A DNA stretch of 61,126 nucleotides from Bacteroidota bacterium (GTDB lineage: Bacteria; Bacteroidota; Bacteroidia; Chitinophagales; BACL12), in contig JAKQVC010000014.1 of assembly GCA_029571985.1 (NCBI GenBank), forward strand, positions 1 to 61,126, read 5' to 3'. A program made the translations under genes and the position numbers. Shown piece after piece: positions 1-61,126 of this stretch (its first letter is position 1; each line of letters begins with the position of its first letter). The notes below the pieces were generated by a model that was not told where the DNA came from, ran no database searches, and saw only the letters and a program-made list of their open reading frames with translations.

Positions 1-57
1 CTTCGGAGCGCTATTGGTTTGTACGCAGGCCGGTAAACCCGCTTTTTCCATTCTTAC

Positions 58-65
58 TACCTTTG
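58..65 (+). promoter_or_regulatory. -7 promoter box of nadB
   Basis: TACCTTTG matches the Bacteroidota -7 consensus TAnnTTTG. It ends 4 bases before the nadB ATG, so transcription would begin at or within a base or two of the start codon. No Shine-Dalgarno sequence is present. Confidence 0.7.
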
Positions 66-69
66 CAAT

Positions 70-1668
70 ATGCATAAAGCAGATTTTCTTGTTATTGGCT
101 CAGGCATCGCGGGATTGACTTTTGCGTTGAAAATGGCCAAAAAATTTCCGGAGCGCTCCGTACTCATCATTACCAAAGCTGAGGAAGAAGAAACCAATAC
201 CAAATATGCACAAGGCGGTATTGCAGCGGTATGGGATTTTGAAAAAGATAGTTACGAACAACATATTGATGACACACTCATTGCCGGCGATGGATTATGT
301 AAGCGCGATATTGTTGAAATTGTAGTAAAAGAAGGACCTGAACGGGTAAAAGAAATTATTCGCTGGGGTGCCGATTTTGATAAAACAAAAGAAGGTGAAT
401 ATGCACTGGGTAAAGAAGGTGGACACTCACAGTTTCGCGTGTTGCATCACAAAGATGTAACCGGAAAAGAAATTGAAAAAACCCTGGTAGAAGAAGCACA
501 ATCACTGCCAAATATTACCTTCTTCACACATCATTTTGTGATTGATATTATCACACAACATCATTTAGGCAGAATTGTTACGCGACATACACCTGATATC
601 GATTGTTATGGCGTTTATGTGCTCGATAAAAAAAATCACACCATTGAAACCGTATTGGCAAAAATTACGGTAATGGCCAGTGGCGGTGCGGGACAGGTAT
701 ATAAAAACACGACCAATCCACTCATTGCAACCGGTGATGGTATGGCTATGGTGTATCGTGCAAAGGGACGAGTTTCTAATATGGAATTTGTACAATTCCA
801 TCCTACATCTTTATATCAGCCCGGTGTGTCGCCAAGTTTTTTAATTACGGAAGCAATCAGAGGTGCAGGCGGTATTTTGCGCACCAGTAACGGAGCAACT
901 TTTATGCAACGGTACGATAGTCGAGAATCACTGGCGCCGCGTGATATTGTTGCCCGTGCAATCGATAATGAAATGAAATTGCGGGGCGATGATTTTGTGT
1001 ATCTCGACTGCACGCCAATTCCAAAAGAAGAATTACTCAATCACTTTCCAAATATCTACGAACAATGTAAACGCATCGGGTTAGATATTTTGAAAGATTA
1101 TATTCCTGTAGTGCCTGCAGCGCATTATATGTGTGGTGGTATACAAACAGATGCATTTGGCAGAAGCTCGATTCAACATTTATATGCCTGCGGCGAATGT
1201 TCTTCAACCGGACTACATGGCGCAAACCGATTAGCCAGTAATTCATTACTGGAAGCACTAGTATTTGCGAATCGCATCTTTGTAGATGCTGCTAAAGAAA
1301 TTGAAGGCATCGAATTTCAGTCGCACATTCCCGACTGGAATGCAGAAGGCACCACCGACCCTAAAGAAATGGTCATGATAACCCAAAGCATCCGTGAGCT
1401 GAAAGAAATTATGACGAATTATGTGGGTATAGTGCGCAGTAATGAGCGTCTTTCCCGTGCCTTAAACCGCCTGCATCTATTGTACACAGAAACGGAACAA
1501 TTGTACGAAACTTCTACACTTTCTCCTCAACTGTGTGAATTGCGCAATCTGATTACCGTAGGATTTCTCATAACAAGAGGCGCCTCGATACGTCGCGAAA
1601 GCCGCGGTTTACACTACACTTCCGACTATCCGCAGCACAGCAAATGGGCAGAAGATAGCTTGTTCTGA
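70..1668 (+). CDS. nadB: L-aspartate oxidase
   Basis: FAD enzyme that oxidises L-aspartate to iminoaspartate, the first step of de novo NAD synthesis in the cytoplasm; NadA would condense the product to quinolinate. At 532 aa it is close to the usual ~540. The N-terminus has the dinucleotide motif GSGIAG (about residues 10-15). Further on come the family blocks YAQGGIAA, GGHSQFRVLHH, EFVQFHPTS, TEAIRGAGG and APRDIVARAI, whose arginine is the catalytic one in the family. The FAD-binding block GECSSTGLHGANRLASNS and a helical C-terminal domain follow, as in the fumarate reductase flavoprotein superfamily. The conserved block RGAGG plus the ending without a Fe-S partner gene favour NadB over SdhA/FrdA. 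The ATG at 70 is fixed by the promoter box 4 bases upstream. nadA and nadC are not in the window. Confidence 0.95.
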   Translation: MHKADFLVIGSGIAGLTFALKMAKKFPERSVLIITKAEEEETNTKYAQGGIAAVWDFEKDSYEQHIDDTLIAGDGLCKRDIVEIVVKEGPERVKEIIRWGADFDKTKEGEYALGKEGGHSQFRVLHHKDVTGKEIEKTLVEEAQSLPNITFFTHHFVIDIITQHHLGRIVTRHTPDIDCYGVYVLDKKNHTIETVLAKITVMASGGAGQVYKNTTNPLIATGDGMAMVYRAKGRVSNMEFVQFHPTSLYQPGVSPSFLITEAIRGAGGILRTSNGATFMQRYDSRESLAPRDIVARAIDNEMKLRGDDFVYLDCTPIPKEELLNHFPNIYEQCKRIGLDILKDYIPVVPAAHYMCGGIQTDAFGRSSIQHLYACGECSSTGLHGANRLASNSLLEALVFANRIFVDAAKEIEGIEFQSHIPDWNAEGTTDPKEMVMITQSIRELKEIMTNYVGIVRSNERLSRALNRLHLLYTETEQLYETSTLSPQLCELRNLITVGFLITRGASIRRESRGLHYTSDYPQHSKWAEDSLF

Positions 1669-1689
1669 TTTCAGGTACGAAGTATGCAC

Positions 1690-1697
1690 TACCTTTG
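1690..1697 (+). promoter_or_regulatory. -7 promoter box of the secreted esterase gene
   Basis: TACCTTTG lies 4 bases before the ATG at 1702, in the same arrangement as at nadB. It argues for the 1702 start rather than the in-frame ATG at 1684, which lies upstream of the box. Confidence 0.65.
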
Positions 1698-1701
1698 CAC
1701 T

Positions 1702-2976
1702 ATGCGGAAGCTCCTCTTTGTGTTGATGTCACTGGTGTCGATTCAAACCGTTCATGCGCAGGATTATTGCAGCATGGAGCGTTTCGATCAATTTATTTTT
1801 GACTCGCTCGACATTGAAACAATCAGAAATGTTGAATACGGTGAGGCCATAAATCAATTGGGCAATATGGAGAACCTGTATCTCGATTTGTATTTTCCCT
1901 CTCCAACCATAGACCCACTGGCCAAAAAACCCTGTATATTTTTCGTGCATGGTGGCGGATTATTAGGCGGCTCAAAAGAAAGCGATGGTGCTTTACAAAT
2001 GGGTTATTTATATGCACGGATGGGTTATGTGTTTGTGAGTATCGATTATCGAACCGGTTGGGACAGTGGCGATGAAGAAACCGGATGCGGCGGCGATACA
2101 CTTGATCTTACCCGTGCCACTTACCGCGCGTTGCAGGATGTAAAAGCAGCTTATCGATTTATTAAAGATCGCGCTACTTTTTACGGCATTGATACGAATT
2201 ATATTTTCGCCGAAGGAAATAGTGCCGGTTCCCGACAATTAATTTATGCCGCATACGCTACACAAGATGATTTTGATCCCGCATATTATGATGAGCTTGG
2301 TAGTATTGATACTGCAGTAAATGATATCACCAATTTTACATTTAATCCGAAGGGCATCATAACCGAAGCGCTGGGTATCGAAGATTCAACACTTATGTTG
2401 CGGAAAGATATTCCGCATTTCATGTTTCATGGCACCTGCGATTCGATTGTGCCTTTTTTTGAAGGTCCAACTTTTTATTGCTTTCAGCCTTTTGTGTATC
2501 CGTATTTAAGAGGCAGTTATTTATTGGCCGGCATGCTGGAAGCCCAGGGGCGCACCTATCAGTTTTATATGGGAGAAGGTGCAGGGCATGATACCGCCTA
2601 TCCGGATACATTAGTAGCCTATGGCGGCACCTTTATGAAATCCATCATGTGTAACAATTTACAAACAAAACGTATTTATCGGGTGTTGGGTAAATTTAAA
2701 TGCGCTGTTGCCAATGAGGGTGAGTTAGTTATCACAGAACTGTATCCAAATCCCGTTGAAGACATCATCTATCTGGAAATGACCAGCACACGTATTCGTG
2801 CTATTGATTTGCAGATTTACAATATTATCGGACAAACACTTATTGACGAAGAGCTTGACTTTTTTCCACCGGTGGCGAATTATACGGTCGATGTATCCGG
2901 ATTACCCAGAGGAATTTATTTTATGCGGGTGAGCCAGCGTCAGGAAGAATACGTGCTGAAATTTTTTAAGTTGTAG
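1702..2976 (+). CDS. secreted alpha/beta-hydrolase (esterase-like) with T9SS sorting domain
   Basis: Predicted exported hydrolase of 424 aa; substrate unknown. A Sec signal peptide ends at VHAQ (about residue 20). The alpha/beta-hydrolase fold shows the oxyanion motif FVHGGG (about 75-80), the nucleophile elbow GNSAG, a strand with HGTCDSIVP that probably supplies the acid, and a late GAGHD with the candidate catalytic histidine. This order fits carboxylesterase/BD-FAE-type esterases. The last ~85 residues form a T9SS type A sorting domain: ELYPNPVED, an IYNIIGQ strand and the closing block GLPRGIYFMRV. The protein is therefore expected to cross the outer membrane and be released or anchored at the surface. 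It starts 33 bases after nadB but has its own promoter box. It ends 3 bases from the convergent glycosyltransferase. Confidence 0.85.
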   Translation: MRKLLFVLMSLVSIQTVHAQDYCSMERFDQFIFDSLDIETIRNVEYGEAINQLGNMENLYLDLYFPSPTIDPLAKKPCIFFVHGGGLLGGSKESDGALQMGYLYARMGYVFVSIDYRTGWDSGDEETGCGGDTLDLTRATYRALQDVKAAYRFIKDRATFYGIDTNYIFAEGNSAGSRQLIYAAYATQDDFDPAYYDELGSIDTAVNDITNFTFNPKGIITEALGIEDSTLMLRKDIPHFMFHGTCDSIVPFFEGPTFYCFQPFVYPYLRGSYLLAGMLEAQGRTYQFYMGEGAGHDTAYPDTLVAYGGTFMKSIMCNNLQTKRIYRVLGKFKCAVANEGELVITELYPNPVEDIIYLEMTSTRIRAIDLQIYNIIGQTLIDEELDFFPPVANYTVDVSGLPRGIYFMRVSQRQEEYVLKFFKL

Positions 2977-2979
2977 TAC

Positions 2980-3750
2980 TTATTGAACAGATTTTTTTTC
3001 TGCTTCAATCCGCATCCCGTCCAATTTTACATAGCGCATAAATACACTTCCGGCATTCAGCGAAGAAATTATAAATCCAACTTTACCATCCAATATGCCG
3101 AGTTGAATGATATAATGTTTGAAAAAACGAAAAGCAGGTTTGATCACATAATGAAACATCCCCGGCTTCACGCCTTTTTGATAGGCATCCTGCGCACTCC
3201 AGGTAGTATAGCGATCCCACTTCACCATATAATGCATCATATCTTTATAGGTGTTGTGGATGAATTTATGTTTCAACGTACCCACTTTGCCTGAAGTAAC
3301 CACTTCTGCGTGCACCGATTTTTCTTCATAGCGGCAAGTGTCGCGCTTAAAAAAACGGATTACTTTATCGCCCCTCCATCCGCTAAAGCGCACCTCTTTG
3401 CCCATGAAATAATTTTTCCGAAAAATCCAGTACGCATCACACGGAATACTATCCTGTTGCAGCAAATGTTGGATTTCCTGTTGTAATTCCGGCGTTACGC
3501 GTTCATCCGCATCAACCAGTAAAATCCATTCATGTGCAGCTTGTGGTATGGCCCGGTTTTTCTGACTGGCAGAATTTATATATTCACTTTGAATCACACG
3601 CGTGGCTAATGTGCGGGCTTGCTCAACAGTGGTATCTGTGCTAAAAGAATCAACAACTAAAATTTCATCACACCAGCTAACAGATCGAAGTACCGCATCA
3701 ATATTATGCGCTTCATTAAAGGTGGGTATGATGGCGGTTATTTTATGCAT
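2980..3750 (-). CDS. family 2 glycosyltransferase (WaaE/KdtX-like)
   Basis: A 256-aa cytoplasmic-face glycosyltransferase, GT-A fold. The N-terminus reads TAIIPTFNEAHNID, typical of GT2 donor-binding strands, followed by ILVVDSFSTDTT and the metal-binding DADER (about residue 90). SQKNRAI and the aromatic C-terminal half resemble the LPS-core WaaE/KdtX branch, which transfers a hexose to the inner core; the exact sugar cannot be read from sequence. The start codon overlaps the end of the upstream O-antigen-ligase-like gene by 8 bases, so the two are co-transcribed and probably work on the same lipopolysaccharide or surface glycan. Confidence 0.85.
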   Translation of the reverse strand: MHKITAIIPTFNEAHNIDAVLRSVSWCDEILVVDSFSTDTTVEQARTLATRVIQSEYINSASQKNRAIPQAAHEWILLVDADERVTPELQQEIQHLLQQDSIPCDAYWIFRKNYFMGKEVRFSGWRGDKVIRFFKRDTCRYEEKSVHAEVVTSGKVGTLKHKFIHNTYKDMMHYMVKWDRYTTWSAQDAYQKGVKPGMFHYVIKPAFRFFKHYIIQLGILDGKVGFIISSLNAGSVFMRYVKLDGMRIEAEKKSVQ

Positions 3751-4990
3751 AAACCGGTTCCGGATTGTCGTCGATAAATTTTCTGATTAACAGCAAAAAT
3801 AAGAGATAATAGGCGGTTCCCAATTGTATTTCTAAGGTATGTTCAGCCATAAATGAAACCATCATCATACTTAGAAATACGGTAAACAAGAGATTTTTAT
3901 ATCGGCCGCGACTCATCCAGGGGTAAATAGCAGATACCATAAATATCACTAAACCCACTATTCCTGTTGCTGCCAGAAAATAAATATACTGGTTATGCGG
4001 CATCTTTGATTGCACCTTGTCGCTTTGGGTATGCATTTCGTACTGCTCCACCATTTTATCGCGAATATCTCCCGCACCTACACCCAAAACAAGCGCTTTG
4101 TCGGCTACCGTCAAACCATATTGCATACTCAGCAATCGCTGGGCATCACTATGTTCCGGATTTATTTGTCCGCTTCGGATGAGTGCCAATTCATATTTAA
4201 AATATCCCATGCGTGCTGAAAGTGAAGGAATAAAATGCACACTTGCCCAGGCAATGCAAATGATCAAACTGAGTCCCGCAATTGCCTGAACATATTTTTT
4301 GTGTAAAAATGCCAGATGAATTAATACAATACATAAGGCAATATACAGGGTGATGATTCCGCTTCGCACGGCAAATACATGAATGCAAATCGCCATAAAA
4401 CCGGAGAGTATGGCATATAGATACGGTTTATTGGCTGTATAGATGGTTACCTTTTGGACAAATAAATAACCGGCCACAATAATGGCGAAGGCCAGTTCTA
4501 AACTAAACCGGATATGGTCGCGCAAGGGTGCCGGTATTGGATGCCCATATGTTAAAGCCTCATTTAATGACTGATAATGGAACAGATAGTTCACCAGCAT
4601 AATCAGGGATGTACAGGCAATAACCCACACATAAATAGCCAACCAGCGGTGAAATGCTTCCTTACTGAGTTGCTTTACCGCTACAAAACCCAATGGAAGG
4701 GCAAGAAAAGGCAATTTCATCCGGCAGCGGTCCACCCAGTATCCGATATCATCCGACCAAAACCCCGAAATCAGGTAGATGCCAAAAACGGCCAAACACC
4801 AGATGGCGACCGGATCGCGGAGCCAGGTTTTCATGTTTTGACCTGCGCGAATATTGATAAACGCATTGCACATGAGCATAATGGTGGCAACGCTCAGCAC
4901 AACTTTGGAGGTAACCAGACCCACGATAAGCCCTAAAATCGCCAAATCAGCGAAGAATTGGTTGGGAAAAACCCTTAAGAGTGACCGCAT
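3743..4990 (-). CDS. O-antigen ligase/polymerase family membrane protein
   Basis: A polytopic inner-membrane protein of 415 aa with about ten to twelve hydrophobic segments. The periplasmic loop before the last segments and the block HNQYIYFLAATGIVGL match the Wzy_C family, which includes WaaL-type O-antigen ligases and Wzy polymerases. GVGAGDIRD just upstream is also typical. Such enzymes attach or polymerise undecaprenyl-linked glycans on the periplasmic face. Ligase and polymerase cannot be told apart by sequence alone. The gene is first in a two-gene operon with the GT2 gene. A TAATTTAC sequence directly before the ATG could be a weak -7 box. Confidence 0.8.
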   Translation of the reverse strand: MRSLLRVFPNQFFADLAILGLIVGLVTSKVVLSVATIMLMCNAFINIRAGQNMKTWLRDPVAIWCLAVFGIYLISGFWSDDIGYWVDRCRMKLPFLALPLGFVAVKQLSKEAFHRWLAIYVWVIACTSLIMLVNYLFHYQSLNEALTYGHPIPAPLRDHIRFSLELAFAIIVAGYLFVQKVTIYTANKPYLYAILSGFMAICIHVFAVRSGIITLYIALCIVLIHLAFLHKKYVQAIAGLSLIICIAWASVHFIPSLSARMGYFKYELALIRSGQINPEHSDAQRLLSMQYGLTVADKALVLGVGAGDIRDKMVEQYEMHTQSDKVQSKMPHNQYIYFLAATGIVGLVIFMVSAIYPWMSRGRYKNLLFTVFLSMMMVSFMAEHTLEIQLGTAYYLLFLLLIRKFIDDNPEPVYA

Positions 4991-5130
4991 GTAAATTAAA
5001 AATGGGTAGTTGTCTTACCGATTGTGCGGATGGGTTTGGGTGAATAATGAACCAAATGTAAATATTTTCCCTATAAGTTAGGGTATGGCACTGTGCACTA
5101 TTGGCTCGCTGCCCTAAATGCCCTAATTTT

Positions 5131-5715
5131 ATGCCTGTGGAAAAAGTAAACCTGAGCAAGGCCGAGAAAGACAGGATTTTCAACCGGGAGTTTTTACCTC
5201 ATATGGACGCATTGTACAACTTTGCGTTCCATCTGACTTCGGATGAAGATGATGCAAATGACCTTGTACAGGAAACTTTTTTGAAGGGATATCGCTTTAT
5301 TAGTTCGTACCAACAGGGCACCAATGCGAAGGCCTGGTTGTTTAAAATCCTGAAAAACGGATTTATAAACGACTACCGTCGCAAAAGTAAACAACCTAAC
5401 CGGGTCGATTATGATGATATCGTGAGCTTTCACGATACGGATGATGAGGGACATGTAGAATATGTCGACTTAAGGCAGGAGTTGTTTCAGGGTATGTTGG
5501 GCGACGAAGTGACAAGGGCCTTGAGTGAACTGCCCGTTGATTTTAAAACGATTATTCTATTGTGTGATATCGAAGAGTTCTCTTATGAAGAAATCGCCAA
5601 AATTATTGATATCCCAATTGGAACCGTTCGCTCACGCCTGCACAGGGCACGCAATATTTTAAAGGAAAAATTACGCGAATACGCCCGTCAGGAAGGCTAT
5701 AAAGAAAAACGTTAA
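5131..5715 (+). CDS. ECF RNA polymerase sigma factor (RpoE-like)
   Basis: A 194-aa alternative sigma factor. Region 2 spans about residues 25-95 (NFAFHLTSDEDDANDLVQ, then KAWLFKILKNGFINDYRR), where -10 DNA is recognised. Region 4 spans about 130-185 with the helix-turn-helix FSYEEIAKIIDIPIGTVRSR, which reads the -35 element. Length and the absence of regions 1.1 and 3 are standard for ECF factors. The ATG at 5131 is preferred over an in-frame TTG at 5101 because region 2 begins normally after it. The next gene follows by 3 bases and looks like its anti-sigma factor. The stimulus is not evident. Confidence 0.9.
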   Translation: MPVEKVNLSKAEKDRIFNREFLPHMDALYNFAFHLTSDEDDANDLVQETFLKGYRFISSYQQGTNAKAWLFKILKNGFINDYRRKSKQPNRVDYDDIVSFHDTDDEGHVEYVDLRQELFQGMLGDEVTRALSELPVDFKTIILLCDIEEFSYEEIAKIIDIPIGTVRSRLHRARNILKEKLREYARQEGYKEKR

Positions 5716-5718
5716 CGC

Positions 5719-5967
5719 ATGGATCAACAGCTACCCAAACACGATTGTCGCAACTTCGTAAAAAAGGTTTTTCTCGTTCTCGATGGTGAACTGCCGGAAG
5801 AAGAACGCAACCTTTTTATTGCCGACATCCAGCGTTGCAAAGGATGCCTGGAACATTACAGCATTGAAAAAACGTTTAAAGATTTTCTCTCCGTAAAGCT
5901 CGAACGCAAAGAATGCACCAATAAATTGCGTGAAGAGATTAAAACCATGATCAATAAGGAAGCGTAA
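5719..5967 (+). CDS. small zinc-finger-like anti-sigma factor
   Basis: An 82-aa soluble protein encoded 3 bases after the sigma factor. It has a cysteine pair CKGC inside a helix, plus His-8 and Cys-10 near the N-terminus, which resembles the zinc anti-sigma (ZAS) fold that caps ECF sigma factors. The usual HxxxCxxC is not intact: an aspartate occupies the position of the histidine, so zinc binding may use the N-terminal His/Cys or be lost. No membrane segment is present, so it would be a cytoplasmic (possibly redox-responsive) regulator. The assignment rests mainly on neighbourhood and the Cys pattern. Confidence 0.65.
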   Translation: MDQQLPKHDCRNFVKKVFLVLDGELPEEERNLFIADIQRCKGCLEHYSIEKTFKDFLSVKLERKECTNKLREEIKTMINKEA

Positions 5968-6122
5968 GGCGCTAATGCGCTGTCACCGCCATTTTCAGCC
6001 TTATTTGTGCATCATCAGATTTTTCCCGACTTATTTAATATAACTAGTACACAGTTGCCTTAATGCGCAATTGTTTAACCGCTTATTAACCCGGTTTTAA
6101 TCGTTAGGTTTAGTATGGCCAG

Positions 6123-6130
6123 TAATTTTG
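6123..6130 (+). promoter_or_regulatory. -7 promoter box upstream of the lamin-tail-like gene
   Basis: TAATTTTG fits TAnnTTTG and lies 30 bases before the chosen ATG at 6161. Two bases after the box is an ATG at 6132 that reads only ATG CGT TAA, a two-codon frame at the predicted 5' end of the transcript. Confidence 0.5.
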
Positions 6131-6160
6131 CATGCGTTAAAGCGCACACACATTCAGCGC

Positions 6161-7528
6161 ATGCAACTACAGTTCCGATATCATTTTATCTTGTTTCTTA
6201 CAGGTCTAACCTTAAGTGCTTCTGCACAGGTGCCGGATGGTGGCGGAATGTATGTGAATGAAATTAATCAAGGCGGATCCGGTGTAAAAGAATTTGTTGA
6301 GTTTGTGGTTTTAGGTGATCCGGATAATCCATGTGCCGCTGTTAATTTAACCGGCTGGGTTTTCGATGATAATAACGGTAGTTTCGAATCATGTGGCACA
6401 GGTGTAGGTATTGCAACCGGGCATTATCGTTTTACTTCTTGCTATAGTAGTGTGTTGCCGGGCTCTATTTTTGTGATTTACAATGCAGCAGATGTTTATA
6501 CGGGAATGCCGAGCGCCGATCCCACAGATGCAAATGGTGATTTGGTGTTTGTAATCCCCTCTAATAGTTCCTGTTTAGAGGCCAATTATTCAATTCCGGT
6601 TTCTTCGCCGGCTAATTGCACCTATGGGGGTTCATATGTTGCCCCTACCCTTACATGGGCAGCCGGTATGTCAAATTCGGGAGATGTATCTCAAATCAGA
6701 AAACCCGATTACAGCTTTTTCCATGGATTCTCCTATGGAGATGTAACTACAACTTTTCCATCCTGGCCAACCGGAGCCGGTGGCGGTACCAGCTTTAATA
6801 AAGGCACCGGTAACCTGGCGCTTGATTGCGGCAGCGTCTGGAGCAGCGCATCCTTTGTAACCACCACCGCCGGAGCTGGAACACCCGGAGCGGCGAACAC
6901 CATCAATAATGGATATTTTATCAGCAATATCCAAAATTGCGTGTTAAACTACAGTGATTTAAATGATGTAGATAATTGCGCGCTGATTTTAGATTTGGAG
7001 GAAAATGAAATTGCAGGATACGCCTCATCACATGGAAATGTGATTGAATGGGTAGATGAAAATCACACATTTTCTTCTGTTGAATTATGGCGCTCGTCTG
7101 ACGAAGGTCAATTTCATTTAATTGATTTCATAAATACCGCGGAATTGGAAAATACGCCTGGTAGTTATTCCATTATCGATAAAAATCCGGGTGCCGGCAC
7201 TCAATATTATTTTGTTCGATGGGCTAATGCAGAAGCACAAAATATAATCACATCAAACACCATTAGCATCCGTCCGGGTACGCATACTTCAAATGCAATT
7301 CAAATCAACCCGAACCCGGCTTCTACTGAAATTCTTATCCGTCTTCCGGAATATCCACTCATCCATTCTGTTACCTTGTATAATGCCTCAGGCTCGCCTG
7401 TTTTATCTACTATGGTGGAAGGATTATCGGCTTACCGCCTGGATATTACCTCACTTCCATCAGGCATTTACTTTATAGAAGGTCAGTCGAACACAGAGGT
7501 GTTTACAGGGCGCTTTGTGAAGATGTAA
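6161..7528 (+). CDS. secreted lamin-tail-like protein with T9SS sorting domain
   Basis: A 455-aa exported protein. The signal peptide ends at SASAQ (about residue 23). The next ~150 residues, including MYVNEINQGG, KEFVEFVVLG, NLTGWVFDDNNG and a later GSIFVIYN, follow the pattern of bacterial lamin-tail (LTD) Ig-like domains. A glycine-rich middle and an Ig/FN3-like stretch (VIEWVDENHTFSSVELWRSS) come before the C-terminal type A sorting domain (INPNPAST, VTLYNASG, LPSGIYFIEG). No catalytic motif was seen, so an adhesive or structural surface role is the likeliest. It follows the sigma/anti-sigma pair but has its own promoter box. A TTG at 6128 would only add residues before the signal peptide. 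Confidence 0.75.
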   Translation: MQLQFRYHFILFLTGLTLSASAQVPDGGGMYVNEINQGGSGVKEFVEFVVLGDPDNPCAAVNLTGWVFDDNNGSFESCGTGVGIATGHYRFTSCYSSVLPGSIFVIYNAADVYTGMPSADPTDANGDLVFVIPSNSSCLEANYSIPVSSPANCTYGGSYVAPTLTWAAGMSNSGDVSQIRKPDYSFFHGFSYGDVTTTFPSWPTGAGGGTSFNKGTGNLALDCGSVWSSASFVTTTAGAGTPGAANTINNGYFISNIQNCVLNYSDLNDVDNCALILDLEENEIAGYASSHGNVIEWVDENHTFSSVELWRSSDEGQFHLIDFINTAELENTPGSYSIIDKNPGAGTQYYFVRWANAEAQNIITSNTISIRPGTHTSNAIQINPNPASTEILIRLPEYPLIHSVTLYNASGSPVLSTMVEGLSAYRLDITSLPSGIYFIEGQSNTEVFTGRFVKM

Positions 7529-7758
7529 TAATATCATTTTTCTTTTCAGCATGCATCACGGACACACCAATGCTAATTGCTAAATTCAATTTACTGGGGC
7601 ATAAATTGCTGAAACGATTTGCCACATCTCAACTTCTATTAAAGTTTGACAACGTGACTGAATTCTCGTTATAGCTTAACTGAATAAGCTTGCTGTTTTA
7701 ATTCAAACCTATGCATGCCACACTATTACATTGTGCTTGCCAAATGTAATGTTCAAAT

Positions 7759-8022
7759 TCAGAGATTTTCCGAACTATTTGGTTCAAAGAAGTCGGCCCG
7801 AATATGAGCTGTATAAATCACCGAATCTAATTTAATCACAACCAGTGGAATGTTTGTTGGATTAAATGGTTTTATTGCTTCAATGATATCATCCGCATCC
7901 CTGAAACTTAAAACAATTGAACTATAGTCACTGATATGTTCAGTCATGCGCATATGCGATAACCCTTCTCTGATGGAAGAAACGTCTTGTTGTGTCTGGT
8001 AAATAACGAGATAGCTGTTCAT
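7759..8022 (-). CDS. small protein of unknown function
   Basis: An 87-aa frame that is not recognised with confidence. It starts with MNSYLVIYQTQQDVSSIREG, then has SIVLSF and IPLVVIKLDS: an alternating strand-helix pattern like small ferredoxin-fold proteins such as the SinR/Cas2-like family. This is only a resemblance; no catalytic aspartate or partner is obvious, and there is no CRISPR array nearby. It is flanked by a 230-base gap on one side and the DsbA-like gene 81 bases away on the other, both on the same strand. Codon use looks coding, but the gene could be spurious. Confidence 0.45.
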   Translation of the reverse strand: MNSYLVIYQTQQDVSSIREGLSHMRMTEHISDYSSIVLSFRDADDIIEAIKPFNPTNIPLVVIKLDSVIYTAHIRADFFEPNSSENL

Positions 8023-8102
8023 ATTACACGTTTAATACCGTAAAGCTATCGCAAGTCACCAAACAGAGAAGTGATTTAAGTTACCATGACAGGTAATGTG
8101 TA

Positions 8103-8801
8103 TCAACAATTACCATCTGTAGTGCACACATCATCAGTAGGGTCAGAAATTGGTGCAGGTGACAAGGTATCATATGCTTTGGTAAGCGCTGCCGTAAAAT
8201 GTTCAAGAGGTTGTGCGCCGCTGATACCAAAGGTGCGATTAAATACAAAAAAAGGCACTCCCCTCACACCAAGTGAAGAAGCCTCTCGCACATCATCAAA
8301 TACCTGCTTGCGGAAACTAAGCTCATCAGCAAGTACTTCAAGCACTTCATCATTGGGCAAACCACCATCTGCTGCCAGATTAACTAACGTTTGTTTATCA
8401 TCAATATTCCGGCCGTCGATGAAATACGCTTTCAGCAGGGCCTCCTTCATGGCATCGCCTGTTTGTTTGCGCTTGGCGTATTGTAATAAGCGATGTGCCT
8501 GCAGCGAATTTGCCACTACTACTTTATCAAACTGATAGTTCAAACCAACAGTCTGCGCCATATCGGCAACGTAGTTATTCATTTCACGTGCGTATTCGAG
8601 TGTCCAGCCCTTTCTTTCAGCAAGATAGGCCGTAATGGATTGGCCGGCGTTTGTGACTTGTTCCGGATTGAGCAGAAAACTTTTCCATTCAATTTCTACC
8701 TGATCCCGGTGGGGAAAATCGGCTAATGCCTGTTCGAGACGACGTTTGCCGATATAGCAAAATGGACATACCACATCCGACCAAATTTCAATACGTATCA
8801 T
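8103..8801 (-). CDS. DsbA-family thiol oxidoreductase (FrnE-like)
   Basis: A 232-aa protein with a thioredoxin-fold core and the active site CPFC (about residues 13-16) in SDVVCPFCYIGKRRLE, typical of the FrnE/2-hydroxychromene-2-carboxylate isomerase branch of DsbA proteins. A helical insertion occupies about 60-150. GVRGVPFFVFN near residue 180 carries the cis-proline loop. There is no signal peptide, so it should act in the cytoplasm on disulfides or as a redox chaperone. The C-terminus ends in CTTDGNC, an extra cysteine pair seen in some relatives. TATGTTTA 7 bases before the ATG may be its promoter. It is divergent from the 8870 gene. Confidence 0.85.
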   Translation of the reverse strand: MIRIEIWSDVVCPFCYIGKRRLEQALADFPHRDQVEIEWKSFLLNPEQVTNAGQSITAYLAERKGWTLEYAREMNNYVADMAQTVGLNYQFDKVVVANSLQAHRLLQYAKRKQTGDAMKEALLKAYFIDGRNIDDKQTLVNLAADGGLPNDEVLEVLADELSFRKQVFDDVREASSLGVRGVPFFVFNRTFGISGAQPLEHFTAALTKAYDTLSPAPISDPTDDVCTTDGNC

Positions 8802-8856
8802 AAGGCTGTAAACATACCATATGGGTGATAAAGTTCATAAAGGAAGCGTGGGTGTA

Positions 8857-8864
8857 TATCTTTG
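8857..8864 (+). promoter_or_regulatory. -7 promoter box of the 8870 gene
   Basis: TATCTTTG ends 5 bases before the ATG at 8870. It lies inside the longer reading frame that could start at GTG 8825, and so supports the 8870 start. Confidence 0.6.
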
Positions 8865-8869
8865 TACAT

Positions 8870-10660
8870 ATGTTCAGCCATCGTAGACTTACCCGGATAC
8901 TTATCCTGACTATTGGTCTTTTTCTTGTCCATTCGCAACATAGCCTGCAGGCTCAGGTTCGATACAACTCCATTGATATTCGCATCGACACGGCCGTGCA
9001 TCATTACAATGCATACAGTACTTTCTGTAGCAGCCTGGAATCTAAATCCATTACTGATAGTCAGCTTAAAGAAGCAGAGAGCAGGTATACTGCAATAAAA
9101 TCAGAATTTGAAAGTATTATGCGGGTGTCATCCGGCATGCAATATGATGTGTCGGCATACTTTTATAATCTGAGTATCCATCGCATGGGTTTTTTATATG
9201 GTGTAGCGGGAAATATTGACGCGGGCTATCAACTCATGACATCCATATCAGGTTACTTTTCCAGTCAGAGTGCTGAAACCTTTCCAAAAAAATATCTGTT
9301 CGAAGGCAAGTCGTATACCATCAATTACGAAAATTTCGCAGATGTTCAATTAGAATATTTTGTGAGTCTGACTGAGTTACATGGAATAAAAGGCAACTAC
9401 AACGAGGTATTTAAGTATGCTGAAAAATGTTATAGCATTCAACTCAATAATATTGACTTTGGCAACTGGAATAAATATATTGCACTCATTAAATATGCTG
9501 AAGCATCTAAACAATTCGCGGTATATCCGGATAATGCAATGGAAATGGGTGTACGGTTATTGGAAATATATGCGAGCCTGAATGCCAGTTACAAGCAAAC
9601 GATAAAAGAAAATAATTATCCATCCAACCAAACCGGATATGCTTATTTATTAGAGGTTTACGGCAATAAACCCGCTCAAAGCAATGCCGCTTTATGGTTA
9701 CGTGCAGCAGCTGCTTTATATGAAGTAAGTGACATGACAAACACCGGTCAGTGTTATAGCTATGCTTTGGATGCAGGCATTCAGGACCGAAGTGTTTTTC
9801 CCTCTATATATACGCATGCCACTACCATGATTAACAACTCTTTAGGGTTAAAGGCATGTAATGCTGAGTTGGCTTTAATCAGCGCGGATGACTGTGCTGG
9901 TCGCGCCGCATTAGCTGTTTATTTTAAACAATTTAATGATGATGCTACTGGTAATCAATTGGAAAGAGAAGCCAATGACTGCTTTAAAGAAGCTGAGCGC
10001 ATTGCGCAACAAGAAGAGAAAGAAAGAAAAAGAAGACAGCGTCGTGAAGATCGCAATTTTAGTGTTTACGCCGGATTTTATCCCATACCATTAATGACCC
10101 TGCAAAATAATTATCGGGATTATGGTGGGGTTGTCGGATTTGGTTTTCACAAATTCAGCATGGAAGGCAGTTATAAATTGATTAACCGGAATGTGGTGAC
10201 GATGGAAGATTTAACATTTAATGAAATTGATTATCCGGAGGAGCGTATTTTATGGGATGGCTATCGCGCACATGTGGCATTTAAATTTGGAGACCGGGGC
10301 GGATATGATGGCGATATGTTTTATGGTCCATTATTTGAAATTGTCGATAAAAAATACACACCTGTTCCGAGTATGGTGATGACACCGTCGGGAGTAACAG
10401 TAGGCAGTGCTGTTTTTAATCCAACAGAATTATCCTATAATGCCTACCTGAACTTTGGCTTACACGTTGAACAAAATCATTTTATGTTCGATTATTTTAT
10501 TGGTGTGGGCGGAAGTTACAGTACATTTGATGTAGGAAATGCCGATTATGATCCGGCTGAATTTGATTTCAGCAATACCCTTTTACAAAATCGAAAGCCA
10601 GAGCGATTTGGTCCGATTATCCGTTTTGGTATTACATTGGGTTTAACTACCTTAGACTAA
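8870..10660 (+). CDS. envelope protein of unknown function (helical N-half, beta-rich C-half)
   Basis: A 596-aa protein not recognised as a named family. A signal peptide with a hydrophobic core (ILILTIGLFLV) ends near LQAQ. Residues ~40-370 are helical, with repeated features that recall TPR-type modules. About residues 375-400 are a strongly charged coil (QQEEKERKRRQRRED). The last ~190 residues are rich in aromatic, alternating strands (FSVYAGFYPIP, VGFGFHKFSMEG, FGPIIRFGITLGL) and resemble a small outer-membrane barrel. The GTG start at 8825 is rejected because the promoter box falls inside that extension. The next gene, also barrel-like, starts 23 bases downstream, suggesting an operon. 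Confidence 0.7.
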   Translation: MFSHRRLTRILILTIGLFLVHSQHSLQAQVRYNSIDIRIDTAVHHYNAYSTFCSSLESKSITDSQLKEAESRYTAIKSEFESIMRVSSGMQYDVSAYFYNLSIHRMGFLYGVAGNIDAGYQLMTSISGYFSSQSAETFPKKYLFEGKSYTINYENFADVQLEYFVSLTELHGIKGNYNEVFKYAEKCYSIQLNNIDFGNWNKYIALIKYAEASKQFAVYPDNAMEMGVRLLEIYASLNASYKQTIKENNYPSNQTGYAYLLEVYGNKPAQSNAALWLRAAAALYEVSDMTNTGQCYSYALDAGIQDRSVFPSIYTHATTMINNSLGLKACNAELALISADDCAGRAALAVYFKQFNDDATGNQLEREANDCFKEAERIAQQEEKERKRRQRREDRNFSVYAGFYPIPLMTLQNNYRDYGGVVGFGFHKFSMEGSYKLINRNVVTMEDLTFNEIDYPEERILWDGYRAHVAFKFGDRGGYDGDMFYGPLFEIVDKKYTPVPSMVMTPSGVTVGSAVFNPTELSYNAYLNFGLHVEQNHFMFDYFIGVGGSYSTFDVGNADYDPAEFDFSNTLLQNRKPERFGPIIRFGITLGLTTLD

Positions 10661-10683
10661 ATAATATGACAAGCAATTTCATT

Positions 10684-11403
10684 ATGATTAAACATTTCAT
10701 CTTTTCAGGTTTATGCATCCTTTCCGTTTGCGTGCAGGCGCAAACCAGAGAATCTTCCGTGGTTGCCTTTGGGTTTGGCTACTCTAATTACGATGTAAGC
10801 AGCTTTGAAAGCTTCATTCCTTCCTCAGAAATAACATTGGAAAATCACGCCTTTGAATTTAACGTGGAATCATCTCAAATTACCAACCGGCGACTTATCG
10901 GTTTTGATTTCGCTGGCAACTGGCAGCCGAAATATGTGCTAGATAGTTTCAACGTACACATCTCCGGACTCGAATATAAATTACAGCTTGGCTATGGCGC
11001 TATTATGCGTCCCAAATTTTTTATGGCTCCTGTAATCAGTTTAGGTGGCGGTATCGACCGTATATATATGTATAACGATAACAATACAACTGCGGCAAAT
11101 ATTGCTGCCGATCCGGGTAGAGAGATCAATCTGAGACAAGGCAAGGCGATTGCAGATGTTTCTGTCCGTCTGTTTAGCTTAATGGGTGATGAAACAACAC
11201 TAGAGTCAAATGAGAAATTTCTTTTTGGTGTGCGACTTGGTTATCGGGCACATTATGGTATAGGCAACTGGAAATATGCCAAAACAAGTGTCAGCGACGG
11301 ACCTGAAGGATTTCGACAAATGATATACGGTACCATTTGTATCGGTGTATTTACGCACGAAACCTTTGTTGATCGTCCTTTTGAAGAGGGAGATATACAA
11401 TAA
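10684..11403 (+). CDS. outer-membrane beta-barrel-like protein, unknown function
   Basis: A 239-aa protein with a signal peptide (FIFSGLCILSVCVQAQ) followed by alternating hydrophobic strands with aromatic girdles, for example VVAFGFGYSNYDV, LIGFDFAGNW, KFLFGVRLGYRAHYGIG. This fits an 8- to 10-strand outer-membrane barrel. No family-specific motif was recognised. The ATG at 10684 is preferred to 10666 because it begins a normal signal peptide. It is the second gene after the 8870 protein, and a strong hairpin terminator lies 50 bases beyond its stop, closing the operon. Confidence 0.65.
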   Translation: MIKHFIFSGLCILSVCVQAQTRESSVVAFGFGYSNYDVSSFESFIPSSEITLENHAFEFNVESSQITNRRLIGFDFAGNWQPKYVLDSFNVHISGLEYKLQLGYGAIMRPKFFMAPVISLGGGIDRIYMYNDNNTTAANIAADPGREINLRQGKAIADVSVRLFSLMGDETTLESNEKFLFGVRLGYRAHYGIGNWKYAKTSVSDGPEGFRQMIYGTICIGVFTHETFVDRPFEEGDIQ

Positions 11404-11452
11404 GCCGAAAATGCGATACGGGTGTGGTGATACACCCATCTCAACTACTTGG

Positions 11453-11481
11453 AGCAGCCTTTTGAAAGGCTGCTTTTTTTT
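11453..11481 (+). terminator. intrinsic terminator
   Basis: AGCAGCCTTT and AAAGGCTGCT form a perfect stem (11453-11462 with 11465-11474), followed by eight T residues. It ends the 8870-11403 operon. Confidence 0.85.
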
Positions 11482-11729
11482 GCGGTTTAATTGCCTGAAA
11501 CCGCAGATTCAGCCTTGCGCAATCAAATCCGGTGTAATGGCATGGAAAGTACTTACCGCTATGCATAGTATAACCTTCAACTTAGATTTTACTCCAAAAA
11601 GGATACCAAATTTAAAAAAGTGTTAAATATTTAAACGTAACTCATTGATTATCAGCATCTTGACAAATTTTAACACATAGAACCAGTAAAAACATGCTAC
11701 CATGTATTGCATAATACCATTTCATGCCA
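11482..11729. other. non-coding gap before padR
   Basis: About 250 bases between the terminator and the padR promoter box. It is AT-rich and contains no convincing gene, RNA or repeat. Confidence 0.6.
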
Positions 11730-11737
11730 TACCTTTG
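11730..11737 (+). promoter_or_regulatory. -7 promoter box of padR
   Basis: TACCTTTG ends 4 bases before the ATG at 11742, the same layout as nadB. An ATG at 11724 lies upstream of the box and is therefore unlikely to be the start. Confidence 0.65.
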
Positions 11738-11741
11738 CCTT

Positions 11742-12086
11742 ATGAATATTGAAAATGCTCAGGCCCAAATGCGAAAAGGAGTGCTGGAGTATTGTATCCT
11801 GGCCATCATCAGTGAAGGGGAGATCTACCCCACTGATGTAATCAACCGGCTTAAGGAAAGCAACATGCTGGTAGCAGAAGGAACCGTATATCCGCTGCTT
11901 AACAGACTGAAGACTTTAGAACTCCTGAATTATAAATGGGTGGAAAGTAATTCGGGTCCACCCCGCAAGTATTATCAATTAACAGATAAAGGCCGTCAAT
12001 TTTTAACCGAACTCAACAAAACATGGCATGAGTTATCGCATGCAGTAGCCATTAACACTAAAACCCTCAACCTCCCGCAACAATGA
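11742..12086 (+). CDS. PadR-family transcriptional regulator
   Basis: A 114-aa winged-helix repressor. Residues ~10-85 form the PadR DNA-binding domain (RKGVLEYCILAIISEGE, then AEGTVYPLLNRLKTLELL). The wing contains GPPRKYYQLTDKGRQFL, a family hallmark. A short C-terminal helix would dimerise. The stop overlaps the start of the PspC-domain gene by 4 bases (ATGA), so the two are translationally coupled. PadR next to PspC/DUF-type membrane proteins is a common Bacteroidota pair, where PadR probably regulates its own operon in response to envelope or drug stress. The inducer is unknown. Confidence 0.9.
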   Translation: MNIENAQAQMRKGVLEYCILAIISEGEIYPTDVINRLKESNMLVAEGTVYPLLNRLKTLELLNYKWVESNSGPPRKYYQLTDKGRQFLTELNKTWHELSHAVAINTKTLNLPQQ

Positions 12087-13690
12087 ATAAGCTATTATTT
12101 GTCAATATAGGTGGTATCGTTTTTCAAATTGATGAGAAGGCGTACCAAAAGCTGGAATTATACTTAAGTAGTATCCGTCGTAAGTATGGCACCTCTGCTG
12201 AAGGTGAAGAAATTATCAACGACATTGAAAATCGCATTGCTGAATTATTTACCTCAGCTGTTGGTGAACGCGGTGCGATATTAGAAACTACAGTTGATGA
12301 TATGATCAATACGATGGGCGCCCCTGAAGATTATGAAGATGCTTCATTTGATGCCCAGCAACATCAACAGCAAACGCAGCAGTCGAACCAAACATATGAG
12401 CGACAAACGGCAACCAAGTTCTATCGCGACAAAGACAACAATATACTTGGTGGTGTGTGTGCCGGATTAGCCGCCAAATTCGATATTGATGCGCTTTGGA
12501 TTCGCTTATTGTTTTTAGTTGCCTTCTTCTTCGCCGGTTCCGGATTCTTGCTCTATATCATTCTATGGATCATCATTCCGGAAGCAAAAACCACGGCTGA
12601 AAAGTTAGAGATGCGTGGTGAAAAAGTTGACATCAACAACATCGAACGTACTGTACGTGATGGCGCAAAACAATTTTCCAGTCGCGTGCAAACTTTTGGA
12701 GACGAAGTAAAAACAACTTTCTCTAAAGAGAACATGGAGAAAACCAAAAGAAACACTGGCGATTTCATTGAAAGCTCGGTAGCCACCATTAAACCGGTAC
12801 TGAATACGATTGCAAAAGCGTTTTCTTTCTTTGTATTGATTGTGAGTCTGGTCATTATTGTGGCCATCACAGTTGAACTTGCCAGCAACTGGGGCAGAAG
12901 CTGGGCGGATATTGATTTCTTAGGTAATCATATCACAGAAGGTTCACAACAAGCCTGGATACTGATTACCGCAGCACTGGCATTGGTGGTGATTCCATTA
13001 TTGGGCATCATTATCTCTGCTGTTAAACATTTGCTCAGCATTAAACAAAGAACCCGTTGGATTAGCGGTACGTTGAGCATCATGTGGACCATCGCTCTGC
13101 TGGTGGTGATTTATATCGGGATTACCGTGGGTAAAAATTTCCAATATGAAGGCAATGTAAGTGCACGTCATGCCATTACGCAACCAGCACAAGGAACATT
13201 GTATCTGGAATTGCAAACAACAAACCTGGATTTTCCTTTTACAGCAGAACGCAAGTATCAAAAATCCTTTAAAAAAGATAATGAGTATGTCATTCAGTGG
13301 AGCAATGAAGACAGCCTCATGTTTCGTCAGGTGTCGGTTAGTATAGAAAAAAGTCCGGATACCAACTTTGTGGTATTAGTAACGAAAACAGCACGAGGAT
13401 ATGATCGCTCAAACGCTAAAAAGAATGCTGAATCATTTACCTATACACTTACCCAACGGGGCGACAGCGTTTTGATAATTCCGGACATGATAACCCTGAG
13501 CAAAAATGAGCCTTGGAGAGAACAGGAAATTGAATTGTTGATACGGGTACCTGCTGATAAATACATTTATCTGGACAACAAACTGGATTTCTACCTCGAC
13601 AAAAATGAGTACACTTCTGACCTGCGCGATGTTGAATTATTTCAAAATAAGTTAAAAATGACTCCTTCAGGTTTAAAGCCTGCCCTTTGA
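12083..13690 (+). CDS. PspC-domain membrane protein
   Basis: A 535-aa inner-membrane protein. Residues 1-95 form a soluble domain (QIDEKAYQKLELYLSSIRR, EGEEIINDIENRIAEL) that typically precedes PspC in this phylum. The PspC domain follows at about 112-170 (NNILGGVCAGLAAKF, then a transmembrane segment, then WIIIPEA). Three or four further membrane segments occupy about 245-355, and the last ~180 residues look like a beta-rich extracytoplasmic domain. PspC proteins sense envelope damage in phage-shock responses; pspA is not in the window. It is co-transcribed with padR. Confidence 0.85.
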   Translation: MNKLLFVNIGGIVFQIDEKAYQKLELYLSSIRRKYGTSAEGEEIINDIENRIAELFTSAVGERGAILETTVDDMINTMGAPEDYEDASFDAQQHQQQTQQSNQTYERQTATKFYRDKDNNILGGVCAGLAAKFDIDALWIRLLFLVAFFFAGSGFLLYIILWIIIPEAKTTAEKLEMRGEKVDINNIERTVRDGAKQFSSRVQTFGDEVKTTFSKENMEKTKRNTGDFIESSVATIKPVLNTIAKAFSFFVLIVSLVIIVAITVELASNWGRSWADIDFLGNHITEGSQQAWILITAALALVVIPLLGIIISAVKHLLSIKQRTRWISGTLSIMWTIALLVVIYIGITVGKNFQYEGNVSARHAITQPAQGTLYLELQTTNLDFPFTAERKYQKSFKKDNEYVIQWSNEDSLMFRQVSVSIEKSPDTNFVVLVTKTARGYDRSNAKKNAESFTYTLTQRGDSVLIIPDMITLSKNEPWREQEIELLIRVPADKYIYLDNKLDFYLDKNEYTSDLRDVELFQNKLKMTPSGLKPAL

Positions 13691-13794
13691 CATCCATGCT
13701 TAGATTGATTATAAATAGCCGTATGACTATATTAATTCATCCATATTTGGCACTTTAGTCCCTATTATTTCGTTCATTAAGTAAATCTATTTCT

Positions 13795-14313
13795 ATGCAA
13801 ATTAGTCCCGCCCACTGGCATATGCTGGTAAATCACTTCCCGATTATTTTAATACTTGTTGGCTCTCTATTTCTTACTGTTGGATTGATATTTAAGAAAG
13901 ATGCCATTAAAAGTACGGCCTTATTAATTGTGGTTTTAGCGGGATTAACCGCCCTGCCGGCCAATGCCACGGGAGAGGGCGCTGAGGAGCAGGTTGAAGA
14001 GATTCAGGGCGTTTCACATGATGCCATTGAAATTCATGAACACGCAGCAAAAAATGGTTTGTTAACTATTTTAGGTGCAGGCTTTATCGCCCTCGTGAGT
14101 GTTTTTGTTTTTGCAAAAAATAAGAAAACAGGCAACACTTTTGTCATCATCACACTCGTAGCTGCTTTAGTGAGCAGCGGGTTTATGAGTTATGTTGGAT
14201 TAACCGGTGGTGAAATCAGGCACAGCGAAATTCGCGGAGATTTTGGCCGTGGCAACACCTCCTCCCAGCCTGCTACTATTTTTGATCAGGACGAGGAAGA
14301 GCATCGTGAATAA
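13795..14313 (+). CDS. DUF2231-like membrane protein
   Basis: A 172-aa inner-membrane protein with four predicted segments. HWHMLVNHFPII at the N-terminus, TGEGAEEQVEEIQGVSH and IEIHEHAAKNG between the second and third segments match the histidine pattern of the DUF2231 family, some members of which are thought to bind haem. The C-terminus is acidic and soluble (DQDEEEHRE). The molecular role is unknown. It stands alone, 104 bases after the PspC gene, and ends only 10 bases from the convergent tolC-like gene. Confidence 0.65.
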   Translation: MQISPAHWHMLVNHFPIILILVGSLFLTVGLIFKKDAIKSTALLIVVLAGLTALPANATGEGAEEQVEEIQGVSHDAIEIHEHAAKNGLLTILGAGFIALVSVFVFAKNKKTGNTFVIITLVAALVSSGFMSYVGLTGGEIRHSEIRGDFGRGNTSSQPATIFDQDEEEHRE

Positions 14314-14323
14314 AGCAGAATGA

Positions 14324-15706
14324 TTATTGATATAAGGAAGTAATAAACGTATACACATTACCTGTATTATCCAGTTGCTTAACCAGTGTGCATTGCAAGG
14401 TGAATTGTGCATATACCTGTTTAACAGCACTGTTGAGATACGACAGTTCGCGGGCGTTTACTAAAAATAAACTGCTTTCTCCAACACTAAATTTAGTTTC
14501 TTCTGCTTGCAATAATGTTAAGGCATTTCGCTGCATGGAGGTATACAATGAAAGCTGCTCGCGCTTAAGTGTAACTTCTTGTTCTAAAATGGTCGATTTA
14601 AGTTGAAGTTCATTGAGCTTCTCTACACGTTTCAAATCTGTTTCCCTTTGTTTAATGCGGGTAAGTTCGAGAGAGCCCCTTGCATTTCTGGTAAACAAGG
14701 GATATTGAAACGACATACCAAACTGATACTGGTCGGGATTCACATTTTCAGTAAATCCAACCGGCATCAACACACCATAGTTAAGCGACAATTTAGGCAA
14801 CACATATTGTTTTTTAAGTCGCTCCTCTAGGTCGAGTGATTGTAATGCAAATTGATAGTCGCGCACGAGCGGATGTGCTAACCAGTCGGTAACGGTTGGC
14901 AGATTTTGGAAGAGTTGCAAACTGTCCAATTGCTCTGGAATCTGATCCTCCTGAAGGCGAACCGGTTGCGTATTACTATTCCATAAATACCCGTTCACCG
15001 TTTGCAGGGCATATACATATTGAATAAATGCATCGTTGTAAAGTGTCAAGCGGTCTTGCAATTGAATAAATGCTTCCAGCGTATCTACAGCCGGAATATC
15101 ACCAGCTCTGTGCATAGCCACTACACCGTTATACCGCACCTGAGCGCGCTCAGCAAATGTTTGATATAATTGGAGTACCTGATATGCCCTTGACCAATTA
15201 AAATAATCCGTTAATGCTTCTGCATATACACGATTACGCATCACCATCTGCTCGTTTGCATTTGACTCCTGCATAATTTTTGCCTGAGCCACATCTGTTT
15301 GTCTGCGGTTGGTGAGTAATCCCTGCAACACATCCGCTTTAATGCCCGCTTTATACAATCCAACATCCGGAATGGTATTACTTGGGTCAATATAGATACC
15401 ATCATTTTGAGCAAGACCCGCATACACATCGATACCAGACCAAACCGGTATCGTGAGTGTAGAATTCCACATGCGATAGTACAGCTTGTCGGCATACTCT
15501 TTTTGCGCAAGCGATGATTCAATATAAGGATCAAAAACACCCCTTGTCATTTGCAGGTTAGCGTCAGCTTCATTTTCCAATAAGGTAATTCGCTGCATCA
15601 CTGGGTGATATTGCGCAATGGTTTGCATGAAATCTTTCAGCGTAAAAACCTGAGCAATAGTTACTCTGACAAACAAACAACACAGCATAAACAAGAGCAC
15701 TCTCAT
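14324..15706 (-). CDS. TolC-family outer-membrane efflux protein
   Basis: A 460-aa outer-membrane channel subunit. The signal peptide (MRVLLFMLCCLFVRVTIAQ) is followed by the long amphipathic helices and paired repeats typical of TolC, with the family's periplasmic entrance region (TLTIPVWSGIDVYAG; FQYPLFTRNARGSLELTR). Its trimer would form the exit duct for the HlyD and ABC proteins encoded just upstream. Its start overlaps the stop of the HlyD-like gene by 4 bases, so all three are one operon. Confidence 0.9.
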   Translation of the reverse strand: MRVLLFMLCCLFVRVTIAQVFTLKDFMQTIAQYHPVMQRITLLENEADANLQMTRGVFDPYIESSLAQKEYADKLYYRMWNSTLTIPVWSGIDVYAGLAQNDGIYIDPSNTIPDVGLYKAGIKADVLQGLLTNRRQTDVAQAKIMQESNANEQMVMRNRVYAEALTDYFNWSRAYQVLQLYQTFAERAQVRYNGVVAMHRAGDIPAVDTLEAFIQLQDRLTLYNDAFIQYVYALQTVNGYLWNSNTQPVRLQEDQIPEQLDSLQLFQNLPTVTDWLAHPLVRDYQFALQSLDLEERLKKQYVLPKLSLNYGVLMPVGFTENVNPDQYQFGMSFQYPLFTRNARGSLELTRIKQRETDLKRVEKLNELQLKSTILEQEVTLKREQLSLYTSMQRNALTLLQAEETKFSVGESSLFLVNARELSYLNSAVKQVYAQFTLQCTLVKQLDNTGNVYTFITSLYQ

Positions 15707-17043
15707 TTGCTATCCTTTTCTTTTTCGGAAGTATAAAAATTTGGTGGGAAACCATTGAATCGTCGCCACAATTCATACCAGGCAGGCACGTCATTTAACA
15801 ATACAAAAGCCTGAGTACCGGCACCGATGCGTAATTGCTCCGGCCATTTCTTTTCAGTTTCATCTGGAAATACAATTATCCGATACAAACCATTATCACT
15901 GCGATACTGGTCGATGGCCATTATTTGACCGGTAAAGACACCATATGATGCATCCGGCCAACCGGAAAACACAATAGAAGGAATTCCATCAAAAAACATT
16001 TGCACCTCTTGTCCTCGTTGCAACAAAGGCAGATCAACAGGAGAAACAAATAATTCTACACCCAATGTATAAACTGCCGGCATCAAAGTGAGTAATACAT
16101 CATTTTCCTTGATAATACCGCCAACCCCTTCTTGCATAATGCGCGTAACATATCCATCCTGATCGGCACGAACGATATACTGACCATTGCGCATTTCGAG
16201 GTTAGTATATTCGTTTTCCAATTTGGTAATGGTAGCATCAGTGTCATAAAATCCTGACATTGTTCCCAATTGTTCGGATTGCGTTTTGAGCATTTTTTCC
16301 TGATATTCATTATCGATAGCCGACATTTCGATACGCGCATTGATTAATGCCGCTCTGCTGCTGAGATAATTATTTTCTGCGCTAATCATTTTTGCTTCCG
16401 CATCGCGCATTTTTTGTTTTTTATCTTCCCAACTGGTTAAGGATACCAAACCTTGTTTATATAAAGTATCGGCGCGATTAAACTGCACTTCTGCGATATC
16501 AAACTGCACGCGGGCGGCTACCCGCGAGATGCTATCGGCTTGTACTTTTAATTGCGTTTGCGTAATATAGTTTTCAGCCTGTGACAATTTTAAATCACGT
16601 AATTGTGCGAGGGTTAATTCCTGGTTTTCAAGTGCGCCTGCTTTATCGGCGTACGCTTGTGCAGACTGCATTTTTGCCTCCATTTGTGCGCGTGTACGAG
16701 TAAGTAACTGCGGGTCGAAGTATTTTTCTTTCACCTCCGTTAGTGTAACCAGCGTGTCGCCTTTGCGCACATAATCCCCTTCTTTTACATACCATTTTTG
16801 CACCTTACCGGCAATCAGGCTTTGCACCTCCATAGGGCGTTCGGCAGGATTACGTCCGATTACCTCACCATGTGCACGCACCGTTTGAGTCCACGGTAGA
16901 AACAACGCAATGAGGGTCATTAACAATAAGCCTATCCACAGATATCGCACAATATGCGATTTGGAATAATCTATTGCTTTGTTGAATGCTGAATACTTTT
17001 TTTCATCACATTCAACTTCATGTTCGTGTGAGCTAATATTCAT
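15703..17043 (-). CDS. HlyD-family periplasmic adaptor protein
   Basis: A 446-aa membrane-fusion protein. A short cytoplasmic N-terminus is followed by one transmembrane segment (about residues 33-52). A lipoyl half-motif (SLIAGKVQKWYVKEGDYVRKG) and a long coiled-coil hairpin (about 105-255) come next. The matching lipoyl half (RADQDGYVTRIMQEGVGGI) and a beta-barrel follow. It bridges the inner-membrane ABC exporter to the TolC-like duct. The gap to the ABC gene is 4 bases and the overlap with tolC is 4 bases. This arrangement is that of type I secretion or lipid/peptide export; no substrate gene is obvious next to it. Confidence 0.9.
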   Translation of the reverse strand: MNISSHEHEVECDEKKYSAFNKAIDYSKSHIVRYLWIGLLLMTLIALFLPWTQTVRAHGEVIGRNPAERPMEVQSLIAGKVQKWYVKEGDYVRKGDTLVTLTEVKEKYFDPQLLTRTRAQMEAKMQSAQAYADKAGALENQELTLAQLRDLKLSQAENYITQTQLKVQADSISRVAARVQFDIAEVQFNRADTLYKQGLVSLTSWEDKKQKMRDAEAKMISAENNYLSSRAALINARIEMSAIDNEYQEKMLKTQSEQLGTMSGFYDTDATITKLENEYTNLEMRNGQYIVRADQDGYVTRIMQEGVGGIIKENDVLLTLMPAVYTLGVELFVSPVDLPLLQRGQEVQMFFDGIPSIVFSGWPDASYGVFTGQIMAIDQYRSDNGLYRIIVFPDETEKKWPEQLRIGAGTQAFVLLNDVPAWYELWRRFNGFPPNFYTSEKEKDSK

Positions 17044-17047
17044 ATGA

Positions 17048-18736
17048 TCAGGCTGATTGTTTTACAATTTTTTCAATTCGTCCGTTGCGCATATAGATCA
17101 CCCGGTCGTATTGATGCAGGTGATCCGGATTTGAGCAAACAGCAATTAATGTCCAGGGCGCAGATTTTTCCAAAAACAAAGATCGTATCGCATCACGCTG
17201 CGGCTGATCAATGCGGCCAAGGCTATCTTCAAACAAAATAAGTCGGGGCGATTTTGCCAGACACCTCGCCAATTTAATTTTCATACGCACGCTTTTGGTG
17301 AGTCGCTTGTCCTCGGTCATCAATTCTGTATCGACACCCTGCGGCAGTTGCTCAGCAAATGTTGCTAATCCGGTCTGCTGCAAAATGCGCGTCAGCGCTG
17401 CATCTGAAAACGGTTTGCCCAAGGTGATATTTTCGCGGAGGGTATGTTCCAGCACTTCAGCTTTAGAAATATTTTCAGCAATCATATCCCGGAGGGCATC
17501 CAAATGAATATGGCGCATGGAGATGCCGTTGACAGAAACGGTGCCTTCATAATCCTGATAAAAGGAGGCTAAAATGTAAAGCAATAAACTTTTACCTGAG
17601 CTCTGATCGCCGGTGATACAAATTTTCTCGTTAGGTTGAATATGTAAATCGATTCCATTTAAGGTGAAATCCACATTATCCTCAAATTTATAACGCAAAT
17701 CACGTATATCAATTTCGAGACCTGTTTCTGATTCAATTGCACGATCGCCGGATGTTTCGAGTTCAATGGTTGTCAGCTCCCTTACCTTATCCACAGAAAC
17801 TAATACATCATAAATATGCTCAACGGATAACAGGATTTTTTCAAGTGATGAAATGATAGTAATTATTGTAATTTCAGCAGCCACGAATTGACCGATGTTG
17901 ATCTGCTGATTAATAACCAATAAACCACCTAAAATCAACAATATGGCAATAACCAGAATTTTATACCAGATTAAACCATTGTATTGACGCAACAATACTG
18001 AAAAGTGACTGGTTCGTGCCTGGAGGTATTGCGTTGTAATATCATTTATTTTTTGCAGGAACATGTGATTGCCTGAAGCCAGTTTCACGGTTTCGAGTGA
18101 ACGCGCGCCTTCTTCAATCCATGCAGCTGTTGCATATTTATGTTCCGACTCTTCTTTACTGGTGATTAATCCTTTCTTGAAAGTAGCGCGCAATAAAACG
18201 CCGAAATACACAATCGATAAAAGTGTAATAAAAGCAAATTGACCGTTATATAAAGTCAGCAACAACAATCCGAAAACGACCTGAAAAAGTGCCAGTGAAA
18301 AATCGATCAAAATTTTTGCGAGCTTTCCCTGAATATTTAAAATGTCGAAAAAACGGTTTACCATTTCAGGAGCATACCGGCCATCTATTGACTCCATTTT
18401 CCATTTCGGCATCAGAGAACCAATTTCAAATACGGAAAACAGAAATATTTTTTGACGCAGACTTTCTACAAACTTGATTTGAAATACCTGAATATAATAA
18501 GCCAATCCTACGCCAATTAACACAACAATTACCATCACCACCCAGGAAGTACTTACCTGACCCGTCATCAAAAAATTGGTAATCGTTTGAATACCCAGCG
18601 GTATCGACAACATGATCAAACCGTTAAAAAAGGCCAGTATGTAAATACTTACCAGGTCCTTTTTATGTGGCTTCAACAGCAGCCAAAGCTTTGCAAAGGG
18701 GCTTTTTACAGCAGAATATGCCTGAGAGGTGTCCAT
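17048..18736 (-). CDS. HlyB-like ABC exporter with degenerate ATPase motifs
   Basis: A 562-aa half-transporter: six membrane segments (about residues 25-310), then one nucleotide-binding domain. There is no N-terminal C39 peptidase domain. Walker A is intact (GDQSSGKS, about 374-381). The signature LSGGQ is replaced by LTKSVRMK (about 476-483). Walker B reads LILFEDS, so the usual D-E pair is E-D. The H-loop histidine is missing (AVCSNPDHL where AHRLS is expected). Such changes would slow or abolish hydrolysis in a standard ABC dimer. The gene is first in the operon with hlyD and tolC. The start at 18736 is chosen because the TATCTTTG box lies 17 bases upstream; a longer frame to 18793 would include the promoter. 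Confidence 0.85.
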   Translation of the reverse strand: MDTSQAYSAVKSPFAKLWLLLKPHKKDLVSIYILAFFNGLIMLSIPLGIQTITNFLMTGQVSTSWVVMVIVVLIGVGLAYYIQVFQIKFVESLRQKIFLFSVFEIGSLMPKWKMESIDGRYAPEMVNRFFDILNIQGKLAKILIDFSLALFQVVFGLLLLTLYNGQFAFITLLSIVYFGVLLRATFKKGLITSKEESEHKYATAAWIEEGARSLETVKLASGNHMFLQKINDITTQYLQARTSHFSVLLRQYNGLIWYKILVIAILLILGGLLVINQQINIGQFVAAEITIITIISSLEKILLSVEHIYDVLVSVDKVRELTTIELETSGDRAIESETGLEIDIRDLRYKFEDNVDFTLNGIDLHIQPNEKICITGDQSSGKSLLLYILASFYQDYEGTVSVNGISMRHIHLDALRDMIAENISKAEVLEHTLRENITLGKPFSDAALTRILQQTGLATFAEQLPQGVDTELMTEDKRLTKSVRMKIKLARCLAKSPRLILFEDSLGRIDQPQRDAIRSLFLEKSAPWTLIAVCSNPDHLHQYDRVIYMRNGRIEKIVKQSA

Positions 18737-18753
18737 TTTGATAGTAATAATAC

Positions 18754-18761
18754 CAAAGATA
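18754..18761 (-). promoter_or_regulatory. -7 promoter box of the ABC-HlyD-TolC operon
   Basis: TATCTTTG on the minus strand, 17 bases before the ATG of the ABC exporter, giving a short leader. It probably serves all three genes. Confidence 0.55.
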
Positions 18762-18822
18762 ACAGTATTACTATCATTTAGTTCACAAAGCACTTAATTT
18801 TTTTTCTGGGGGAGGAAAAGCC

Positions 18823-19329
18823 TTACTTTTTGCTGTAAAAGTAGAATGAGAACCCTGTTATCGTCCGGATTCCGAAGTTGTACGACTCGCCTGCATCCGT
18901 GGTGAGGAAGGGTGCCGCCTCAAAGAAGAGCCCGGCATTCTGAAAGGGGAAGGGGTAGGCCTCAACCCCAATTGGCATTACTACGCCATAACGGTCGTCC
19001 TGGAATTCGCCAATGCCCCAGTCGAACCTGGCGCCAATACCGACGAAAAACCGGGTCCTTTCATAATAGGCTAATCTATAAATGCAGGAAACCTCATTAA
19101 TTAATGAACCGGTGTTAGGTTCGGTGAAGATGTTTGCTTTTGCAACGCGAATGTCGGCCGCAAAACGGGTGTCTTTACCCGAACGAAATCCTAAACCGGT
19201 TTCAGTTCCGGAACCATAAATGCCTACTCCAAATATTAAATGTTTGCCTTCGGTTGGGGTTGGCTGAGTTTGTGCTGATACGATTGTGTGCACAGAGCAT
19301 AAAAGTATGAACACGAGCAGAGTACGCAT
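18823..19329 (-). CDS. small outer-membrane beta-barrel-like protein
   Basis: A 168-aa exported protein; family not recognised. The signal peptide (MRTLLVFILLCSVHTIVSAQ) precedes alternating strands such as HLIFGVGIYGSGTETGLGF, TRFFVGIGARFDWGIGE and the closing TITGFSFYFYSKK, whose aromatic C-terminus suits BAM-assembled barrels. The ATG at 19329 starts the signal peptide; a frame extending to 19377 would add 16 unrelated residues. It lies 86 bases upstream of the ABC operon on the same strand, probably separately transcribed. Confidence 0.65.
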   Translation of the reverse strand: MRTLLVFILLCSVHTIVSAQTQPTPTEGKHLIFGVGIYGSGTETGLGFRSGKDTRFAADIRVAKANIFTEPNTGSLINEVSCIYRLAYYERTRFFVGIGARFDWGIGEFQDDRYGVVMPIGVEAYPFPFQNAGLFFEAAPFLTTDAGESYNFGIRTITGFSFYFYSKK

Positions 19330-19426
19330 AATATCAGGTTTTGAGATTTCAAAGTTCAAAACATTTTGAAAACTCACCTCAACTGCACCAAATATTAAAT
19401 GTAAATTTTCTTATAACGCGCTGCCT

Positions 19427-21055
19427 TTACCGTTCTACAACTACACGCTGAACATATGTGTTGCCAGATGCATTTGTTACCTGAACAAAATATAATCCAG
19501 TTGGCAAGGTATGCATATCTACCTGCAACCAGTTCTGGCCCATTGATGTTGTTTGCGCCGGAACAAGTTGTCCTTGCGCATTAAATAAGATTACCTGAGC
19601 ATTATCCATGTTTTCCGGCAATTCGATAAACAACATATCCTGAACCGGGTTAGGCATGATGTGCACTTCTGAAGCTATTGTATTTTCCTGAACCGGGAGT
19701 GGCAGATTTAAGCCTGCAGTATCATCTACATAAAAATAAAACACCACACTCATTTCATCATCCGATTCAAAACCAAAATCAACAGGTGAGCCGGTATCAT
19801 TTACCCATTCTGTTTCATATAGAATGCCCTCTTTCCACTTAATGGGTTTAAAGCTTTCCCAATAGCGGATTGGAGGATGCTGATAATCATAAATTTCGTC
19901 TAAACATCCCGGCATACCTAGTGTTGCGGTGCAGGAAGCGTCAAAAATATGTTCGCCCCTGTCGCCATCCTCTGTGCGTAAATAGATGTCAAAATCGGTA
20001 CTTAACTTATGGGCATGCGAGCTAATTCCCCAGAGAAATAATTTGTCTTCTCCATGACCTGTTTCAAACGCTGCATATTCATCTGTATATGGCAATCCAT
20101 TAGCCGGAATATTAAAACTTTGATTTGATAATAACACACTGTACATTGTTTGGATGGCAGTACCATTCGGTTGTGTATATACATTTAAATATGCTTCGCA
20201 AGCAAGAGCCTTATCTGCAGAATAATTAATGTAATGAGAATTCAAATCCAGTATGGTAGTGGTTAGCCATTGAAATGCAGTTCCTTCCGGAAGCATAATA
20301 CTATCCGTATACTGATGCGCTGTTACGAGATCTACACCAAAAAAATCAGGCCCTTCATGTAATCCCGGGTCAGTGCTTTCGGCAACATCAGGATTCACAA
20401 ATTTATAGGTGATAAAGTGGTGGGAGTATGGACCCATGTAAGTGTCCAGGCGTTTAATTTCGATATCAGTTGGCAGTTGAACAGGATATTTGAGGAAGTA
20501 TTCATTTTCTGTTTCCGGCCATAAGAAGAACGGACCAAAATGTATTTGAAAACCTTCTCCCGGAGCAGGTGGTGCCGGGGGCGAGGAAATACTTTGAATA
20601 CCTGCATTGTCGTAAAAGTCGGCGATCAGCGGGATATCCACCATATAATCGGCTTCCTGAGCCCCATATAAAACCCATTGGCGAACCAGTTCAATGTCTT
20701 TATTATCCAATGGTGCCATACCTTGTGGGCAAGGTGCTCCTTCACCGGCATCCAGATGTACATCTAAGGCCAGGCTGTTATTTATCTTGCTGAAGACAAA
20801 GCTTCGGTATGGGTCGCCCGGAAAAATGCGCTTAAAACCTTTGTCGGCCGAGGTTGCATTGCTGGGTGTCACATCAACCAAAGCATCATATACGGTAGCT
20901 GCGGGTCCTGATAGGTCCAATCCGCTTACATGGCCTGGTGTATGGCAAGAGGCGCAATTGGTTTGGAGAACAGCATAAACCGATTCCCAGGTAGATTGTG
21001 CGTTCGACATGTAGGCAGCTGCGAGCAAGGAACAGCTGAGGAGTATTTTTCTCAT
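19427..21055 (-). CDS. T9SS-sorted cytochrome c / copper type II monooxygenase-like fusion
   Basis: A 542-aa secreted protein. A signal peptide ends at NAQ (residue 20). A c-type haem site CASCH sits at 34-38, and the domain runs to about 135. The central ~300 residues carry every copper-ligand motif of the PHM/dopamine-hydroxylase family in order: a HH pair in YSHHFITY (~212-213), a single His in NSHYINY (~273), HxH in SSHAHKL (~346-348) and a Met in DDEMSVVFYFY (~435). These enzymes hydroxylate C-H bonds at two separated copper centres using a reductant. The type A sorting domain (PNPVQD, LPTGLYFVQV) ends the protein. The haem domain could act as the electron donor; this is inference. It is monocistronic. 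Confidence 0.8.
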   Translation of the reverse strand: MRKILLSCSLLAAAYMSNAQSTWESVYAVLQTNCASCHTPGHVSGLDLSGPAATVYDALVDVTPSNATSADKGFKRIFPGDPYRSFVFSKINNSLALDVHLDAGEGAPCPQGMAPLDNKDIELVRQWVLYGAQEADYMVDIPLIADFYDNAGIQSISSPPAPPAPGEGFQIHFGPFFLWPETENEYFLKYPVQLPTDIEIKRLDTYMGPYSHHFITYKFVNPDVAESTDPGLHEGPDFFGVDLVTAHQYTDSIMLPEGTAFQWLTTTILDLNSHYINYSADKALACEAYLNVYTQPNGTAIQTMYSVLLSNQSFNIPANGLPYTDEYAAFETGHGEDKLFLWGISSHAHKLSTDFDIYLRTEDGDRGEHIFDASCTATLGMPGCLDEIYDYQHPPIRYWESFKPIKWKEGILYETEWVNDTGSPVDFGFESDDEMSVVFYFYVDDTAGLNLPLPVQENTIASEVHIMPNPVQDMLFIELPENMDNAQVILFNAQGQLVPAQTTSMGQNWLQVDMHTLPTGLYFVQVTNASGNTYVQRVVVER

Positions 21056-21215
21056 AAGTAGTACTGAAAATCTAAAATACAACAATTTTTAGAATTCGCA
21101 TTTGTTAAGCCTGTTTAACCTGCCAATCAACTCCAACTATTAGCCGGGTTGGAATTGCTGATGCGGCAACAACCAGCGTCGAAAACATGACCTCTAATCA
21201 ACCCTCTGTAACATA

Positions 21216-21257
21216 AAACAAACAACGGGTATCTGCGTAGATACCCGTTGTTTGTTT
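21216..21257 (-). terminator. long intrinsic terminator (bidirectional shape)
   Basis: A perfect 19-base-pair stem (21216-21234 with 21239-21257) with a 4-base loop, flanked by A- and T-rich ends. It lies 20 bases beyond the stop of the 21278 gene and separates it from the gene at 19427. Confidence 0.85.
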
Positions 21258-21277
21258 AGGTAATATTTTAGGGCTGG

Positions 21278-21679
21278 TTACATATACTTCGCTAAGAACA
21301 GTTGAAACTCATGACGAAGCGATTCGAAAATCTGTGTATGTGTTTGCATTTTATCCCGCAAGTCCACATGGTCGTCAAAGAGCACATGTGCTGCTGCCGG
21401 ATTGGCCTGCGCAATTTCGCTGAATATATGTTCAGCAGCGTGCAAATCATGTAATAATTCGTCGCTGGCTTCATTCTGGCGAATAAATTGGTTTTGAAAA
21501 TGCTCGACCTGTGCCTGCACACCGTGGTCGGTATATTTTCCAATAATTTCACCCAATCGCAAATTGAGTGTTTTTACTTCATCTTTAACAAACATACAAT
21601 AGCTAATCCAGTCTTTTACTTCAGGATGCAATTCGCCTATATGTTTGCGTTGCTTTGAAACTGCTTGTTCATTGTTCAT
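21278..21679 (-). CDS. helical protein of unknown function
   Basis: A 133-aa cytoplasmic protein, mostly amphipathic helix, rich in His, Glu and Gln. Features include LHPEVKDWISYCMFVKDEVK, then HDLHAAEHIF and LRDKMQTHTQIFESL. The repeated histidines at helix spacing could form a metal-binding helical bundle of the hemerythrin or ferritin-like type, but no known motif is intact. It has no signal peptide. CAACTTTG is present about 30 bases upstream. A strong terminator follows the stop, so it is a single-gene unit. Confidence 0.6.
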   Translation of the reverse strand: MNNEQAVSKQRKHIGELHPEVKDWISYCMFVKDEVKTLNLRLGEIIGKYTDHGVQAQVEHFQNQFIRQNEASDELLHDLHAAEHIFSEIAQANPAAAHVLFDDHVDLRDKMQTHTQIFESLRHEFQLFLAKYM

Positions 21680-21827
21680 GGCTTTATAATTTTATACTAT
21701 CAAAGTTGACAGATTCCGGCTTTGTACAGTATGGTGTTTGTCACTCAGGATGGCGACTTTTGTCAATATGTAAAAAGCTTAGGGCTTTGAAAGGCGAATG
21801 GGCTTGATAAATTATGCGGCGCAGAAA

Positions 21828-22259
21828 CTATTTCCGGGGTGGTACTTTGAAATAATCGATCAGAAAGGTGCGGAAATCTTTGCTTTGAGCAGCATATTTC
21901 AATAATAAATAGCGCAACACATGAGCCGGTAAATAACTTAGTTCTTCTTTCAGGGCGTCGTAGCCTTCCGGATCGTTGCGTTTTAATTTTCCGGATTCAT
22001 TCCGGATATAATATAATACAGCGGCAACGTGCTTACATGGGTCTTCCTCATCATTGCAATTGCATGCATAACGCACAACGGTATCATTAACCATGCGCAA
22101 TTCAATTACATGATCATCATAACCCTGAACAACGGCCATCCACTCTAAACCATTGATATTAAAAACAGATTTCACACGACCTTCGCAGTAGTAATCATAT
22201 CCGCGTAATCTTGTTTTTTCCGGAATTTCTGATTCAATATGTTGCAGATGGATACTCAT
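21828..22259 (-). CDS. SWIM zinc-finger protein
   Basis: A 143-aa cytoplasmic protein built around a SWIM domain. The core is ACNCNDEEDPCKHVAAVLYY (about residues 65-85), which fits CxCx(n)CxH zinc ligation. The N-terminal region (RLRGYDYYCEGRV) is the usual SWIM-associated lead-in. The role is unknown; SWIM domains occur with SNF2 helicases and in DNA-binding proteins, but no helicase gene is adjacent. The ATG at 22259 follows a TAACTTTG box by 7 bases; a TTG directly before it is less likely. Confidence 0.8.
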   Translation of the reverse strand: MSIHLQHIESEIPEKTRLRGYDYYCEGRVKSVFNINGLEWMAVVQGYDDHVIELRMVNDTVVRYACNCNDEEDPCKHVAAVLYYIRNESGKLKRNDPEGYDALKEELSYLPAHVLRYLLLKYAAQSKDFRTFLIDYFKVPPRK

Positions 22260-22266
22260 CAACCCG

Positions 22267-22274
22267 CAAAGTTA
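22267..22274 (-). promoter_or_regulatory. -7 promoter box of the SWIM gene
   Basis: TAACTTTG on the minus strand, 7 bases before the ATG. Confidence 0.6.
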
Positions 22275-22337
22275 CAATAAGGACTGATTTAGTTGGATAT
22301 CTCCCACTTAAATACAGGATATTACCCACATAATTGA

Positions 22338-23522
22338 CTATAATTTAACAAATGTTATTGAGCGCGAGATACCACAGGCTGTAGCTTGTGCAACATACAT
22401 ACCCGAAGGCGCATGCTGCATATTTATATATACCAACCCATGGGGCTGTTGTACCGCAGCAATGCGGGCTCCGGTGAGTGATTGAATGACAAGAAAATCT
22501 GCCTGACAATTTACTAATACTGTTTCTTGTACCGGCTGAGTAAGTATGCTCAGGAAGCTATTCAGCTGTTCATGATCTTGCAGGCTAACCGGTGTGCAAA
22601 CGGGCAACTCGGCATCTGAAAACATATGCAACAATAAATATTGTCTCAGCACAGAGGCGAGTGTGTCGGCGAATTTTTGTCGATTGTCTGCCGAATTGCG
22701 TATGCCATTCATATTGCATTCTATCTGCACACCATCAATAAATCCGCCATTATAGCTGCTGCGTTCAGCGGTATTATATCCACCGGAAAAATATGGGTCA
22801 TCTGTAGCGGGGTATGGATCATTTTGAGCGGGTACTGAAGGATATCCATTTTCTGCCATCAGTGTACCAAATGCAAATGCCCCGCGCAATAATTCAGCGT
22901 GTGTCAGATCACCGGAATTATCAGACGCAAGAAATTGAATGCTGCTATAGGATAAGTACGGGTCATTATTTAATGTTGCATCATCCAGTTGCAATTCATC
23001 CGTGTATAATAAATACCCGAGTTCAAGTCGCTGAATGGTATGGCCATGTCCATGTAAATCAATATAAAATCCCCTTCCATATGCATCAAGAACTTCAGCG
23101 ACAGCTGTATCTAAAAAACGATTAAAATCTGTCCATGCCAGAACTGCTGAATCATTGCCACAGGCACCCTCAAACAAATTGCGATTGGCATCTAATTTGG
23201 ATCGATGTAAATGGTTTATAACTACGTGCGGATAACATCCGAAGGTGGCGTATATCGATTCAATAATATCTCTGGATAATTCCTGTGTATTGGCATCATT
23301 GGTATACACAGCATCACCACAAGTGCGGTCAGGAATACTTGTCGGTTCGAGATACCCGCCATGTGGCACACTTATAATGATGGGTAAAGTGCCGGGAATG
23401 TATTCAATATAATTATGCTCCGAAAAATATGACTGACCAGGCACATACGACTGCGCGCAAACTGTATTGACTGCAAGCAACAGGATAAAACGCACGATAT
23501 ATCGAAGCGGATTGACCAACAT
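22338..23522 (-). CDS. secreted N-formylglutamate amidohydrolase-like protein
   Basis: A 394-aa exported protein. The signal peptide (RFILLLAVNTVCAQ) is followed by IIISVPHGGYLEP (about residues 48-60), DANTQELSRDIIESIY, NHLHRSKLDANRN and FYIDLHGHGH, which match the zinc/substrate motifs of the N-formylglutamate amidohydrolase (FGase) superfamily. The cytoplasmic FGase works in histidine breakdown; a secreted form more likely cleaves an N-acylated amino acid or peptide outside the cell. The C-terminal ~75 residues look like a shortened T9SS sorting domain (ALVYINMQ-like strand, APSGMYVAQATA) although the PNP block is missing. No partner gene adjoins it. Confidence 0.7.
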   Translation of the reverse strand: MLVNPLRYIVRFILLLAVNTVCAQSYVPGQSYFSEHNYIEYIPGTLPIIISVPHGGYLEPTSIPDRTCGDAVYTNDANTQELSRDIIESIYATFGCYPHVVINHLHRSKLDANRNLFEGACGNDSAVLAWTDFNRFLDTAVAEVLDAYGRGFYIDLHGHGHTIQRLELGYLLYTDELQLDDATLNNDPYLSYSSIQFLASDNSGDLTHAELLRGAFAFGTLMAENGYPSVPAQNDPYPATDDPYFSGGYNTAERSSYNGGFIDGVQIECNMNGIRNSADNRQKFADTLASVLRQYLLLHMFSDAELPVCTPVSLQDHEQLNSFLSILTQPVQETVLVNCQADFLVIQSLTGARIAAVQQPHGLVYINMQHAPSGMYVAQATACGISRSITFVKL

Positions 23523-23559
23523 GCTTGTGAATATATATAGTAGGTTTTGTGTTCTTTAA

Positions 23560-25566
23560 TTAATAGTCAATTAATTGAGTCAACACCAATTTCAAACGGG
23601 CGTTCGCTAAAAAATTCTTTTCTAATTCCAGACTAAATGGCACCGGCGTGTCCAAACTGCCACAGCGCATAACAGGTGCATCGAGATAGGTAAATGCGTG
23701 TTCTGAAATCCAGGATGCGATTTCTCCACCAATACCACCCGTCAACGTGTCTTCATGCAACACTAAAACTTTTCCGGTTTTGCGAACGGTTTTCTCAATA
23801 GCTTCGGTGTCGAACGGCAATAAGGTTCGTAAATCGAGAATATCTGCATCCAGCTGCATCTCGTCGCAGGCTGCTTTTGCCCAGTGCACGCCCATTCCAT
23901 AGGTAATAATACTTAAATCGTTTCCTTCGCGCGCTAAGGTTGCTTTTCCAATTTCTACGGTATAATAATCATCCGGAATATCGGCTGTTATGCTTCTGTA
24001 TAATGCTTTGTGTTCAAAAAAGAGAACAGGATTCGGATCTTCAATAGCTGCCAGCAATAAACCCTTTGCATCATACACGGAACTTGGATATACAACTTTT
24101 AAACCCGGTGTATGGAAAAACCAGGCTTCATTACTTTGACTATGAAAAGGTCCTGCACCGACGCCGGCTCCAGTTGGCATTCGAATAACACTGTCAATAT
24201 TTTGTCCCCACCGGTAATACATTTTAGCCATGTTATTAATGATGGGATTAAATCCGCTCGTCACAAAATCTGCAAACTGCATTTCGATAATGCTTTTCAT
24301 ATGTTTCACGGATAATCCGCAACCCACACCTATGATGGCGCTTTCGCAAATTGGGGTGTTTCGAATACGCGATTTACCATAGCGTTGCACAAAACCATCT
24401 GTTACTTTAAATGCGCCGCCGTATTCTGCAATATCCTGACCCATAATGATTAATTCCGGGTAGGTGTCCATTGCCAACTGCAGTGCATCGGTAATGGCAT
24501 TAATAAATTTCTTCTGACTCTGTTTTCCGGATTGCGGATGTTTTACCTGTTGGTTATGTGGCGCATATACATCGCGCAATTCAGCTGCTGTATCAGGAAT
24601 TATTTCCGGCTCTGCAAAAACGGTTGCAACACCTTGTTCGATTTCCTGTTTTATTTCTGCGCGAATAGCTGCAATATGTTCTTCTGAGAGTAATCCTAAA
24701 TCTTTCAGATATTGTTCATAGTTCATCACAGGATCTTTCCTGCCCCACATATCAATTAATTCCTTTGGCACATATTTAATACCGCTTGCTTCCTCATGAC
24801 CACGCATGCGGAAAGTCATACACTCAAGTAAAACAGGTTTTTGTTGTTCGATACAGTAGGTTCTGCATTCCTGTAAAGCAGCCACCATATCTAAAATATT
24901 GTTGCCATCGACAATTACTGAACGCATGCCGTACCCAATTCCTTTATCTGCAATTTGTGCACAGCGAAATTGTTCGTTGGTTGGTGTACTTAAACCATAC
25001 CCATTATTTTCAACAATAAAAATTACAGGCAAATCCCAAACGGCGGCCACATTCAATGACTCATGAAAATCGCCTTCACTGGTTGCGCCTTCACCGGTAA
25101 ATACTGCCGTTACTTTTCTTTCCTGTTTGAGTTTATGTGCAAGCGCAATACCATCGGCCAGTGCTAATTGTGGTCCGAGGTGAGAAATCATACCCACAAT
25201 ATGATAGGCATTCGTGCCAAAGTGGAAACTGCGTTCACGGCCTTTTGAAAATCCGTTCATTTTCCCCTGCCACTGACTGAATAATTTATCAAAAGGAATA
25301 TTTCGACCGGTAAATACACCCAGATTGCGGTGCATGGGGAGGATATATTCATCGTTGTCTAACACAAAAGGAACGGCACAGGCAATTGCTTCCTGGCCAA
25401 TACCGCTAAACCATTTACTTACTTGTCCCTGACGCAACAAGTTGAGCATCTTTTCTTCAATCATGCGTGGTTTAAGCAAACGCATGTATAATTCCATCAA
25501 CTCACCATCACTATAGTTACGACGATCGTACTGCAGTTGACGTTCAAATGTATTAGCCGCATTCAT
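23560..25566 (-). CDS. 2-oxoacid dehydrogenase E1 component, alpha-beta fusion
   Basis: A 668-aa thiamine-diphosphate enzyme with alpha and beta subunits in one chain. Residues ~1-320 are the alpha part (ThDP motif GEGATSEGDFHESLN, later ENNGYGLSTP). Residues ~355-668 are the beta part (MGQDIAEYGGAFKVTDG, GVGAGPFHSQSNEA, LHEDTLTGGIGGEIA). It decarboxylates a 2-oxoacid and passes the acyl group to an E2 lipoyl protein; the branched-chain (2-oxoisovalerate) type is the best fit for this fused architecture in Bacteroidota. E2 and E3 are not adjacent. The ATG is preceded by TAACTTTG at 4 bases. Confidence 0.9.
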   Translation of the reverse strand: MNAANTFERQLQYDRRNYSDGELMELYMRLLKPRMIEEKMLNLLRQGQVSKWFSGIGQEAIACAVPFVLDNDEYILPMHRNLGVFTGRNIPFDKLFSQWQGKMNGFSKGRERSFHFGTNAYHIVGMISHLGPQLALADGIALAHKLKQERKVTAVFTGEGATSEGDFHESLNVAAVWDLPVIFIVENNGYGLSTPTNEQFRCAQIADKGIGYGMRSVIVDGNNILDMVAALQECRTYCIEQQKPVLLECMTFRMRGHEEASGIKYVPKELIDMWGRKDPVMNYEQYLKDLGLLSEEHIAAIRAEIKQEIEQGVATVFAEPEIIPDTAAELRDVYAPHNQQVKHPQSGKQSQKKFINAITDALQLAMDTYPELIIMGQDIAEYGGAFKVTDGFVQRYGKSRIRNTPICESAIIGVGCGLSVKHMKSIIEMQFADFVTSGFNPIINNMAKMYYRWGQNIDSVIRMPTGAGVGAGPFHSQSNEAWFFHTPGLKVVYPSSVYDAKGLLLAAIEDPNPVLFFEHKALYRSITADIPDDYYTVEIGKATLAREGNDLSIITYGMGVHWAKAACDEMQLDADILDLRTLLPFDTEAIEKTVRKTGKVLVLHEDTLTGGIGGEIASWISEHAFTYLDAPVMRCGSLDTPVPFSLELEKNFLANARLKLVLTQLIDY

Positions 25567-25570
25567 GGTG

Positions 25571-25578
25571 CAAAGTTA
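25571..25578 (-). promoter_or_regulatory. -7 promoter box of the E1 fusion gene
   Basis: TAACTTTG on the minus strand, ending 4 bases before the ATG at 25566. Confidence 0.65.
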
Positions 25579-25625
25579 CAGCGAATTCGTGCAGTACGGA
25601 GATTTCCTGGAGCGGAGGATGACAT

Positions 25626-25659
25626 AAAAAAAGGGAGCAGGCTCCTCTTCCTAGCTCCC
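25626..25659 (-). terminator. intrinsic terminator after the 25682 gene
   Basis: GGGAGC (minus strand, 25654-25659) pairs with GCTCCC (25633-25638) and is followed by seven T residues. It sits 22 bases beyond the stop of the 25682 gene. Confidence 0.75.
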
Positions 25660-25681
25660 CTTTTCACCAAAAAAAAGAAGG

Positions 25682-25948
25682 TTATATTGCATCAACTGGT
25701 GTTGTAATACGCATTGGCTCACCATTAGCGTCGATAGCCTCCACTACAATATGTCGCAGGCCAACGGGCAGCACAACGGGCTGATACGTGCGATAAATAC
25801 CCTTGCGTTCGTCTTCCCAGGTGCAATCGGCTATTTTATCCTCATTATTAAAAACGGCAATACTGCGGATATAGGCCACCGGAAAAGCCAAGGCTACTCT
25901 GGTAACCAGGCCTGCAAAGAAGAATTCTATGTAACGTTCGGTGAGCAT
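25682..25948 (-). CDS. small protein of unknown family, paralogue of the 26393 product
   Basis: An 88-aa protein that aligns without gaps to the product of the divergent gene at 26393 across about 35 residues. Shared positions are LVT-VAL--P-AYI-SI and later IA-C-W--E. The C-terminal part (HIVVEAIDANGEPMRI) again matches the paralogue's D--G----I pattern. The alternating hydrophobics suggest a compact all-beta (Ig-like or SoxZ-like) fold, which is inference only. There is no signal peptide, so it is probably cytoplasmic or acts at the membrane face. A terminator follows. CATATTTG, a near -7 box, lies 16 bases before the ATG. Confidence 0.6.
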   Translation of the reverse strand: MLTERYIEFFFAGLVTRVALAFPVAYIRSIAVFNNEDKIADCTWEDERKGIYRTYQPVVLPVGLRHIVVEAIDANGEPMRITTPVDAI

Positions 25949-26392
25949 GTGCGCGTTTCTGATACAAATATGCTGGGTGATCAGGTTGATGGCAACGACA
26001 AAATCAACGCCATATCACCGTTTGTATACAGGAATAAACGGATTGAACATTCATTTCATTGTCAGCGCGCCCATGTTTTATACATAAAGTCTCTTAAATC
26101 AAGGGTCCCATGTGATAAAGGACCATGCGAACAACTGACAAATTTTTGGGGTATATCGGATTTGCGGCATTTTTTTTCGGGTAAAATGGCCGAAAATTTC
26201 AGGATTTTGTCGCCCGAATCACCGGAAAACCAAGCTGGAAACAGGTGTTTGTGACCACTGCGGGCCCGTAAAAGGGCAGAACAGGCCGGCTAAAGAGGAA
26301 AAAATATCTGTATATACATTGGAAATGGGGGATTTTTGTAGTTGTGTTGCCTTTCGGCATGACTCACCTTTGTAAGGTCAATACATACGGAT
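25949..26392. other. 444-base divergent intergenic region
   Basis: It separates two divergently transcribed paralogous small genes. Near -7 boxes face outward at both ends (CATATTTG for 25682; CACCTTTG at 26365-26372 for 26393). The only structure seen is a nested inverted repeat at 25976-26019. A longer plus-strand frame (25751-26254) overlaps the 25682 gene and is not supported. Confidence 0.5.
25976..26019. repeat. nested inverted repeat in the divergent region
   Basis: GGTGAT (25976-25981) pairs with ATCACC (26014-26019), and inside it GTTGAT (25985-25990) pairs with ATCAAC (26003-26008). It lies 28-71 bases upstream of the 25682 start and could be an operator or the leader of a divergent transcript. 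Confidence 0.4.
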
Positions 26393-26716
26393 ATGATGCA
26401 CGCGGCCCTATTACAACAAGTTATTCCAACATTAGTTACAAGTGTTGCACTGAAATATCCGATTGCCTATATAAAGTCAATCAGTTTTCATTTGCACAAT
26501 AAAGTTATTGCAGCCTGTTTCTGGCACGAGCAGAGCACACCTCATTCAACAATGCCTATTATTGCAGATCGCGACAAGCATAGTGGTTGTGTTGTATTTT
26601 CATCTACTGAACACATAGGTGAATGCGAAGTTGAAATAAATGGAACCGACGAGCGTGGTCAGGAATTTGTGATTTCCATTCCGTATAAAAGAATTATGCC
26701 GCGGCGGGTTGCCTGA
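26393..26716 (+). CDS. small protein of unknown family, paralogue of the 25682 product
   Basis: A 107-aa protein. Residues ~14-50 (TLVTSVALKYPIAYIKSIS, then IAACFWHEQ) align with the divergent 88-aa neighbour. It carries an extra C-terminal tail (YKRIMPRRVA) and a longer middle. Two cysteines, one of them in the aligned IAxC position shared by both proteins, are conserved between the pair. No known family was recognised. The start at 26393 is followed directly by a second ATG in frame. A CACCTTTG box lies 20 bases upstream. It is a single-gene unit convergent with the LutB-like gene, with 26 bases between the stops. Confidence 0.6.
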   Translation: MMHAALLQQVIPTLVTSVALKYPIAYIKSISFHLHNKVIAACFWHEQSTPHSTMPIIADRDKHSGCVVFSSTEHIGECEVEINGTDERGQEFVISIPYKRIMPRRVA

Positions 26717-26742
26717 AAGTAAGTGGTGTCAGCGCAAAAGAA

Positions 26743-28131
26743 TTAATCTTCCTGATGCGGATGTAATTCCTGCCAGCGTTTATTAAATGATTTAGGTGCA
26801 AATTTGAACATCGTTCTGCGCTTGCCCCAACTATTTTTAAACAGCATGTTAACGCCCATGTTTTTTATGGAAGCAGATGGTTTTTCCATTGCTTTTCTGC
26901 TCATCATACTCCGGCGCCAGAGTTTCCAGGCAATGCGTTCTGCAAATACGGTATGACCTTCTTCAACTGCTTCGTTTCTATTATATAATAACAGAGTATG
27001 CAGGTCGATATTCACCGGACAAACTTCCGTACAATTACCACATAATGAGCTTGCATTACTGAGGTGTTTAAATTCCTCCATGCCTTTAAAATGTGGTGTA
27101 ATAATGGAGCCGATAGGACCAGTATAAGTTGAACCATAAGTATGGCCACCGATATTTTTATACACCGGGCACGCATTTAAGCACGAGCCACAACGTATAC
27201 AGTACAAGGCTTCCCGTTGTTTTTCCTGAGCGAGTAAATGGCTGCGTCCGTTGTCGAGTAAGATTACATACATTTCTTCCGGACCATCCACTTCTATTTC
27301 TTTTTTCGGACCGGTGAAAATGGTATTATACACGGTTACCTTCTGACCGGTACCATAAGTTGCCAATAAGGGCCACAACATTGCCAGGTCGTTTACGCTG
27401 CTCAACATTTTTTCGATGCCGACAACAACAATATGTGTTTTCGGGAAACCGGTACTGAGTCGTCCGTTACCTTCATTTTCTGTTATGGCGATGCCACCAA
27501 TATCCGGAAGAATAAAATTTGCGCCGCTGAATCCTACGTCAGCCTGAATATATTTTTCACGCAGATTTTTTCTGGCTACAAGGGTTAATTCCTGAGCAGT
27601 TAAATCGAGCGAGGTACCAAGCTTCTCGTGAAACAATTTTGCCACATCGTCTTTACTTTTATGCATAGCCGGTGTAACAATATGATAAGGTGCCTCTCCA
27701 TCTAATTGTTGTATGTATTCACCCAAATCAGTTTCTACTGATTGAATGCCATTTTGTTCGAGAAAATGATTTAAATGTATTTCTTCGGTGGCCATGCTTT
27801 TTGCTTTCACCACCATACGCGCTTCTTTTTTCTTCAGAATTTTAAGAATTTCCTGTTGCGCTTCTTTCTCGTCGTTAGCCCAAATAACTTTACCACCATT
27901 TGCCGTAAAGTTTGTTTCGAATTCGATTAAATATTTATCGAGATTCTCCATCACTTTCCACTTCAGGTTTTTCACCTTTTTGCGCACATACTCCAGGTCG
28001 GTATATTGTTTTTTACCATTGACAACTGTGGCATTGTACTTACCGATATTAAACAACAGTTTGCGCTTATGCTCTGCATCAAACGCTTTCTGTTCAGCTT
28101 TTTGTAGAAATGTGTGTATGTTGGTCGACAT
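26743..28131 (-). CDS. LutB-like iron-sulfur protein (lactate utilisation)
   Basis: A 462-aa cytoplasmic protein. Residues ~60-300 are the LutB/YkgF-type domain (MVVKAKSMATEEIHLN, IGGIAITENEGNGRL). Two [4Fe-4S] ferredoxin motifs follow: CIRCGSCLNACPVY (about 310-323) and CGNCTEVCPVNIDLHTLL (about 360-378). In lactate-utilising bacteria LutB works with LutA and LutC to oxidise L-lactate. Neither is adjacent here, so the partners are elsewhere or the role differs. The ATG at 28131 lies 15 bases after a TACTTTTG box; a frame from 28149 would add six residues. Confidence 0.85.
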   Translation of the reverse strand: MSTNIHTFLQKAEQKAFDAEHKRKLLFNIGKYNATVVNGKKQYTDLEYVRKKVKNLKWKVMENLDKYLIEFETNFTANGGKVIWANDEKEAQQEILKILKKKEARMVVKAKSMATEEIHLNHFLEQNGIQSVETDLGEYIQQLDGEAPYHIVTPAMHKSKDDVAKLFHEKLGTSLDLTAQELTLVARKNLREKYIQADVGFSGANFILPDIGGIAITENEGNGRLSTGFPKTHIVVVGIEKMLSSVNDLAMLWPLLATYGTGQKVTVYNTIFTGPKKEIEVDGPEEMYVILLDNGRSHLLAQEKQREALYCIRCGSCLNACPVYKNIGGHTYGSTYTGPIGSIITPHFKGMEEFKHLSNASSLCGNCTEVCPVNIDLHTLLLYNRNEAVEEGHTVFAERIAWKLWRRSMMSRKAMEKPSASIKNMGVNMLFKNSWGKRRTMFKFAPKSFNKRWQELHPHQED

Positions 28132-28146
28132 AGTGTGTGACTTCTG

Positions 28147-28154
28147 CAAAAGTA
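28147..28154 (-). promoter_or_regulatory. -7 promoter box of the LutB-like gene
   Basis: TACTTTTG on the minus strand, 15 bases before the ATG at 28131. Confidence 0.55.
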
Positions 28155-28290
28155 CGTAACCAGTGGGGAATTGTCAGGTTCATAGTGACTATGTTTACCC
28201 CCCTGACCTCATATTGTACTAAGGAATACACAATTCCTCCACTATCCCAAAAATTGTAAGGGATACTGAAGGATTCAAAAACCATCATCC

Positions 28291-28857
28291 TTATTGCTTG
28301 CGATAAGCGTATGTTGCTTCCAGTGCGTCGTAATACTCCTGTCCGTATTTGCGAATCAGGGCTGACTTCACAAACCTGAATACCGGCATACCCAGAGATT
28401 TCCCGTTTTTGCAGGCGGGTTTACAGATATCCCATTCTTCGTAATTCAGCGCATCGTATTCGCCCACTTTTGTAACGCGAATCGGATATAAGTGGCAGGA
28501 TATGGGTTTCTGCCATTTTATTTTTCCTTCGAGATACGCTTTTTCTATGCCGCACAATGCAATACCATTTTCCCAAATGGTGTATACACAGGGGCCATTT
28601 TTCATGAGCGGGGTTTTGAGTATGCCTTCATCATTCACAATCCATAAGCCCTGCTTTTCTACGCCGTCTATTCCTTCCTGCGTGAGATAAGGCTTCACTT
28701 TTGGATAAACCTTCTCGAGCATTTTGCGCTCTTCCGGCTCAACAAAAGCCCCTTCATCGCCTTCCACACAACAGGCACCTTTACATGCTTGTAAATTACA
28801 GGCAAATTTTTCATCCAGGATGTCGTCGCTGACAAGGGTTTGTTGAATGATAATCAT
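28291..28857 (-). CDS. DUF3109 family protein
   Basis: A 188-aa cytoplasmic protein with a cysteine set typical of DUF3109: CNLQACKGACCVEGDEGA near residues 20-37, then a single Cys in NGPCVYTIWENGIALCGI, CHLYPIR and CKPACKNGKSLGMPVFRF. The pattern suggests a bound zinc or iron-sulfur cluster; the biochemical role is unknown. TACCTTTA ends 4 bases before the ATG, again a near-leaderless layout. Upstream on the same strand, after a 49-base gap, lies the RsmI-like methyltransferase gene. Confidence 0.85.
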   Translation of the reverse strand: MIIIQQTLVSDDILDEKFACNLQACKGACCVEGDEGAFVEPEERKMLEKVYPKVKPYLTQEGIDGVEKQGLWIVNDEGILKTPLMKNGPCVYTIWENGIALCGIEKAYLEGKIKWQKPISCHLYPIRVTKVGEYDALNYEEWDICKPACKNGKSLGMPVFRFVKSALIRKYGQEYYDALEATYAYRKQ

Positions 28858-28861
28858 CCTG

Positions 28862-28869
28862 TAAAGGTA
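28862..28869 (-). promoter_or_regulatory. -7-like promoter box of the DUF3109 gene
   Basis: TACCTTTA on the minus strand differs from TAnnTTTG only in the last base and ends 4 bases before the ATG. Confidence 0.5.
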
Positions 28870-28906
28870 ATAAAAGCATAACTGCTAATAAAGCAGTCTG
28901 CCCTCA

Positions 28907-29611
28907 TCAAACAGCAAGCCGTCCGAGGATAAAAACTGCGGGTAATTTTTCGAGATGTGGTGTTTGTTTTTTCCATTCTGCAATTGACTTTGTGCGAATG
29001 AACTCCTTTGATCCGGTAATATCCATGGCTATGCACAGCACAGATGCGGGTTGACAGGATTGCAGGATATCCTGCAGTAATTGGTTATTGCGGTATGGTG
29101 TTTCTATACAAATTTGAGATTCCCCTTTTATCGCCCGTGATTCCATGAGTTGGAGATAATTTTTGCGTTCAGGTTGTTTTACGGGAATATATCCATGAAA
29201 TGTAAATTGTTGTCCGTTTAATCCACTCGACATAAGCGCTAACAGGATGCTGGATGGTCCAGACAATGGGATTACCGGAATATTCCGCTGATGGCACATG
29301 GAAACGATTACACTTCCCGGATCTGCAATAGCGGGAAGTCCGGCCTCACTCATTAATCCGATTTCAGCATTATCCTTAAAATAGGACATGTATTGAGCAA
29401 ACTGTTCAGGTGTTGTATCCACATCCAGGGGTAATAAGGTAACATCATCAAAAGAAGTTGTAAATCCCGATTTGCGTAAATACCTTCTGGCTGTGCGCTC
29501 ATTTTCTACAATAAAAATGCGCAGACGACGTGTTATGTCATGCACATACGCCGGTATTACCTGTAATGCGTCCTCATTGAGTGGGGTTGGAATTAAAAAC
29601 AGGGTTGCCAT
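28907..29611 (-). CDS. RsmI-like SAM-dependent methyltransferase
   Basis: A 234-aa tetrapyrrole-methylase-fold protein. The N-terminus FLIPTPLNEDALQVIP, the loop SEAGLPAIADPGS (about residues 85-97) and VIPLSGPSSILLALMSSG match the RsmI branch, which 2'-O-methylates C1402 of 16S rRNA. It is shorter than RsmI (~285) and lacks its C-terminal domain. It fits the separate Bacteroidota paralogue whose target is not settled. It is divergent from the glycosylase gene, with 37 bases between the start codons. That spacer contains CAAATTTG, which reads the same on both strands. Confidence 0.85.
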   Translation of the reverse strand: MATLFLIPTPLNEDALQVIPAYVHDITRRLRIFIVENERTARRYLRKSGFTTSFDDVTLLPLDVDTTPEQFAQYMSYFKDNAEIGLMSEAGLPAIADPGSVIVSMCHQRNIPVIPLSGPSSILLALMSSGLNGQQFTFHGYIPVKQPERKNYLQLMESRAIKGESQICIETPYRNNQLLQDILQSCQPASVLCIAMDITGSKEFIRTKSIAEWKKQTPHLEKLPAVFILGRLAV

Positions 29612-29648
29612 GCGTTACATTTGTATTTTTGATGCGCAACAAATTTGC

Positions 29649-30254
29649 ATGAATAACGCCAAATTAAAAAGTAGTTTTTATCTGCAAAGTGATACCGTTG
29701 GTATTGCAAAGGCATTATTAGGCAAAAAATTAGTGTCGAATATCGATGGTTTCATGACGGCGGGCATTATATGCGAAACAGAAGCCTATTGCGGAACCAC
29801 CGACCGTGGGTGTCATGCCTATAATGGCAGATATACGGAGCGCACAAAAATAATGTATGCTGCAGGCGGAGTTAGTTATATTTATATCTGTTATGGCATA
29901 CATCATCTGTTTAATGTGGTGACCCATGTTGGCGGTGAGCCGCATGCGATACTAATAAGAGCAATTGAGGCCACTGATGGCCTTGCGCATATACAAAAAC
30001 GCAGAGGCAAATCCGTTGCGCACACCGCATTAGGCGCAGGACCCGGCCTGGTATCGGTTTGCCTTGGGTTGACAACAAAATATAATGGCGAGTCGTTACT
30101 TGGAGATAGCATTTGGATTGAGGATGCTGAGCCGCTGGCAGATGTTGATATTATATCAGGTCCGCGGGTAGGCATGAACTTTTCGGGGCCATATAAAACA
30201 ATTCCATGGCGATTCCGTATTCTTGATTCGCCATTTACCAGCAAAGCACACTGA
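29649..30254 (+). CDS. 3-methyladenine DNA glycosylase (AAG/MPG family)
   Basis: A 201-aa base-excision repair enzyme that removes alkylated purines. Family landmarks are VGIAKALLGKKLVS near the N-terminus and ICETEAYCGTTDRGCHAYNGR, which carries the catalytic glutamate. MYAAGGVSYIYICYGIHHLFNVV (start and end blocks) and GPGLVSVCLGLT follow. Length is normal. The ATG at 29649 is preferred; in-frame ATGs further upstream overlap the divergent methyltransferase. A tiny frame (29632-29652, six codons plus stop) ends on top of this start as ATGA and begins directly after TATTTTTG, so translational coupling is possible. Confidence 0.9.
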   Translation: MNNAKLKSSFYLQSDTVGIAKALLGKKLVSNIDGFMTAGIICETEAYCGTTDRGCHAYNGRYTERTKIMYAAGGVSYIYICYGIHHLFNVVTHVGGEPHAILIRAIEATDGLAHIQKRRGKSVAHTALGAGPGLVSVCLGLTTKYNGESLLGDSIWIEDAEPLADVDIISGPRVGMNFSGPYKTIPWRFRILDSPFTSKAH

Positions 30255-30309
30255 ATTGCGTATAAATCGACATATCGCCATTGTTATTCTGAATAATGCT
30301 GAATTAAAA

Positions 30310-31113
30310 GTGACCTGGAAACCATTTGGTTACCACAAGCTATTATTAGCCGCATTCGGATTTTGGTTAAATAGCATACAAGGTTTTTGGGTGGGATTAA
30401 TTGTAGGTATTTTGTTTGACACTGAAATTGTTTCTAAAAAGCAACATGCTGAAACACAATCAGAAAATAAAAAACAAGACTGGCGTATACGCTTTTTAAT
30501 GCTGGGCGCTTTTGTTTTACAAACGCCCGGTGTAGGTACAAAGGCATCTTCAAAACATATTGCCAATACACTCGCCAAACATTTCGGTGCCGCATACGCA
30601 TCGAGCAGAATGACCTTTATGTTAGAACTGATGCGACAACGCATTATGGTAGAGCAGATTTGTAATCAGATGCGTACGGATGCAACATTAGAAGATAAAA
30701 AGAAATGTTTACGGTTTTTATTTGATCTGGCTGAAGTGCGTGATGTTCAAACAGACAAATTGCATCATTCAATCAATTATATTGCTTCGCGAATGGATGT
30801 GCCGTTTCAAGTTGTGCAGGAAATTTACACGCAATTCAAACGACAGGAACAGCAACAACAACGCAATTACAATCCGCCAAAAAGTGGTCCGGAACCGCAC
30901 AGTACTTCTGAGGCTTTATTATTTGGTAAGTTTGGATTGACGACTAACGCTACTGCTCAGCAGGTAAAAAAAGCTTATTACAAATTAGCTAAATTATATC
31001 ATCCCGATTCTAATCCGGGTGCAACGCCTGAAGAAAGAAAAAAATTAGAGTCAGAATTGAGGACAGTTATTGAGGCGTATGAAAAGATTTGTGCGTTGAG
31101 AAATTGGACTTAG
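30310..31113 (+). CDS. J-domain co-chaperone, DjlA/TerB-like
   Basis: A protein of about 267 aa. An N-terminal glycine-rich membrane segment (LLLAAFGFWLNSIQGFWVGL) anchors it, as in DjlA. Residues ~60-180 resemble a TerB-type helical domain (FLMLGAFVLQTPGVGTK). The C-terminal ~65 residues are a J domain with the HPD motif in LAKLYHPDSNPGATPEE, which stimulates the ATPase of DnaK. The start is uncertain: GTG 30310 puts the membrane segment near the N-terminus as usual. An in-frame TTG at 30223 would overlap the glycosylase gene by 32 bases. Confidence 0.75.
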   Translation: MTWKPFGYHKLLLAAFGFWLNSIQGFWVGLIVGILFDTEIVSKKQHAETQSENKKQDWRIRFLMLGAFVLQTPGVGTKASSKHIANTLAKHFGAAYASSRMTFMLELMRQRIMVEQICNQMRTDATLEDKKKCLRFLFDLAEVRDVQTDKLHHSINYIASRMDVPFQVVQEIYTQFKRQEQQQQRNYNPPKSGPEPHSTSEALLFGKFGLTTNATAQQVKKAYYKLAKLYHPDSNPGATPEERKKLESELRTVIEAYEKICALRNWT

Positions 31114-31210
31114 TGTTTATTGCTGGTGTAAATACAATCGGCGAATAAAATTATATACTAGTTGATTATTCACGAGGCCGGGAAGACTGGAAGTCGGGAA
31201 GTAGTGGGGT

Positions 31211-31262
31211 GATTTTTTTGGCGTTGAGTTTACCCCCGTAAACGATACGACAAAAAAAATCG
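31211..31262. repeat. nested inverted repeat between J-domain gene and rpoD
   Basis: GATTTTTTT (31211-31219) pairs with AAAAAAATC (31254-31262), and inside it GTTTAC (31228-31233) pairs with GTAAAC (31238-31243) around four C residues. It lies between two convergent genes and may help end the J-domain transcript. Confidence 0.4.
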
Positions 31263-31294
31263 CAGCAACGAAGTATCCCCGCCTGAGAGCGCCC

Positions 31295-31334
31295 AAAAAA
31301 AACCCCCGGTTCGGTCGAGAGACTTCTCCGGGGG
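31295..31334 (-). terminator. rpoD terminator
   Basis: CCCCCGG (minus strand 31328-31334) pairs with CCGGGGG (31303-31309), followed by a run of eight T residues. It lies 50 bases beyond the rpoD stop. Confidence 0.8.
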
Positions 31335-31383
31335 ATCCCCATGAAAACACAAATGTTTGTTCTTTAACAGAACAATATTTTAA

Positions 31384-32253
31384 TTACTGCGCAAGATACG
31401 CTTTTAATGCTTTATTTCGAGTGCTTGAACGCAATTTGTTAATCGCATTATCTTTTATCTGGCGAACACGTTCGCGTGTTAATCCGAATTCTTCGCCAAT
31501 ATCTTCCAGTGTCATTGCGTATGGAACGCCGATTCCGAAAAATAATTTTATCACATCACGTTCGCGCTCTGTTAAAGTGGCGAGTGTGCGTTCAGTTTCC
31601 ACTTTTAATGAATGACTGTAATCTAATTTTTCATCGGTACGTTCAACATCGCGATTCTCAAGCACGTCCAATAATGAACTATTTTCTCCATCATCAAATG
31701 GCGCGTCAACAGATACGTGACGGCTGGAAACACTTAATGTATTTTTAATTTCATCAGGTGCCAGATCAAGAATTTCGGCCAATTCTTCGGGCGTTGGTTC
31801 GCGCTCAAATTTTTGTTCGAGCTCAGAAAACGCGCGATTGATTTTACTTAACGAACCTACCTTGTTCAAAGGAAGACGCACTAAGCGGCTTTGTTCAGCG
31901 AGTGCCTGCATGATACTTTGACGAATCCACCACACCGCATACGAAATGAATTTGAAACCTTTAGTTTCATCAAATTTCTGTGCGGCTTTTACGAGTCCGA
32001 CATTTCCTTCATTAATCAGGTCATTGAGAGACAAGCCGTTATGCTGATACTGTTTTGCAACAGATACCACGAAACGGAGGTTGGCTTTAACCAATTTCTC
32101 AAGTGCAGCCTGATCGCCCTGTTTAATCCGCTGGGCGAGGGTAACTTCCTCTTCAGCGGTAACCAGGTCAACCTTGCCGATTTCCTGTAAATACTTTTCT
32201 AACGATTCGCTTTCGCGGTTCGTAATGGATTTTGTGATCTTAAGCTGACGCAT
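31384..32253 (-). CDS. rpoD: primary RNA polymerase sigma factor
   Basis: A 289-aa housekeeping sigma factor (sigma A/70). Region 1.2 ([20 protein letters not shown]), region 2 ([36 protein letters not shown]), region 3 and region 4 ([20 protein letters not shown]) are all present; region 1.1 is absent. The short length and the [10 protein letters not shown] start are standard for the Bacteroidota primary factor, which reads the TTTG (-33) and TAnnTTTG (-7) elements noted throughout this window. It stands alone with a strong terminator. The 130 bases upstream show no clean -7 box. Confidence 0.95.
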
Positions 32254-32395
32254 TGCTCTTAGAGACCTATTTACTTTAAGTGAACTTGAACCAAATCTAT
32301 TAACGGTTCTATACCGGTAAAAGTTTCCGGCTGCCTGAATCTGCCAAACCGGAGGGCAAAGATACTGTGAATTTTATGTGAAAACAAGGTTGGAG

Positions 32396-32545
32396 AGCAG
32401 TGAGTGGTGAGCAGTGAGTGGTGAATGCGGAATGTTGAGGGCCTGCCCTGAAGTGAAGGCTTTCGGCGCGCAGCAGAGAAAACCTTCTACTGCAGGGGTG
32501 AGGGGTGAGTGGTGAGTGGTGAGTGGTGAGGGGTGAATGGGGAGG
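32396..32545. repeat. low-complexity GGTGAGT tracts around the hairpin repeats
   Basis: A 14-base unit GAGCAGTGAGTGGT occurs twice near 32395-32424. Between hairpin copies 1 and 2 (about 32495-32540) the 7-base unit GGTGAGT recurs about five times with drift. Confidence 0.7.
32446..32497. repeat. intergenic hairpin repeat, copy 1
   Basis: A 52-base unit starting CCCTGAAGTGAAGG and ending CTGCAGGG. Its arms pair with two mismatches and a one-base bulge around a loop ending GCAGCAGA. The flank GGGCCTG precedes it, as in copy 3. Confidence 0.8.
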
Positions 32546-32549
32546 CCTG

Positions 32550-32601
32550 CCCTGAAGTGAAGGCTTTCGGCGCGTAGCAGAGAAAACCTTCTTCTGCAGG
32601 G
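32550..32601. repeat. intergenic hairpin repeat, copy 2
   Basis: The second copy, same length as copy 1 and differing at a few positions (GTAGCAG for GCAGCAG in the loop, TTCTTC for TTCTAC in the right arm). GGCCTG precedes it and GGTGAGGG follows. Confidence 0.8.
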
Positions 32602-32612
32602 GTGAGGGCCTG

Positions 32613-32664
32613 CCCTGAAGTGAAGGTTTTCGGCGCGCAGCAGAGAAAACCTTCTACTTCAGGG
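32613..32664. repeat. intergenic hairpin repeat, copy 3
   Basis: The best-formed copy. Arms CCCTGAAGTGAAGGTTTTC and GAAAACCTTCTACTTCAGGG pair fully except for one bulged base, with a 13-base loop. Changes relative to copies 1 and 2 (C to T in the left arm, G to T in the right arm) restore pairing, which suggests selection for the stem. Confidence 0.8.
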
Positions 32665-32734
32665 TTAAATAAGCTTAAAACTTGGCCTACAGGCCTATGA
32701 ATAAGTTACCTTTAGGCTATAAACTACTATTCTT

Positions 32735-33736
32735 ATGAAAATAAATCTGTACCTAACCGCCACGCTTATGCTGATTGGGGCTTTCGGGGCTGTAGCCCAG
32801 CCTACCATTACCGCTTCCACAATAGGTGAAGTTGGCGATTCATTCAGCTATGACTTTGTGAATGCTACCGGCTTCGACCCCGGACCATCAGGATCTGCAG
32901 TTACCTGGGATTTTTCTGATATTAGCCTTGCCGGCACCTCTTATGGGTATACCTTTGTAACTGTGGGATCCACCGGCTTTGCGGATGATTTTCCAGGTGC
33001 TAACCTCGCCACTGACCAGGGAGATGGGGTTTATACCTATTATAAGGGAAGCCCTTCAGAGTTCTCGCTGTACGGTGTGCACACCGATGCTACCACCTTA
33101 TCCTATAGCGACCCGGAAACGCTTTATAGCTATCCCATGACCTTTGGCACCACCTTTTCTGATAACCTCTACTGCTCATTTTTTTCAGGTGTTGATGTAG
33201 TGCGCTCAGGCTCCATTTCTGTTGAAGCTGACGGATATGGCACTTTAATATTACCAAGTGGCACGTATGACAATGTTTTACGCGTTGTTGCGCACGAAGT
33301 ATACTCAGATGAGTTTATCGGATTGCCCACGCCAACAGACTATGATTTCACGAATTACTATTTCATGCGTGAAGGAACAATAGGCGCTTTGTTTCAATAC
33401 AGCTATTTGGAAATTGGCGGTTTATTTCCAACCACTCAGGAATCTGCCGCAGTTAACACAAATATTGGCCCGATGAGTATCAACGAGGAAAATACAAACG
33501 CTTCAATAGGTGTGTATCCAAATCCTGCACAACAAGATGTTACCATTAACCTTCAGCATATTAATGCTGAACAGGTAATTATAACAGATATGGCAGGCCG
33601 GCAAGTGTTAACCGCAACACCCGGTTTCGATAATTTTGTTCGATTAAATGTTGAAGCGTTGCCCGAGGGTATATATTTTGCACGAGTACTTGCAAACAAC
33701 CAAACCTATAGCAATCAGTTTCAAATCATCCGATAA
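32735..33736 (+). CDS. secreted protein with T9SS sorting domain
   Basis: A 333-aa exported protein. The signal peptide ends at AVAQ (about residue 22). The main domain (residues ~25-240) is beta-rich and aromatic, with VGDSFSYDFVNATG, SAVTWDFSDISLAGTSY and a later NYYFMREGTIGALFQYSY. No enzymatic motif was recognised; this is a recurrent Bacteroidota secreted domain of unknown role. The C-terminal ~75 residues are a type A sorting domain (VYPNPAQQD, ITDMAGRQV, LPEGIYFARV). It is preceded by the hairpin repeat array and ends at a terminator shared with acs. Confidence 0.8.
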   Translation: MKINLYLTATLMLIGAFGAVAQPTITASTIGEVGDSFSYDFVNATGFDPGPSGSAVTWDFSDISLAGTSYGYTFVTVGSTGFADDFPGANLATDQGDGVYTYYKGSPSEFSLYGVHTDATTLSYSDPETLYSYPMTFGTTFSDNLYCSFFSGVDVVRSGSISVEADGYGTLILPSGTYDNVLRVVAHEVYSDEFIGLPTPTDYDFTNYYFMREGTIGALFQYSYLEIGGLFPTTQESAAVNTNIGPMSINEENTNASIGVYPNPAQQDVTINLQHINAEQVIITDMAGRQVLTATPGFDNFVRLNVEALPEGIYFARVLANNQTYSNQFQIIR

Positions 33737-33761
33737 TAATTCAGGTGTTTATATCTTATTT

Positions 33762-33792
33762 AAAAGCGATGGTTTGAACCGTCGCTTTTTTT
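33762..33792. terminator. bidirectional terminator between the 32735 gene and acs
   Basis: AAAAGCGATGGTT (33762-33774) pairs with AACCGTCGCTTTT (33777-33789) with one T-G pair; poly-A precedes and poly-T follows. It can serve both convergent genes, and the last bases overlap the acs stop codon. Confidence 0.8.
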
Positions 33793-35713
33793 ATTTCTCA
33801 AATCTTCCCTGTTTTATTTCTTCCACCACACCCGGGTCTAATAAAGTAGTGGTATCACCAATATTATCCAATTCACCTTCAGCAATTTTTCGGAGTATTC
33901 TGCGCATTATTTTTCCGCTTCTTGTTTTAGGCAAGCCACTCACAAATTGAATTTTATCCGGCTTTGCAATAGCGCCAATTACACGGGTAACTGTCTGCAA
34001 AATATCCTGTTGTGTTAAATGTGTATCTGCAAGAGAATCGCCGGCATATACCACGTAGGCATAAATGCCCTGACCTTTAACATCATGCGGAAAACCAACA
34101 ACAGCACTTTCAATAACACCGGCATGCATATTAATGGCGTTTTCCACTTCAGCCGTACCAATTCGATGTCCACTCACATTTAATACATCATCAACCCGAC
34201 CGGTAATTCGATAATTACCCTTTTCATCGCGATAAGCGCCATCGCCTGTAAAGTACATATTCGGATACGTTGCAAAATAATTTGTTCTGCACCGTTCATG
34301 GTCGCCATAAGTTGTTCGGATAACGGAAGGCCATGGTGCGGTTAAACATAAGTTTCCGCTCACATTATTTTCATGAATAATTTCTCCCTTTTCATCAACC
34401 AAAACCGGTAGCACTCCCGGCAAAGGCAGTGTGGCAAAAGCCGGTTTAGCCGGTGTTATTCCTGCCAGATTGCTAATTAAAATACCACCCGTTTCAGTTT
34501 GCCACCAGGTATCAACGATAGGACATTTCTCTTTTCCAACCTGCGTATAATACCATTGCCAGGCCTCTTCATTTATGGGTTCGCCAACAGTGCCCAATAT
34601 GCGCAATGATTGTAGGCTTCTGCCCGCCAGCGGGGCAGTGCCAAAACTCATCAGGCTTCGGATAGCAGTAGGCGCCGTATATAAAATATTAACCTGATGC
34701 TTGTCGACAATATCCCAAAAACGCGATGCATCCGGCCAGGTTGGAATACCTTCAAACATCAGACTGGTTGCACCGGCACTTAATGGTCCGTACACGATAT
34801 AGCTATGTCCGGTAATCCAACCGATATCCGCTGTGCAAAAATGTATTTCACCGGGTTGGTATTGAAACACATTAATAAACGAATAATTTGTATATACCAT
34901 ATATCCTGCACACGCATGCACTACACCTTTTGGTTTTCCGGTTGAGCCACTAGTATATAAAATAAACAGCGGATCTTCACTTTCCATTACTTCCGGTTCA
35001 AAATCATGTAAACCAAGTGTTTCAATTTTTTTTATTTCATCTTCCCACCACACATCGCGTCCTTTAATCATACTAATGGGTGTTCTGGTGCGGGTACTTA
35101 CAATTACACGTTTTACAAAAGGACATGCAATTAAGGCATCATCAATTACTGCTTTTAATGGAATATCTTTTGTGCCCCGAAATGCGCCATCGCTTGTAAT
35201 AATAAATTCAGCATGTGCATCCTGCAACCTGTCGGCAATACTCTGGGCGCTGAATCCGCCAAAAATAACTGAGTGAATTGCACCTACCCTTGCACAAGCC
35301 AAAACAGCAATGGCTAATTCAGGTGTCATACCCATGTAGATACAAACACGATCGCCCTTGTTTACACCATTATTGCGTAAAACATGTGCGAACTGACAAA
35401 CCTTATCATATAATTGCCTGTAGGTGAGTACCCGATGTGCTTCTTCAGGATCATTCGGTTCCCAAATGATGGCTGGCTGATTGCCTTTATCGGTTAAATG
35501 TCTGTCAATACAATTCTCCGTTATATTCAATTTCCCACCCATGAACCAACGCACATGCGGTTCAACAAAATTCCAATCAAGTGTAAGATCCCAGGGTTTT
35601 CGCCATTGAAAATGTGCTGCAATATCAGCCCAAAATGCAGCGGGATTTTCTATGCTTTTTGCATAAGCTTCTTCATAAGCATGCATGCTTTTTATCTGAT
35701 ATGGGTATGACAT
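33791..35713 (-). CDS. acs: acetyl-CoA synthetase
   Basis: A 640-aa AMP-forming acetate:CoA ligase, near the usual ~650. It shows the adenylate motif YTSGSTGKPKGVVH, the acetate pocket WWQTETGG, the hinge YFTGDGAYRDEKGNYRITGR with VDDVLNVSGHRIGTAEVE, and the C-terminal PKTRSGKIMRR, whose lysine is the catalytic and acetylation-controlled residue. It converts acetate to acetyl-CoA for growth on acetate and scavenging. It is monocistronic, convergent with the T9SS gene and separated from the DinB-like gene by 74 bases. Confidence 0.97.
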   Translation of the reverse strand: MSYPYQIKSMHAYEEAYAKSIENPAAFWADIAAHFQWRKPWDLTLDWNFVEPHVRWFMGGKLNITENCIDRHLTDKGNQPAIIWEPNDPEEAHRVLTYRQLYDKVCQFAHVLRNNGVNKGDRVCIYMGMTPELAIAVLACARVGAIHSVIFGGFSAQSIADRLQDAHAEFIITSDGAFRGTKDIPLKAVIDDALIACPFVKRVIVSTRTRTPISMIKGRDVWWEDEIKKIETLGLHDFEPEVMESEDPLFILYTSGSTGKPKGVVHACAGYMVYTNYSFINVFQYQPGEIHFCTADIGWITGHSYIVYGPLSAGATSLMFEGIPTWPDASRFWDIVDKHQVNILYTAPTAIRSLMSFGTAPLAGRSLQSLRILGTVGEPINEEAWQWYYTQVGKEKCPIVDTWWQTETGGILISNLAGITPAKPAFATLPLPGVLPVLVDEKGEIIHENNVSGNLCLTAPWPSVIRTTYGDHERCRTNYFATYPNMYFTGDGAYRDEKGNYRITGRVDDVLNVSGHRIGTAEVENAINMHAGVIESAVVGFPHDVKGQGIYAYVVYAGDSLADTHLTQQDILQTVTRVIGAIAKPDKIQFVSGLPKTRSGKIMRRILRKIAEGELDNIGDTTTLLDPGVVEEIKQGRFEK

Positions 35714-35787
35714 TGGTTTAATATTGTGTGCTAATGTAATTACCGTTTGTGGAAATTCTATTATGATGCCGCTTTAAATTTTAAAGT

Positions 35788-36264
35788 TCATTTAATGGTT
35801 TCTGCAGCCAGTATTTTTTTGAGCAAAACAATTTGTCCCAAGTGATAATATCCGTGCTCAATCAACGCTTCCAGATTGCGTTGCCAGGTGCCATACTGAC
35901 TATCAACAAACGTAGATTGCAGTTGCTGCGCTGACAAGGCTTCTATACGCTCTGCCATGGCTTCTGCATGAGTATATAAATCTTGTCGAAGTGCATCCCA
36001 TCGCTCTGCATGATTAATAGGTAGCATATCAAAACTGTGTTTGTCGCTGATGGTCAAGGGTTTTCCATCCATCACATCCAATATACCTGCGATATAGTAA
36101 TTCAAATGACCGGTTAGCATGGCAATATTATTGCATCCATCTATCTGCCGAACAGCCTGTTGCCAGTGGACACTATCCAGTTCCTGTTTACAATTTGTGT
36201 TCGCTATCCACCGGCCTGACAGGTAGACTTCGCGCAATCGATTTGACAGGTCTATTGACATCAT
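35788..36264 (-). CDS. DinB-like metal-binding four-helix protein
   Basis: A 158-aa cytoplasmic protein of the DinB/YfiT superfamily. The histidine triad that binds a divalent metal is visible: one His in MLTGHLNYYIAG (about residue 52), and the pair in EHGYYHLGQIVLL (about 138-142). Family members are often thiol-dependent transferases or hydrolases, but the substrate cannot be assigned. A second in-frame ATG follows the first directly. A TACTTTTA box lies 7 bases upstream. Confidence 0.75.
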   Translation of the reverse strand: MMSIDLSNRLREVYLSGRWIANTNCKQELDSVHWQQAVRQIDGCNNIAMLTGHLNYYIAGILDVMDGKPLTISDKHSFDMLPINHAERWDALRQDLYTHAEAMAERIEALSAQQLQSTFVDSQYGTWQRNLEALIEHGYYHLGQIVLLKKILAAETIK

Positions 36265-36472
36265 ATGAGGATAAAAGTAGCTTTTCCGGAATTATTTAAT
36301 GGATACTTTTTGCCACTCCATATTGTCTGTATGGATGCCTAAATTCTGAGATTGCTGTTATCCATTATCGCCAAACATCAAACGCCGCTGGTAATATTTT
36401 GTCGAATAACCTCAAGTGTTCCGCGAAATCTGATAATTTTACAGTTCTCTACTATATCCTACATTTTACAAT

Positions 36473-36480
36473 TATCTTTA
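36473..36480 (+). promoter_or_regulatory. -7-like promoter box of the FG-GAP gene
   Basis: TATCTTTA ends 4 bases before the ATG at 36485. Confidence 0.55.
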
Positions 36481-36484
36481 TACT

Positions 36485-39400
36485 ATGTATTCCCGTTACT
36501 TAACTCCCCTTTTTATCCTCGTTGCGCTCAGCTGCAATGCACAGGTTACTCCGTTTACAGAAGGCGCCGGTTGGTCTGATCATGGTCCTTTAAGTTTCTC
36601 CGGTTTTGGCTGGGGGATGTCAACCGCAGGTGATGTAAATGGCGATGGTTATGAAGACATGATTGTTTCAGCAATTGACTACTCAAATCCCGATGAAATT
36701 GAAGAGGAGGAGGGTAGGATTTTTCTGTACTACGGCGGTCCTGACGGATTAAGCGAAACGGCGGACTGGACGTATGAAAGCAATGCGGCGGTTACCGTGT
36801 TGGGTTTCAGCGTTTCCGGCGGCGATGTAAATGGCGATGGCTACAGCGATATCGTGGCCGGTGGTTTGCAATGGACAGGCGTTGCAGATGACGAGGGTCG
36901 CGTGTTTTTATGGTACGGCAGCCCGACAGGTCCTAACGTTGGCGAACCAGACTGGACATTATCCATGGGACAGGAAGGTGCCTTATTTGGCAGTGGGGTT
37001 GCCATGAATGGCGATTTAAATGGAGATGGTTTTGACGACCTGTTTATGAGTGCAAAACAATGGAGCGGACCGGAACCAGATGAAGGTAAGGTGTGGCTAT
37101 ATTGGGGCAGTCCGGATGGCCCTGTAGAAAGTGGTTGGACTTACGAGCCAAACCAGGCACAGGCAATTTGCGGATTTCCAGTAAATTATGCCGGCGATGT
37201 GAATGGCGACAATTATGATGACGTAGTTATTGGTATAAATGCTTATGATTCTCTTGAAGAGAACGACGGGCTTGTAGTTTTATACTATGGCGGACCCGGC
37301 ATGCCAAATACGGCTCCTGACTGGACGGCCTCGAGCGGACAAAAGAAAAGCAGCTTTGGCCATTGGACAGATGGCGCCGGTGATGTGAATGGTGATGGCT
37401 ATGACGATGTGTTCTGCGCAGCCATTTTATATGAAGATATTCTTGCTGAAGGAAGCGAAGGCCGCGTATTTATTTATTATGGCGGGCCGGATGGTCCGAG
37501 TATAACGCCTGACTGGTATGGTGAACTCAACCAGTATCAGGCACAGTTAGGCTATTCATGTGCAAGCGCCGGTGACATCAATAATGATGGCTACGACGAT
37601 CTTATTGCAGGTGCAAAATATTACGACGCCGGTTTTGAAGATGAAGGTGGTGCATTTGTTTGGTTTGGTGGACCTGATGGTGTTGAAGCTGATTATTGCT
37701 GGGAGGGAACCGGTGGTCAGGATATTGCCTACTATGGCCGGATGGTTGGTGGCGCCAGCGATTTTAATAATGATGGGTACGAAGATTTTTATGTTGGAGC
37801 TTATCGTTATTCAGCAGAAAATGAACAAGATGGCGAGGCTTATGTGTATTATGGTGGACCGCGTCAATCTGATTTCCATTATGCCACAGATCATTTTTGT
37901 ATTGGTACTGATAACCCAACCCCAATTATTGATGGCATTGCAGGTGGTACATTTTATTCACCCACAGCTGTCATTAACACAACAACCGGAGAAGTGGATT
38001 TAGACGCTACAGGTGTTGGCGTTTTTGAAATCACCTATACAGCTCCTGAAAGTTGTCCGCGGACAATGACTTTTGAAATTGAAGATCCATCGGTAATTGA
38101 TTATTTCGATTATCCGAGTGATACTTACTGTATGGATTATGTGTCAATTATTCCAACTATTGCAGCTGGCGCATCAGGTCATTTTTATGCAGATGACATT
38201 ACTGTTGACCCAATTACCGGATTAATTACTGCAGATGCTTTAATGACAGGTACACACACTATTTATTTTGAAGTTACCACTGAAGGCGGATGTGTATATA
38301 TTGAATCTGAGGATATCACCATTTTACCTGCTACAGAAATTATGTTTTCGGATGATGTATTTTGCCGCGATGCTGCATTTACCACGCCGGTAGTTACCAA
38401 CGAGGGTGGTGTATTTTCAAGTGATGATCTTGTTATTGACGCGGCATCGGGAACAGTTAACTTATTAGCATCACCAAGCGGTGGTCCTTTTGCTGTATAT
38501 TATACGGCAATGGCATATTGCCCGCAAGCAATTACCTATATCAGCATTGATTCAGCCGATCATGCTTTAGCTGCATTTGATTATGCTGTTGATACTGTTT
38601 GTAATACTGAAGCAGGATTTTCTCCATCAGTTACGCCTTTAATGCCGGGAGGAACGTATTCATCTGATGGCGCATCTGTAGATCCTGAAACCGGTATGAT
38701 AAACCCAGGATTAACCGCTCCAGGCACATACGCTATATTTTATGATGCTATGGATGGCAGCTGTGCCATTAACGGCGTTACCTATATTACTGTTATTGAG
38801 GGTGTTGATGCAGCCTTTGGCTATGGTGCTGACGAGTATTTATTGGGCACGCCAAATCCAACTCCAACGGCTGTTATGACCGGCGGCACGTATACTGCTG
38901 ATCCGGCTACGCTCGTATTAAATGCCTCAACCGGTGAAATTGATTTAACATTAAGTGAAAGCGGTACATATTATGTGACTTACACTGTTGCTAATGATTT
39001 TTGCTCAAGTGCATTTGTTGACACCATTATCATTTATCCGGCATGCACCGAACCGGATTCTCTCGAAATCATCAGCGTTACTACAACTTCTGTTTGGGTA
39101 GGTTGGGGAACCGTGCCAGGATATGATACCTATACTGTTCAATTAATACAGCCCGACGGCAGCACTGTAGATTTTACATGTGCATGTACTAATCATTTGT
39201 TTGAAGGATTAATACCTGATACTACGTATAGCTTCCGTGTTATGGTTGACTGTGCCGGACTGGATGTTGCATGGAGTGAAGAAACGTCATTCAGAACAGA
39301 AAAAGAATTAGACATTGCCTCTTTACAACCACAACTATTTAGCATTTATCCTAACCCTACAAGCGGTGAATTCCAATTATTATTCCAAGAACCAACAGTT

Positions 39401-39565
39401 GGAAATGCCATCATTTTTGATGCGAGCGGAAAACAGGTTTACAATTTATCTTTAAATGGTCAAACCCATTATCCGGTTGATATGCGCGACCAACCACAAG
39501 GCATGTTTTTGCTGCGTGTTGTAACGGAAAATGCTGAAGCTTCAACACTTATTGTAAAACAATAA
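36485..39565 (+). CDS. FG-GAP beta-propeller surface protein with Ig-like repeats and T9SS sorting domain
   Basis: A 1026-aa exported protein. After a short signal peptide (LFILVALSCNAQ), residues ~35-465 contain seven FG-GAP repeats with calcium loops such as DVNGDGYED, DVNGDGYSD, DLNGDGFDD, DVNGDNYDD, DVNGDGYDD, DINNDGYDD and DFNNDGYED, enough for one seven-bladed integrin-like propeller. Residues ~470-850 hold five ~75-80-residue repeats of Ig/SprB-like type (GGTFYS, TGEVDL, GTYYVTYT signatures). An FN3 domain (~855-940) and a type A sorting domain (IYPNPTSGE, QPQGMFLLRV) close the protein. It is probably an adhesin or gliding-type surface protein; a single-gene unit. Confidence 0.9.
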   Translation: MYSRYLTPLFILVALSCNAQVTPFTEGAGWSDHGPLSFSGFGWGMSTAGDVNGDGYEDMIVSAIDYSNPDEIEEEEGRIFLYYGGPDGLSETADWTYESNAAVTVLGFSVSGGDVNGDGYSDIVAGGLQWTGVADDEGRVFLWYGSPTGPNVGEPDWTLSMGQEGALFGSGVAMNGDLNGDGFDDLFMSAKQWSGPEPDEGKVWLYWGSPDGPVESGWTYEPNQAQAICGFPVNYAGDVNGDNYDDVVIGINAYDSLEENDGLVVLYYGGPGMPNTAPDWTASSGQKKSSFGHWTDGAGDVNGDGYDDVFCAAILYEDILAEGSEGRVFIYYGGPDGPSITPDWYGELNQYQAQLGYSCASAGDINNDGYDDLIAGAKYYDAGFEDEGGAFVWFGGPDGVEADYCWEGTGGQDIAYYGRMVGGASDFNNDGYEDFYVGAYRYSAENEQDGEAYVYYGGPRQSDFHYATDHFCIGTDNPTPIIDGIAGGTFYSPTAVINTTTGEVDLDATGVGVFEITYTAPESCPRTMTFEIEDPSVIDYFDYPSDTYCMDYVSIIPTIAAGASGHFYADDITVDPITGLITADALMTGTHTIYFEVTTEGGCVYIESEDITILPATEIMFSDDVFCRDAAFTTPVVTNEGGVFSSDDLVIDAASGTVNLLASPSGGPFAVYYTAMAYCPQAITYISIDSADHALAAFDYAVDTVCNTEAGFSPSVTPLMPGGTYSSDGASVDPETGMINPGLTAPGTYAIFYDAMDGSCAINGVTYITVIEGVDAAFGYGADEYLLGTPNPTPTAVMTGGTYTADPATLVLNASTGEIDLTLSESGTYYVTYTVANDFCSSAFVDTIIIYPACTEPDSLEIISVTTTSVWVGWGTVPGYDTYTVQLIQPDGSTVDFTCACTNHLFEGLIPDTTYSFRVMVDCAGLDVAWSEETSFRTEKELDIASLQPQLFSIYPNPTSGEFQLLFQEPTVGNAIIFDASGKQVYNLSLNGQTHYPVDMRDQPQGMFLLRVVTENAEASTLIVKQ

Positions 39566-39663
39566 CCAAAACACCTCTTACCCGCTTGCAGAACATTTCA
39601 GGCATTTTGCCGATAAACTGCGCGGTGTTGCATAATACATAATACATTCATTTCAGGCAGAAA

Positions 39664-39671
39664 TATTTTTG
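39664..39671 (+). promoter_or_regulatory. -7 promoter box of the ABC transporter operon
   Basis: TATTTTTG ends 6 bases before the ATG at 39678 and fixes that start over the TTG at 39669. Confidence 0.6.
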
Positions 39672-39677
39672 CCTGAA

Positions 39678-40619
39678 ATGAATGTTATGTCAAACACATC
39701 TGCCTGTATTCTTACGCATCATCTTACCCACCAATTCGGGAAGGATGCGCCTGTAGTCAATCAGGTCAATCTGGAAGTACCTGTTGGAAGCATATATGGA
39801 TTCCTCGGACCAAACGGCGCGGGGAAAACCACCACTATGCGCCTGCTATTAGGCCTTCTGAAAAAACAACAAGGCACCATCCAGATTTTAGGTAAGCCAC
39901 TGGATGCGCACCGGGTATCAATTATGCAATCAGTTGGAACCATGATTGAGTCGCCAAGTGTATATGCGCATTTGTCGGCAAGAGAAAACCTGCGTATTCT
40001 GCAACATATTTACACCTGCAAACCCGAACGCATTGAAGCGGTTCTTCAGATAACCGGTATTGCAGACACAGGAACAAAACCAGCGGGGAAATTCAGCTTA
40101 GGCATGAAGCAGCGTTTGGGTATAGCCATGGCGCTGCTTAACGAACCACAATTGCTGATATTAGACGAGCCTACAAATGGACTTGACCCGAATGGCATGA
40201 TAGAAGTCCGTGAATTATTACACAAACTGCATCAGGAATCCGGAATAACCATTTTCGTATCAAGCCACCTGCTTTCTGAAATTGAAAAATTAGCTACACA
40301 TACCGGAATTATTCACCGTGGGTCGATGCGCTTTCAAGGCAGCATGCAGGCATTGCGTCAGGCGCAGGAAAAGAAAGCGGTTACAAGCATTCTGGCTGAT
40401 AATATGGTTCGCGCGAAGGAAATTCTCAACGACATGCACATTTTATCAGAAACAGAAAACAACTACATCACCATAAGTGGTCAGGCCCCTGAAAACATTA
40501 TTCGACTGAACAAACGATTGGTTGAAGGAGGCGTTGGCATCATGGAAATTACAACCCGGAAACACGATTTAGAAAATATATTTATGAACCTCATACAAAA
40601 TGAATATGCAAATCATTAA
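39678..40619 (+). CDS. ABC transporter ATP-binding protein (BcrA-like)
   Basis: A 313-aa ATPase subunit with all motifs intact: Walker A GPNGAGKTTT, Q-loop near VGTMIESPSVY, signature FSLGMKQRLGIA, Walker B LLILDEPTNGLDPNG, and H-loop VSSHLLSEIE. The C-terminal extension is typical of the bacitracin/lantibiotic-resistance (CcmA/BcrA) group. It overlaps the permease gene by 20 bases. Further downstream on the same strand lie a LytS-type kinase and a LytTR regulator, a set often used to sense and export cell-wall-active peptides; this role is inferred. Confidence 0.9.
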   Translation: MNVMSNTSACILTHHLTHQFGKDAPVVNQVNLEVPVGSIYGFLGPNGAGKTTTMRLLLGLLKKQQGTIQILGKPLDAHRVSIMQSVGTMIESPSVYAHLSARENLRILQHIYTCKPERIEAVLQITGIADTGTKPAGKFSLGMKQRLGIAMALLNEPQLLILDEPTNGLDPNGMIEVRELLHKLHQESGITIFVSSHLLSEIEKLATHTGIIHRGSMRFQGSMQALRQAQEKKAVTSILADNMVRAKEILNDMHILSETENNYITISGQAPENIIRLNKRLVEGGVGIMEITTRKHDLENIFMNLIQNEYANH

Positions 40620-41373
40620 CAGTATTCGCGCCGAATGGCTTAAAACAAAACACAGCACCGCATCCTGGTTGTGTTTAATAGGTGGAACCTTTATTCCATT
40701 GATATTTATTGTGGGACTTTTGAAAGATCACCGCACGATTGATATGTATACAGACGTGCCAAATGCATGGACATACTATTTCTTTCAGGTATGGCAATAT
40801 ATGCAGGTGTTTCTTTTACCCATGGGATTAATTCTGGCCACCAGCCTGATTACGCAGGTAGAATTCAGAAATAATACCTGGAAGTTAGTACATACCACAC
40901 CTCAGCCCTACGCACATATTTTTATTGCCAAGTTTATTGTGCTGCTGGGTATGACTTTATTGTTTTTTATTTACTTTAATATCAGCTGGTATATTTCGGC
41001 TGTGGTTCCCTCCTTTGTTTTCGATGGTAGTTTTCCGAAGGCGGATTTTCCATGGAATCAATTCTTCATGAGTAATTGGAAAATATTTCTGACCTGCCTG
41101 CCTGTGCTTGGGCTGCAATTCTTGTTGAGTATGCATTTCAAAAATTTTCTGATTGCTATTGGCGGCGGTTTATTATTATTAATCGGCTCACTGATTCTTG
41201 CCGGCAATTGGACTTATGCTTATCTTATTCCTTATACCTATCCAACCTTAAGTTTTATGGGTGATGCGGCATTCGTACAACAGATACACATGTATGCATT
41301 TTGTGCCGGCTATTTTGCCTTGTTTATTGCTGTCAGCTATGTATTGTATAGCCGCAAAACCGAAAAGGGATGA
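40600..41373 (+). CDS. ABC-2-type transporter permease
   Basis: A 257-aa inner-membrane protein with about six hydrophobic segments. The N-terminus INSIRAEWLKTKHSTASWL and the block TSLITQVEFRNNTWKLVHTTPQ are typical of the BcrB/YtrC-like permeases that pair with BcrA ATPases. The start overlaps the ATPase gene; an in-frame ATG six bases on is equally possible. No ATP-binding motif is present, as expected. Confidence 0.85.
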   Translation: MNMQIINSIRAEWLKTKHSTASWLCLIGGTFIPLIFIVGLLKDHRTIDMYTDVPNAWTYYFFQVWQYMQVFLLPMGLILATSLITQVEFRNNTWKLVHTTPQPYAHIFIAKFIVLLGMTLLFFIYFNISWYISAVVPSFVFDGSFPKADFPWNQFFMSNWKIFLTCLPVLGLQFLLSMHFKNFLIAIGGGLLLLIGSLILAGNWTYAYLIPYTYPTLSFMGDAAFVQQIHMYAFCAGYFALFIAVSYVLYSRKTEKG

Positions 41374-41455
41374 GGATGGTATGCGGATAATCCCGCAGCA
41401 AACAAATACCGATACCATTAAGTTTAAACGGAACTTGTATATTTAAATCAACAAG

Positions 41456-42520
41456 ATGAAAAAGTATGTAATCATATTGCTCAATATTGGCTACTGGGCT
41501 GTATTTATGTTATTGCTGTTTGTATTGTTTGGACTTATAACACAGGCAACAGCCGTTGAAAATCAGGAAGATACCCCTACCTTGTGGGAGTGGATGCGGT
41601 TTATGTTCAGCACCACAATTTTGCCGGCGCTCGTTTGTTTTTATTTAAACTACTTTGTCGTATTCAACCGCTTCCTGCGCAAACGGAAAATCGGTGCCTT
41701 TTTTCTGGCGTTGTTAGGTTCAGGATTAATGGCGGGAACCATTGGAGCCTTATCCGGTGCAGCACCCTGGTTTATTGGCGGCGAATTTTACATAGCCAAA
41801 ATGACCTTTGCTAGCGCGATGACAATCATTCTGTTATTAGGTTTTGTAGCATTACTCAGTGGCATTATTGGTTTAGTTATGCGCGGATTTATAACCTGGT
41901 ATGGAGAAATCCGAATTAAAGAAGAGCTCACTAATCGCAACACCGAAATGGAGCTTTCTTTAGTAAAAAGTCAGATTAATCCACATTTTCTGTTTAACAC
42001 CATCAATAATATTGATGTGCTCATCAATAAAGACCCTGATATGGCCTCCCGGTATTTAAACGAGCTGTCAGACATCATGCGGTTCATGCTTTACGAAACG
42101 AAAACTGATCGGGTGCCTTATACACGCGAAATTGCATATATCGAAAAATATATCGGACTTCACCGTATTCGCAACAGCAATCCCGACTATGTACATTTTA
42201 ATCAGGAGGGGAGTGCCGCCAACTTAATGATACCGCCAATGCTGTTTATTCCGTTTATAGAAAATGCATTTAAACATGTGGGTGATAAAAAAAGGTCGCC
42301 GGCTATTGACATTCGATTAATTGCCAATTCGAAAGAACTTACTTTTATTTGTTCGAATCATTATTTCACTTTTCCGGACGTTCTGGAAGCGAAGCCTGAC
42401 AGTGGATTAGGCAATGGACTAATTGAGCGGAGATTAGCTTTACTCTTCCCCAACCGACACACCCTGACGGTTGACACAACAAATAATATATACACAGTAA
42501 CACTTAAAATAGTACTTTAG
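41456..42520 (+). CDS. LytS-family sensor histidine kinase
   Basis: A 354-aa inner-membrane kinase. Four hydrophobic segments occupy about residues 5-145, without a separate sensor domain. The HisKA-like box KSQINPHFLFNTINNID (about 172-188) carries the phospho-accepting His of the His_kinase family. The ATP-binding part shows the N-box IPFIENAFKHV and GLGNGLIERRLALLFP. It phosphorylates the LytTR regulator encoded 4 bases downstream. The gap to the permease gene is 82 bases, with a weak TATATTTA box 10 bases before the ATG. Confidence 0.9.
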   Translation: MKKYVIILLNIGYWAVFMLLLFVLFGLITQATAVENQEDTPTLWEWMRFMFSTTILPALVCFYLNYFVVFNRFLRKRKIGAFFLALLGSGLMAGTIGALSGAAPWFIGGEFYIAKMTFASAMTIILLLGFVALLSGIIGLVMRGFITWYGEIRIKEELTNRNTEMELSLVKSQINPHFLFNTINNIDVLINKDPDMASRYLNELSDIMRFMLYETKTDRVPYTREIAYIEKYIGLHRIRNSNPDYVHFNQEGSAANLMIPPMLFIPFIENAFKHVGDKKRSPAIDIRLIANSKELTFICSNHYFTFPDVLEAKPDSGLGNGLIERRLALLFPNRHTLTVDTTNNIYTVTLKIVL

Positions 42521-42524
42521 CCCC

Positions 42525-43208
42525 ATGCGTTGCATCGCCATTGAAGACGAACCTTTAGCACTGGAGCGATTGTTGCAATACATTGGCAAGTTGCCTGAAT
42601 TGCAATTGGATGCCACCTTCGACAACGCGCCGGATGCTTTGGTATATATTCGTAATCATCCTCCCGACATCTTATTTGTTGACATCAACCTGGGTGAAAT
42701 GACAGGCATTCAGCTACTTGAAACCTTGCGACCAGATTGCGCCATCATTATAACAACTGCTTATCAGGAATTTGCCCTTAAAGGATATGAACTGAATGTG
42801 ACAGATTATTTAATGAAACCATACACGTTCGATCGCTTTTTTCAGGCGGTAGAAAAGGCCAAAAATACACGCCTAAAAACAGAGTCGCCTGACAAGTCGT
42901 ATATCTTCATTAAAACAGAGTATCGTCTCGAAAAAGTAATGCTCGATGAAATTATTTTTATTGAAGGGATGCGAGATTACCGGCGGGTGCATTTACGTGA
43001 CAGAAGCATTATGACTCTCCAAACCTTTAAAGAATTTGAAAGTCAGTTGCCCGGTCATATGATTTGCAGAATACATAAATCGTATATGGTTTCCATAAAC
43101 AATATAACCTCCGTCGAAAAAGACAGGGTGTTGATTGCAGGAAAGCGCTTACCTGTTTCTGAAACGTATAAAAAAGATTTTCTGGCTTTAATCGGCGCCG
43201 GAAAATAA
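42525..43208 (+). CDS. LytTR-family response regulator
   Basis: A 227-aa regulator. The receiver domain (residues 1-118) has the acidic pair IEDEP, the phospho-accepting Asp in ILFVDINLGEMTG (about residue 50), and the switch region VTDYLMKPY. The C-terminal LytTR DNA-binding domain (about 125-225) shows IFIEGMRDYRRVHL and the FxRIHKSYMVS-type block MICRIHKSYMVSINNI. The pair with the LytS kinase probably controls the preceding ABC transporter operon; the target site was not identified. Confidence 0.93.
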   Translation: MRCIAIEDEPLALERLLQYIGKLPELQLDATFDNAPDALVYIRNHPPDILFVDINLGEMTGIQLLETLRPDCAIIITTAYQEFALKGYELNVTDYLMKPYTFDRFFQAVEKAKNTRLKTESPDKSYIFIKTEYRLEKVMLDEIIFIEGMRDYRRVHLRDRSIMTLQTFKEFESQLPGHMICRIHKSYMVSINNITSVEKDRVLIAGKRLPVSETYKKDFLALIGAGK

Positions 43209-43220
43209 GCTGCGTATGTA

Positions 43221-43853
43221 CTATTTTTTAATAAAAATATAGCCCCCTTTGGTGGCACCCCAAACCTGGTTGCCCTTATCATCAAATCCCTGATCCCAGG
43301 AAATAAGCTGGCCATTTTTTAATTCAATTTTTGTTGTGGCATATGTTGCGCCACGCAAATCAGAAGGACAGGCATCGCCATCTGTTCCTCCTGTGTATAC
43401 ATCGCCATCTTTTATTAAGGTAACTGTACATCCATCCTTTAACTCGAGTAAATCAAAGGTGAGTTTGTTTTGTTTTGATGCATCGGCATGCAGGCCGGCG
43501 AAGGAGAGGGCATCCTTTATTGTATAAATATCACTTGTAAATTGATTTTGAGCCGGGTGTTGGAGATGATATACCCGCTGGCGATAAGGCTTATCTAAAT
43601 TAGAAGCAACAGCTTGTTCAACGTACAACCACTTTCCATCCGTTCGGTCGCTCCAGATTTCCGTCATAATTAAGCTGATATTATAATAATCGGAATCCAT
43701 GAGCGCCTGCTGTTCGCTTGTAAATGTTCCCGTCATCAATGACGCCAATGTATTTAATTCAGCATCACCACCTTTTTCGGAAGATGTATGCCGGAGAGAG
43801 GAACACGCCCCGCAGATTAAGACTAAACTGATGACAAGCAATTTATTCGACAT
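43221..43853 (-). CDS. CpcT/CpeT-family lipoprotein
   Basis: A 210-aa protein of the CpcT/CpeT chromophore-lyase superfamily. The lipobox LICGAC near residue 15 marks it as a lipoprotein. Family features include LASLMTGTFTSEQQA at the start of the domain, the block WLYVEQA, RQRVYHL, DGCTVTLIKDG and TYATTKIELKNGQLISWDQG. In cyanobacteria this fold attaches bilins to phycobiliproteins. Bacteroidota have no phycobilisomes, so here it more likely binds a hydrophobic ligand at the envelope; the function is unknown. It is monocistronic and convergent with the LytTR gene. Confidence 0.85.
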   Translation of the reverse strand: MSNKLLVISLVLICGACSSLRHTSSEKGGDAELNTLASLMTGTFTSEQQALMDSDYYNISLIMTEIWSDRTDGKWLYVEQAVASNLDKPYRQRVYHLQHPAQNQFTSDIYTIKDALSFAGLHADASKQNKLTFDLLELKDGCTVTLIKDGDVYTGGTDGDACPSDLRGATYATTKIELKNGQLISWDQGFDDKGNQVWGATKGGYIFIKK

Positions 43854-44059
43854 GGTATTTCAACTTTAATTTGTTACATGACACATGCACATTATGTATC
43901 AGCCCCAAAATTAAAGTTGTTTCTCCATGAGTTGTTTGTAGCCAGCAAACACAAACTTACCCGGTGATGATGCAACTGCCAGAAACTGCATCCAATATAT
44001 CCGGTTTAATACGCGACCACATTCATGATGAAGCCGGTAACATCAGGCCGACAAAGGCT

Positions 44060-44401
44060 TCAATCGTGATCTGTCGACTTACAGCATGGATCCAGTTTGT
44101 CGTAGGCTTCTTTTACTGGCGGCAGGGTGTCTGCGCTATAACCACTTGCCGTAATGGCCAGACGAATTGCTTCCGGATTCGTTTTTTCGGCATCATACTT
44201 TACAGAAACGATACTTGTTTCCAGATCAAGATCTGCAAGTTTAACACCTTCAATTTCGGTGACCGCTTTTTCGATAATTGCTTTACAGGATCCACAAACA
44301 GCGGAAGTTTGAATTTCAACATAAGCCTTACCTGTATTTTGAGCTTGCGCAGTAACTATCAATGCGCATAAAAGGCCGAAAACGAAAATTAACTTTTTCA
44401 T
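44060..44401 (-). CDS. periplasmic HMA (MerP-like) metal-binding protein
   Basis: A 113-aa exported protein. The signal peptide ends near TAQAQ (residue 21). The heavy-metal-associated domain follows with CGSC (C-x-x-C, about 36-39) in TSAVCGSCKAIIEKAV, the ligand pair for Cu(I) or Hg(II)/Zn(II). A C-terminal CCKSTDHD may add ligands. It starts 27 bases after the stop of the TonB receptor gene, with its own TACATTTG box 5 bases before the ATG. With the MbnP-like gene nearby, copper shuttling is the likeliest role, but the metal is inferred. Confidence 0.85.
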   Translation of the reverse strand: MKKLIFVFGLLCALIVTAQAQNTGKAYVEIQTSAVCGSCKAIIEKAVTEIEGVKLADLDLETSIVSVKYDAEKTNPEAIRLAITASGYSADTLPPVKEAYDKLDPCCKSTDHD

Positions 44402-44406
44402 AATTA

Positions 44407-44414
44407 CAAATGTA
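44407..44414 (-). promoter_or_regulatory. -7 promoter box of the HMA gene
   Basis: TACATTTG on the minus strand, ending 5 bases before the ATG at 44401. Confidence 0.6.
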
Positions 44415-44428
44415 CTATTTTATTCAAT

Positions 44429-46654
44429 TTAATTATGCAATGTATATCTTGCTCCAATATAAAATAATCTGGGCATCAATGGCGCGTAAATTACGCCCGC
44501 ATCAAAATCATCCCCAAATGGTTCGTCGGCAGCGATAATAGGATTGTGCTGGGTGTAGTTCGTGATATTTTCTGAGCCCAGGTAAACCTCCAGGTCATCA
44601 AATTTTTTTGTGACTTGCGCAAGCATGAGTAAGTATGGTGCAGATGTGCTACCCAGGTCATGGGCGGCATGATTGCCACTTAAATCAGGCAACCTGCTGC
44701 TGCCATAAAATTGCGTTGTATAATCGAAACTCAATCCAACGCGTTTCCAATTATACGCTAAATTGACGAGCCCCCTGTGTGTAAAGGTAAGCGGCACAGT
44801 GCGCAATGCATCTCCGTAGGTGCTTTTACTATCTACATATTTGTAAGCTACACGCACATCAAATCGTTTAATTGGATTATATTCAATTTCCGCCTGTATA
44901 ACCTGCGTAAATGCCTGACCTTGTAAGTTATAAATCTCAACCGAATTCGCAGAAGCATCTAAGTCGACAACTGTTTGCTGCACAAAATCCGTACGATACA
45001 GATCTACAGTAAAAGTGCCTTCGCGTTTATTGATTGTAAATTTATGTATGAGTGATAATCCATAATTCCAACCCTCTTCAATATCCAATTCTTCTGCAAT
45101 TACTATTTCGCGATTACTCGCCAGCCAGGAAGTGTTTTCGGCAAATACATTTGCGGCATGATAGCCTTTTCCAACTGAAGCCCGCACCGTAAGGCTTTTC
45201 GACGGGTTGTATTTAAGGTGTAATCGCGGCGTTAGCAGAGTGCCATACAGGTTATGCGCATCAACCCGCAATCCGGCCAATAAACTAAATTGCTCTTTAA
45301 ATGCATAGTGATATTCAGCAAACACGCCGGGAACTTGTTCAACCCGTACGAGCTGCATCGAATCAAACCGTTCTGTAAAATCATTATAAATAAAGTTCAA
45401 CCCTGTTTTAATGGTATGATTCGTATTGCCAATATAGGTCACAAATATGGCATCTGCTTTTGCATACGTTTCAGCGCCTGTATAACTGCGCAATCCATAA
45501 AATCCATTTTGTTCGTGCCTGGTAAATTGAGCAATTGTGCCTATTGACGTGCCAGGTCTTTTAAATATGAAGCCATTTTTGGCGTGAAGTTCAAGTCTTT
45601 TAATCTGCATGCCAATGCCATAACCATTTTCGGTAGTTAAAGGCATTTCAGGATTAAAATTTACCTGACCACCTGTAATATCTGAACTTGTATATTTGAT
45701 GCCATACTGACCCTCATGTTTTTTTCCGGAAAAATAATTCCAGTTATTCATGAACGTTAGCGTATTGTTTTTAGGCATGTCAATAAAACCATCCGCGTTA
45801 TGGTCAACATTTTGCTGCATGGTGGATCCATGCGCATAAACAGCTGTGCTCCATTTTAAATTAAAAGGATGTTTATACACGGCGTTACCTTCAAAACGAC
45901 CAAAATGCGAAGCATATACATTCAGAATACCCGATTCTTCATCCGCGTCATACGGTCGTAAATAACTCACATTAATGGCACCGGTTATTCCTTCATAACC
46001 ATTCACCACTGAGCCCGGACCTTTTGTAATTTGAATACTTTCAATCCATGTGCCGGGTATAAAATTCAAACCATACGAAGATGCGAGGCCTCTTACATTA
46101 GGCATGTTCTCTGTCATTATTTGGGCATACACGCCATCTAATCCCAGTAGTTTAATTGTTTTCGCACCGGTAACCGCATCACCAAATTCAGCATCTACGG
46201 TATTATTCGTTTCGAAGCTCTCGCTCAGGTTACAGCACGCTGCTTTGAGCAGTTCTTTTTTAGTAAGCGTTTCAGAGCCAATTGGATCAACCGTATTAAT
46301 TGTGCGGCCGGATTGATTGCCCTCCACTACAACCGCGGTTAAAATCGTAGTTGGCTCCAACACAAAATGTATATGTGCAATCTCCTGAATATTTATAGTA
46401 TCATTTAAATAGCCAACATAAGTTGCAACCAATAGATACTGTTCTGACGATGGCTGATCAATGCTAAATTGTCCATTTTCGTCAGTTTGCGTTATAATTG
46501 TTGAGCCAGCCCAATATACATTTGCTCCGGGCAGTGGCTGTGGTTCATCTTTTTCTGCACCACCCATTACTTCTCCATGTACAGATTGAGCAACAGCTAT
46601 AGCGGGCGCACATGATATGAAAAAAATAAAACGGAATATATTTCTTGTAAACAT
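44429..46654 (-). CDS. TonB-dependent outer-membrane receptor
   Basis: A 741-aa receptor. The signal peptide (FIFFISCAPAIAVAQ) is followed by a carboxypeptidase-regulatory-like domain (SVHGEVMGG, residues ~24-110). The plug comes next (TAVVVEGNQSGRTI; VDPIGSETLTKKELLKAACC; GVYAQIMTENMPNVRG; GPGSVVNGYEGITGAINV). A 22-strand barrel ends in LFYIGARYTLHN. The plug has a CC pair, and the whole resembles the outer-membrane cobalamin/siderophore receptors that accompany HYC_CC_PP and HMA genes in Bacteroidota. Copper or a copper complex is the favoured substrate by neighbourhood. Confidence 0.9.
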   Translation of the reverse strand: MFTRNIFRFIFFISCAPAIAVAQSVHGEVMGGAEKDEPQPLPGANVYWAGSTIITQTDENGQFSIDQPSSEQYLLVATYVGYLNDTINIQEIAHIHFVLEPTTILTAVVVEGNQSGRTINTVDPIGSETLTKKELLKAACCNLSESFETNNTVDAEFGDAVTGAKTIKLLGLDGVYAQIMTENMPNVRGLASSYGLNFIPGTWIESIQITKGPGSVVNGYEGITGAINVSYLRPYDADEESGILNVYASHFGRFEGNAVYKHPFNLKWSTAVYAHGSTMQQNVDHNADGFIDMPKNNTLTFMNNWNYFSGKKHEGQYGIKYTSSDITGGQVNFNPEMPLTTENGYGIGMQIKRLELHAKNGFIFKRPGTSIGTIAQFTRHEQNGFYGLRSYTGAETYAKADAIFVTYIGNTNHTIKTGLNFIYNDFTERFDSMQLVRVEQVPGVFAEYHYAFKEQFSLLAGLRVDAHNLYGTLLTPRLHLKYNPSKSLTVRASVGKGYHAANVFAENTSWLASNREIVIAEELDIEEGWNYGLSLIHKFTINKREGTFTVDLYRTDFVQQTVVDLDASANSVEIYNLQGQAFTQVIQAEIEYNPIKRFDVRVAYKYVDSKSTYGDALRTVPLTFTHRGLVNLAYNWKRVGLSFDYTTQFYGSSRLPDLSGNHAAHDLGSTSAPYLLMLAQVTKKFDDLEVYLGSENITNYTQHNPIIAADEPFGDDFDAGVIYAPLMPRLFYIGARYTLHN

Positions 46655-46727
46655 AGTTTGTATTTGTATGAAATGAAAACGAGCCTATCGCATAACACAT
46701 GCGCAGGCATTTGTTGTTTACTTTTCA

Positions 46728-47129
46728 TCAAATACGAAACACAGAAACAAGTGCAAGAAACTCGCCGGTATGCAGCGGAGGTGGATGCGCGGTAGTCTGC
46801 CAACTAACCACCTGTTCGCTTAGTTTGGCTAAAACAAGCGGCAACGGCAAATTATCAACCGGCAGTGACATAAATTGTGCCTGTTGCTGAGCCAGCGCTG
46901 TATAGTCAAACTTAACAAAACTCACTTGTTCAGTGCAACAAGATTGTTCAATGCACCTGTCAGCATCCGGTTTACTTTCGCCGCAGCAATCGTCCATCTC
47001 AATAGACGAAGTCGACTCATTTGAACAAGCCATCAGGCAAATGTGTTGCATAAGGGTAAAGCCCGAAGTAACACCGATAAGTAATATCAACATTAAGGAC
47101 ACCCCAATCAACCTGAATTGGCTTTTCAT
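46728..47129 (-). CDS. HYC_CC_PP family protein
   Basis: A 133-aa exported protein that fits the HYC_CC_PP family by its motif order: HIC (in MQHICLMACS, about residue 29), paired cysteines DDCCGE and SCCTE (about 48-68), and PPP in AHPPPLHTG near the C-terminus. The N-terminal hydrophobic segment is a signal peptide or anchor. The Cys/His content suggests metal binding. The family function is unknown. It is followed at 73 bases by the TonB receptor, on the same strand, and its start faces the MbnP operon across a 131-base divergent spacer. TAGATTTG ends 4 bases before the ATG. Confidence 0.8.
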   Translation of the reverse strand: MKSQFRLIGVSLMLILLIGVTSGFTLMQHICLMACSNESTSSIEMDDCCGESKPDADRCIEQSCCTEQVSFVKFDYTALAQQQAQFMSLPVDNLPLPLVLAKLSEQVVSWQTTAHPPPLHTGEFLALVSVFRI

Positions 47130-47133
47130 ACAG

Positions 47134-47141
47134 CAAATCTA
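47134..47141 (-). promoter_or_regulatory. -7 promoter box of the HYC_CC_PP operon
   Basis: TAGATTTG on the minus strand, ending 4 bases before the ATG at 47129. Confidence 0.6.
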
Positions 47142-47217
47142 TCAAAAATTACGCCAAAATGACGATTTCCTAAACAAAAAGCATGTTTATTAACGCACAA
47201 TCAAGCCTTAAAAGCGT

Positions 47218-47225
47218 TAATTTTG
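47218..47225 (+). promoter_or_regulatory. -7 promoter box of the MbnP operon
   Basis: TAATTTTG lies 35 bases before the mbnP-like ATG. It is one of the few genes here with a real leader. Confidence 0.5.
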
Positions 47226-47260
47226 AAGTGGTTTAATTCATCAAGTCAGATTAATAATAT

Positions 47261-48049
47261 ATGCAAGTAAAATTTCTCCTCCCCGCAGCTGCCCTGTTCG
47301 TGTTAGCTGCTTGTAACAAGCCGGAAGGCTGTATGGATCCATTAGCCACCAATTATGACCCTGATGCCGAAGTAGACAAAGGGTGTTTATACGAGGAAAA
47401 TTATGCTATGGAAATGCATTTTCATAGTTCCTTAAACGGTGGTGAATTAGTTGAAGAGCAGCAATATACCATCAATGGTGTTGCTACCAATATTAATCTA
47501 TTACAGTTTTATGTAAGTGGCATTTCCCTCATATCAGCAGCTGGAGACACAGTAACATCTGACACCTATCTGTTAGTTAAGCCGGAAACTGAAGAATATA
47601 GCATTGGAGATTTTCCAGCCGGTGATTATACAAAACTGATTTTTCATGTAGGTGTTGACAGCGCTACTAATCATGCGGATCCATCACAATACAATCTTGG
47701 CGACCCACTGGGTGCACAAACACCAAGTATGCATTGGGGATGGAGTTTCGGATACATTTTCCTTCGATTGGATGGCGAAGTAGATTCCGATGCGGATGGC
47801 ACCCCCGATCCTGCGGGCGTTTTTGAAATGCATGTTGGAGATGATCATTATTTAGCTGACATCGAATTAGATTATGCAATTACAATTGGCGATGGTCAGG
47901 AAAATATTGTGCATTTAGATGCAGATTGGGATACCTTTTTTACCGGTGTAGATATGGTGAATGATAATACTGTACACGGCACTGATAATTTGAGTCTCGC
48001 TGCGCTATTGTATGAAAATATTTCCGGTGTGTTTTCTGCGGAAGAATAA
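47261..48049 (+). CDS. MbnP-like copper-binding lipoprotein
   Basis: A 262-aa protein with lipobox VLAAC (Cys ~19). A short calcium-like or repeat segment (CMDPLATNYDPDAEVDKGC) links to an MbnP domain from about residue 48 (AMEMHFHSSLNGGELVEE). The central block MHWGWSFGYIF (M157 H158 W159 G160 W161) matches the conserved MbnP site. In MbnP a tryptophan is oxidised to kynurenine by the dihaem enzyme MbnH, creating a high-affinity copper site. FEMHVGDDHYLADIEL supplies further His. Two dihaem peroxidase genes follow on the same strand (33 and 41 bases away), supporting this reading. No methanobactin genes are seen. Confidence 0.85.
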   Translation: MQVKFLLPAAALFVLAACNKPEGCMDPLATNYDPDAEVDKGCLYEENYAMEMHFHSSLNGGELVEEQQYTINGVATNINLLQFYVSGISLISAAGDTVTSDTYLLVKPETEEYSIGDFPAGDYTKLIFHVGVDSATNHADPSQYNLGDPLGAQTPSMHWGWSFGYIFLRLDGEVDSDADGTPDPAGVFEMHVGDDHYLADIELDYAITIGDGQENIVHLDADWDTFFTGVDMVNDNTVHGTDNLSLAALLYENISGVFSAEE

Positions 48050-48082
48050 TATAAGAGTAACGCACTGCATTAAACAGTGCCT

Positions 48083-49111
48083 ATGCAACTGAAATCATTT
48101 TTAATTTGTACCGGACTCACCGGGTTAATCGTTTTGCAAGCTTGCGAAACGGATGTTGCTATAATTGAGCCGAATGAATATCTGTTACAAATTCCTGCGG
48201 GCTTTACTTATCCGGAAATTCCGGAAGACAATCCTTTGAGCGCAGACAAAATAGCGCTCGGTAGAAAGTTATTTTATGATCCGGCTTTATCGGTTGACTC
48301 TACTATTTCGTGCGCCAGTTGCCATAAGATTGAAAACGCATTTGCCGATCATATTGCAATAAGTAAGGGGGTTGAGGGCCGACTGGGTTTCAGAAATGCG
48401 CCAACGCTTGCCAATATTGCCTGGGTGCCGGTGATGACCATGGATGGTGGAAATCCAACACTGGAAACACAACCCTATATACCCATTGAAACGCATGAAG
48501 AAATGGGGTTTAATATGGTGCTGTTATCAGAGCGACTGCAGGCTGACCCGGAATATACAATGGCCTTTCAGGATGTATTTAACCGGATGCCTGATCCTTT
48601 CGGAATTACGCGTGCATTAGCCGCTTTTGAACGTACTATTATCAGTGGTAATGCGCGCTATGATCAATACATGTATCAGGGAAATGTGGAAGCACTCACC
48701 GAAGCAGAAATTCGGGGAATGGATATTTTTTTCAGTACTGAAGTCGGATGCGTAAATTGCCATAGCGGATTTATGTTTACCAATAGCGCTTTTGAAAACA
48801 ATGGTTTTTTTGCAGATTATAGCACAGATAGTGGCCGCGCACGGATTACTACGCTTAGCACAGATGTTGGAAAATTTAAAGTACCCACATTGCGGAATAT
48901 CGGTGTAACTGCACCCTATATGCACAATGGAAGTGTAGCCACCTTGCAGGAAATTATTCAGCAATATGCGGCGGGCGGTTCAGGTCATGAAAATCAAAGC
49001 GCATTCATTCAACCCTTTCTGTTAACAGAAAGCCAACAAAATGACTTGATTGCCTTTTTACTTAGTTTAACCGATGAACAATTCCTCACAAACACAAATT
49101 TAGTCGAGTAG
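48083..49111 (+). CDS. MbnH/cytochrome c peroxidase-like dihaem lipoprotein 1
   Basis: A 342-aa exported protein with lipobox VLQAC. Two c-type haem sites are visible: CASCH (77-81) and CVNCH (223-227). The CCP/MauG landmarks LGRKLFYDPALS, NAPTLANIAWV, and KVPTLRNIGVTAPYMHNGS are present. Members reduce peroxide or, in the MbnH/MauG branch, use peroxide to modify a partner protein. Directly following the MbnP-like gene, it is the best MbnH candidate. The ATG at 48083 starts the lipoprotein signal; a GTG two codons earlier is also in frame. Confidence 0.88.
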   Translation: MQLKSFLICTGLTGLIVLQACETDVAIIEPNEYLLQIPAGFTYPEIPEDNPLSADKIALGRKLFYDPALSVDSTISCASCHKIENAFADHIAISKGVEGRLGFRNAPTLANIAWVPVMTMDGGNPTLETQPYIPIETHEEMGFNMVLLSERLQADPEYTMAFQDVFNRMPDPFGITRALAAFERTIISGNARYDQYMYQGNVEALTEAEIRGMDIFFSTEVGCVNCHSGFMFTNSAFENNGFFADYSTDSGRARITTLSTDVGKFKVPTLRNIGVTAPYMHNGSVATLQEIIQQYAAGGSGHENQSAFIQPFLLTESQQNDLIAFLLSLTDEQFLTNTNLVE

Positions 49112-49140
49112 TCTACTACTATGTATAACCTATTTAGCAG

Positions 49141-49148
49141 TACATTTG
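49141..49148 (+). promoter_or_regulatory. -7 promoter box of the second peroxidase
   Basis: TACATTTG ends 4 bases before the ATG at 49153, so this gene can be expressed apart from the MbnP operon. Confidence 0.6.
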
Positions 49149-49152
49149 TATT

Positions 49153-50265
49153 ATGAAGCGGATAAGTATCAAACGTTTTGTTCCCTATATTTCGCTGATG
49201 TCACTCTTTATTTTGCTGACCAGATGTGAAATGGATCCTGCGATTGAAGAGGTGACCGAGGGCCCGGTTTACGACCCAACGCCTTATGTTGCTCCGCATA
49301 CAATGGGGATTCCTCCGCTTCCCGTTTTTGCTAATAATCCATTAACGGCGAAGGGTGTTGAATTAGGTCGTCACTTATTTTATGATCCGATATTATCGGC
49401 CGACAGCACATTAAGCTGTGCGGGTTGCCACAGTGTGAATCATGCTTTTTCAGACACTGTTGCCTTTAGTATCGGAATCGATGGATTACCGGGCAAGCGC
49501 AATGCCATGCCATTATTTAATTTAGGCTATTCGCCATTTGACAATGGATTCTTTTGGGATGGGAGAGCGATAACCATAGAAGAGCAGGCACTAATGCCGA
49601 TTCAAGACCCATTGGAGATGCATGAAATATTGCCGAATGTATTGATTAAGCTGAACCGAAGCGCATATTATCCAGATATGTTTTATGTGGCTTTTGGTGA
49701 AGAAGCGATTACCACCGAACAGGTTGCTAATGCGTTGGCGCAATTCCTGAAAAGTATTACAACCGGTGGTTCAGAATTTGATCGTGCTATGGCCGGTGAA
49801 ATATTTCTGAATGATACAGCCACTTACGGATTCACCTTATTCAACGATTTGGAAGGTGGCGACTGTTTTCATTGTCACGGTGTTAATGCGGGATTATTTA
49901 CTGATTATACCTATAGAAATAACGGCATCGACACAGCCGTATATTATACCGATTTTGCCGATCCCGGTTTAGGTGCTATTACCGGAGACACCGCGGATTA
50001 CGGAAAATTTAAAGTGCCTTCTTTGCGCAATATCGAATTAACTGCTCCATATATGCATGACGGCAGATTTCAAACACTGGAAGAGGTCTTAGACTTTTAT
50101 TCAACCGGCGTGCATAACACAGCATTTACCGACAACCTGATGCAGTTTAAATTCCAAAATGGCGTGCAATTAACAGAAGATGAGAAAAAAGCAATTATCC
50201 GGTTTTTAAAGTCGTTAACGGACCCCGCATTTAAAGACAATCCAGCCTACCAGAATCCGTGGTGA
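49153..50265 (+). CDS. MbnH/cytochrome c peroxidase-like dihaem lipoprotein 2
   Basis: A 370-aa exported dihaem protein, paralogous to the preceding gene. A Cys follows the signal segment in LLTRCEMDPA, a probable lipobox. Haem sites are CAGCH (89-93) and CFHCH (238-242). LGRHLFYDPILS, FFWDGRAITIEEQA and KVPSLRNIELTAPYMHDGR match the CCP/MauG family. FFWDGRA, standard in many MauG-like proteins, is absent from the first copy, so the two may have different partners. The gene has its own promoter box. Confidence 0.88.
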   Translation: MKRISIKRFVPYISLMSLFILLTRCEMDPAIEEVTEGPVYDPTPYVAPHTMGIPPLPVFANNPLTAKGVELGRHLFYDPILSADSTLSCAGCHSVNHAFSDTVAFSIGIDGLPGKRNAMPLFNLGYSPFDNGFFWDGRAITIEEQALMPIQDPLEMHEILPNVLIKLNRSAYYPDMFYVAFGEEAITTEQVANALAQFLKSITTGGSEFDRAMAGEIFLNDTATYGFTLFNDLEGGDCFHCHGVNAGLFTDYTYRNNGIDTAVYYTDFADPGLGAITGDTADYGKFKVPSLRNIELTAPYMHDGRFQTLEEVLDFYSTGVHNTAFTDNLMQFKFQNGVQLTEDEKKAIIRFLKSLTDPAFKDNPAYQNPW

Positions 50266-50325
50266 TTTCTGCGTGATTATATGTATTTTTTGAGTTTCAT
50301 TTATTTGCGCTTGTAAAATAAGCAA

Positions 50326-50375
50326 CGCCGTACTCATTGCACAGATATATGATTTCTATTGCAATGAGTACGGCG
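50326..50375. repeat. long perfect hairpin between convergent genes
   Basis: CGCCGTACTCATTGCA (50326-50341) pairs perfectly with TGCAATGAGTACGGCG (50360-50375), 16 bp with an 18-base loop. There is no poly-T, so it is not a standard intrinsic terminator, though it sits between convergent stops and may still end or protect both transcripts. Confidence 0.7.
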
Positions 50376-50405
50376 CTAATATGCAAGGCCGCTAAGGACT
50401 TTGAC

Positions 50406-53400
50406 TTATTTTACTTTAAGCACCTGAGCACCTGCCATTGTATTGAAAGCAGAAACATCCTGTTGCACAATTTGTTGGAGTGCATTTAACTGCACCTGAA
50501 TGCGTGCAGATAAATCATCAAATTTGGTATACATACTTTTTGTTGGGGCGGCATCTGCAAATTGTAAAAACCAATTCAGGCCCGCGAGTTTTTCTTCCAG
50601 CATAATCGGAAATTTCAAATTGTCTTCATACGCAATTATCAATGGATTGTGCAATTGCGTTTCAACTGCGTACAAGGCTTCAACAATGGCATGTCCTTTT
50701 TCCACAAGCTGCTTATCGGCAGTTGGTGTTTTGCTGAGGTAGTTATTCATTTGTTCTGTCAAATCATGTATTTGATTATTTGCGGTAACAATCTCATCGA
50801 GTTTGCTGCATATGCGTGCATTTAAATCGAATTGCGCCTGCAAATCCTGTTGAGTGCTTGGATTGCGAGGATCCTTTTTAATCACAAAAGGAACTTTTGC
50901 AACGAGGCTGTCGCCAACAGAAACACTTACGAAATAATTACCAGGTACGGCAAGAGGACCAGAAAGAGATGCATCAAATGTTGCACTGGTGTCGCCCAAC
51001 ACATCCGGATACCGCATATCCCACACAAACTGATGCATGCCGGGTTGCTGATTCAGTGTACCGGATTCATGTTTTTTAGGATTTGGATAAAAGTCTTCTT
51101 TTTGATCAACCGGATTACGATGCACATCGTATAGGCTGCTATAGGCTATAATTGAATCTCCTTTTTCTGTATAAAATGCGATACGCAATTCATCAGCAGG
51201 CGTTTGTTTTAAATAGTAGCGCACCTTAACACCAACCGGTTCGTTTTCACCATCCTGATCGCCGGGTTCTTCAGAATTATAGGAAGGACCAGGTGTGCGC
51301 CAGCCTTCATGAACAGGATACACATATACATCCTTTTGTGCAATAGATTTCCATTGTGCAGCCAAATCATAAACAGGCGTGATGTCATCCATTATCCAAA
51401 AACTACGGCCATGAGTAGCCAGTACTATATCGCGTTCTCCTTTATGGATTTGAATATCAACAACAGGTGTAACAGGCAAATTTAATTGCAGAGGTTGCCA
51501 GCTTGCACCATCATTAATACTAAACCAAACACCTGTTTCCAAACCGGCAAATAAAACGCCTTTCACATTTGGGTCATTACGGACACATCGGTTATATACG
51601 TTCGATGGCAGGCCGTTCGTAATTTTTGTCCAGGTTTTACCATAGTCGGTGGTTTTATAAATATAAGGCTGCATATCATCCAGCTTATATCTTGTGCCAC
51701 TGAGATAGCATGTGCCGGCATCGAAATGCGATGGTTCAACATAGCTAATCATGGTCCATTCAGGTAAGTTAGCCGGTGTTACATTCGTCCAGTTTTTTCC
51801 ATTGTCTGTTGATACAAACACATAGCCATCATCACTCCCTGTCCAGATTACACCTTTTTGAACCGGTGACTCCTGTATGCTGAAAATGGTAGCATAATTT
51901 TCAACACCGGTATTATCCAATGTAACCGGCCCACCACTTTCCTTCAATGTATTAGGGTCGTTTCTGGTTAAATCCGGCGAAATTGTTTCCCAGCTCACAC
52001 CCCCATCAAAACTTCTATGCACATAATTACTGGTGGCATATAAACAGGATGGATCATGTGGTGAAAAAATTATTGGAAAAGTCCAATTAAATCGCATTAA
52101 TGCTGAGTTTGCTCCGGCGCCATAATGTTGTTCCGGGTTTACCGAAATAGCGCGATACATTTCAGAGTGTTCATTATATGAAGTAAAGATGCCATCATAT
52201 TCACCACCGTATGTTATCGCCGCATTTTTGGGATCAGGTACAATAAATCCGGCTTCGCCACCGGCAACCCATCTAAAATCAGATTCGGTGATTGCCCCTT
52301 CGGCAGAGCGCGATTTAATTTTCACACTACTATTATCCTGCTGTCCGCCATATACATGATATGGAAAATCATTGTCGAGGTTTACATGATAAAACTGGGC
52401 TGTAGGTAAATCAATATCGCTCCAGGTATGGCCATCATTAAAGGTAATTCCGGGACCACCATCAGAGCCTATGATATAATTATCCGGATTGTTGGGGTTA
52501 ATCCACATCACATGATTATCCCAAAGGGTATTATCTTCCCTTTCAAATGTATAACCACCATCAGCACTTCGCCAATAATCGACACTCAGAATATATAATT
52601 CGCGTTCGTTTTTTGGATCAACATAAATATTGCTGAAATACCAGGGCCGTTGTATTAAATCATTCTCTTTTGTCAATAACTCCCATGTATCACCTCCATC
52701 TGTTGATGCATAAATACCGGCATTATCTTTATTTTCTACTACCGCCCATAAATTGTTACTGTTTACCGATGAAATGGTAACTATAATTTTCCCCATTAAT
52801 CCTTTTGGCATTCCGGGGTTAGTTGACAGGCATTTCCATGTTACACCACCATCCATGCTCTTGTATAATCCATTTCCGGTTCCACCTCCGCTGCTTAAGG
52901 AATAAGGTGTGCGATAGGCCTTCCACATGCTGGCATATACAATGTTCGGATTATTTGGGTCGAGTTTAACATCCACACAACCACTTGTATCATTTTCAGG
53001 AGATAAAATTTGTTGCCAGGTTAGGCCGCCATCTATTGATTTATACAAACCACGTTCCTTGTTAGGGCCCCAGATATGTCCCTGGGCGGCAACGTAAACT
53101 ATATTTTCATTGCTGGGATGAATAGCAATTGAGCCGATGGCATATGTGTTTTGTAAACCTATATGCTTCCAGCTTTTTCCGCCATCAATGCTTTTATACA
53201 TGCCATCACCAAAGGAAATATTTCCGCGCATTTCAACCTCACCCATACCTACATAGACCACATTTGAATTCGTTCGTGCCACTTCCACAGCTCCAACGCT
53301 CGCCGACCCGAAAGTAGAATCGCTTACACAGTGCCAGGAATTTCCGCCATCTGTTGTTTTCCATAATCCACCGCCTGCTGCGCCTGCAAAATAGATGTTT

Positions 53401-53600
53401 TCATTATCATAAACACCTGTTACCGCAATACATCTGCCTGCACGAAACGGACCAATATTCCGCCAGTGCAAACCGTTGAAAAGCGACTGAGGTATGGTTT
53501 CTGTTACCTGCGTTTCTTTTGTGGTTGTTTTTTTACCAGATTGTGCAAATCCGGTTAAGGCAAAGGCGGTTAGCCAAAGGAGTAAAATGGGCTTTTTCAT
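50406..53600 (-). CDS. exported Asp-box/VPS10-like beta-propeller protein
   Basis: A 1064-aa exported protein annotated in relatives as a glycosyl hydrolase or sortilin/BNR protein. The signal peptide ends near GFAQ. About residues 35-770 form one or two propellers with at least nine Asp-boxes (TTDGGNSW, SIDGGKSW, SIDGGLTW, SMDGGVTW, STDGGDTW, SADGGYTF, SFDGGVSW, STDNGKNW, TTDYGKTW). A beta domain (~790-930) and a helical C-terminal region (~930-1060) follow. Hydrolase activity is not proven by these motifs, and no T9SS domain is seen. TATCTTTA lies 4 bases before the ATG. Confidence 0.85.
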   Translation of the reverse strand: MKKPILLLWLTAFALTGFAQSGKKTTTKETQVTETIPQSLFNGLHWRNIGPFRAGRCIAVTGVYDNENIYFAGAAGGGLWKTTDGGNSWHCVSDSTFGSASVGAVEVARTNSNVVYVGMGEVEMRGNISFGDGMYKSIDGGKSWKHIGLQNTYAIGSIAIHPSNENIVYVAAQGHIWGPNKERGLYKSIDGGLTWQQILSPENDTSGCVDVKLDPNNPNIVYASMWKAYRTPYSLSSGGGTGNGLYKSMDGGVTWKCLSTNPGMPKGLMGKIIVTISSVNSNNLWAVVENKDNAGIYASTDGGDTWELLTKENDLIQRPWYFSNIYVDPKNERELYILSVDYWRSADGGYTFEREDNTLWDNHVMWINPNNPDNYIIGSDGGPGITFNDGHTWSDIDLPTAQFYHVNLDNDFPYHVYGGQQDNSSVKIKSRSAEGAITESDFRWVAGGEAGFIVPDPKNAAITYGGEYDGIFTSYNEHSEMYRAISVNPEQHYGAGANSALMRFNWTFPIIFSPHDPSCLYATSNYVHRSFDGGVSWETISPDLTRNDPNTLKESGGPVTLDNTGVENYATIFSIQESPVQKGVIWTGSDDGYVFVSTDNGKNWTNVTPANLPEWTMISYVEPSHFDAGTCYLSGTRYKLDDMQPYIYKTTDYGKTWTKITNGLPSNVYNRCVRNDPNVKGVLFAGLETGVWFSINDGASWQPLQLNLPVTPVVDIQIHKGERDIVLATHGRSFWIMDDITPVYDLAAQWKSIAQKDVYVYPVHEGWRTPGPSYNSEEPGDQDGENEPVGVKVRYYLKQTPADELRIAFYTEKGDSIIAYSSLYDVHRNPVDQKEDFYPNPKKHESGTLNQQPGMHQFVWDMRYPDVLGDTSATFDASLSGPLAVPGNYFVSVSVGDSLVAKVPFVIKKDPRNPSTQQDLQAQFDLNARICSKLDEIVTANNQIHDLTEQMNNYLSKTPTADKQLVEKGHAIVEALYAVETQLHNPLIIAYEDNLKFPIMLEEKLAGLNWFLQFADAAPTKSMYTKFDDLSARIQVQLNALQQIVQQDVSAFNTMAGAQVLKVK

Positions 53601-53604
53601 ACAA

Positions 53605-53612
53605 TAAAGATA
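53605..53612 (-). promoter_or_regulatory. -7-like promoter box of the Asp-box gene
   Basis: TATCTTTA on the minus strand, ending 4 bases before the ATG at 53600. Confidence 0.5.
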
Positions 53613-53669
53613 GAATATTACGCGTCAGAGAGAAAATAACGCCGTGCAAATCACCAAAACGGATGTCGA

Positions 53670-54191
53670 TTATTTCAGTTCGAGTTTCATCATGATATCC
53701 GTTTGCTCATCTGTACCGAGTGTAAACACATGCTTATCAAAAGCAACGAAACCATTCTTTTCGTAAAAGCGAATAGCCCGCGGATTTTCTTCCCAAACAC
53801 CTAGCCAGACATAATGCACCTTAAGCGACCTCGCTATTTCAATTGCTTTTTCATATAATAACTGGCCAACTTGTTTGCCATGGTAGGCTTTTAATACATA
53901 AATGCGCTCAATTTCCAATGCATTGTTATCCTGCAATTCTGTTTGTGCGGTTCCCACATTTACTTTCAGATAGCCGATCACCTGATTATCTTCCTCAGCG
54001 AAATAAAATTTGGTCATAGGATTCGTCAATTCTTCCAGCAGCTTTTCCGTGGAAAATCCATCTCTTAGATATTGCTCCATGTTTTCAGCAGAGTTGCCTG
54101 CCGAAAATGTTTCAAAGAAAGTTTGACGCCCTATTGACTGCAGCTTATCAATATCTGCAAGTTCGGCATTTCGAATACGTATTGCATCCAT
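53670..54191 (-). CDS. GNAT-family N-acetyltransferase
   Basis: A 173-aa cytoplasmic acetyltransferase. The fold is seen from IRIRNAELADIDKLQSIG through strand 4 ALEIERIYVLKAYHGKQVGQ, which carries the acetyl-CoA-binding Q/R-x-x-G-x-G/A-like turn (HGKQVGQLL). VWLGVWEENPRAIRFYEKNGF near residue 140 is the classic C-terminal block (given as two parts: VWLGVWEENP and AIRFYEKNGF). The substrate is unknown. A GTG directly before the ATG could also be used. CAATTTTG ends 4 bases before the ATG. Confidence 0.88.
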   Translation of the reverse strand: MDAIRIRNAELADIDKLQSIGRQTFFETFSAGNSAENMEQYLRDGFSTEKLLEELTNPMTKFYFAEEDNQVIGYLKVNVGTAQTELQDNNALEIERIYVLKAYHGKQVGQLLYEKAIEIARSLKVHYVWLGVWEENPRAIRFYEKNGFVAFDKHVFTLGTDEQTDIMMKLELK

Positions 54192-54195
54192 CACT

Positions 54196-54203
54196 CAAAA
54201 TTG
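54196..54203 (-). promoter_or_regulatory. -7-like promoter box of the GNAT gene
   Basis: CAATTTTG on the minus strand, one base away from TAnnTTTG, ending 4 bases before the ATG at 54191. Confidence 0.45.
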
Positions 54204-54245
54204 AGAACTATTTTCTACATGCCTATTGAATAAATATAGGTTCAG

Positions 54246-56108
54246 TTATTTAAGAATGTACACAGCAGACTGTTTGGCACCCACCTTCAGTGATTCGAGT
54301 TTAACGGTTGATTTACCCGGCACAAGAGTTGCGGTTGTAAAACCATTAAGCCGCTCAGCCATTCTTTCATTTTCTAAGGAGTACTCTTTATCATTGGTAT
54401 TGAGTATCACCATCACCGTTTCCTTTTCTGTATATCTGAAATACACGTATACGCCATTTTCCGGAATAAACTGCATGAGTTTACCATGTGCGATGGCGTC
54501 AGAATTTTTTCTCCAGTTAGCCAGTCCGGTAACGTAATCAAAAATTTCTTTTTCTTCTGCGGTTAGATTGCTGCGTTCAAATTTATTAATAGAATCGCCG
54601 GCCCATCCGCCCGGAAAATCTTCACGCACTTTGCCATCTTCAGGTGAAACAAAATTTTTCATACCAATTTCATCACCATAATACCATTGGATCATACCTC
54701 TTGTGGTCATGGCGAAGGTGATAGCCATTTTAAATTTATCCGTGTTTGTATTCACCAACGAATAAAATCTGCTGAGATCATGATTACTGAGAAACACGAC
54801 ATTCTTCATCACATCGCCATATACGTAATCCTGAGTCAACGTGTGATATAATCTACGCATACCCTCGTACCATCCGAATTGTTCGTTCAATCCGGTAGTT
54901 AAGGCATCATACAAAGTAAAATCTGTTACACCTGGGAGGTAGCTGTTATAACCATCATCAATTGCATTATCTCCATGGAAATAGCCCTGAACACCAACTC
55001 CGTTTACCCAAACCTCTCCAAAAATGCCAAAGCCCGGATATTGGCGATTGATGGCAAGCGCCCAATCTTGTAAAAATTTCAAATCAGAATAAGGATAAGT
55101 ATCCAGTCGGAAGCCGTCGACTTCATACGTTTCAATCCACCAGATATTATTCTGGATGATATATTTTGATAAATAGGGGTTGTCCTGATTTAAATCCGGC
55201 ATATGAAAATCAAACCACCCTTCATTCATGCGACGGTAATCATACTCACTAGCATAGGGGTCGTTTTTTACACTGGTGCGATAATTACTTCGAACAAATC
55301 CGGAATCCAATCGATGAATCCAATCCTGCATAGGTAAATCTTCAAATAGCCAATGACCGCTTCCGATATGATTATGGACAATATCGACTACCACTTTTAA
55401 ATCGCGTTTATGTGCTTCCTGAACAAATAGTGCATATTGTTCATTGGTGCCATAACGCGGATCAATTTTATAATGATCGGTTGCTGCGTAACCATGATAA
55501 CTCCACTTAGGCTGATCGTTTTCTATAAGTGGCGTGCACCAGATGGCTGTGGCACCAAGCTTGCTGATATAATCCAGATGATTAATCATACCTTGTATAT
55601 CGCCACCATGTCTGCCTTTTGGATCTTTTCTGTTTACGGTGCGTTCTTGTGTACCGGGCATAATATCATTAGCTGTATCGCCATTAGAAAAGCGGTCAGG
55701 CATAAGTAAATAAATCATATCGCCGGCATCTAAACCATATGCGTAAGTGCGTTTCTTGCGTTCGAGCAAAGGGTATGCATATGTAAATGATTTTTTACCG
55801 GAAGTAAATACGAAAGGAATATTTCCCGGTTGTGCCTGATCATCAATAATTAAATCAACAAAAAGATAATTTGGGTTTTCAACTTGTGAAATGGCAATTA
55901 CGTGTACGCCCGGATAGGAAATACTTAAATCGTACGCTCCGATTCCAGAAGCATGAATGATTACCTGCAAACTTGAATCCGCCATTCCGATATACCAGCT
56001 AGGTGGTGCTACATCCCATGACGAAGCAGGCGGCAGGGTTTCTGTCTTATTTTGTGCTGATACAAGAGAAATACTAATCAGGCAGGCTATAAGTAATTTC
56101 ATTTTCAT
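54246..56108 (-). CDS. GH13 alpha-amylase/cyclomaltodextrinase (SusA-like)
   Basis: A 620-aa exported enzyme that hydrolyses alpha-1,4 glucans or cyclodextrins. A signal peptide (LLIACLISISLVSAQ) is followed by an N-terminal Ig-like domain (~25-130) of the CyclMal_N type. The (beta/alpha)8 barrel carries region I VVDIVHNHIGSGH, region II DGFRLDTYPYSD with the nucleophile Asp, region III FGIFGEVWVNG with the acid Glu, and region IV FLSNHDLSR. It follows susC and susD on the same strand and fits the periplasmic or surface amylase of a Sus-like locus. A terminator and its own TATTTTTA box separate it from susD. Confidence 0.92.
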   Translation of the reverse strand: MKMKLLIACLISISLVSAQNKTETLPPASSWDVAPPSWYIGMADSSLQVIIHASGIGAYDLSISYPGVHVIAISQVENPNYLFVDLIIDDQAQPGNIPFVFTSGKKSFTYAYPLLERKKRTYAYGLDAGDMIYLLMPDRFSNGDTANDIMPGTQERTVNRKDPKGRHGGDIQGMINHLDYISKLGATAIWCTPLIENDQPKWSYHGYAATDHYKIDPRYGTNEQYALFVQEAHKRDLKVVVDIVHNHIGSGHWLFEDLPMQDWIHRLDSGFVRSNYRTSVKNDPYASEYDYRRMNEGWFDFHMPDLNQDNPYLSKYIIQNNIWWIETYEVDGFRLDTYPYSDLKFLQDWALAINRQYPGFGIFGEVWVNGVGVQGYFHGDNAIDDGYNSYLPGVTDFTLYDALTTGLNEQFGWYEGMRRLYHTLTQDYVYGDVMKNVVFLSNHDLSRFYSLVNTNTDKFKMAITFAMTTRGMIQWYYGDEIGMKNFVSPEDGKVREDFPGGWAGDSINKFERSNLTAEEKEIFDYVTGLANWRKNSDAIAHGKLMQFIPENGVYVYFRYTEKETVMVILNTNDKEYSLENERMAERLNGFTTATLVPGKSTVKLESLKVGAKQSAVYILK

Positions 56109-56112
56109 AGAG

Positions 56113-56120
56113 TAAAAATA
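56113..56120 (-). promoter_or_regulatory. -7-like promoter box of the GH13 gene
   Basis: TATTTTTA on the minus strand, ending 4 bases before the ATG at 56108. Confidence 0.5.
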
Positions 56121-56205
56121 ATTGATTTTACGCGTAACTATTATGCGCCTGCAGGCATAACCTTATTTTCGTTACAGGCATTTGCATGTATGACAGGTAT
56201 AGAAA

Positions 56206-56237
56206 TAAAAAAGCGGCTGTTCACAAGTAACAGCCGC
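56206..56237 (-). terminator. susCD terminator
   Basis: GCGGCTGTT (minus strand 56229-56237) pairs with AACAGCCGC (56213-56221), followed by a T-rich run. It lies 24 bases beyond the susD stop. Confidence 0.85.
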
Positions 56238-56260
56238 CTGAAAATACATGAGATATGTTA

Positions 56261-58072
56261 TTAATACCCGGGGTTTTGCACCAGGTTTGGATTTGCAACA
56301 ACATCTGCTGATGGCAATGGGAACAAATTGAGGTAGTCTGCTACTGCAGTTCCTGCAAATGAACCGCCTTTAAATGCCCAATTGTAAGCACCGCCGGTAA
56401 ACAACCCAAAACGAATCAGGTCGGTACGGCGATAGCCTTCCCATTGTAATTCGCGGGCGCGTTCTTCCAGAATGGATTCAGGTGTAATAGATGCTACATT
56501 GTGCGAGGCATCGCCATATGCGCGTTCACGCAATTGGTTAACATAACCGATACCGGTTCCAACATCAGCATGACCACGTGCTGCGCATTCTGCATACATC
56601 AACAATACGTCTGCATAACGCATTAATGGAAAGTCGATATCCGTATAGTTACCTGCAGCATCAAGATTTGAACCCGGAGCGGCTGCATGTAAAATGGTTG
56701 CCGTTTCTACTGTATCTAAAACCGCAACGCGATAAGTACCTGCACCACCTGTACCTGTAATAAATTCCGTAATCTGATTATCTCCTTTAATACCAGTTCC
56801 AGATAAATACTGTCCAACTTGAACCGTGCCTTCTGCTACATCAGTTACCGTAAGCACATCACTGAAAATAGTTCCAGTATATTCAGCAACAGAATTTATC
56901 ATCACGTTTCTCCATTTCGCAATTGGATAGCCAACAACAAACTGGCCAAGTTCAGAATCATCGCTAAACACCAATGTTTGTCCGAACGTTTTAAACATAT
57001 TGCGTGCATCTTCTTCATCTGGGAAGAACGATGCATACTGAGGTGTTGAACGATTACCTGCCCAACCGAATTCAACTCCATAATATGTTTTATCTATCTG
57101 GCTCAATGAATCACCTCCAATCGTAGAATGTGTGAGGAATGAAGTACCGCCATACGTTTGAGTAAAGGTGCCATCGAATGTAACCGGGAATATCATTTCA
57201 TTGCTGTTATGGTTATCTGCCATAAACAAATGTTCGTATTCCGGTTCAAGAGAGTAGCCGCCTTCGTTTATTACTTTCTGGCAGTAAGTAGCGCAGTCGG
57301 CATAACGTTCAGTTCCTGTATATACTTCTGCATTCAGATACAAACGTGCAAGAAGTGTCCATGCAGCAGCGCGATCGGCGCGACCATATTCATTGGTTTG
57401 AGGTGCCGGAAGTTCTGTTTCAATTGCCTTTAATTCTGATTCGATATAATCAAATAAGTCGGCGCGATTAATTTGCGGAGGCAGAAAAGCGCCTACAAGA
57501 TCCTCTTCAGTAATAAACGGCACATTGCCAAACAAATCCAATGCATGATAATAACTCAGCGCGCGTAAGAAACGAGCTTCTGTGCGATATGCACGGATGC
57601 GTGTCTGATCTTCAGGTGAGAAGCCGCGTTCTGTCATTTTATCATCAGCAGATTCGCGGATGAATTCATTTATCAATGGCAACTGAAAGTAGATACGATA
57701 GTACATTGCATTAACAAAAGAGTTAGTGCTTGACCATTGCATTTTATTCAGCTCAGGCATACCCGGGTCGTTCCATGCACATTTTGCGGCATCGGTAGTT
57801 ACTTCCTGCAAATTCCACAATACACGAATATATTGAGAGAAGCCCTCGTCAATACCGGCAATATCCGGATTTCCGGCAGGGCCCTGGTTTCCTGAAATGG
57901 CCAGGCCGGCGTATAATTTTGCCAGTACGTGTATATATTGATCGGGGTCTTCATATACCGTATTTGCATTAATACCATTTGGCGGAGTTAAATCCAAATC
58001 ATTAAAACAAGAGCTTAATGAAAATGCCGAAATGGCGAGCGTAAGTATGCTAATTATATATGTCTTTTTCAT
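56261..58072 (-). CDS. SusD-like nutrient-binding lipoprotein with an inserted module
   Basis: A 603-aa surface lipoprotein (lipobox SLSSC, Cys ~22) that caps the SusC channel. SusD landmarks are NALTVYEDPDQYI-type start (NTVYEDPDQYIHVLAKLYAG), FLRALSYYHALDLFGNVPF (about 165-185), AAWTLLARLYLNAEVYTG, and PLMRYADVLLMYAECAARG (about 480). Residues ~395-462 are unusual: the normal join between KWRNV and the DFPLMRYAD block is filled by a glycine-rich module (VQVGQYLSGTGI, ITEFITGTGGAGTYRV), which resembles repeats in phage virion proteins. The gene begins 11 bases after susC. Confidence 0.9.
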   Translation of the reverse strand: MKKTYIISILTLAISAFSLSSCFNDLDLTPPNGINANTVYEDPDQYIHVLAKLYAGLAISGNQGPAGNPDIAGIDEGFSQYIRVLWNLQEVTTDAAKCAWNDPGMPELNKMQWSSTNSFVNAMYYRIYFQLPLINEFIRESADDKMTERGFSPEDQTRIRAYRTEARFLRALSYYHALDLFGNVPFITEEDLVGAFLPPQINRADLFDYIESELKAIETELPAPQTNEYGRADRAAAWTLLARLYLNAEVYTGTERYADCATYCQKVINEGGYSLEPEYEHLFMADNHNSNEMIFPVTFDGTFTQTYGGTSFLTHSTIGGDSLSQIDKTYYGVEFGWAGNRSTPQYASFFPDEEDARNMFKTFGQTLVFSDDSELGQFVVGYPIAKWRNVMINSVAEYTGTIFSDVLTVTDVAEGTVQVGQYLSGTGIKGDNQITEFITGTGGAGTYRVAVLDTVETATILHAAAPGSNLDAAGNYTDIDFPLMRYADVLLMYAECAARGHADVGTGIGYVNQLRERAYGDASHNVASITPESILEERARELQWEGYRRTDLIRFGLFTGGAYNWAFKGGSFAGTAVADYLNLFPLPSADVVANPNLVQNPGY

Positions 58073-58083
58073 CGCTATTCGGA

Positions 58084-61035
58084 TTAAAGTTTCAGACTAA
58101 GGTTAAGTGAATATGTGCGAGGACGCGGGTAAATTGAGTTGTCGATACCACCTGCAATTTCAGGGTCCAAGCCAGAATATGGTGTAAATACAAATACATT
58201 CTGAATTACAGCACCAACTGTGAGAGATGCATTATCGTTAAATACGCGGCCAACATCATAACTCACACTTAAATTATCCATACGAACAAAGTTTGCACTC
58301 TCAATGTAATAATCACTCAGCAACTGATAAGATTGGAAACCGGTTTCCAGATAGTTAGCTGATAAGTTTTGAGAGTAGCTGCCAGCAGGTACGTTTTGAT
58401 AAATACCGCGGGTTGAATTGATGTTATTATACATATACTTGCCAAACTCACCGCGGATTACCATTCCGGCTGTCCATTTTTTATAGTGAAAGGAACCATT
58501 AAATCCAAGATAAAAATCAGGGACAGGATTTTCACCATAAATTAAATCGTCAGCGTTAATAGTGCTATCGCCGTTCTGATCAACGTACTCACCTTCAATT
58601 GGATTGCCATCTTCATCATATAATTGCTCGTAGGCATAGAAGGTATTGGCTGCATAACCAACTGATTGAATTTGAATAGTATTACCGATACCACCGGCAA
58701 TTCCACCAACCAAAATACCAGGACTGTTAGGATCCGGAACTTTAGTCAGGTTGGTAATTTCATTGCGGTTTGCCGTTCCGTTAATGCCTAATTCCAATGT
58801 CATATCTTTTGTATTAATTGGAATATAGCTTAAGGTAACTTCAATACCGGTATTTTCCATGCTTCCAACGTTGGTCAGAATTTGGTTTGTAAAGTTTGTG
58901 CCTGCAGGAACGGGAATAGTTGCTAATAAATCATCTGTTGTTTTCTTATAAACATCGATACTACCGCTCACTTTATCGCCACCAAATCCGAAGTCGATAC
59001 CAAAATTTAAAGAAGTAGTTTCTTCCCATTTGATATTCGGATCATATCCATCCGGACGGAGTAAGTAATAAAATGCATCACCAAATTGGTATTGTGCAGT
59101 TGATGTAGAACTATCGTAATTTGCGATATACGGGTAGTCGTTAAAAATGTCCTGTTGACCCGTAACACCCCAGCCAGCACGTACTTTCATATACATTTTG
59201 GTGTCCGACATAAACGGTTCATCGCTTAACAACCAGGCCACTGCAACAGACGGGAATAAACCCCAACGTGTATCAGGACTAAAACGGCTTGAACCATCTT
59301 CGCGTAAAGTTGCCGTTACAAGGTAACGTTCTTTAAAATTGTAATTTAAACGACCATAAAAAGAAAGCAGTGTGTTTTCGGTTTCGAAATCAATACCTGC
59401 TGGTGTTACGGTGTCGCCGGCAAATGATAAACTTGGGAAAGCCGGTGTAGCAGTCAGCCAGTTCTGATAAGAGTATCCACCTGTAAAATCAATGCGGCTC
59501 TTAATTTTTCCAATTTCTTTTTTATAGTTGAAATAAGCTTCAAACAGTTTATTGTTTTTGCTTTGCTCATAATAGTTGTTGATACCAACCGGGAAGTTTG
59601 AAGCGGCAACTGAATCCACTACAATTGTTCCATTAGATCTGGCAATATCGAAACCGCCATTAATTACACCATGAAAATCCTTAAAAATTTCATAGTCGAA
59701 TTTCAGGTTTCCGATAAAGCGATTCACATTAGAAATATCATCGCGTTGATTAATCAATCCAACCGGGTTTTTAGGTGCCAGTGGAATGAGGCCTCCTGAA
59801 GCATTTACCCATTCCCAATAGCCGCCGTAAGGGGAAGCTGCATCTAATACTTCCTGAGTCGGGTCAAACGTAATGGCCGAACCGATTGCACCCTGATCGG
59901 CAAACACGTTATCGGTGTGGTAATATTTTCCGTTTCCTTCGGTTTTCAATTTTCCATTCAGGAATGTTGGATTTAAGGCAAGTGTTCCTCCGTAGCGCAC
60001 TAATTGTGAGCGGTCGAGTACACCATTTTCCATATAACTTTCAACATTGAGGCGATATGGAAGATTTTTTATCCCTCCGGAAAGTGTAACATCTAAGTCC
60101 TCTGCAATACCCAGGCGGAATAATTCCTTCTGCCAGTCGGTGTTTGCATCACCCAATAGCGCCAATTGTGTTGGTGTACCATCCGTGGAAATGACATCAC
60201 GCAATTCATCCGCAGATAATACATCCACATATTTTGTAACCTGAGCAAATGAAGATGTGCTATTTACATCTATATGCAATTTCGAGTCAGAAACGCCTCG
60301 TTTCGTTGTAATGATGATAACGCCGTTAGCTGCGCGAGAACCATAGATGGCAGCTGCTGACGCGTCTTTTAATACCGTAATATTTTCGATATCGTCGGGG
60401 TTAATCAGGCTTAAAGCATTTCCTGAACCACTGATACCATTATTATCAACCGGCACGCCATCAATTACGATAAGTGGATCGTTTGATGCGTTCAGCGAGG
60501 TACCTCCGCGGATACGGATTCTGCTTCCGGCACCCGGCATACCAGAGTTTGAAGTAATCTGCACACCGGCAACTTTACCGGTAATCAGTTGTTCGGGAGT
60601 ACTGATATTACCATTTTGAAAGTCTTTTACGCCCACGTTCGTAATTGAGCCGGTGAGGTCTTTCGACTTAATGGTACCATAACCCACCACCACGGCGGTT
60701 TCGAGCATCATCGCATCTTCTTCGAGCACCATATCCTTTTTCAGGTTTTGGCCTGAAGTGAGGGTAATGGTTTCAGATGCGGTTCTAAACCCGATGAATG
60801 AATAAGAGATGGTGTAAGTGCCCGGCTCGTCGAAAGCCAGGGTGTAGGAACCGTCAAAATCAGAGATGGTGCCCTTACCGGTAGTACCGATAAGCACCGT
60901 AACTCCCGGAAGTGTTTCCCCGCGCGCATCAGAGATAATACCGGACAGGGTAGCACTCTGAGCGAAGAGGTTTCCGGACAAAAGCAGCATCAAAGGCAGC
61001 ACAGAGCGCCTGATGATCGCGTAAACTTGCATCAT
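58084..61035 (-). CDS. SusC/RagA-family TonB-linked outer-membrane protein
   Basis: A 983-aa TonB-dependent transporter. A signal peptide ends near LFAQ (about 25). A CarboxypepD_reg-like domain (TLSGIISDARGETLPGVTVL) occupies ~28-110, with a TonB box-like VVGYGTIKSKDLTGSI (about 118-133). The plug (RIRGGTSLNASNDPLIVIDG; AAIYGSRAANGVIIITTKRG) and a 22-strand barrel ending NLSLKL follow. It imports oligosaccharides caught by the SusD partner encoded 11 bases downstream. With the GH13 gene this is a starch/maltodextrin-type locus. CAAATACA (minus-strand TGTATTTG) at 61104-61111 is a possible -7 box. Confidence 0.95.
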   Translation of the reverse strand: MMQVYAIIRRSVLPLMLLLSGNLFAQSATLSGIISDARGETLPGVTVLIGTTGKGTISDFDGSYTLAFDEPGTYTISYSFIGFRTASETITLTSGQNLKKDMVLEEDAMMLETAVVVGYGTIKSKDLTGSITNVGVKDFQNGNISTPEQLITGKVAGVQITSNSGMPGAGSRIRIRGGTSLNASNDPLIVIDGVPVDNNGISGSGNALSLINPDDIENITVLKDASAAAIYGSRAANGVIIITTKRGVSDSKLHIDVNSTSSFAQVTKYVDVLSADELRDVISTDGTPTQLALLGDANTDWQKELFRLGIAEDLDVTLSGGIKNLPYRLNVESYMENGVLDRSQLVRYGGTLALNPTFLNGKLKTEGNGKYYHTDNVFADQGAIGSAITFDPTQEVLDAASPYGGYWEWVNASGGLIPLAPKNPVGLINQRDDISNVNRFIGNLKFDYEIFKDFHGVINGGFDIARSNGTIVVDSVAASNFPVGINNYYEQSKNNKLFEAYFNYKKEIGKIKSRIDFTGGYSYQNWLTATPAFPSLSFAGDTVTPAGIDFETENTLLSFYGRLNYNFKERYLVTATLREDGSSRFSPDTRWGLFPSVAVAWLLSDEPFMSDTKMYMKVRAGWGVTGQQDIFNDYPYIANYDSSTSTAQYQFGDAFYYLLRPDGYDPNIKWEETTSLNFGIDFGFGGDKVSGSIDVYKKTTDDLLATIPVPAGTNFTNQILTNVGSMENTGIEVTLSYIPINTKDMTLELGINGTANRNEITNLTKVPDPNSPGILVGGIAGGIGNTIQIQSVGYAANTFYAYEQLYDEDGNPIEGEYVDQNGDSTINADDLIYGENPVPDFYLGFNGSFHYKKWTAGMVIRGEFGKYMYNNINSTRGIYQNVPAGSYSQNLSANYLETGFQSYQLLSDYYIESANFVRMDNLSVSYDVGRVFNDNASLTVGAVIQNVFVFTPYSGLDPEIAGGIDNSIYPRPRTYSLNLSLKL

Positions 61036-61126
61036 GTACGAGAACTTTTAATGTTAGAGAAAGTTGTATAGTTGGTCATGTAAGGATTGGATTAAACCCG
61101 CCCCAAATACACTGCAATTTTACCAA

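Follow-up and report, generated by a model that had tools for sequence, protein, structure and literature searches.

A REP-like family of intergenic hairpins, often seated in heptamer tracts, in a Chitinophagales genome

Studying the interval between an rpoD-type sigma factor gene and a gene for a secreted protein in a bacterium of the order Chitinophagales raises the question whether the three hairpins found there serve one of the neighbouring genes or belong to a mobile repeat. The window, by which we mean the whole stretch of 61,126 nucleotides that was analysed, is contig C234 of a 4.01 Mb draft genome in 282 contigs (G000). A sequence-only reading of it had described an array of three copies spaced by 104 and 63 bases, together with GGTGAGT tracts, and had taken the copies either for a REP/MITE-like element or for a structured 5′ region of a neighbouring transcript. 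The array and its tracts are indeed as described: the unit copies start at 32440, 32544 and 32607, with the same start-to-start spacings, between the two divergent genes (Table 1). Over 65 nt copies 2 and 3 show 97% and 89% identity to copy 1.

Table 1. Features of the hairpin array and its neighbours in the window
Feature	Position	Strand	Remarks
Heptamer-type tract, TGGTGAGCAGTGAG unit	32391..32424	+	5′ of copy 1
Copy 1: CCTG foot and 52-nt imperfect palindrome	32442..32497	+	hairpin 32446-32497; 79.9 bits
Heptamer tract (GTRGTGR-type, GGTGAGT)	32494..32545	+	lies from copy 1 to copy 2; shares its first bases with the end of copy 1
Copy 2: CCTG foot and palindrome	32546..32601	+	hairpin 32550-32601; 63.2 bits
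Copy 3: CCTG foot and palindrome	32609..32664	+	hairpin 32613-32664; 89.2 bits
rpoD-type primary sigma factor, 289 aa	31384..32253	-	neighbour, outside the element
Secreted protein with T9SS C-terminal sorting domain, 333 aa	32735..33736	+	neighbour, outside the element

Copy 3, which is the best match to the family model among the window copies, pairs almost fully, as had been noticed before: the whole stem is paired except for one T in the 3′ arm, and compared to shuffled sequences its fold reaches z = -6.2 as DNA and z = -5.8 as RNA. Copies 1 and 2 beat their shuffles moderately or hardly (z of -2.3 and -1.9 as DNA, -1.0 and -0.6 as RNA). The compensatory changes that had been proposed among the three copies could not be found. 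The 52-mer differs at four positions, three of them in the stem and one at the middle base of the triloop, and no pair is altered on both sides, copy 1 having two mismatches and copy 2 three, while copy 3 is paired. Because all stem changes are one-sided, these three copies alone provide no compensatory evidence. Also the GGCCTG flanks need a correction: the hexamer precedes each copy, but what follows the palindrome on its 3′ side is heptamer tract, the following copy or DNA of unrelated sequence. The genome search lists for this contig the three places plus copy 3 on the other strand, in agreement with the earlier reading, which had noticed no further copies in the window, and a BLAST comparison of the array with phages and plasmids gave no match.

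The unit is not unique to this locus. A 63-base query gives 39 matches in its own genome, and a search with a covariance model built from 45 copies returned 90 rows, corresponding after removal of opposite-strand duplicates to 77 places in 39 clusters among the matches listed, 20 of which are multi-copy clusters. Since 150 of 1689 first-look candidates were scored in this search, the 77 places are no upper bound. Nor are they a strict count, as the weakest places (C60:26942 with 29.3 bits, C35:84045 with 34.1 bits) are doubtful and two places on C132 (58296 and 58509) represent a shorter palindrome of 36 nt with the same foot. This palindrome (CCCTGAAGC...GCTTCAGGG) alternates with the hairpin in inverted, REPIN-like order at C132:58296-58671. 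Head-to-tail order prevails in 18 of the 20 multi-copy clusters, both orientations occurring in the other two, and with start-to-start spacings of 56-114 the units are 0-58 nt apart. That an assembly artefact of a repetitive tract lies behind this picture is hardly credible. The assembly is a draft and several clusters are located at or close to contig ends; however, there are 39 separate clusters, single copies lie in the middle of contigs and the family itself recurs in another published MAG of the genus, SSF59. The exact copy number per array may still be wrong in such a draft.

The unit comprises 56 nt, namely a 5′-CCTG foot and the 52-nt imperfect palindrome, in which a 9-bp outer stem is followed by a 10-bp, often imperfect inner stem and the tip, with an unpaired T in the 3′ arm between the two stems. 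In the alignment used for the covariation analysis (45 rows, 44 distinct) the foot is present in 43 copies and the unpaired T in all 45, whereby the pattern that selected the rows includes this T and allows up to two substitutions. The tip is purine-rich with a GNA triloop in 38 rows and AAA in five, and the non-standard position 29/37 flanking the triloop is A.G in 27 and C.A in 18 rows, without mixed rows. Across this genome-wide family the stem covaries. The proportion of paired cells is 92.0% versus 87.4% in shuffled alignments, and changes on both sides affect eight pairs and 49 cells, compared to 15.5 cells in the shuffles. When the structure is slid by one to three columns, 44.7-59.4% of the cells are paired and at most 29 cells (at +1) show double changes. 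On a further measure there is no excess, with 21 further pair types against 21.1 in the shuffles. The outer arms occur in matching subtypes (CCC/GGG, CTA/TAG, CCA/TGG and CTC/GAG), and because the double changes are tied to a few subfamilies and thus to shared ancestry, their counts do not represent independent events.

The variable tip and the unpaired base led us to consider integron attC sites as well. Such sites carry GTTRRRY and RYYYAAC boxes and enclose gene cassettes; no such boxes were seen by eye in the alignment, and the gaps of 0-58 nt hold no cassettes, so that this candidate was rejected. Passages in PMC4686876 and PMC6479982 describe GNA loops closed by a G-C pair as unusually stable DNA minihairpins. 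This stability hints, without being a proof, that the DNA strand could be the working form of the element.

Studying the gene contexts reveals no preference that would point to a single neighbour. Among the 38 clusters with fetched surroundings, 11 lie between divergent, nine between convergent and ten between tandem genes, and for eight, including C35, no neighbour was found on one of the sides, all of this resting on a crude calling of ORFs of at least 90 aa instead of a gene finder. With the exception of C35, no such ORF is overlapped by more than 15 bases in any of these clusters (37 of 38). The setting upstream of rpoD emphasized by the earlier reading is real for this array, but the unit is a member of a dispersed family and not specific to rpoD. 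Moreover, the sister species G001 has an RpoD protein with 100% identity to that of the window and keeps the divergent neighbour gene, while neither a hairpin nor a model match is present in the interval (L173, L186). A heptamer tract is also absent upstream of rpoD in G001, where the only match, a degenerate one to a pair of GTRGTGR units at up to two substitutions, is located about 300 bases upstream at L173:1204. The same holds for a second locus, C132:36059, whose counterpart in G001 (L193, L194) is free of model matches and of GTRGTGR pairs; both species carry another heptamer tract, CTGATAC, there. The unit is thus dispersed between genes, and the sister species lacks it at two orthologous loci. 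As both sister loci are without the tract as well as the hairpin, they do not demonstrate insertion into an existing tract.

These observations bear directly on the proposed structured RNA, which could be a leader, an attenuator or a bidirectional terminator of the rpoD or the secreted-protein gene. The covarying stem and the high stability of copy 3 as RNA would fit such a function. However, copies are found in every gene context, the sister-species rpoD locus is free of the unit despite its identical protein, copy 3 folds with nearly equal stability on either strand, and an Rfam 15 search of the window resulted in no match at gathering score. We therefore regard a structured RNA as very improbable, and a cis-regulatory RNA for rpoD in particular was rejected on account of the gene contexts and the unit-free sister locus. 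An element without a specific role for rpoD is the best explanation. Of the two readings proposed from the sequence, the 5′ region of a transcript finds no support, and the REP/MITE-like element is supported by the many intergenic copies, by related copies in the sister species and by the two unit-free loci.

In the search of relatives, four out of 99 genomes (the own genome included) match at 1e-3, and five out of 396 do so in an order-wide search at 1e-4. Strong matches outside the own genome are confined to G001, a member of the same genus, with 12 places on three contigs, and neighbouring copies alternate there in orientation within the clusters. In an exact pattern scan of a collection of 84,980 species, which would miss the record of the window itself and variants that depart from the pattern, Chitinophagales bacterium SSF59, which corresponds to G001, was the sole holder of the unit apart from two chance matches (Salinibius, Opitutaceae). 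These two and a single viral match to the pattern are not palindromic. In G001 a composite repeat (C214:7395-7886, C176:58-332) contains two hairpin subtypes in inverted order with a similar spacer and a GGTCTGCC...GGCAGACC palindrome between the units. Model matches in two genomes from other families of the order, G006 (C182, C127) and G128 (C64:448-506), were rejected as family members: they are other hairpins that have a GNA-capped, GGAGCGNAGCGG-like tip in common with the unit. A wider pattern, TGAAGTG...CTACTTCA, matches in 135 of the 396 genomes of the order, in most of them at about the level of a control with the pattern backwards. In G015 it has five matches and the control none, and in G010 one match, in both cases with inner pairing recognized by eye. 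Judged from sequence, these hairpins from other Chitinophagales families tentatively share the outer core with the unit and have other inner stems, and the group of hairpins with this core may extend to these families.

Many units are associated with heptamer tracts. The GGTGAGT and GTAGTGA tracts are both of the GTRGTGR type, which some unit copies interrupt, and further tracts of this type, with the same GACAAATGCA motif after them, are found without a hairpin. In a second type, GGAATRA, the units have CTC/GAG arms (clusters on C60, C125, C138 and C181), whereas units with CTA/TAG arms are mostly found in GTRGTGR tracts, so that the arm subtype tracks the tract type. Units outside tracts are known too, namely copies at C132:57675-58671, on C29 and in G001. 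Among the exact 19-base heptamer matches listed in G000, eight of 18 are located within 100 bases of a cluster (counted by hand). A control with the backwards heptamer gave 41 and 39 matches in G000 in comparison to 57 and 51 forward, which is uninformative because the reversed heptamer is nearly the same as the heptamer itself. Both G000 and G001 are rich in heptamer microsatellites in general (GTRGTGR, GGAATRA, CTGATAC). Many of the GTRGTGR tracts end in GACAAATGCA, often with a GC-rich palindrome following, and form a composite dispersed repeat.

The phase of the tract is kept across the 56-mer. Both flanks were scored against the heptamer, and in 20,000 shuffles the right flanks were re-paired with one copy used per cluster. 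Requiring 12 of 14 letters, the phase is kept in 10 of 10 copies from six clusters, a result reached by 1304 shuffles, so that this strictest setting alone is weak. With 9 of 10 letters it is kept in 9/9 copies (nine clusters; 36 shuffles), with 7 of 7 in 11/11 (nine clusters; 33 shuffles), with 8 of 10 and a clear best phase in 18/18 (12 clusters; 3 shuffles) and with 6 of 7 in 25/26 (20 clusters; no shuffle). Six rows had been shifted by three bases before scoring; uncorrected, the 8 of 10 setting gives 17 of 22.

A tract that is in phase on both sides of the unit is expected from precise insertion, but recombination from tract to tract predicts the same. According to this main rival no transposase is needed, and tract and hairpin are copied together between tracts by homologous recombination or gene conversion, with local slippage. 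The heptamer tracts common to many sites, the phase kept across the unit and the joint absence of tract and hairpin at both sister loci agree with it, and so does, weakly, the spacing inside the clusters: of 38 start-to-start distances, 11 can be divided by 7, where a chance of 1 in 7 would give 5.4. Nevertheless we consider it rather unlikely, as the unit also occurs in GGAATRA tracts and outside tracts, the stem subtypes go with the tract type, and the unit interrupts GTRGTGR in different phases (3/4, 6/7 and once 4/5). Still less probable is a MITE-type element that has terminal inverted repeats and is mobilised by a DDE transposase. Its palindrome would be near-perfect, as observed, and a target duplication of 7 bp or a multiple of it would be invisible in a tract with a period of 7, as could be another duplication hidden in the tract. 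However, the conserved asymmetry of the unit, with CCTG on one side only and the unpaired T in one arm only, is at odds with this type of element, and no autonomous element bearing such ends was noticed in an analysis whose transposase searches covered the Y1 kind.

The reading that we prefer, and hold to be moderately probable, is that the array holds, in three copies, a hairpin element that is REP-like and non-autonomous and moved as single-stranded DNA, often into heptamer tracts. The element would move as a folded single strand, for example on the lagging strand, and would be recognized in trans through its CCTG foot and unpaired T by a Y1-type HUH transposase, either of the IS200/IS605 or of the REP-associated kind. 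Insertion would take place beside AGTG- or AGGG-like letters within the tracts, and slippage or unequal recombination could then multiply local copies into head-to-tail arrays.

Candidate enzymes are encoded in both genomes. In G000 a single REP-associated tyrosine transposase (RAYT) scores 90.9 bits with NF047646, where the cut-off is 80, and a single IS200-type transposase, on C181, scores 58.4 bits with a cut-off of 55. The Y1 proteins of G001 are one of the REP type, one of the IS200 type just above the cut-off (55.3 bits) and a third Y1_Tnp protein on C16. Of four other genomes of the family, three gave no Y1_Tnp match and one a single match; the assemblies of the genus are 97% and 90% complete. 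A RAYT, suggested as a check by the earlier reading, is thus present in the genome, but the unit does not flank its gene. In total 18 Y1_Tnp loci from five genomes, with up to about 1.5 kb on either side, were scanned with the model, which found no unit, and also for strong palindromes. The RAYT gene of G000 (C35) carries a different palindrome, GGGTCTCYGACCC, on its 3′ side. This palindrome has eight exact copies in G000, five by the RAYT gene (C35:3884-4226) and three on C112 (23283-23533), and the nearest of the latter starts about 70 bases past the last hairpin of a four-copy unit array. Because the RAYT gene lies beside a different palindrome and none of these 18 Y1 loci carries the unit, it is from the hairpin anatomy and from published biochemistry that we infer a Y1-type HUH transposase acting in trans as the mobilising enzyme; part of PMC8266576 describes how REP and IS200/IS605 enzymes read folded single strands through a tetranucleotide on the 5′ side together with an unpaired base or a bulge.

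Comparison with known systems supports the verdict that the family is REP-like in its workings. Like REPs and REPINs with their TnpAREP (RAYT), it consists of short imperfect extragenic palindromes in tens of copies with an unpaired foot on one side and a conserved stem irregularity, here the unpaired T, as also known from group 2 REPs of the E. coli type. The inverted neighbours in G001 may recall the inverted pairs that are the main unit of REPINs, and each of the two genomes carrying the family encodes a RAYT. On the other hand, the foot is CCTG instead of the GT[AG]G of REPs, and no RAYT gene flanked by the unit was found. In units within GTAGTG tracts a GTAG is located three bases further out, where it belongs to the tract. 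Unlike REPINs, the unit is arranged mostly head-to-tail in its own genome and often lies in phase within heptamer tracts, and this seat is its unusual feature; tandem arrays as such are also described for REPs and REPINs in a portion of PMC3116915.

IS200/IS605 elements insert precisely beside a short target. Their ends, as presented for IS608 and ISDra2 in sections of PMC8266576, are similar to the unit in being folded single-stranded hairpins with an unpaired T, which in these ends is contacted by TnpA, but the unit is a single hairpin without a gene and without a pair of left and right ends. Also comparable is TnpAREP subclass 2.6 of the Bacteroidetes, for which excerpts from PMC6006769 describe atypical REP-like structures without the GT[AG]G tag. 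In length and in the NH[LIV]H motif the RAYTs of G000 and G001 agree with the 2.6 row of its table, a partial fit only, since both have YIHRNP and the G000 protein shows WE in place of the tabulated WQ. The 2.6 structures, compared here by their description, flank the transposase gene, which the unit does not. According to parts of PMC3733652 tagged REPs bear GTAG or CGTC and are predominantly found in Proteobacteria. The CGTC-tagged REPs portrayed there are likewise dispersed tagged palindromes without a dedicated transposase and were also reported from Bacteroidetes; they differ in the tag and in having loops of 4-5 instead of usually a triloop. As the tag of the unit is CCTG and no REPtron was found, the family falls outside the GTAG and CGTC superfamilies. 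The TAACTGA direct repeats, in segments of PMC4679880, are also intergenic heptamer tracts and occur in some Bacteroidetes too, but have another sequence, and these segments describe no hairpin element within the tracts. Among the papers covered by our literature search there was none on palindromic intergenic repeats in Chitinophagales, none that joins heptamer and palindromic intergenic repeats in Bacteroidetes, and none on REP/RAYT elements inserted in microsatellites.

A bolder reading, which we put forward tentatively and think somewhat less likely than not to hold, sees in the family a distinct class of tagged single-stranded DNA hairpin elements, defined by CCTG, unpaired T and GNA tip, with heptanucleotide microsatellites as landing sites. 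It is likewise conceivable, though again with doubt, that within such a class the tract would be a safe and renewable intergenic target that is in phase again after each insertion. A Bacteroidetes family with another tag, covarying arms and a fixed position in heptamer tracts would widen the class of tagged REPs, and it points to a possible role of heptamer tracts as landing sites. Since the family supplies tracts with and without the unit, it offers material on target choice. If the enzyme is the RAYT of the genome, it would act on a repeat which does not flank its own gene. If the distinct class is real, it would join in one system two features for which Bacteroidetes genomes have so far offered little explanation, namely the heptamer tracts and the REP-like palindromes.
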